Shown here: positions 1-23,214 of the stretch, one piece after another | Position numbering within the stretch: the stretch's first letter is position 1 | Layout of the letters: every line of letters starts with the position of its first letter | IMG/VR virus record: IMGVR_UViG_3300025889_000987 | Span: 1-23,214 of that record | DNA from: a virus | Length of the DNA: 23,214 nucleotides | Strand: one strand, 5' to 3' | Made by a program: the position numbers and the translations under genes | Notes under the pieces: generated by a model | Told to the model about the DNA's origin: nothing | The model's input: the letters and a program-made list of their open reading frames with translations, nothing else | The model's database searches: none

Positions 1-2
1 GC

Positions 3-335
3 GATGAAAGTCAGTCTTTATTTGTACCAGAGGTACAGGCATTAACTACCCGTATTGGTGAAAACTCTCAAATGATTTTCTGTGGAGATAATACAGGAAA
101 TCAGACAGACGTAAAAAATGGAATGGACGGTCTAACATATTTAAACAAAGTAGTTCAAAAGTATAAAATACCATATATTCAGTTTACTACTTTTACAAGA
201 GATGATATTTGCAGATCGGATATTGTAAAAGATTTTGTTATTGCATACGAGGAAGAAATGCTTGCCGAAGAAACCGGAAAGCCTACTATCGTATCTAGGA
301 CAGATGTAGATAAACAGTTTAGAAAAAGTCGCTAG
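3..335 (+). CDS. PhoH-like ATPase, C-terminal part (5' end outside window)
   Basis: The reading frame is already open at the window edge and ends at TAG 333-335, so only about 110 C-terminal residues are visible. They begin with D-E-S-Q, a Walker B-type motif, followed by a conserved-looking stretch with T-R-I-G and, a few residues later, C-G-D-N-T. They continue with F-T-R-D-D-I-x-R-S-D-I-V and A-Y-E-E. This order matches the second half of the PhoH family, which are P-loop NTPases related to the helicase core of RecD-like proteins. PhoH genes are frequent in phages, but their role is not settled; RNA metabolism or phosphate-starvation response has been proposed. The Walker A half lies upstream of the window. 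The first ATG inside the window (position 72) is internal, not the start. The next gene follows after 28 nt with its own Shine-Dalgarno. Confidence 0.8.
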   Translation, partial: DESQSLFVPEVQALTTRIGENSQMIFCGDNTGNQTDVKNGMDGLTYLNKVVQKYKIPYIQFTTFTRDDICRSDIVKDFVIAYEEEMLAEETGKPTIVSRTDVDKQFRKSR

Positions 336-363
336 ACCTTAATGTAAAGTAAAGGAGACATCA

Positions 364-1041
364 ATGAATAACAAAACTAGACGGTTTACAATGAACGAAG
401 ATGACAACGAAGATAATATATTCTTGACAGGTAAATCCCAACTAAGTTTCACAGTCAGAACCAGAAAGATACATGATTTTTCTGTGCATATTAACGAAGA
501 AATAAAAAGTCCAGATTATTACAGTAAAGTATTTGATATGTTGTTAGATGCAGGCCCTAACGATATGGTTACTTTCTTTATTTGTAGTGGTGGTGGTCGA
601 ATTGATGGATTAAATGTCTTGTTAGAAGGTATACGTATGACAGAAGCACAAACAGTAGCTGTAATACTAGGAGAGGCGCACAGTGCAGCTTCTGTACTTG
701 CTTTAAATTGCAATGAAGTAATCGTTACTGACAGTGCAGAGTCTTTAGTTCATTCTTGCCGTTTCGGTACTTACGGTAAGGCAGCAGATATTGCTGCGCA
801 AACTAATCATACGCTAAAAATCACAGAAAAATTAGCAAGAGATACATATTCGGGTTTCCTTACAGACGAAGAGTTAGATTTGATGTTGAATGGTAAAGAA
901 TGGTACTTTGATGCAGAACAGATTAGAGAAAGGTTAGAACTTAGAGCATCTTATCTGATGGAAAAGGAAAAAGTAGCAGAAGAAGTTAAACCAGAGACAG
1001 TACCTGAACCTAAGAAAACTTCTAAGCAAAAAGAAAAGTAA
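364..1041 (+). CDS. ClpP-like serine protease (phage S14/SppA-type crotonase fold)
   Basis: This 225-residue protein has the pattern of the ClpP/crotonase fold. A glycine-rich segment S-G-G-G (residues 75-78) sits where ClpP has its oxyanion-hole loop. G-E-A-H-S-A-A-S (103-110) carries the likely nucleophile Ser107, and V-H-S (129-131) gives the likely catalytic His130. The acidic third member is probably in the W-Y-F-D-A region (180-184), but I cannot assign it with certainty. The C-terminal 25 residues are Lys/Glu/Pro-rich and probably disordered. The start ATG has a strong AAGGAG eight bases upstream. Phage ClpP-like proteins are often head-maturation proteases, but this phage also has an XkdF-like protease next to its scaffold gene. 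This enzyme lies beside PhoH, away from the head genes, so it may act on host or other phage proteins. The family call is good; the target is unknown. Confidence 0.72.
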   Translation: MNNKTRRFTMNEDDNEDNIFLTGKSQLSFTVRTRKIHDFSVHINEEIKSPDYYSKVFDMLLDAGPNDMVTFFICSGGGRIDGLNVLLEGIRMTEAQTVAVILGEAHSAASVLALNCNEVIVTDSAESLVHSCRFGTYGKAADIAAQTNHTLKITEKLARDTYSGFLTDEELDLMLNGKEWYFDAEQIRERLELRASYLMEKEKVAEEVKPETVPEPKKTSKQKEK

Positions 1042-1045
1042 TCAC

Positions 1046-1537
1046 ATGGAACTAGAAAGATTAAAACAACTACTCAGGTATGATACTCTTTCTGGTTGTG
1101 TTTACTTGAGAAAGAATAGTAGAAAGTTATTACCAGATCAAGCAGGAAGTATTGTAGTTTATGACGGTGAATCAGAAAGAAAAATAAACAGATTTAAATT
1201 ATCTACTGTAGCTTATGCGCTAGGTTTTGATAGGTTTCCTTCTAAGAATCAGAAAGTCTTACATAAGAATCTGGATACCAATGATAATAGATTAAACAAT
1301 CTTCAATTGGTGTCTAGTTCTGTGTTTAGACAAATAAGAGAAGCACACAAAAACCTTACTACTGGTATCAGGATAGTACCTCATTCAGAAGATCAATTTG
1401 CTTATTATTTAGTTTGGTTTTCAGAAGGTGAAGAAAAAAGAAAAGTATTTTATGATATTGGTACAGCAAGAAAAGCACAACTAAAACTTCAATTAAAGTA
1501 TAGTAAGGTACTAACCAAGTACTGCATATTTGATTAA
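1046..1537 (+). CDS. HNH endonuclease-like protein (putative, possibly homing)
   Basis: The 163-residue protein begins four bases after the protease stop and has no convincing Shine-Dalgarno, so it may depend on translational coupling. Its N-terminal half (residues 8-60) resembles the substrate-binding part of phage HNH proteins: a short aromatic/basic segment, a glycine turn (A-G-S), and a hydrophobic helix. Residues 71-86 contain L-H-K-N-L-D-T-N-D-N-R-L-N-N-L. This corresponds to the phage motif D-H-I-(N/D)-G-x-x-x-D-N-R-x-x-N-L, with His73 and the Asn pair kept. The usual Asp before the His is replaced by Leu and the Gly by Asp, so activity is uncertain. The C-terminal third looks like the AP2-like or DNA-binding tail common in these proteins. 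It sits just before the tRNA unit, a usual place for mobile endonucleases. It could be a degenerate endonuclease or only a DNA-binding relative. Confidence 0.5.
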   Translation: MELERLKQLLRYDTLSGCVYLRKNSRKLLPDQAGSIVVYDGESERKINRFKLSTVAYALGFDRFPSKNQKVLHKNLDTNDNRLNNLQLVSSSVFRQIREAHKNLTTGIRIVPHSEDQFAYYLVWFSEGEEKRKVFYDIGTARKAQLKLQLKYSKVLTKYCIFD

Positions 1538-1563
1538 AATTTTACATCTACTTCTTATTTAAC

Positions 1564-1592
1564 TTGTAATTAGTATTTTTTAATGTTATAAT
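1564..1592 (+). promoter_or_regulatory. Sigma70-type promoter for the tRNA/ncRNA unit
   Basis: The -35 box TTGTAA (1564-1569) and the perfect -10 box TATAAT (1587-1592) are 17 bp apart, and an extended -10 TGT lies at 1584-1586. The upstream block TATTTAAC at 1556-1563 is identical in sequence and spacing to that of the promoter at 8034-8062. The start is predicted near 1599. It lies just after the HNH-like gene and drives the noncoding leader, the small Cys4 protein, both tRNAs and the structured RNA. Confidence 0.8.
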
Positions 1593-1598
1593 AAAACT

Positions 1599-1797
1599 AA
1601 TTATAGGTTTGTTCTATTCTTTAGAAGGTACGATATTGTAAAAACTATCTTTACTCCTTTCTGTGGTTGACTGCTAATCGGATATGCTTTTATTGGTCAT
1701 AGTTCAAATCGCACGCTTGTGTTCGTAGTTTATCTACCTGCGGCAAGGCAGGCACCGTACCCTGCACTAACAACAAAATATAATAATAATAACAAAC
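1599..1797 (+). other. Noncoding leader of the tRNA unit
   Basis: These 200 bases lie between the promoter and the small Cys4 ORF, and I see no open frame of coding character. Modest structure is visible. CCTGC (1737-1741) pairs with GCAGG across a six-base loop just before 1753. TGAC near 1668 can pair with GTCA near 1697, continued by TAAT with ATTG. GGTACG (1627-1632) can pair with CGTACC (1756-1761), closing the whole segment. A tRNA-like fragment occurs at 1665-1710, including CTGCTAA followed by GTTCAAATC, but it does not fold as a tRNA. The stretch may be a structured 5' leader or the remains of a lost tRNA. Confidence 0.35.
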
Positions 1798-1977
1798 ATG
1801 CCTAATTGTGTAACATGCGGCGCTTACTATCGTAAAACGCCATTTAATCAATCTAACGAATGTGATAACTGTGTAGATCAAGTAAATGAATTATACGATC
1901 AACCAGAAGAAGAACTACAAGTAATACGGGAAGTATTATACCCTTCTGGTAAGACACCTGTTGTTCGTTACGATTAA
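1798..1977 (+). CDS. Small Cys4 zinc-ribbon-like protein (59 aa)
   Basis: An ATG-to-TAA frame of 59 codons lies between the leader and tRNA-Pro. Residues Cys4-x2-Cys7 and Cys22-x2-Cys25 form a compact four-cysteine knuckle of the kind that binds one zinc ion in zinc ribbons and rubredoxin-like knuckles. The rest of the protein is acidic, with an E-E-E-L run near residue 38, and ends with a short basic/aromatic tail. No Shine-Dalgarno is visible before the ATG, only an AT-rich run. Codon use resembles that of the neighbours. The gene stops five bases before the 5' end of tRNA-Pro, so it must share a transcript with the tRNAs and the structured RNA. A nucleic-acid or protein-binding role is plausible from the cysteine pattern, but the function is unknown. 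Confidence 0.65.
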   Translation: MPNCVTCGAYYRKTPFNQSNECDNCVDQVNELYDQPEEELQVIREVLYPSGKTPVVRYD

Positions 1978-1982
1978 AAATT

Positions 1983-2056
1983 CAGAGGGTATGATAGTGG
2001 TAGTCGCCCGGCCTTGGAAGCTGGTAGTGAAAGTTCGATTCTTTCCTCTCTGACCA
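1983..2056 (+). tRNA. tRNA-Pro (anticodon TGG), CCA encoded
   Basis: A full cloverleaf can be drawn. The acceptor stem CAGAGGG (1983-1989) pairs with CTCTCTG (2046-2052) through seven pairs including one G-U. The D arm TGAT/GTCG encloses the loop AGTGGTA. The anticodon stem CCGGC/GCTGG encloses the loop CTTGGAA, giving anticodon TGG, which reads the Pro codon CCA. The T arm GAAAG/CTTTC encloses TTCGATT. The discriminator A2053 is followed by an encoded CCA at 2054-2056. It lies nine bases upstream of tRNA-Glu in the same transcript. Confidence 0.93.
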
Positions 2057-2065
2057 CAAACAACC

Positions 2066-2141
2066 GTCAGTATCATCTAGTGGTTTAGGATACCGCCCTT
2101 TCACGGCGGTCACACGAGTTCGAATCTCGTTACTGATACCA
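2066..2141 (+). tRNA. tRNA-Glu (anticodon TTC), CCA encoded
   Basis: The acceptor stem GTCAGTA (2066-2072) pairs with TACTGAT (2131-2137). The anticodon stem CCGCC/GGCGG encloses CTTTCAC, giving anticodon TTC, which reads GAA and GAG. The T arm ACGAG/CTCGT encloses TTCGAAT. The discriminator A2138 is followed by an encoded CCA. The anticodon arm closely resembles bacterial tRNA-Glu. GAA is a very common codon in the genes of this window, which fits the idea that phage tRNAs supplement the host pool. Confidence 0.95.
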
Positions 2142-2149
2142 AACAAAAT

Positions 2150-2358
2150 TATCAACGTATAAACGAAACAGTTATTACTGTGCGTTGACCCTACCATAAG
2201 TGGTTTTCACCCAAGTGTGATTATATTAAAGGGTTTCGGTTTAATTTTAAGATTCCTACTACCTAGGACTGTTATGTCTCGGTGTGAAACTTAGCCAAAG
2301 GTTTCCGGCGTCATAACTACGGTCAACTCACGTTGATAGCTGGATAAACGTAACCAGC
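2150..2358 (+). ncRNA. Unclassified structured RNA following tRNA-Glu
   Basis: No open frame occupies this stretch, but it has many nested helices. P1 pairs TATCAACGT (2150-2158) with ACGTTGATA (2330-2338), nine perfect pairs. P2 pairs GTTGACC (2184-2190) with GGTCAAC (2321-2327). P3 pairs GTTATG (2271-2276) with CATAAC (2312-2317). P4 inside it pairs GAAAC (2286-2290) with GTTTC (2301-2305). Small hairpins fill the gaps: ACAGT/ACTGT (2168-2181), ACCA/TGGT (2193-2204), TCAC/GTGA (2207-2220), ATTAAA/TTTAAT (2225-2245) and TCCTA/TAGGA (2254-2268). After P1 comes hairpin GCTGG/CCAGC (2339-2358), then the terminator at 2372. The helices are mutually compatible and form a multi-branched fold. I checked tRNA, tmRNA and group I intron core signatures by eye and found no match. 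The class is unknown, and the helices were found by hand without energy calculation. Confidence 0.6.
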
Positions 2359-2371
2359 ACTAATTAACACT

Positions 2372-2393
2372 AAAGGGGCATTAGCCCCTTTTT
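2372..2393 (+). terminator. Strong intrinsic terminator ending the tRNA/ncRNA unit
   Basis: AAAGGGGC (2372-2379) pairs perfectly with GCCCCTTT (2384-2391) around the tetraloop ATTA. The descending arm runs into five Ts (2389-2393). It separates the RNA unit from the terminase genes. The small terminase gene starts only 17 bases later with no promoter visible between, so terminase expression probably relies on read-through. Confidence 0.92.
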
Positions 2394-2409
2394 GCTATTG
2401 AGGGTTATT

Positions 2410-2799
2410 ATGGCGAAACAAGAAAAAAAAGAAGATAGAAGTCACCTTTTCAGAGGAGGTGCAGATGCCATTAACAGAAATGGCAGACCTGTCAAAGACA
2501 GATCAGAAGTAAAAACTAATCGTGAACTACGTGCAGATCAATTTATGTTGTTGGTGCGTAAGTTCAGACCTCATCTAAGTAAAGCAGTACAAGTAGCTGT
2601 TACTGTAATGAATAATGAGAAAGCAACTGATACTAACAGATTACGTGCTGCTGCTTTTATTATTCAGACTAACAAAGAACTTATTAAAGAACTTTACGAC
2701 TATCGTTATGATGATGAAGGTGGTGAAGAAATCCAAGAATCTGGTTCTGTGTTTTCATTAAAGATTATTGAAAACGATACAGAAGATAAGGGTACTTAA
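2410..2799 (+). CDS. terS: Terminase small subunit
   Basis: The 129-residue protein directly precedes the large terminase and overlaps its start by one base (TAATG). Small terminases bind the packaging site on phage DNA and deliver it to the large subunit. An N-terminal basic, polar region with G-G-A-D-A-I-N-R-N-G-R-P is followed by helices around residues 35-95, with N-R-L-R-A-A-A-F-I, and an acidic C-terminus. This fits small phage terminase subunits of this length. I chose ATG 2410 because GAGGG lies five bases upstream. An in-frame TTG at 2392 is inside the terminator and has no ribosome binding site. The assignment rests on position, size and composition, since these proteins diverge quickly. 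Confidence 0.75.
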   Translation: MAKQEKKEDRSHLFRGGADAINRNGRPVKDRSEVKTNRELRADQFMLLVRKFRPHLSKAVQVAVTVMNNEKATDTNRLRAAAFIIQTNKELIKELYDYRYDDEGGEEIQESGSVFSLKIIENDTEDKGT

Positions 2800-4289
2800 T
2801 GAGTGATGAAAAGTTTGTACTAGCCCCTGCAAGTGTACCGCAGCAGCAGTTTCTAGCTAGTAACAGTACGATAACACTCTACTCAGGCAGTGCTGGTGCA
2901 GGCAAGACGTTCGCAATTATCTTAAACTTAGTAAAATTTGCAATAGAAGAAAATTCAACTATTGTAGTGTTTCGTAGAACATCTACACAGCTTAGACAAA
3001 ACGGCGGTATCTGGCAAGAAGCGTCTGGTATATTTAAAAGGTTGTTTGGTAAGCAAGTAGTTATAAGAAGTAGAGACTTAGAGATATATCTGCCTAAGTA
3101 TAATTCTACTATTAAGTTTTCTCATTTACAGTACGATTCTGATGTAAATAGTCATTTAGGTGCGCAATACTCCGTTATTTTCTTTGACGAAGCAACCTTG
3201 TTTGATTTTAACACACAGATATTACCTTTAATGGGTCGTTTACGTAATGCAAACGTAAAGTACAGACCTCAGATGTTCTGGGCAACCAACCCAATGTACG
3301 GACATCCTATTGCAGATATGATTAAAGAGTACTACTTAGACGATGAGGGTATTCACATTGCTGAAAGATCAAATATAGAAAGATTCTTTATCGTACAAGA
3401 CGGTAAATTTATCTGGTATGATACTTTAGCAGAAGCAGAAAGTATACACGGTAAGGGTGTACCACGTAGCTTTAGAAGTATTAGGGCACATGTAACGGAA
3501 AATATACCGTTAATGAAAAACAACCCAGATTACTATTACAACTTGCTGGCATTACCACCTATCAAGAGAAAGATATTCTTAGAAGGTTCTTGGTTCTGTA
3601 GAGAAGAAGAAGCTGGTTATTTTAAACGTGACTTTTGTAACGTAGTAGACACACCTCCTCTATCCGTAATAAAAAGGGTAAGAGCATGGGATTTGAGTGC
3701 TACCAAACCATCTACAGCAAACCCTAACCCTGATTGGACTAGAGGTGTGCTGATGAGTAAGGATAAACAAGGTATGTACACCGTAGAAGATTTATCTAGT
3801 CTACGGGACAGACCTTACGAAGTAGAGAAACTCATCTTAGAGACTGCTTTAACAGACCCAGAAGGTACTGTTGTAGTGCTACCAGTTGACCCCGGACAAG
3901 CAGGTATTGCTTATGCAAACGTAGTTAAAGTAAAACTAGCAGAAGCAGGTATTTACTGTAAATTGGTTAAAGTAAATAAGTCTAAACTGATTAGATTTAA
4001 ACCTTTTGCTGCGTTAGCAGAAGCAGGACATGTTCAGTTTGTAGAAGATAATTGGTTAGAAGAAATGTTTGTTGAACTAGAAAGTTTCAACGGCGATAAG
4101 AATGACGGTTATCACGATGATATTGTCGATGCTTGTTCTGATGCTGTACTTGTTCTTAACCAAGGAGCAAGAGAAATACCAGATATGAGTATGCCAGAGT
4201 TATCAGGTACAGTAGCATCTTCTTTCAGCTTTGATAACCTAAAACCTTACAGCCAGCAAAACATGGTAATTCCAACATTTAATTTTTAG
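2799..4289 (+). CDS. terL: Terminase large subunit (packaging ATPase and nuclease)
   Basis: At 496 residues the protein has the normal length for this motor. Walker A is G-S-A-G-A-G-K-T (30-37) and Walker B is V-I-F-F-D-E-A (126-132). W-A-T-N-P (161-165) occupies the place of the coupling motif. The C-terminal RNase H-like nuclease shows its acidic residues at R-A-W-D-L-S (Asp298), V-D-P-G-Q-A-G (Asp364) and H-D-D-I-V-D-A (439-445). Both activities therefore look intact. It pumps DNA through the portal and cuts the concatemer. Translation is coupled to the small subunit by a one-base overlap, with AAGGG upstream, and the portal gene follows 12 bases after the stop. Confidence 0.96.
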   Translation: MSDEKFVLAPASVPQQQFLASNSTITLYSGSAGAGKTFAIILNLVKFAIEENSTIVVFRRTSTQLRQNGGIWQEASGIFKRLFGKQVVIRSRDLEIYLPKYNSTIKFSHLQYDSDVNSHLGAQYSVIFFDEATLFDFNTQILPLMGRLRNANVKYRPQMFWATNPMYGHPIADMIKEYYLDDEGIHIAERSNIERFFIVQDGKFIWYDTLAEAESIHGKGVPRSFRSIRAHVTENIPLMKNNPDYYYNLLALPPIKRKIFLEGSWFCREEEAGYFKRDFCNVVDTPPLSVIKRVRAWDLSATKPSTANPNPDWTRGVLMSKDKQGMYTVEDLSSLRDRPYEVEKLILETALTDPEGTVVVLPVDPGQAGIAYANVVKVKLAEAGIYCKLVKVNKSKLIRFKPFAALAEAGHVQFVEDNWLEEMFVELESFNGDKNDGYHDDIVDACSDAVLVLNQGAREIPDMSMPELSGTVASSFSFDNLKPYSQQNMVIPTFNF

Positions 4290-4301
4290 ATAAGGAGCCT
4301 T

Positions 4302-5777
4302 ATGGCTACAAGAAAAGTAAAACAAGAAGTCAATAAGGCTGAATCTTTTGATAAATTAGATAGATTCAAGGTTGGAGAAATGGGCAACATTGGACTAAGG
4401 ATGTTCAATGGTGTTTCTGTTGATGAATTGAAAACAGAGTTGAACTTTCCTAATAATATCAAAGTATTTAAGGAAATGAGTTATCATAGTGCAGTTAATG
4501 CACCTCTTACCTTGTTTGAAAATATTATTAGTAAAGCAGATTGGGTATTTAATCCTCCTGAAAACCCTACAGAAGAAGAAAAAGAACAATGCAAAATAGT
4601 AAATACTATGATGCGTGATATGGATACTTCTTGGGATGATTTTATACGAGAAACTTTAACAATGCTTTTGTTTGGTTTTTCAGTACATGAAGTAGTAGGT
4701 AGAACCCGCAAGAAATCTCTAGGTAGTAAGTACGATGATGGTTACATTGGTTGGAAGAAGCTACCTATCCGTTCACAAGAAACAATAGAGAAATTCTTAT
4801 TCTCTGAGGACGGTAATGAGATTGTAGGTGTACGCCAGAATACTTCTTTAGTTAAAGATGTATATGGTAGATTTTCTCCCGGTAGTAAACTAATGAGGAA
4901 TATACCTAAGAAGAAACTGTTGTTGTTCAAAATAGGTAGACACCGTGGTGATCCCTTTGGTAAGTCTCCTTTACGCGATGCTTACTTGTCGTGGCGCTTT
5001 CTTACAGCATTAGAAGAACTAGAAGCTACAGGTGTAGCGAAAGACTTAGTTGGTTTTCCTGTGTTGTATATGCCACCTGAATTACTTTCAGAATCTGCTA
5101 CACCACAACAAAAAGCACTGAGAACTTATTTTGAAAACGGTATGAGAAACTTGCAAGCCGGTTCACAGTCTTGTATGATTATACCTCAGATAATCGACCC
5201 TGAAACCAGAACACCTTCTTTCAAGTTAGAATTACTTAGTGTAGACGGTAAAAAAGGTTATGACATTATAAAGATTAAAGAATACTACAAAAATTTAATC
5301 TTTACAAGCATGTTTGCAGACATCTTACAGATGGGGCAAGGTAGTACGGGTTCTTTTGCACTAGGTTCTATTAAGAACAGTTTATCAGGTGCTTATGCTG
5401 AACGTATTGCTAAATCTATTTGTGAAGTATTGAATGAGCAACTAGCAAGATTAACTTATGAACTAAACGGGTGGGATACATCACGCATGGGTTCATTCGA
5501 CTTTGATAATCTACAAGATTCTGATTTAGATAGCTTTAGTTCTGCTGTTCAACGTATGGGTGCTGTTGGTTATTTACCTCAAACACCAGAAGTATTTAAT
5601 AAAGTATTAGACAGTATTGGTGTAGACAGTATGCCAGAAGATACTGACTTCTTCTCATTATTGCCAGAGAAAACATCGCGTAGCGGTGATGGCATGCAGT
5701 CAGGACTAGGTTCTGGTACTGGTGATGCAGTTACTTCTAATGATAATTCAGTTTCTAATGTATCTAACGCTCCTTAA
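4302..5777 (+). CDS. Portal protein (DUF935/Mu gp29-like)
   Basis: The 491-residue protein follows the large terminase, the usual place of the portal. Portals form the twelve-fold ring at one capsid vertex, serve as the DNA channel and bind the terminase and neck. Features fitting the DUF935/gp29 group are the early segment with A-P-L-T-L-F-E-N-I and A-D-W-V-F around residues 67-83, and L-L-F-G-F-S-V-H-E-V-V near 122-132. Further on come R-G-D-P-F-G-K-S-P-L-R-D-A near 213-225 and an aromatic-rich wing region. The last 40 residues are Ser/Gly/Asn-rich and probably disordered. A strong AAGGAG lies before the ATG. The portal assignment is firm from context; the exact subfamily is less sure. Confidence 0.88.
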   Translation: MATRKVKQEVNKAESFDKLDRFKVGEMGNIGLRMFNGVSVDELKTELNFPNNIKVFKEMSYHSAVNAPLTLFENIISKADWVFNPPENPTEEEKEQCKIVNTMMRDMDTSWDDFIRETLTMLLFGFSVHEVVGRTRKKSLGSKYDDGYIGWKKLPIRSQETIEKFLFSEDGNEIVGVRQNTSLVKDVYGRFSPGSKLMRNIPKKKLLLFKIGRHRGDPFGKSPLRDAYLSWRFLTALEELEATGVAKDLVGFPVLYMPPELLSESATPQQKALRTYFENGMRNLQAGSQSCMIIPQIIDPETRTPSFKLELLSVDGKKGYDIIKIKEYYKNLIFTSMFADILQMGQGSTGSFALGSIKNSLSGAYAERIAKSICEVLNEQLARLTYELNGWDTSRMGSFDFDNLQDSDLDSFSSAVQRMGAVGYLPQTPEVFNKVLDSIGVDSMPEDTDFFSLLPEKTSRSGDGMQSGLGSGTGDAVTSNDNSVSNVSNAP

Positions 5778-5798
5778 TAATTATAAGAAAGAAATAAT

Positions 5799-6041
5799 AT
5801 GAATGATCCTACATGGCCTGCCTCAGGTCTATTAACAATTACTCCTAGTGACGCTACTGTATTTGCACCAGAAGTAAGACAATTATACGTTGGTACAGCA
5901 GGTGACGTTACTGTTACTACAAGTAATGGTGACGTTGCTGTTTTTACTAACGTAGCTAACGGGCAAATCTTAGGCCCTTTCTTTATTCGTAAAGTAAATG
6001 CAGCTACTACTGCAAGCGATATTATAGGATTCTATTCGTGA
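5799..6041 (+). CDS. Small beta-rich structural protein, spike-base-like
   Basis: The 80-residue protein contains P-S-D-A-T-V-F near residue 17, L-Y-V-G-T-A-G-D-V-T-V-T-T near 29-41, then N-G-D-V-A-V-F, G-Q-I-L-G-P and, near the end, A-T-T-A-S-D-I-I. A short beta protein of this rhythm is widespread in phages and gene transfer agents, where related proteins are called spike base protein. The family name is from memory of the pattern and is moderate in certainty. Here it sits between portal and fibre genes, so it may be the base on which the fibre protein two genes downstream is mounted. Its stop overlaps the GTG start of the next small ORF (GTGA, 6038-6041). Confidence 0.6.
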   Translation: MNDPTWPASGLLTITPSDATVFAPEVRQLYVGTAGDVTVTTSNGDVAVFTNVANGQILGPFFIRKVNAATTASDIIGFYS

Positions 6042-6181
6042 AACTAGGCTTCTTTCTATCCGTAGCGGATATTGATTCTTTGATTAAAATAAAAACTGCG
6101 GTAGTAGAAGTCTTTAGAAATTTACTCTGTGAAAACGGGGATGAGATTACTACAGAAGCAGGTGACGATTTGGAGTATTGA
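6038..6181 (+). CDS. Small protein of 47 aa, unknown function
   Basis: A GTG-started frame of 47 codons exactly fills the space between two genes. Its start overlaps the upstream stop (GTGA) and its stop overlaps the downstream start (TGATG at 6179-6183). AGGA at 6026-6029 lies eight bases before the GTG. The predicted protein starts with a hydrophobic stretch (M-K-L-G-F-F-L-S-V-A), has an amphipathic middle (I-K-I-K-T-A-V-V-E-V-F-R-N-L-L) and ends in an acidic tail with many Asp and Glu. Overlaps at both ends are the main argument that it is a true coupled gene. I recognise no family. It may be a small accessory to the fibre. Confidence 0.6.
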   Translation: MKLGFFLSVADIDSLIKIKTAVVEVFRNLLCENGDEITTEAGDDLEY

Positions 6182-7335
6182 TGGCTAAAAAGAAAATATC
6201 TCAATTAACTACATTACCTAGTCCTGTAGCAGATACGGATGTTATTCCTATTGTTTCTGGTGGTACTACTTACAAGGTACCAGTCTCAGAATTACCAACA
6301 GGTACTGACGGTAAAAGCGCATATCAAGTAGCAGTAGATAATGGGTTTGTAGGCAATGCTTTAGCATGGTTAGAAAGCCTAAAAGGTTCTGATGGTGTTG
6401 ATGGTAGTGACGGTGCAGATGGTTCTAACGGAACTAACGGTACTGATTTCAACTACAGCACTGTAGAGTTTTCAACAGATATTGATTTATCTGCTCCTAA
6501 AGTAATGGAAGCTGTCACTGTATCTAGTGCCCTTACTTTTACCCTAATAGGTACTCCACAACCTTTTAAACCTACATACGTAAGAATGACAGCAGACGGT
6601 GTTAACACACCAGACTTTAGTGAGTTTGCAGAGTGGGGTAGTTCACTTGGTTGGAACAACACAGATGGTGTTTTAAACAACGTAACCTTCTTTCACGATG
6701 GTACAGAACCTTGTATTACGATACTTCAATCACTTACTACAGCTCCTGCACCAAGTCCTGCTCCATCCCCTAGCCCTTCCCCTAGCCCCAGCCCATCACC
6801 TTCTCCTAGTCCTTCTCCTGCACCAGCACCTGCTGTTGCTAGGCTTGAAATACTTACCGGTGCTGTTGAATCTGGTAACGAGACTGACGGTTACAACTAC
6901 CTTATGTCTACTGATGGTTGGTCTGGCTCTGCTGTATCTGCTCAGAATAGTTTAGCAGGTGACGGTTATATTGAGTGTGTATTTGATAAAGTAAACGGTA
7001 TCTTAGGATTTAAGACAGTAGGTGAAGCAGGAAGCTATACATCTTGGAATATGGGTGTTTACATTGACGGGGCTTCTAATACTCCTAAAGTAGTGGTTGC
7101 TGGTTCTGGTGGTAATACACCTAATGTATCCGGTTCATTCTCATTTCCTACATACAATAAGTACCGACTACGTAGAAGCGGTACAGACGTTTTTGTAGAA
7201 ACAAGCAGTGACAACGGTTCTACTTGGGAAAGTGTACACACATATACTGGTATGTCTATGGAGTTATTCCCTGCTGCTGCTGGTTACGTAACTGGTGACG
7301 GTATTACCGTATTTAGAGCTTCAGGTTTAACATGA
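6181..7335 (+). CDS. Collagen-like fibre protein with Pro-Ser hinge (probable head or neck fibre)
   Basis: The 384-residue protein has four visible parts. Residues 1-40 contain K-I-S-Q-L and D-T-D-V-I-P-I-V-S-G-G-T-T-Y-K-V-P-V, a motif common at the N-terminus of phage fibres. Next comes G-K-S-A-Y-Q-V-A-V-D-N-G-F-V-G (45-59) leading to about seven Gly-X-Y triplets near 70-90, a collagen-like trimeric stalk. A beta domain follows, then a Pro-Ser/Pro-Ala run at 188-218. The C-terminal 160 residues look like a beta-sandwich of carbohydrate-binding type. Location among head genes, before the protease and scaffold, suggests a capsid- or neck-attached fibre rather than a tail fibre. I chose ATG 6181, with GGAG five bases upstream, over TTG 6178. 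The stop overlaps the next gene by four bases (ATGA). Confidence 0.72.
   Translation: MAKKKISQLTTLPSPVADTDVIPIVSGGTTYKVPVSELPTGTDGKSAYQVAVDNGFVGNALAWLESLKGSDGVDGSDGADGSNGTNGTDFNYSTVEFSTDIDLSAPKVMEAVTVSSALTFTLIGTPQPFKPTYVRMTADGVNTPDFSEFAEWGSSLGWNNTDGVLNNVTFFHDGTEPCITILQSLTTAPAPSPAPSPSPSPSPSPSPSPSPSPAPAPAVARLEILTGAVESGNETDGYNYLMSTDGWSGSAVSAQNSLAGDGYIECVFDKVNGILGFKTVGEAGSYTSWNMGVYIDGASNTPKVVVAGSGGNTPNVSGSFSFPTYNKYRLRRSGTDVFVETSSDNGSTWESVHTYTGMSMELFPAAAGYVTGDGITVFRASGLT
6742..6834 (+). repeat. Pro-Ser/Pro-Ala dipeptide repeat region in the fibre gene
   Basis: Thirty-one codons read as alternating Ala/Ser and Pro, 15 dipeptides plus one Ala. Serine is written as AGT, AGC, TCC, TCA and TCT, and proline as CCT, CCA and CCC. 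The protein repeat is therefore kept although the DNA repeat is scrambled, which points to selection on the peptide. It probably forms a stiff extended hinge between the stalk domain and the C-terminal domain. Confidence 0.85.
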
Positions 7336-8012
7336 GCTTCATACCCGGATTAAACGCACCTCCTAGACTTGTTATAGACAGTAATATAAACTTAATAGTA
7401 GACGGTAATTCTATTTACACTGATTATGCAGGTACTCCTATTCATACACTAATAGGGCAAAACGAACTGTTTAGCGGAAAAGGAGCTACCTTACATAATG
7501 TAGCTGCTTCTGGTTATTCTTGGATTGATATGATTGCTAACGGTAATAATGTCGATTCAAGATTTGATTCAGATAAGACTAATATACTTGTATGTGCTGA
7601 AACTGCTAACGCTTGTAATACCGGAGGGTTTACTTCTAACGTAAGAACAGGCGAACAAGCATGGAGTGACTGCGTTACCTATGTTGCTGCTAGGAAAGCA
7701 GCTAATCCTAAACTAAGGGTAATCCTTTGTGGTACTACTCCTAGTAATATAGGAAGTACATGGGAAAGCAGAGTACAAACATTTCATACACTAGCTAAAG
7801 CAAACTATCGTTCAGTGGGTATAGAGTATTATGTAGACTTTAGAACTTCTGATTCTCCTGCTTTTAATCATACTGGTACATTGTCAGTATTCGAGGCTTA
7901 TTCTAGTTATTGGGCAGATGCTTATTTGCATTTAACTACAACTGGTAAGACTGAAATGGCTAGACAAATATGCAAACAAGGTATTAGTAAGATGTTTAAG
8001 AAAGTAGTTTGA
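7332..8012 (+). CDS. SGNH/GDSL-type hydrolase, probable virion esterase
   Basis: The 226-residue protein has the block order of the SGNH hydrolase fold. Block I is I-V-D-G-N-S (22-27), with candidate nucleophile Ser27. A glycine in A-A-S-G (58-61) fits block II. A-E-T-A-N (89-93) may replace the usual G-x-N-D block, giving Asn93. D-A-Y-L-H-L-T-T-T-G (196-205) gives the classical Asp196/His200 pair. Such enzymes remove acetyl or other ester groups from carbohydrates. The ATG overlaps the stop of the fibre gene (ATGA), so the two are probably made together and may form one surface-glycan binding and de-esterifying device on the particle. No signal peptide is seen. The fold is likely; substrate and virion location are inference. 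Confidence 0.7.
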   Translation: MSFIPGLNAPPRLVIDSNINLIVDGNSIYTDYAGTPIHTLIGQNELFSGKGATLHNVAASGYSWIDMIANGNNVDSRFDSDKTNILVCAETANACNTGGFTSNVRTGEQAWSDCVTYVAARKAANPKLRVILCGTTPSNIGSTWESRVQTFHTLAKANYRSVGIEYYVDFRTSDSPAFNHTGTLSVFEAYSSYWADAYLHLTTTGKTEMARQICKQGISKMFKKVV

Positions 8013-8033
8013 TTAAGTTTATTACTATTTAAC

Positions 8034-8062
8034 TTGAAATTACAACAAAATCGTGGTATAAT
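8034..8062 (+). promoter_or_regulatory. Sigma70-type promoter for the capsid genes
   Basis: TTGAAA (8034-8039) and TATAAT (8057-8062) are 17 bp apart, with an extended -10 TGG at 8054-8056. The upstream TATTTAAC block (8026-8033) is the same as at the tRNA-unit promoter. The predicted start is near 8069, leaving a leader of about 27 bases with no clear Shine-Dalgarno before the protease ATG at 8096. Confidence 0.85.
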
Positions 8063-8095
8063 TATTTATTATGCTGCTATAAAAATAATAATTAT

Positions 8096-8497
8096 ATGGA
8101 AAAAGCAGATACTAAGAATAAAGAAAATACTCAAGAAGTATTCAAAGCATTAAACCATGAGTTAATGCAAGCAACCTTTGTTGTTATGGTTCCTGACGAA
8201 ATTGATGCTCACGGTGATATTACTGATGCAGCAGAAATCAGAAAAGCCTGTCACAACTTCAATACATTCTGTAGACAACCTAATCTATACCACATGGAGA
8301 ATACAAATTTATTCTCTATCGTGGAATCCTATACAGCACCTACTGATATGTTAGTTGATGGTATTACCATTACTAAAGGTACTTGGTTATGTACTGTTCA
8401 AGTACACGATGAAGTTCTTTGGCAAGATATTAAATCTGGTGAAGTCAATGGGGTAAGTATCGGGGCTGTTGCAAGTGTAGAAAAACTAGAACAATAA
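8096..8497 (+). CDS. XkdF-like (peptidase S78_2) prohead maturation protease
   Basis: The 133-residue protein matches the XkdF-type protease domain. F-V-V-M-V-P-D-E-I-D-A-H-G-D (28-41) is the opening strand and turn. A-A-E-I-R-K-A-C-H-N-F (45-55) is the following helix, L-Y-H (64-66) carries the probable catalytic His66, and V-N-G-V-S-I-G-A (118-124) carries the probable Ser121. These proteases cut the scaffold and capsid protein during procapsid maturation. It stands directly before the scaffold gene. It is shorter than fused XkdF proteins because the small C-terminal domain (A-H-I-A-L-V) appears at the N-terminus of the next ORF instead. It is preceded by a strong promoter but not by a clear ribosome binding site. 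Confidence 0.8.
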   Translation: MEKADTKNKENTQEVFKALNHELMQATFVVMVPDEIDAHGDITDAAEIRKACHNFNTFCRQPNLYHMENTNLFSIVESYTAPTDMLVDGITITKGTWLCTVQVHDEVLWQDIKSGEVNGVSIGAVASVEKLEQ

Positions 8498-8506
8498 GGT
8501 ATACAC

Positions 8507-9235
8507 ATGGATAAGAAACCTAAAAGAAAATTATCTGATATTTCTTTTGAAAATGAAGGTGCACACATTGCCTTAGTTTCAAAACGTATCAATAACGGCC
8601 CTGCAAATTTACACGATTATGCAGTTGTTTTAAAAGCCAAGAACAATACAACTTCAAATTCAATATCTGAAGAAACCGAATCTGATAACTCTGCTTTAGC
8701 AGTAGAAGTATCCGATACCTCCGATAATATCGTGCACGAGGTTAATAAGTCTGAGGTATCTACCTCTAATTCTAAAAATAAGAAGGAAAAAAGAATGACT
8801 CAAAAAGAAGTCAAATCTGAAACTGTTGAAGTTAAGGTTGAGATGATTGAGAAATCTGCTTTTGAAGAAATCCAAAAAGCTGTTGATGCTCAAAAGGAAG
8901 AACTACAAAAAGCAAGGGACATCATTGCTCAGTTCGAGAAAGAAAAGAAAGAAGCGATTGTAAAGTCTAAAACCGAAGTAGTTAAATCTGCTATCAAACT
9001 AGATATTAACAAAGAAGCAATTGTCAAGGCTTCGTTGACACTTGAATCTGAAGAAGATTTTGGTGCTTTTGTAAGTGCTATTTCTCAAATGAATCAAGAA
9101 GTAGAACGTCTGACAGCTATGGTACAAAAATCTGCTTTGTTCCAAGAAATCGGCGCTACTACAGATCCAGAAGCTGAAGTTAAAAAAGAAGATGCTGTTA
9201 CTCGTTTGGTAAAAGCTAAATATCAAAAACAATAA
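8507..9235 (+). CDS. Capsid scaffolding protein with N-terminal XkdF-type domain
   Basis: This 242-residue protein has two parts. Residues 1-45 (with L-S-D-I-S-F, then G-A-H-I-A-L-V and N-G-P-A-N-L-H-D-Y) resemble the short domain that usually follows the protease in XkdF-type proteins. After a low-complexity Ser/Asn/Glu linker (46-95), residues 97-242 are highly charged and helical, with a long predicted coiled coil near 110-150, typical of scaffolding proteins. A second ATG at codon 97 has its own ribosome binding site, so a shorter 146-residue scaffold may also be made. AAGG precedes the first ATG. The product guides capsid protein assembly and is removed by the upstream protease. No sequence-level scaffold signature exists, so the call rests on location and composition. 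Confidence 0.72.
   Translation: MDKKPKRKLSDISFENEGAHIALVSKRINNGPANLHDYAVVLKAKNNTTSNSISEETESDNSALAVEVSDTSDNIVHEVNKSEVSTSNSKNKKEKRMTQKEVKSETVEVKVEMIEKSAFEEIQKAVDAQKEELQKARDIIAQFEKEKKEAIVKSKTEVVKSAIKLDINKEAIVKASLTLESEEDFGAFVSAISQMNQEVERLTAMVQKSALFQEIGATTDPEAEVKKEDAVTRLVKAKYQKQ
8782..8797 (+). promoter_or_regulatory. Internal ribosome binding site and in-frame start inside the scaffold gene
   Basis: GAAGGA (8782-8787) lies seven bases before the in-frame ATG 8795-8797 (codon 97). The site falls precisely at the junction between the disordered linker and the helical scaffold part. The product would be 146 residues. Nested scaffold starts inside protease-scaffold genes are known in lambda (Nu3 inside C). 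Here the site is seen in the sequence and its use is inferred. Confidence 0.55.
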
Positions 9236-9250
9236 TAAAAATAACGGAGA
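9231..9250 (+). repeat. Twenty-base direct repeat carrying the ribosome binding site, copy 1
   Basis: A 20-base block ending in ATAACGGAGA is identical to 9943-9962. This copy overlaps the scaffold stop codon and provides the GGAGA Shine-Dalgarno for the decoration protein. The repeat does not extend into either coding start. Confidence 0.85.
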
Positions 9251-9257
9251 TTAATTT

Positions 9258-9938
9258 ATGACAAATCCTTTTGCAACTGAAGCAAAACGTCTTTCTAACG
9301 TAGTTAAGTGGGAACTAGCTCCTGAGGTAGCTTACTGCCGTGAGCAAGTAACTGCTTATGAATCTAGCGCAGCTAGTTATGTACCCGGTACAGTTCTAGG
9401 TCGTGTAATCACTTCTGGTACTGCTGTTGCTACTGCCGATTCTGGCAATACTGGTGATGGTGTTATGGGTTCTATTACTGTAACAGCACCTGCTAAGGTT
9501 GGTACATACCGTCTTATCGTTACTGCTGCTGCAACTAACGCTGGTACTTTCTTGGTTGTTGACCCTGATGGTGTTGCTGTTGGTACTGGTACTGTAGCTT
9601 CTGCTTTCTCTAATGGTGGTCTTGCGTTCACCCTTGCTGATGGAGCTACTGACTTTGCAGTTGGTGATGGTTTTAGTATTGCTGTAGCAGGTTCATATCG
9701 CTACAAAGCATGTGTAGAGACAGCTACTGACGGTTCTAAAGTTCCTGCTGCTATTGCTGTTGCTGAAACTACTGTTGCAGCTACTACTGCTACTAAAATT
9801 GCAGCTATCGTTAAAGGCCCAATGATTGTTTCTAAATCTGGCTTGGTACTTGATGCTACATATAATACTGACGCTGAGAAAACTGTTGTTTATGCAGCAC
9901 TTGAGAAAATCGGTATTAACTGCGTAGATGCTGTTTAA
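9258..9938 (+). CDS. Head decoration protein (lambda gpD-like) with inserted beta domain
   Basis: The 226-residue protein sits between scaffold and major capsid protein, the place of the lambda D gene. Ends of the protein match the decoration fold: near residues 43-50 V-P-G-T-V-L-G-R, near 148-165 Y-K-A-C-V-E-T-A-T-D-G-S-K, and then I-A-A-I-V-K-G-P-M-I-V and I-G-I-N. Between about 53 and 145 there is an extra Gly/Ala/Thr-rich beta segment (with G-D-G-V-M-G-S-I-T-V and F-T-L-A-D-G-A-T-D-F). This kind of insert is seen in many phage decoration proteins and explains why the protein is about twice the length of lambda gpD. It would bind the outer shell and stabilise it after expansion. CGGAGA precedes the ATG by about seven bases. 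Confidence 0.82.
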   Translation: MTNPFATEAKRLSNVVKWELAPEVAYCREQVTAYESSAASYVPGTVLGRVITSGTAVATADSGNTGDGVMGSITVTAPAKVGTYRLIVTAAATNAGTFLVVDPDGVAVGTGTVASAFSNGGLAFTLADGATDFAVGDGFSIAVAGSYRYKACVETATDGSKVPAAIAVAETTVAATTATKIAAIVKGPMIVSKSGLVLDATYNTDAEKTVVYAALEKIGINCVDAV

Positions 9939-9942
9939 TAAG

Positions 9943-9962
9943 AATAATAAAAATAACGGAGA
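9943..9962 (+). repeat. Twenty-base direct repeat carrying the ribosome binding site, copy 2
   Basis: This copy is identical to 9231-9250 and supplies the Shine-Dalgarno for the major capsid protein, nine bases before its ATG. Decoration and capsid proteins are needed in equal copy number, so a shared translation signal would fit. Confidence 0.85.
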
Positions 9963-9971
9963 ATAATTAAA

Positions 9972-10985
9972 ATGCAAACTCGTAGTTTTCAAAGCGAATT
10001 TAAACTTGTCGACTATACCGAAGCCCTCAATCTTATCCCTAATACTTGGGGTTTGACAAACGAGCTAGGTATCTTCCGCGAAGAATCTGTATCACAACAT
10101 AGCATTACTATTGAACAGAGTGAAGGTACTTTGTCTTTGATCGGTGATACTGTACGCGGTACACGTAACATCGTTAATAAAGACGATACCCGTAAAATGT
10201 TTAGCTATGCTATTCCACATTTTGCATTGGATGATAACGTAACTCCTGCTGACGTTCAAGGTATACGTGCTTACGGTTCTGCTGACATGGCTGAAACAGA
10301 AGCTGCTGTTATCCAACGTAAGTTAGAACGTATTGCACGTAACCATGCAATGACACGCGAAGCTGCCCGTATGTATGCTATTACTACTGGTGCAATTTAT
10401 GCACCTAACGGTACAGTATCTGGTAACTATTATACAGACTTTGGTGTTACACGTAAAGAAAAAGATTTCTTGTTCGGTACTACTACTAGCGACATCCTTG
10501 GTTTTACTAAAGAATGTTTTGACCACGTCCAAGATAACATCTTGAATGGTGAAGTAGTTAACGGCGGTATTGTTCTGTGCAGCCCTACTTTCTTCCGTAA
10601 GTTAATCAACCACGCTACTGTAAAAGACGCTTTCAAGTATTACTCTAGCACTCAAGAACCTCTGCGTAATAGCTTACGTTCTGGTCGTTATGATACTTTC
10701 AACTTCGGTGGTGTAGACTTCATTGAATACCGTGGTAGCGTAAACGGTACTGCTTTTATCCCTGACGGGGATGCTTACATGCTTCCTACAGGTACTACTG
10801 ATATGTTCATTACATACTTTGGCCCTGCTAACAAGCGTAGCTTGGTTAACACCTTGGGTGAACCAGCTTATGTGTTTGCTTACCCAGACGGTTACGATGA
10901 AAATACTCTGTTGCAAAGTGAATCCAATCACTTGCACTTGGTACGCCGTCCCGGTGCTTTGGTTCGTTTGACATCTTCTACTTAA
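9972..10985 (+). CDS. Major capsid protein (lambda gpE-like, Phage_cap_E)
   Basis: At 337 residues it is close to lambda gpE (341). Conserved pieces are L-G-I-F near residue 33, the N-arm/strand region with G-D-T-V-R-G-T-R-N, and F-A-L-D-D-N-V-T-P-A-D-V-Q-G-I-R-A-Y-G (84-102), which is nearly diagnostic for the family. F-G-P-A-N-K-R and A-Y-P-D-G-Y-D come near the C-terminus. It forms the icosahedral shell with the HK97 fold. The gene follows decoration protein with a duplicated ribosome binding block, and it is followed by two hairpins. Codons such as GCT, GGT and CGT are frequent here, as expected for a highly expressed gene. Confidence 0.94.
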   Translation: MQTRSFQSEFKLVDYTEALNLIPNTWGLTNELGIFREESVSQHSITIEQSEGTLSLIGDTVRGTRNIVNKDDTRKMFSYAIPHFALDDNVTPADVQGIRAYGSADMAETEAAVIQRKLERIARNHAMTREAARMYAITTGAIYAPNGTVSGNYYTDFGVTRKEKDFLFGTTTSDILGFTKECFDHVQDNILNGEVVNGGIVLCSPTFFRKLINHATVKDAFKYYSSTQEPLRNSLRSGRYDTFNFGGVDFIEYRGSVNGTAFIPDGDAYMLPTGTTDMFITYFGPANKRSLVNTLGEPAYVFAYPDGYDENTLLQSESNHLHLVRRPGALVRLTSST

Positions 10986-11005
10986 TAGTAGTTAGATAAA
11001 TGATT

Positions 11006-11059
11006 GCCTCGAAAGGGGCTTTCTAATATAGAATCTTTAAACAGGGTTCTATATTAGGA
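11006..11059 (+). terminator. Tandem hairpins after the major capsid gene (terminator or processing site)
   Basis: The first hairpin pairs GCCTC (11006-11010) with GGGGC (11015-11019) around a GAAA tetraloop and is followed by a short TTTCT. The second pairs CTAATATAGAA (11023-11033) with TTCTATATTAG (11047-11057), 11 perfect pairs with a 13-base loop, and has no T-run after it. The first may be a weak terminator. The second could protect the capsid mRNA or be an RNase III substrate. No promoter is seen before the next gene at 11091, so read-through is needed. Confidence 0.6.
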
Positions 11060-11090
11060 ATAACAATATCTTGAATAAAAGGATAAGCTG

Positions 11091-11504
11091 ATGGCTTTAA
11101 CTCCAATACAAATTGTCCGATTAAATGTACAAGACAATAACGTAGGTTTTTACTTTCTGAGTGACGATGAAATAGAATACTTGTTGACTAAGTATGATGA
11201 TAACTTAGATCAAGCGTCTATAGAAGCTGCTAGAATCATATTGATGCAATTGTCAGTACGTGGTGATAATACAGTAGATATATTTAGTATTAAGGGTTCT
11301 AAAGCAGCAGAATCATATAGGTTAGCGTTGCAGATGTACTTGCGTGATCCAATGCTTAACCCTATCTTAAAGAATACTGGTGCTTACTTTGGTAATGTAT
11401 CTGTTTCTGATATGCAAGCCAATGATGCAGACTTAGATAACAATACTATTAAATCTCCTAGTAAGGCTAACCCTTACTCAATTGATGGTTTCTTTTCTAG
11501 TTAA
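11091..11504 (+). CDS. Head-tail connector / adaptor protein
   Basis: The 137-residue protein follows the capsid gene and has the helical pattern of connector adaptors of the gp6/gp15 type. The N-terminal stretch includes F-L-S-D-D-E-I-E-Y-L-L, followed by A-S-I-E-A-A-R-I-I-L-M-Q-L-S and S-Y-R-L-A-L-Q-M-Y-L-R-D-P. These proteins form a ring under the portal. The C-terminal third is polar and probably extended, as expected for a tail that reaches along the portal or the stopper. An AAGGAT ribosome binding site lies before the ATG. The call comes from location, size and helical motif. Confidence 0.65.
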   Translation: MALTPIQIVRLNVQDNNVGFYFLSDDEIEYLLTKYDDNLDQASIEAARIILMQLSVRGDNTVDIFSIKGSKAAESYRLALQMYLRDPMLNPILKNTGAYFGNVSVSDMQANDADLDNNTIKSPSKANPYSIDGFFSS

Positions 11505-11513
11505 GAGGTGAAC

Positions 11514-11870
11514 ATGAACCCTTACTTACTAGCAAGTAAACAAGCAGTATCGTTACATGGGATAGCTATAGTATACAACTCTATAACTAACGGTACTTAC
11601 AGTACGTCTACAAAGACATCGAGCAGGTCAGTAACTTCTTATAACTTAAATGCTTATCCTAAGCAGATTAAAGCTACTCAGTACAACTATCCTACATTAG
11701 TAGGTAAAGAAGTTATTATGTTTTATATAGTAAATGACTCACTTTCATTTACACCTAAAGTAGCTGATACGATAACTTATAACAGCAGTGAATATAAAAT
11801 AGATTCTATTCAAACACACGTAGCACAAGGAACATTAGTCTTGTATCGTATCGTAGCTGTAAAGGCTTAA
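11514..11870 (+). CDS. Head closure (stopper) protein, putative
   Basis: The 118-residue protein sits between the adaptor and the neck protein, the place of the head-closure protein. It is beta-rich and has conserved-looking V-G-K-E-V-I-M-F-Y-I-V, P-K-V-A-D-T-I-T-Y and Y-K-I-D-S-I segments, similar in rhythm to small stopper proteins that plug the DNA channel. I prefer ATG 11514, with AAGAGG about six bases upstream, over GTG 11508, which is part of that ribosome binding site. The next gene starts two bases after its stop. Confidence 0.52.
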   Translation: MNPYLLASKQAVSLHGIAIVYNSITNGTYSTSTKTSSRSVTSYNLNAYPKQIKATQYNYPTLVGKEVIMFYIVNDSLSFTPKVADTITYNSSEYKIDSIQTHVAQGTLVLYRIVAVKA

Positions 11871-11871
11871 T

Positions 11872-12369
11872 ATGGTTTCTGCTGATATTAAAACTGCTAT
11901 AAAAGAACTAGAAGAATACAAGAAAACCTTGACTAGAAAACTAGAACATACAGTAAAAGGTTTTGCATACGAACTTACTATGATTGCTTCTAGCAATACT
12001 CCAATAGGTAGTGAAGAAGCTATTGCTAATAATAAGCGGTATGCTAAATACTACCATGACCGTATGGTTGCTACTGGATTACCTGAGCAAGTAGGATTTC
12101 ACAAAGGTGCATGGAGTGCAGACGTTGTAGATAGTTTTGAATTTGAACCTAGTATTTATTCTAATAGTTCAGTAGCTGCTAATGCTAAACAAGGTGTAGC
12201 TAGTTATAAACTAGGGCAGACAGTATTTGTAGGTGCAGAAGGTTTGGCTTTTGATTTGTTTGAAAAAGGAAAGAATACACAATCACCTGAAGGTATTATA
12301 AAACCTACAGAACGAATGATTGAATCAATGTATCAGATTCATTTAGAAAGATACTTTAACGAAGGGTAA
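11872..12369 (+). CDS. Neck / tail completion protein (HK97 gp10-like)
   Basis: The 165-residue protein has an N-terminal helical part (residues 1-45), a middle with H-K-G-A-W-S-A-D-V-V-D-S-F (82-94), and a C-terminal segment F-D-L-F-E-K-G-K-N-T-Q-S-P-E-G-I-I-K-P-T (127-146). The last matches the end of HK97 gp10-type proteins, where a Gly-containing loop is followed by Ser/Gln, Ala/Pro and Gly-hydrophobic residues. Proteins of this family complete the neck or tail end before joining. The order adaptor, stopper, gp10-like, terminator is the usual siphovirus order, which supports the call. It is tightly packed between neighbours with gaps of one and two bases. Confidence 0.68.
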   Translation: MVSADIKTAIKELEEYKKTLTRKLEHTVKGFAYELTMIASSNTPIGSEEAIANNKRYAKYYHDRMVATGLPEQVGFHKGAWSADVVDSFEFEPSIYSNSSVAANAKQGVASYKLGQTVFVGAEGLAFDLFEKGKNTQSPEGIIKPTERMIESMYQIHLERYFNEG

Positions 12370-12371
12370 TA

Positions 12372-12779
12372 ATGTCTATATTAAAAGCACAAATAGCAGT
12401 AGAAAAACATTTAGAGACATTATCCCCTAGTTTACCTACAGCATACGAAGGTGTTAACTTTGAACCACCTGCTACTACATATCAAAGATTGCAGTATATC
12501 ATAAACTCACCTACAGACCCTACCTTCGGTAAATACTTTCATAGAGAAAACTTACAGGTACAGATATTTGTCTGTGCTCCATTAGACGGTACAGGTACTG
12601 GTACAGCAATTCAAAGGGCAGAGTTAATAAGAAATCACTTTGAGAAAGGTACTACTCTTACAGAAGATTCTGTTAAGTGTCATGTACTAAGAACTCCTCA
12701 AATAACAGGAACAATAGTAACTTCAGACAGATTGGTAGTACCGATTCTGATACCGCTAACGGTAGAAGTTTACTCATAA
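12372..12779 (+). CDS. Tail terminator protein (gpU-like)
   Basis: The 135-residue protein matches small terminator proteins in layout: an N-terminal helix with A-V-E-K-H-L-E-T-L, then N-F-E-P-P near residue 29. A strand V-Q-I-F-V-C-A-P near 62-69 leads to G-T-G-T-G-T-A-I-Q-R-A-E-L-I-R-N-H-F, and the end strand is R-L-V-V-P-I-L-I-P-L. These proteins form a ring that stops tail tube growth and connects to the neck. In other phages the tail tube gene follows directly, but here an inserted endonuclease gene separates them. Confidence 0.7.
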   Translation: MSILKAQIAVEKHLETLSPSLPTAYEGVNFEPPATTYQRLQYIINSPTDPTFGKYFHRENLQVQIFVCAPLDGTGTGTAIQRAELIRNHFEKGTTLTEDSVKCHVLRTPQITGTIVTSDRLVVPILIPLTVEVYS

Positions 12780-12789
12780 GTAGTTTTTC

Positions 12790-13557
12790 ATGCAAGATAA
12801 ACAAGAAAACAAATTCTATGTATATGTTCACCGTAGGGCTAGTGATAATAAACCCTTCTATGTAGGTAAAGGTCACGGTCGCAGAGCAAATACTAAAAGT
12901 AAAAGAAACCTTCACTGGTTAAATACTTATAAAAAACACGGACTAATTGTAGAAATTCTTTATAAAGGTTTGACAGAGAAAGAAGCTTTTGATCTAGAAA
13001 AAGACACTATCTTGGAAATGCGTTATCACTACGAAGATTACTTGTGTAATCTAACCGATGGTGGGGAAGGTACTTCAGGGTTCAAGCATACAGGTACCTC
13101 CTTAGAAAGAGTCATTAAGCATATAAAAGAACAATCGGATTCTCTGAGAGATAAGAATATCTATAAGTTTTACCATTTAAACGGGGAAATCTTTGAAGGT
13201 ACTAGGCAAGATTTTTGTAATTACACAAATATTCCAGCTAAAAAGGTTGCTAAACTATTCCAAAAAGTAAACGCTAGGAATGTTGTTTTCAACTGGTCTC
13301 TTAAGCCTATAGAGATAAAAATACCAGACAAAAAAGAACTTAAGTACCCTCAGAAAAGAAATACAAAAACAGATGACAAAGTCTACACTTTTTATCACGT
13401 TTTTGGAGATACTTTCACAGGCACAAGGCAAGAGTTTAGTGATTACTCTCGAATCAGTTTAGTTATCATAGCTGCACTGTTTTGTAAAAATCCACGAAAA
13501 GTAATATATGGTTGGTCACTAAATGAATCGACCAATTATATGTTTAGAAAAATTTAA
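12790..13557 (+). CDS. GIY-YIG homing endonuclease, free-standing
   Basis: The 255-residue protein has an N-terminal GIY-YIG-type nuclease: F-Y-V-Y-V-H (9-14) and F-Y-V-G-K-G (23-28), followed by the basic G-R-R where a catalytic Arg is expected. L-E-K-D (69-72) may hold the catalytic Glu. N-L-T-D-G-G-E-G-T-S-G (87-97) is typical of phage GIY-YIG homing endonucleases. Two copies of a repeat follow (residues 124-171 and 198-244), each with Y-x-F-Y-H, F-x-G-T-R-Q-(D/E)-F and W-S-L, resembling modular DNA-binding domains. The gene lies between tail terminator and tail tube, has a weak ribosome binding site, and ends in an 18-bp palindrome. It promotes its own spread and plays no structural part. 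Confidence 0.85.
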   Translation: MQDKQENKFYVYVHRRASDNKPFYVGKGHGRRANTKSKRNLHWLNTYKKHGLIVEILYKGLTEKEAFDLEKDTILEMRYHYEDYLCNLTDGGEGTSGFKHTGTSLERVIKHIKEQSDSLRDKNIYKFYHLNGEIFEGTRQDFCNYTNIPAKKVAKLFQKVNARNVVFNWSLKPIEIKIPDKKELKYPQKRNTKTDDKVYTFYHVFGDTFTGTRQEFSDYSRISLVIIAALFCKNPRKVIYGWSLNESTNYMFRKI

Positions 13558-13570
13558 TTTGCAAATTAAA
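13553..13570. repeat. Perfect 18-bp palindrome at the end of the homing endonuclease gene
   Basis: TTTAATTT, GC, AAATTAAA is exactly self-complementary over 18 bp and includes the endonuclease stop codon (13555-13557). It precedes the AAGGA ribosome binding site of the tail tube gene. It may be a weak hairpin, a boundary mark of the mobile gene, or chance in AT-rich DNA. Confidence 0.6.
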
Positions 13571-13584
13571 ATAAGGAAAATAAA

Positions 13585-14790
13585 ATGATAAGCAAAGGTG
13601 TGTCGAAAAAAACAGCCTATAAGAAAGAAAGTACATGGGGTACAGCAGCAGGTGCTTCTGGTAGTAAGTATATTCGTCGGGTAACTTCTGACTTTAACCT
13701 AAGTAAAGAAGCGTATGAGTCAAATGAAATTCGGGTAGACTTTCAAACCGCCGACGCCAGACATGGTGTTCGTAGCGTAGAAGGTTCTATTAACGGTGAA
13801 TTGTCACCTACAGCATATTCTGACTTTATGCAGTCTATTGTTGCTCGTGACTTTACTACTGGTGGTTCTACTACGGGTGCTTCTGTGACAATCGCAGCAT
13901 CAGGTGATTTGTTTACTATCACCCGCGGTGCGGGTAGCTGGTTATCTGATGGTTTCTATGTAGGTAACATTGTTCAACTAACAGGTGCTGGCTTAGACCC
14001 TGCTAACGTATCTAACAATGTCTTGATCGTTAGTCTCACTTCTACTGTAATTACAGGTAAAGTATTATCTAGCACACCATTGGTTGCAGAAGGCCCTATT
14101 GCTTCTGTAGACGTTGATGTAATTGGTAAGCATACTTATATCCCTCTAACAGGTCATACAGACGATTCCTATACTGTTGAAGATTGGTATAGTGATATTT
14201 CTCAATCTGAAGTGTTTACTGGCTGTAAAGCAAGTTCTATTGCATTGCAATTACCTTCGACTGGTCTGGTTACTGCTGATATTAGTTTCATGGGTAAAGA
14301 CCTAGCACAGACAGATACAAGCCAATACTTCTCAACACCTACTGCTGCTGGTACTGACGGTATCTTTGCTTCTGTGCAGGGTGCTTTGGTAGTAAACGGT
14401 ACACCTGTTGCGTTGATTACTAGCTTAGATTTTACTATCAACCGTAATATCGAACCTGCTAACGTAGTTGGTAGTAACACTGCTGCTGACATGTTTGTTG
14501 GTCGTATTACTGTAACTGGTAATTTTAGCACCTACTTTGAGAATGCTACATTCCGTGATTACTTCAAGAATGAATCTACTGTTTCTTTGGTTGTAGCGTT
14601 GACTACTTCAGAAGATAAAGCAGCAGATGCAATGTCTTTTGTATTCCCTAAAATCAAAGTAAACTCTGCTACTAAAGCAGATGCAGAATTAGGTATTATC
14701 CAAGAACAATCTTTCCAAGCATTGCTTAATGATGTTACTTCTGCTGGTTTGATTGAGTCTACAATCTTGATTCAAGATACATCACTGTAA
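13585..14790 (+). CDS. Major tail tube protein
   Basis: The 401-residue protein begins with S-K-K-T-A-Y-K-K-E-S-T-W-G-T-A-A-G, which resembles the start of many long tail tube proteins of the Phage_tube_2 type. There the next region (residues 34-70) carries the first tube strands, with an R-S-V-E-G-S-I-N-G-E-L-S-P motif near 61-73. A Thr/Gly-rich beta segment around 90-160 looks like an inserted domain. The last 100 residues return to tube-like strands (N-P/A-A-N-V-V-G, D-M-F-V-G-R-I-T-V-T-G-N-F-S). The protein stacks in rings to form the tube. AAGGA lies before the ATG and a strong terminator follows the stop, which fits a highly expressed structural gene. Confidence 0.85.
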   Translation: MISKGVSKKTAYKKESTWGTAAGASGSKYIRRVTSDFNLSKEAYESNEIRVDFQTADARHGVRSVEGSINGELSPTAYSDFMQSIVARDFTTGGSTTGASVTIAASGDLFTITRGAGSWLSDGFYVGNIVQLTGAGLDPANVSNNVLIVSLTSTVITGKVLSSTPLVAEGPIASVDVDVIGKHTYIPLTGHTDDSYTVEDWYSDISQSEVFTGCKASSIALQLPSTGLVTADISFMGKDLAQTDTSQYFSTPTAAGTDGIFASVQGALVVNGTPVALITSLDFTINRNIEPANVVGSNTAADMFVGRITVTGNFSTYFENATFRDYFKNESTVSLVVALTTSEDKAADAMSFVFPKIKVNSATKADAELGIIQEQSFQALLNDVTSAGLIESTILIQDTSL

Positions 14791-14816
14791 TATCTAATTA
14801 TTAGATAATAATACAT

Positions 14817-14858
14817 AACCCCTACTTAGGATAAAACCTTCGTAGGGGTTTTTTGTTT
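14817..14858 (+). terminator. Strong intrinsic terminator after the tail tube gene
   Basis: AACCCCTAC (14817-14825) pairs with GTAGGGGTT (14842-14850), nine pairs. A small inner helix AGG/CCT can form in the loop. The stem is followed directly by TTTT, G, TTT. A smaller hairpin TATCTAA/TTAGATA stands at 14791-14807, just after the stop codon. Confidence 0.92.
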
Positions 14859-14880
14859 CTTGGTTGATAATCAATTTACG

Positions 14881-14909
14881 TTGCAAATCTTAGTTTTTCA
14901 TGGTATAAT
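14881..14909 (+). promoter_or_regulatory. Sigma70-type promoter for the tail assembly genes
   Basis: TTGCAA (14881-14886) and TATAAT (14904-14909) are 17 bp apart, with an extended -10 TGG at 14901-14903. The upstream AATTTACG (14873-14880) is a variant of the TATTTAAC block at the other two promoters. The predicted start is near 14916, directly after the terminator, so this opens a new transcription unit. Confidence 0.85.
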
Positions 14910-14910
14910 A

Positions 14911-14991
14911 AGAACTTAGACATCGTTCTAAACTAATAGATATTAAACAATATCTGGTTCATTAAAAATTTAACAGACAATAATAAAGGAG
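14911..14991 (+). other. Structured 5' leader of the tail chaperone mRNA
   Basis: Two hairpins lie between the promoter and the TTG start: AGAAC (14911-14915) with GTTCT (14925-14929), and AGATATT (14938-14944) with AATATCT (14949-14955) around an AAAC loop, seven perfect pairs. The AAGGAG ribosome binding site (14986-14991) is free of both. The first hairpin lies at the predicted start site and may be only partly transcribed. Confidence 0.5.
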
Positions 14992-14997
14992 AACACT

Positions 14998-15402
14998 TTG
15001 CTTAATTTGCAAAAAACTAACTACGCAGAAGCTGCTGAAGCAGGCTACGAATTTGAACTGAAGAAACCCGGTTCAGGTGAAGGTACTGGTGCTTTTATCA
15101 AAGTACGTGGTGATCAATCAAAGATTGTACGGGCATGGTCACGACGTAAAGCTACAGAGTTTCAGATGAAAACTCTAAAAGGTAAAGACAAAGATAAACC
15201 AATGTCAATGGATGAAGTAGAAGATTTTGGTGTTGAACAAGCAATCAATCGTATTATTTCATGGCGTGGTATTTCCGATGATGGTGTAAATGAAATCCCA
15301 TTTACTGTTGAAAATGCAGAGCGTTTACTGAAAGATCATCCTTGGATTCTTGAGCAAGTAGTGGAGGAAGCTAAAGAGCTTCTGAACTTTCTGCCAGAGT
15401 GA
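14998..15402 (+). CDS. Tail assembly chaperone, G-like first frame
   Basis: The 134-residue protein starts with TTG preceded by a strong AAGGAG at a six-base distance. Residues near 85-98 (I-N-R-I-I-S-W-R-G-I) and 104-118 (I-P-F-T-V-E-N-A-E-R-L-L-K-D-H) followed by P-W-I and the ending N-F-L-P-E are typical of the G-type chaperone in lambda-like and related siphophages. The protein coats and protects the tape measure during tail assembly. The gene lies between tail tube and tape measure, and the frame +1 to it stays open over the stop and continues in the next entry. The low-efficiency start codon with a strong ribosome binding site may set its level. Confidence 0.82.
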   Translation: MLNLQKTNYAEAAEAGYEFELKKPGSGEGTGAFIKVRGDQSKIVRAWSRRKATEFQMKTLKGKDKDKPMSMDEVEDFGVEQAINRIISWRGISDDGVNEIPFTVENAERLLKDHPWILEQVVEEAKELLNFLPE

Positions 15403-15784
15403 TATACAGCAGTTAATTGAATATGCTGAACAAGAGTTTAAGTTATCAGCAAGACAGCATGATGGTGGTACTCTAAGAGATCACTTACTTGTGCTTCAAA
15501 AGAACACAAGGAAAGTACCGAAAGAGCTAGAAAACCTAGTTGAATTACCACATACGATGCTTGACGTATGGAATTGGTTTGCTGAATTAAATTCTACTAG
15601 ACCTGTAGGTATGGCAGTTGGTGCTATTACATATACTGAAATTAAAAGTTATTTTGATTTATTAGGTATTGACGTAACACCACAAGAAGTCCAAATAATA
15701 AAAATGCTTGACAGGGTTTCTCTGAAACATTCAGAACAACAAGATAAAGCAGAAAAACAAAAGTCTCAAAAGTCTAAGAAGTAA
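15386..15784 (+). CDS. Tail assembly chaperone extension, T-like frame (made by frameshift as GT fusion)
   Basis: This frame is open from just after a stop at 15383-15385 to TAA 15782-15784 and overlaps the G-like frame by 17 bases. It is +1 relative to G. The region before any usable start already looks coding (Q-Q-L-I-E-Y-A-E-Q-E-F-K-L-S and G-G-T-L-R-D-H-L-L). The later part has E-L-P and W-N-W-F-A-E-L-N-S-T-R-P-V-G-M, then A-I-T-Y-T-E-I, which matches the second half of phage GT chaperones. A GTG at 15491 is the only start-like codon and would cut off conserved sequence. It is therefore expected as a C-terminal extension of the G-like protein by +1 or -2 shift. The C-terminus is Lys/Gln-rich. 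It contacts the tail tube protein in lambda. Confidence 0.72.
   Translation, partial: TFCQSDIQQLIEYAEQEFKLSARQHDGGTLRDHLLVLQKNTRKVPKELENLVELPHTMLDVWNWFAELNSTRPVGMAVGAITYTEIKSYFDLLGIDVTPQEVQIIKMLDRVSLKHSEQQDKAEKQKSQKSKK
15388..15402 (+). other. Probable ribosomal frameshift site joining the two chaperone frames
   Basis: Codons in the G frame are TTT CTG CCA GAG TGA. The T frame opens only at 15386, so the shift must occur within this window. Two mechanisms are possible. A +1 slip of tRNA-Phe from TTT to TTC at 15388-15391 would keep pairing. A -2 slip on the AGAG dinucleotide repeat before TGA would give GAG then AGT. The site is inferred from overlap geometry and no classical X-XXY-YYZ heptamer is present. 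Confidence 0.5.
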
Positions 15785-15787
15785 TAC

Positions 15788-15846
15788 AATCCTCTATTGT
15801 CTGTAAATTATAACAATTATAAGCAGGTGATAGAGGGTTCTTTTTT
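15788..15846 (+). terminator. Intrinsic terminator after the tail chaperone genes
   Basis: AATCCTCTAT (15788-15797) pairs with ATAGAGGGTT (15830-15839), ten pairs with one G-U, and is followed by C and six Ts. The 32-base loop contains a second helix TTATAA/TTATAA around CAA. It probably lowers transcription into the tape measure gene, which is needed in only a few copies per tail. Confidence 0.85.
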
Positions 15847-15881
15847 ATGGGTTATACCTTGATATTGTAGTATAGCCAATA

Positions 15882-15896
15882 ACAAAGAATCTTTGT
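15882..15896. repeat. Fifteen-base inverted repeat upstream of the tape measure gene
   Basis: ACAAAGA, A, TCTTTGT is a perfect 7-1-7 dyad. It lies between the terminator and the tape measure start and touches a -10-like TATAAA at 15896-15901 that has no good -35. It could be a protein-binding site or a small hairpin (six pairs, loop of three). Confidence 0.45.
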
Positions 15897-15936
15897 ATAA
15901 ACAAGAATAGAGGTAATGAAGCCTCAAGGAAATTAT

Positions 15937-18900
15937 ATGTTAAATTTAAGTAAAATTGTCTTTGAGACTGAAACAAAAGCCCTAGATATTGCTATCACTA
16001 AAGTAGGTGAATTAGCCGGTTCTTTAGTTCAATTAGACAAAGAAGTTGTAGCTACAGCAGCAAGACAAGCTAAGGTTGATAAAGATGCAGCTAGAGCAGC
16101 AGAGCTAAGAAGTAAGACTGACCTTAACAAGATTAAGACAGATAGAGATGCTTTAAAGTTAGAAAGAGAAAGAACAGCAGCAACAGAAGCTACTGGTGAA
16201 GCTATCGTTAAGGCTTCTAAAAAACAAGAAGCATTTATCTCATCAATCGAAAAGAAACGTGACTTAATTAGTCAAGGATGGACTGTTGGTGAATCTTCTG
16301 TATTGAAGATGGCAGATTCATTGGGTATTGCCGGTGACAAACTACAATACTTGCAAGGTTTACTTAAAGACATTGGTGGTTTAGTTTCTAATCCTTTTGA
16401 CTCTGCTATTGGTAGTTTACGTTCTGTTAATAAAGAACTGGATGGTTTAAAATTACGTGCAGATTTGGTTAATCAAGGTATTGAATTATCTTCTAAACAG
16501 TTAAAAGAATATAGTAAATTAGGTAATGAAGTAGCCGTTGCATTGAAGCGTATTGGTGTTGACCCTACGCAAGGTGCTGGTCTTAAACAATACAATGCTT
16601 TACTTAAAGATTCACAAAATAACTACTTACGTGCTGCGTTAGAAGCTGACAAATACCGTTCTGCTGAAAAAGAATTATCTAGGCAACATAAAGAAACCGC
16701 TGCTGCTGTTAGATTCTTGTCTAATGAAGAAGAACGTATGAAAACTGTTCTTGAGACTATGAACGTAACTCAAGTAGGAACAGTATCTGCCAATGAAAGA
16801 TCGGCACAAGCAGTTGCTAAGTATGCCCTTGCTTTGAAAAGAGCAGGTATACAAGGTCAAGATTATATCAATCAATTAGAGACATATAAAAGAAAGATTC
16901 AAGAAGTACAGAGAGTAGAAGAAAAGCAAAGGATTGACAGATTAAGTCGTTCCTTAACACCTCAAATATCTGACGTTGCGGTTAGCTTGTATGGCGGTAT
17001 GAACCCTATGCAAGTATTGATGCAACAAGGTTTGCAAGTAAGAGATTTGATTGCTAACGCAAGTGTAGATGCAGACAAACTAGGTGCTGCTTTCAGACGT
17101 TCTGGTGCAGAATTTGCTGGTTCTATTGCTATGGCTGCTAAAGCAGTTGGAAGTTTGCTTGTAGGTTCATTGCAAGCAGCAAGTAAGTCTGTATTAGACT
17201 TTGGCACAAGAGTAACAGGTCTTGATTTAGTTTGGAAAAAAGCTGCAACAAGTATGAGTGCTTTTGGTGTTAGTACAGAAGCTACTACAGCAGCTATGGC
17301 ACGTTTAAAAGCAGTGATGACTGTTGTGTTGTCTAGCGGTATTTTGTTGCTTATAACAGCCTTTACAGCCCTTGCTGTGGCTATGTATAAGACATGGGAA
17401 GCTAACTCTGAATTGAATAAACAACTAGCACTTACTGGTGGTAAGTTTGCAATAACTACAAAAGAAGCAGTAGCTTACGCTACTTCTTTGAACATTGCAG
17501 GTGTTACTACTTTAGATGCTACAAGAGCGATTACTGAAATGTCTAAGGCAGGTAATATTGCAGCAAAAGATATTGCTGGTATTACTAAGGCTGCTGTGGA
17601 GATGGAAAGGTATGTAGGTGTTGCTGTTACTGATACTATTAAGAAGTTTTCTGAATTACAAGACAAACCTTCTGAAGTCCTACTAGATATTGCTAAGTCA
17701 CAAGGTTTCATAAACATAGAAACACTTAAACTTGTAACTAGCTTAGAAAAGGCAGGATTGAAAACAGAAGCTGCTACGCAAGCTACAAAAGCATATCAAG
17801 AATCTCTTGATAAAGTAGTATCTAATGCTAAAGAAAATCTTTCCCCATTGGAGAAAGCATGGGATACTATAAAAACTGGAGTCAATAATGTTTTTGATGC
17901 TGTTGTTAAGTTAGCAAATAAAAGCTCTATATTAGATCCTTTAGTTTTTGTATTTAAGTCTTTAGCGAGTATAATTTATTCAGCAGTTACTGCTGTAAAT
18001 ATGTTAGTAGAATCTATGATTGGAACTGTTAAGGTGCTAACAAAAGTATCTAGTTTCAATTTCAGCGGAGCTAAGGAAGATTTTGCTGACATGGGTACTT
18101 CACTAAGGGGACTTAAAACAGAGTCTGACAATTTTCTTGAAAATCTGTGGAAAGTAGAGAAAGCATCTAGTGCTTCTTCTGCTGCTGAAAGAGAATTAGA
18201 TAAACAGAGAGCAAGAGACTTTGAATCTACTGAGGCTTTAAAGCAAAAAGGTTATAGTAAAGAAAAGAAGGCACTAGAAGAAATCAGAAAATTAAAGGGT
18301 GAAATTGTCGCAAGAAAGTTAACAACTACTCCTGACATTTATGACCGTGAGTATATTGCTGCAAGAGAAGCAGAGATTGACAGGTTAAATAAAGAAATAG
18401 CAGACGCTAAGAAGAAAACCCCAGAAGCAAAAGCAGCAAACAAAGCACAAGAATATTTTAATAACTTGATGCAACAGTTTACTGTTAAGACTATTGAAGC
18501 CGATGCTGCTACTGAAAAACTTACTGTATCTCAGAAGAAATTAGTAGACCTTGCAAACGATAAACAGTTTCTTGCATTACCTAGACAGATGCAAGATCAA
18601 GTGATGCAAGCTGGTGCTTTAGCTGCTACTACTGAAATACAAGCAGGTAATGAAGAACGTAGAAACAAAGCTATTGAACTTTATAATAGTTTGTTAGGTA
18701 AGTCTAGTGGTTTAGGTAAAGAATACTATAAGCAATTAGAACTAATCAATGAGAATGAAAAAGAAGGTTTTTACAATGCAGAGCAAGCAAGAGAAGCTAG
18801 AGCTAAATTGTTTGAAGGCACTAAGCAATGGAAAGACCATGAAAAAGAAGTAGAAGATGCTACTAATGCGTATAAGAAGTTTAAAGAAGAAATCCTTAAA

Positions 18901-21774
18901 ACTAGAGAAGCGTTAGATATTGAAAACTCTAACTTAGACATGCGTGAAAGCCTTTTAGGTAAAACCCTAGAAGATCAAAAACTTATCAGGAGAGAACAAG
19001 AACTTCAGGTCAAATTAGCTAAAGAACAGAATGAGTATCTTCGTAAACAAAGGGAAATACAAACAGACCCTAAACTTAAAGGAGATGATCGGAGAGTTCA
19101 AGAACTTCTAAATGACTTAGACATCAACTATGCTGAAAAGTTAAAGACTATTAACCGTGAAGTAGTATTACAGTTTGCAGAAGATTTTGATGCTGCTATC
19201 CGTAATATAAAGAACGGTATTACCGATGCTTTAGTTACTGCATTGTTTGAAGGCGGTAAAGCAGGGCGTAAGAAATTACGTGATGTTATTGTTGCTGAAT
19301 TGCGTAAAAAGATTACATTGCAAATTGATGCTGTAGTAAATGCTGTAGTTAATGCTGCATTAAGTGGCTTATCAGGTTTGCTTGGTGGTGGCGGTGCTGG
19401 TACAACAGGTGGTGGTGGTTTGTTAGGTGGTTTGTCTAACTTGTTAGGACTAGGTAAAGGACTAACTTCTTTATATTCTGGATTAACGTCTGGAACTGGT
19501 TTCTTAGGTGGTATAGGTAGTGCACTAGGTATCAACCAAGGTGCCGGTGCTGTTGCTGCATATAACGCTGGTGGGATGTCTGCTAACGCATTTGCTTCTG
19601 CCGCTGCTGGTGGATCTGGCGGTGGTTTTATGTCCACCCTTGGTAGTGCTATGCCTTGGATAGGTTTAGGTATTGGATTGCTGGCTGCATTTGGAGCTTT
19701 CCGCAAGAAAAAAGTAGTCGGTAGTGGTATCATGGGTGAACTAGGAGGAGATGAAGCCCTCAGAGATTACACATTAACCCGTAAAGGTGGGTATATATTT
19801 GGCGGCCCTGACTACAGTATTCAAGATTTAGGTGCAAGTGAGCAAGGTAAAATAGTCCAAGATACTTACAAAGCAATGCGTCAGAATACTGTAGACATGG
19901 CTAAGAGCTTAGGACTAGATACCAGTAAGATTGAAAATTACCGTACTGGTTTAGGTACTCAGATTCATCCTGATACTGGTGCTAGAACAGGTATTGATCT
20001 TAAAGATTTAACACCTGAAGAAGCACAAGCTAAGATTGCAGAAGCATTAGCTACTGCTAATAATGAAATGGCTCAACAGATATTAGGTACTTGGACTACT
20101 ACTACTGAGGAAGTAACTAGAACAATATCTGAGAGAAGATGGGACAATATAACAGGAGATTATATTGAGTTCACAGAAACTGTAACTGATACTATTGAAA
20201 ATAGCACATACGCGGCTAGTGAATACGCTAAAGAAGGTGAAACAGCAATTGAGACGCTTACTAGATTAGCAAACTCATTAGGTACAGTAAATGCAGTATT
20301 TGACTCGTTAGGTTATACCTTGTACCAAGGTAGTTTATCTGGTGCAGATTTGGCTAGTCAGTTAATTGATGCTTTTGGCTCTATTGAAACATTTACTAAT
20401 AGTACATCTGCTTATTATAATGCTTACTATTCTGAAGAAGAAAAACGAGCAAATTTAATAAGAAGTGTTACTGAACAGTTAGGTAAGCATAACTTAGCAT
20501 TACCTAAGAACAAAGAAGAATATAGAAAGCTAGTAGAAGCACAAGACCTGTCTACAGAAGAAGGTCGTAAGATGTATGCTTTCTTGATTCAACTTGCTCC
20601 TGTTTTTGCTGAAATAGCAGATAGTGCAGTGGCAGTTAGTGATGCTTTCAAATCTAGCTTAGAAAATGCTTATTCTGTTTTAGAACAAGCAGTAAATTCA
20701 CAAAAAGAACTATTACAAGACCAACTTAATACTCAACAAGGTATCGTAGATAATCTACGTAGTATCTTTGAATTATTAGGTAGCAATGTAAGAGAACTCT
20801 ACGGTGAAGTCACTAGCACAAGCAGTATGCTTGCTGTTCAGGGTAGAGGTGTAATCAGTAACGCATTATCTACTGGTGTATTACCTGACATCAAGACTTT
20901 AACAGAAGCTATAACTGCTGTTAAGAATGAAGTCAAGACTAATACTTACGCTACTAAGTTTGAATCTGATAAAGCCAAGTTGTTATTAGCTGCTGATTTG
21001 CTTGAATTACAAGACCAAACAGAAGAACAGCTTACTAACGAAGAACTGATATTAAAAGGTATCAAAGATCAGATACAGTATTTAGATGATTTATTAGCTA
21101 ACGCTAAAGAACAGATGAATGCTGCGCTAGGTATCAAGGATGCTATATTATCGGTTGCAGAGGCTTTAGCAGCCTTCCAAGCAGCGTTAGTGCCACCAGC
21201 TACTGGAAATACAAGACCTACTACTGCCGATGTTGCTAACCCTAGCTTTGGCATGGTTGGTGATCAAGGTTCTAGTAATAATAGCAGTGGTGTAGACTAC
21301 GGTAATATGTCAGATACTGACAAATACCTATTACAGTATGCACAGGCATTACAGTGGGGTACTGACGATAAAGGTAACACTACTTTGTTGTACGGCTACA
21401 TGAATAGCCATGGTTACAACCAAGAAGATATTGCCAGAGTCTTAGGCTTTACTCCAGAAGAAATAGCTGCTCACTTTGCAAACTACGGTATTCCTGCGTT
21501 TGCATCCGGTGGTTTACATTCTGGCGGATTACGCTTAGTAGGTGAGAATGGCCCTGAGTTAGAAGCAACTGGTCCAGCTAGGATTTATACAGCTTCGCAA
21601 ACAAAACAGATGATGTCTAGTAATAGTAACGATTCTGAATTGAGTGCTAAACTGGATAGATTAAGTATTGAAACTCAAGCAGTAGCAATAAATACTAATA
21701 AATTAGTTAAACTAATTGAACGTGTTATTGTACCTAGTTCTGCTGGTGATGCAGTTCAAACCTCTGCTGTATAG
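15937..21774 (+). CDS. Tail tape measure protein
   Basis: At about 1945 residues this is by far the largest gene. The tape measure sets tail length and later enters or crosses the host envelope. Visible parts are a charged coiled-coil N-terminal third, then near residues 340-360 I-S-D-V-A-V-S-L-Y-G-G-M-N-P-M-Q-V-L-M-Q-Q-G (the TMP_2 family signature). A hydrophobic segment lies near 462-488 (with L-S-S-G-I-L-L-L-I-T-A-F) and a long helical region follows. A Gly-rich hydrophobic stretch near 1142-1255 ends in W-I-G-L-G-I-G-L-L-A-A-F. The C-terminus has F-A-S-G-G-L-H-S-G-G-L-R-L-V-G-E-N-G-P-E, common at the ends of these proteins. I chose ATG 15937 because AAGGA lies six bases upstream; ATG 15916, seven codons earlier, has AGAGG too close. 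Confidence 0.95.
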   Translation: MLNLSKIVFETETKALDIAITKVGELAGSLVQLDKEVVATAARQAKVDKDAARAAELRSKTDLNKIKTDRDALKLERERTAATEATGEAIVKASKKQEAFISSIEKKRDLISQGWTVGESSVLKMADSLGIAGDKLQYLQGLLKDIGGLVSNPFDSAIGSLRSVNKELDGLKLRADLVNQGIELSSKQLKEYSKLGNEVAVALKRIGVDPTQGAGLKQYNALLKDSQNNYLRAALEADKYRSAEKELSRQHKETAAAVRFLSNEEERMKTVLETMNVTQVGTVSANERSAQAVAKYALALKRAGIQGQDYINQLETYKRKIQEVQRVEEKQRIDRLSRSLTPQISDVAVSLYGGMNPMQVLMQQGLQVRDLIANASVDADKLGAAFRRSGAEFAGSIAMAAKAVGSLLVGSLQAASKSVLDFGTRVTGLDLVWKKAATSMSAFGVSTEATTAAMARLKAVMTVVLSSGILLLITAFTALAVAMYKTWEANSELNKQLALTGGKFAITTKEAVAYATSLNIAGVTTLDATRAITEMSKAGNIAAKDIAGITKAAVEMERYVGVAVTDTIKKFSELQDKPSEVLLDIAKSQGFINIETLKLVTSLEKAGLKTEAATQATKAYQESLDKVVSNAKENLSPLEKAWDTIKTGVNNVFDAVVKLANKSSILDPLVFVFKSLASIIYSAVTAVNMLVESMIGTVKVLTKVSSFNFSGAKEDFADMGTSLRGLKTESDNFLENLWKVEKASSASSAAERELDKQRARDFESTEALKQKGYSKEKKALEEIRKLKGEIVARKLTTTPDIYDREYIAAREAEIDRLNKEIADAKKKTPEAKAANKAQEYFNNLMQQFTVKTIEADAATEKLTVSQKKLVDLANDKQFLALPRQMQDQVMQAGALAATTEIQAGNEERRNKAIELYNSLLGKSSGLGKEYYKQLELINENEKEGFYNAEQAREARAKLFEGTKQWKDHEKEVEDATNAYKKFKEEILKTREALDIENSNLDMRESLLGKTLEDQKLIRREQELQVKLAKEQNEYLRKQREIQTDPKLKGDDRRVQELLNDLDINYAEKLKTINREVVLQFAEDFDAAIRNIKNGITDALVTALFEGGKAGRKKLRDVIVAELRKKITLQIDAVVNAVVNAALSGLSGLLGGGGAGTTGGGGLLGGLSNLLGLGKGLTSLYSGLTSGTGFLGGIGSALGINQGAGAVAAYNAGGMSANAFASAAAGGSGGGFMSTLGSAMPWIGLGIGLLAAFGAFRKKKVVGSGIMGELGGDEALRDYTLTRKGGYIFGGPDYSIQDLGASEQGKIVQDTYKAMRQNTVDMAKSLGLDTSKIENYRTGLGTQIHPDTGARTGIDLKDLTPEEAQAKIAEALATANNEMAQQILGTWTTTTEEVTRTISERRWDNITGDYIEFTETVTDTIENSTYAASEYAKEGETAIETLTRLANSLGTVNAVFDSLGYTLYQGSLSGADLASQLIDAFGSIETFTNSTSAYYNAYYSEEEKRANLIRSVTEQLGKHNLALPKNKEEYRKLVEAQDLSTEEGRKMYAFLIQLAPVFAEIADSAVAVSDAFKSSLENAYSVLEQAVNSQKELLQDQLNTQQGIVDNLRSIFELLGSNVRELYGEVTSTSSMLAVQGRGVISNALSTGVLPDIKTLTEAITAVKNEVKTNTYATKFESDKAKLLLAADLLELQDQTEEQLTNEELILKGIKDQIQYLDDLLANAKEQMNAALGIKDAILSVAEALAAFQAALVPPATGNTRPTTADVANPSFGMVGDQGSSNNSSGVDYGNMSDTDKYLLQYAQALQWGTDDKGNTTLLYGYMNSHGYNQEDIARVLGFTPEEIAAHFANYGIPAFASGGLHSGGLRLVGENGPELEATGPARIYTASQTKQMMSSNSNDSELSAKLDRLSIETQAVAINTNKLVKLIERVIVPSSAGDAVQTSAV

Positions 21775-21797
21775 TAGTTGGTTAATTAGTAATCATG

Positions 21798-21824
21798 GGA
21801 AGGGTGTTAATTCACCCTTTCTTT
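21798..21824 (+). terminator. Intrinsic terminator after the tape measure gene
   Basis: AAGGGTG (21800-21806) pairs with CACCCTT (21813-21819) around TTAATT, and can extend to G21798-C21821 with a G-U pair. It is followed by TCTTTAT, a short T-rich tract. The strength looks moderate. Confidence 0.7.
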
Positions 21825-21840
21825 ATAATAATTAAAAGAA

Positions 21841-22731
21841 ATGAAACTACTAAAGAATTTAGAATATGACGTAAGTCAGAGAATAAGTACAAACGCATCA
21901 GAAGTTAATCCTGCGTACAATGCAGGTACTACTTATGCTAAGGATGATAGGGTATATTATGGTGATTATATTTATGAATCATTAGTAAATAGTAATACAG
22001 GTAATCAACCAGATATTAGTCCTACAGATTGGTTATTAGTAGGCCCTGATAATAGATCAGCAATGTTTGATGACCAAGTAAATACTTCTACGGTGTCTTC
22101 TAGCCCGTTAGAAGTAGTTGTTAAACCCGGTACTAGATTTGATAGTGTAGCCTTGCTTAACCTTAATGCAGAATCTTATAGGGTAGAAGTTAAAGACGGA
22201 GTAGGTGGTACTACTGTTTATGATACAGGTACTGTTTCTTTAATATCTACGGTTATTACTGATTGGTATGATTACTTTTTTAGTGATATAGAATACGTTA
22301 AAGACGTAGTATTAACTGATATTCCTTTATATACTAATGGAACTATATACCTTACATTGACTAATACGGGAGATTGTAGTATTGGTGTGTTTAAATATGG
22401 TAGAACGTATGAATTAGGTTTAACCCAACAGGGTGCTAGTTTTAGTAATAATGATTATAGTGCTAAGATAACAGACGAGTTTGGTAATACAACATTCGTA
22501 CCAAGAGCAACAAGTAAAAGAATGTCTGCTATTATTTTTGTAGATAATAATAGATTAGCTTTCTTACAAAACATACTCACCGATGTTAGTTCTAAACCTA
22601 GTGTTTGGATAGGCTCTACTGATACAAAATATGCACCGTTAGTAATCTATGGTTTCTACCGTAGCTTTAATACAGTAATAGCATATCCTAGTCATAGTTT
22701 GTGTACACTTGAGTGTGAAGGGCTCATCTAA
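21841..22731 (+). CDS. Minor tail protein with N-terminal carbohydrate-binding-like motif
   Basis: The 296-residue protein is the first gene after the tape measure, where the distal tail and tip proteins are coded. Residues 25-68 carry Y-N-A-G-T-T-Y-A-K-D-D-R-V-Y-Y and, further on, Y-E-S-L-V-N and D-W-L-L-V-G-P. This is the pattern of small chitin-binding/fibronectin-adjacent carbohydrate modules: a Gly-Tyr start, a D-x-V strand, a Y-x-S/A strand and a closing Trp. The remaining 220 residues look like beta domains, with a W-I-G-S-T-D-T-K-Y segment near 257-265. It may form part of the tail tip and contact the cell surface. No exact family is recognised. The ribosome binding site is weak (AAAAGAA). 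Confidence 0.6.
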   Translation: MKLLKNLEYDVSQRISTNASEVNPAYNAGTTYAKDDRVYYGDYIYESLVNSNTGNQPDISPTDWLLVGPDNRSAMFDDQVNTSTVSSSPLEVVVKPGTRFDSVALLNLNAESYRVEVKDGVGGTTVYDTGTVSLISTVITDWYDYFFSDIEYVKDVVLTDIPLYTNGTIYLTLTNTGDCSIGVFKYGRTYELGLTQQGASFSNNDYSAKITDEFGNTTFVPRATSKRMSAIIFVDNNRLAFLQNILTDVSSKPSVWIGSTDTKYAPLVIYGFYRSFNTVIAYPSHSLCTLECEGLI

Positions 22732-22781
22732 TGAAATTCTACGTAAATAACAAAAACAATAAAAGTTAATAAAGGTCTAAA

Positions 22782-23214
22782 ATGCCAATAACAACAACAA
22801 TAACTACATTAAGCACGCCACCAAGTAGAAGTGATCCTACAAACTTTGTTAGTAGAGCAGACGTATTCTTAGGTGAATTACCTGATTGGGGTGATGAAGT
22901 AAATACAGTAGGCAGTGAAATGAACAGCACAGCTACTGCTGTTAACGTATCAGCTTCTGCTGCTGCTGCGAGCGCAGTTGCTGCTGACGCTGCTAAGGTA
23001 CAAGCAGAACAAGCAGTAGTTGCTGCTACAGCAGTATCTGGTGCTACTAAGTGGGTATCTGGTACTAGCTATGCAGAAGGAGATGTAGCTTGGAGTCCTG
23101 CTAACGGACAAAACTATAGACGTAAAGCACCCGGTGGTGTTAGTACAACTGACCCTTCAGCAGATGCAACAGGTTGGTATAGCTTAATATCTTTACAAGG
23201 GTTAACAGTAATAG
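22782..23214 (+). CDS. Fibre-like minor tail protein, 5' part (continues beyond window)
   Basis: ATG 22782, with AAAGG about seven bases upstream, opens a frame that stays open to the window end (144 codons). The N-terminus is Thr-rich and runs through R-S-D-P-T-N-F, then R-A-D-V-F-L-G-E-L-P-D-W. An Ala/Val-rich helix-forming stretch follows (residues 49-82, with S-A-S-A-A-A-A-S-A-V), like the trimeric coiled coils of lambda stf-like fibres. Then comes K-W-V-S-G-T-S-Y-A-E-G-D-V-A-W-S with N-Y-R-R-K and a closing G-W-Y, again a small carbohydrate-binding type module. It is probably a tail fibre or tail-tip protein for host recognition. The C-terminal receptor-binding part is outside the window. 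Confidence 0.75.
   Translation, partial: MPITTTITTLSTPPSRSDPTNFVSRADVFLGELPDWGDEVNTVGSEMNSTATAVNVSASAAAASAVAADAAKVQAEQAVVAATAVSGATKWVSGTSYAEGDVAWSPANGQNYRRKAPGGVSTTDPSADATGWYSLISLQGLTVI

Follow-up and report, generated by a model that had tools for sequence, protein, structure and literature searches.

Gene Content and Layout of the Locus

The window analyzed here is a 23.2-kb virus contig that carries, on its plus strand, a small ORF encoding a Cys4 protein, two tRNA genes, a structured RNA core, an intrinsic terminator and the terminase genes (Table 1). The original prediction had placed between the tRNAs and the terminase a structured RNA at positions 2150–2358, devoid of ORFs and distinct from tRNA, tmRNA and group I introns. 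These exclusions were confirmed. There was no plus-strand ORF of at least 50 aa in this region, and a 71-aa minus-strand ORF (1982–2197) clips its 5' end; covariance-model and ARAGORN searches returned the two flanking tRNAs only, and the region had no match in Rfam 15 at the gathering score. The best match inside it under permissive Rfam settings was to mcrA RNA (window 2297–2325, 12.8 bits, E 1.7) and was probably due to chance.

Table 1. Features of the window from the promoter-like site to the large terminase subunit.
Feature	Position	Strand	Basis or remark
Promoter-like TTGTAA-17-TATAAT, TG before the second hexamer	1564–1592	+	Consensus match only
Leader upstream of the Cys4 ORF	1600–1797	+	In relatives, a second conserved element lies here with the same 3' hairpin at its end
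Cys4 ORF, 59 aa	1798–1977	+	No PHROG match
tRNA-Pro(TGG)	1983–2056	+	
tRNA-Glu(TTC)	2066–2141	+	
Spacer from tRNA-Glu to RNA core	2142–2253	+	Holds 5' strands of long-range helices; unconserved
Long-range helix, 9 bp	2150–2158/2330–2338	+	Predicted fold
Long-range helix, 7 bp	2184–2190/2321–2327	+	Predicted fold
Long-range helix, 6 bp	2271–2276/2312–2317	+	Predicted fold; displaces P2 in MFE
RNA core, short form (P1-P2-P3-GGCGUC-linker-3' hairpin-ACUAAUU tail)	2254–2365	+	R3 match, 3' hairpin, synteny
P1 hairpin UCCUA-CUACC-UAGGA, window variant	2254–2268	+	In MFE; family covariation
P2 hairpin CUG..CGG	2269–2282	+	Homology only; not in window MFE
P3 hairpin GAAAC..GUUUC, loop with (A)GCCAAAG (compare CGCCAAAG in L005)	2286–2305	+	MFE; family covariation
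GGCGUC, possible partner of the P2 loop in many members	2307–2312	+	Invariance
Local P4-like hairpin GUCAAC-UCAC-GUUGAU	2322–2337	+	Core MFE; excludes the long-range helices
3' hairpin (P6) GCUGG-AUAAACGUAA-CCAGC	2339–2358	+	A...GUAA kind; stem covaries
Intrinsic terminator AAAGGGGCAUUAGCCCCUUUUU	2372–2393 (detected as 2372–2391)	+	
ORF at the terminase small-subunit (terS) position, directly upstream of terL	2410–2799	+	PHROG 3330
Terminase large subunit (terL)	2799–4289	+	PHROG 979

Comparison with dinucleotide-shuffled sequences indicated that 2150–2358 folds better than expected (z -2.59, with 3 of 200 shuffles equally good). The value was similar for the core alone (z -2.51), and for 2142–2400, which includes the flanks and the terminator, it was -3.54, with none of 200 shuffles as good. 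Nested long-range helices had also been proposed, and they were present in the predicted minimum free energy (MFE) fold, but comparative data lent them no support as the functional fold. Positions 2142–2253, on which the 9-bp and 7-bp helices draw, have no counterpart in most relatives, including L006, L017, L022 and L027, in which the RNA starts 5–17 nt past a tRNA or shortly past the Cys4 ORF; both helices also compete with the local hairpin at 2322–2337. A structured RNA is found where it was predicted, but the conserved unit is smaller, at 2254–2365. Of the promoter and terminator assigned to the unit, the terminator was found, but the promoter is a consensus match of a type no commoner in the region than expected by chance. 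The leader at 1600–1797 folded no better than chance (z -0.50).

Several features of the neighboring terminase genes were observed in passing. The window TerL is ~98% identical to that of L002. The gap between terS and terL in relatives is occupied by an int-alpA RNA and a homing-endonuclease-like ORF, and window position 2799 represents the empty site. Group I introns interrupt terL in L002 (925–1158 and 1457–1660), L003 (1972–2183), L004 (1703–1913), L020 (1144–1353) and L022 (5597–5805); the search that found these introns identified no group I (RF00028) core in the window terL or RNA.

Identification and Distribution of the RNA Family

TerL relatives of the window were found in IMG/VR and, among isolates, in Curvibacter phage P26059A and Limnohabitans phage DC31. 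The relatives have in common much of the order HNH, Cys4 ORF, tRNAs, RNA, terS and terL, and the gap preceding terS in L005, L006, L017, L018, L022, L026 and L027 contained a shared motif, CCUUAGGRCCG...CGGUUA...AGGCGUC. A pattern search with this motif matched 54 viral contigs against about one expected by our own estimate. Among bacterial and archaeal genomes totalling 257 Gb, the same pattern matched just four contigs, each with a weak model score; these four, and L095, were rejected as members as they look like chance matches. With a relaxed pattern, another 29 loci were obtained; model R3 scored 28 of them strongly, the doubtful exception being L101.

The set analyzed comprised 87 IMG/VR or isolate loci, representing 54 distinct 5' domains. 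As the patterns fix the conserved letters, conservation of letters is partly built into this set, but covariation is not. One 13-sequence alignment (A4) was left out because P3 was misaligned in it.

DC31 and P26059A were the only isolates found to carry the RNA; when two family types were compared with isolates by blastn, no additional one emerged. Searches of whole records, with contigs of up to 354 kb, identified exactly one confident copy in 19 of 20; the L004 record had none. The contigs that carry the RNA are in part T4-like (with RegA, DNA polymerase and Hsp20), and others exceed 200 kb. No family member that was scanned matched an Rfam family, including the manA and wcaG leaders, which were considered because some members precede Hsp20, and no description of the RNA family was found in the open-access literature. 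Since no known family matches, we consider this almost certainly a new family of structured RNA: a compact RNA, kept by shape in dozens of unrelated environmental phages, that has the appearance of a phage RNA gene not described before.

Architecture and Covariation of the Family

All members have a 5' domain, or head, in which P1 directly abuts P2 without a linker, followed by UUA, P3, one base and GGCGUC. The family form of P1 is NCC-ACCUUA-GGN. GGCGUC was invariant in all aligned members, although the search patterns themselves included it. The P2 loop (GACG, GAUG or GGCG) could pair with the CGUC of this element, a suggestion of a pseudoknot in which GUCG forms would have a U-U mismatch.

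Downstream of the head is a 3' module, or tail, of one of two mutually exclusive kinds. The first, present in 36 of the 54 distinct members, the window included, is a hairpin of five pairs that has an A...GUAA loop and is often trailed by ACUAAU; the second, in the remaining 18, is a GGCUGCUGCC hairpin. No member had both or neither. An additional arrangement was noted in L006 (3300–3460), where two A...GUAA hairpins occur in tandem downstream of the head and the second is followed by a GC-rich hairpin resembling the window terminator.

Compensatory changes were seen in P1, P2, P3 and the 3' hairpin. Within the 5' domain, 94–95% of cells were paired, against 69–73% in shuffles, and covariation scores of 0.54 and 0.50 were reached by none of 500 shuffles, with slid controls far lower. 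Covariation was strong in P2 and P3, the latter being compensatory at every pair, and the outer pair of P1 was C-G in 27, A-U in 10 and U-A in 8 of the distinct members. Covariation among homologues was the test that the original prediction had set for itself, and by it a structured RNA class outside Rfam, between phage tRNAs and the terminase, was upheld. These data also bear on whether the region is simply a spacer that folds by chance with no functional RNA. The single-sequence z-scores, only -2.5 to -3.5, are compatible with this idea, but the covariation refutes it for the family, the phage-only distribution also stands against it, and we assign it a negligible likelihood.

A second conserved leader was observed in relatives upstream of the Cys4 ORF or a tRNA (L027 5467, L017 2748, L018 1381, L026 4547 and L015 2958). 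In these relatives it terminates in the same GCUGGA..GUAACCAGC hairpin as the RNA, whereas the window leader has no such hairpin. That the hairpin is common to leader and RNA suggests a module that both use as a 3' end or for protein binding.

The Window Copy as a Probable Family Member

Model R3, from which the window had been left out, gave as its best match in the whole window positions 2254–2312 (11.8 bits, E 0.06), and the 3' hairpin with its A...GUAA loop lies 31 nt downstream. The higher score with R1 (31.4 bits) is partly by construction, the window being inside that model. R2, built without the window and L005, missed the window; with filters off it gave only 4.6 bits, in an alignment that skips the head. 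Pairwise scores of the window were equaled by few shuffles when it was compared with L006 (0 of 500), L027 and L018 (1 of 500 each) and L005 (8 of 500), but did not beat shuffles for L015 and L017. The window core is syntenic with those of L005, L006, L017, L022 and L027. The case for membership is carried by L005, by synteny in the same tRNA-terS slot and by the 3' hairpin, and on these grounds the window very probably holds a divergent member of the family. It is a short form of the RNA, in which P1 is altered and P2 is weak.

Genomic Context, Unit Edges and Module Exchange

Comparisons between loci delimited the unit sharply. L063 and L068 share 120 identical nucleotides that start and stop with the RNA between unrelated flanks, and L055 has its upstream flank from one of these two loci and its downstream flank from the other. 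Similar sharp-edged behavior was seen for L046, L048, L044 and L036, and for L029 versus L075 and L034. Exchange also occurred within the RNA: L037 and L042 have the head and both flanks in common but differ in their tails, indicating that the 3' module was swapped inside one locus. The genes downstream are unrelated to one another (terS, Hsp20, nuclease, metalloprotease and others), and the tRNA-terS slot retains the RNA while TerL has diverged to ~60% identity.

The 5' ends of the members were of two notable types. Of 27 T4-like loci, 14 had TAAATA, the core of T4-type late promoters, no more than 40 nt upstream, compared with 35 of 268 (13%) ORF-upstream windows of the same contigs; because it was counted as a bare motif and the two sets of windows were not placed identically, this is an indication rather than a promoter test. 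At other loci (L022, L043, L027, L099, L110 and L111), CCUUAGG starts 5–8 nt past the end of a tRNA. A tRNA match in L012 (3898–4020) was stretched to 123 nt and is possibly an intron-containing tRNA.

Possible Role and Alternative Explanations

We lean towards the RNA being a discrete, late phage transcript that acts in trans, its head being constant and its tail exchangeable. This reading of the sequences is favored over that of a regulator of neighboring genes because there is one copy per genome, the neighbors change, a late-promoter motif is present upstream of many T4-like members and 5' ends lie adjacent to tRNAs in several others. In the T4-like phages a late promoter immediately upstream would drive its transcription, and in the tRNA-linked phages its 5' end would be cut out of the tRNA transcript and its 3' end would be set by the 3' hairpin or by a terminator. 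The head may serve as a scaffold, and the exchangeable tail may bind some factor of the host, such as an RNA-binding protein, a defence effector or a translation component; this binding might help late takeover or counter-defence. Exchange of the tail suggests that it meets something variable among hosts. A host-directed function in takeover or counter-defence is nevertheless only a tentative proposal, which we consider less likely than not. No protein partner of the RNA was found, and the suggestion that the Cys4 protein is its obligate partner was rejected on distribution: L007 has a Cys4 ORF without the RNA, and in T4-like loci the RNA occurs with no Cys4 ORF beside it.

Several observations favor the alternative that the RNA acts in cis, as a leader forming the structured 5' UTR of the late gene directly downstream and controlling that gene as an attenuator, a riboswitch-like element or an mRNA stabilizer. 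Nearly all loci have a same-strand ORF just downstream, many have the late-promoter motif just upstream, many type-i members end in AAAGUGAGC and a U-rich run near the start codon, and in the window a terminator sits between the RNA and terS. A same-strand ORF is to be expected anyway in compact phage genomes, though, and it is difficult to reconcile one leader with a single copy per genome that precedes different, unrelated genes; we regard cis control as fairly improbable. The sharp edges at 120–140 nt, the changing neighbors and the abundance of group I introns and homing endonucleases in these phages might instead be those of a mobile RNA element, a tiny ribozyme or passively moved cassette conserved through its own movement or splicing rather than service to the phage. 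Such an element would hardly be expected as one intergenic copy per genome with no internal ORF, nor to keep the tRNA-terS slot over the divergence of TerL described above, and with the group I match absent from members we think this origin unlikely.

More specific functions were also weighed. The sequence ACCUUAGGACCGUU is complementary at every position to E. coli 23S rRNA 1918–1931, which raised the idea of an antisense RNA to 23S helix 69–71. An exact 14-mer match arose in 5 of 200,000 shuffles, and one with at most one mismatch plus a nearby second segment in 1 of 200,000; AGGCGUC is complementary near 1828–1834, ~90 nt away, and R1 gave antisense 23S 21.9 bits, compared with 19.3 for the best match in four bacterial genomes (~16 Mb). 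The match was spotted after the fact, however, and the segment is the P1/P2 hairpin, in which the single variable base changes together with its P1 partner (C-G, U-A, A-U); the U variant found in many members would mispair with 23S, and duplex energies for the window, L027 and L006 were no better than those of shuffles. We dropped this explanation, now very unlikely, because P1 covariation accounts for the base that varies, and because U at this position breaks the pairing. A role in DNA packaging, which had also been suggested, would make the RNA a pRNA-like partner of the adjacent terminase, in keeping with its position directly upstream of terS in the window lineage. Distribution spoke against this as well: most members lie elsewhere, beside Hsp20 or nuclease genes or upstream of DNA polymerase genes, including many in T4-like contigs, and L007 has a terS-terL slot without the RNA, leaving packaging barely credible.

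With the discrete trans-acting RNA as the preferred reading, we speculate further, and with some reservation, that the family could constitute a modular system in which a constant head is combined with tails recombining between phages, disabling differing host factors late in infection. Such a system, extending over T4-like, jumbo-sized and PAK/Felix-like phages, would do with RNA what modular anti-defence proteins do. Known non-coding RNA genes are scarce in virulent phages. A small non-coding RNA class with covariation, occurring once per genome in unrelated phages and with a swappable 3' domain, offers a testable entry to RNA-based host takeover or counter-defence. DC31 and P26059A, both in culture, carry it.

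Comparison with Known Phage RNAs

GOLLD and similar large phage RNAs are structured, phage-borne and tRNA-linked, as are members of this family, but are far larger, and none of the members scanned matched them in Rfam. The phi29-type packaging RNA differs in its constant association with packaging genes, most family members not being beside terminase genes. The int-alpA RNA (RF02996) is likewise a structured RNA of the same phages but is a separate element of ~65 nt in another position, between terS and terL; it was located at L002 44–111, L005 4019–4086 and L006 3875–3938.

Small RNAs of phages as such have precedents, namely T4 RNA C and D and PAK_P3 sRNA1 and sRNA2. The Pseudomonas phage PAK_P3 belongs to the wider group, and its sRNA1 and sRNA2 (KC862299), abundant late small RNAs beside tRNAs (PMC4933390), resemble the family in position and in the late timing proposed for it. 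They had no R1 match and were rejected as homologues, and sRNA2, unlike the family, has a tRNA-like GGUUCGAUUCC arm. The published sRNA2 was observed to overlap tRNA-like sequence with this arm in L094 (PAK_P3, 8300–8430), and it may be a tRNA-like RNA.

The T4 RNAs C and D (species 1 and 2, NC_000866), the functions of which were still unknown in 2016 (PMC4933390), have no CCUUAGG, GGCGUC or 3' hairpin module, unlike the family. RNA D was rejected as a homologue, as neither R1 nor R2 matched NC_000866 and homology is unproven by the one 12-mer, GUCGCUACCGGU, that its CCGG-GUCGCUA-CCGG hairpin has in common with L043/L049. In layout the resemblance is closer: the T4 RNAs are likewise small stable RNAs encoded right after the phage tRNA cluster, and rnaD begins beside a tRNA CCA end, as do several members of the family described here.
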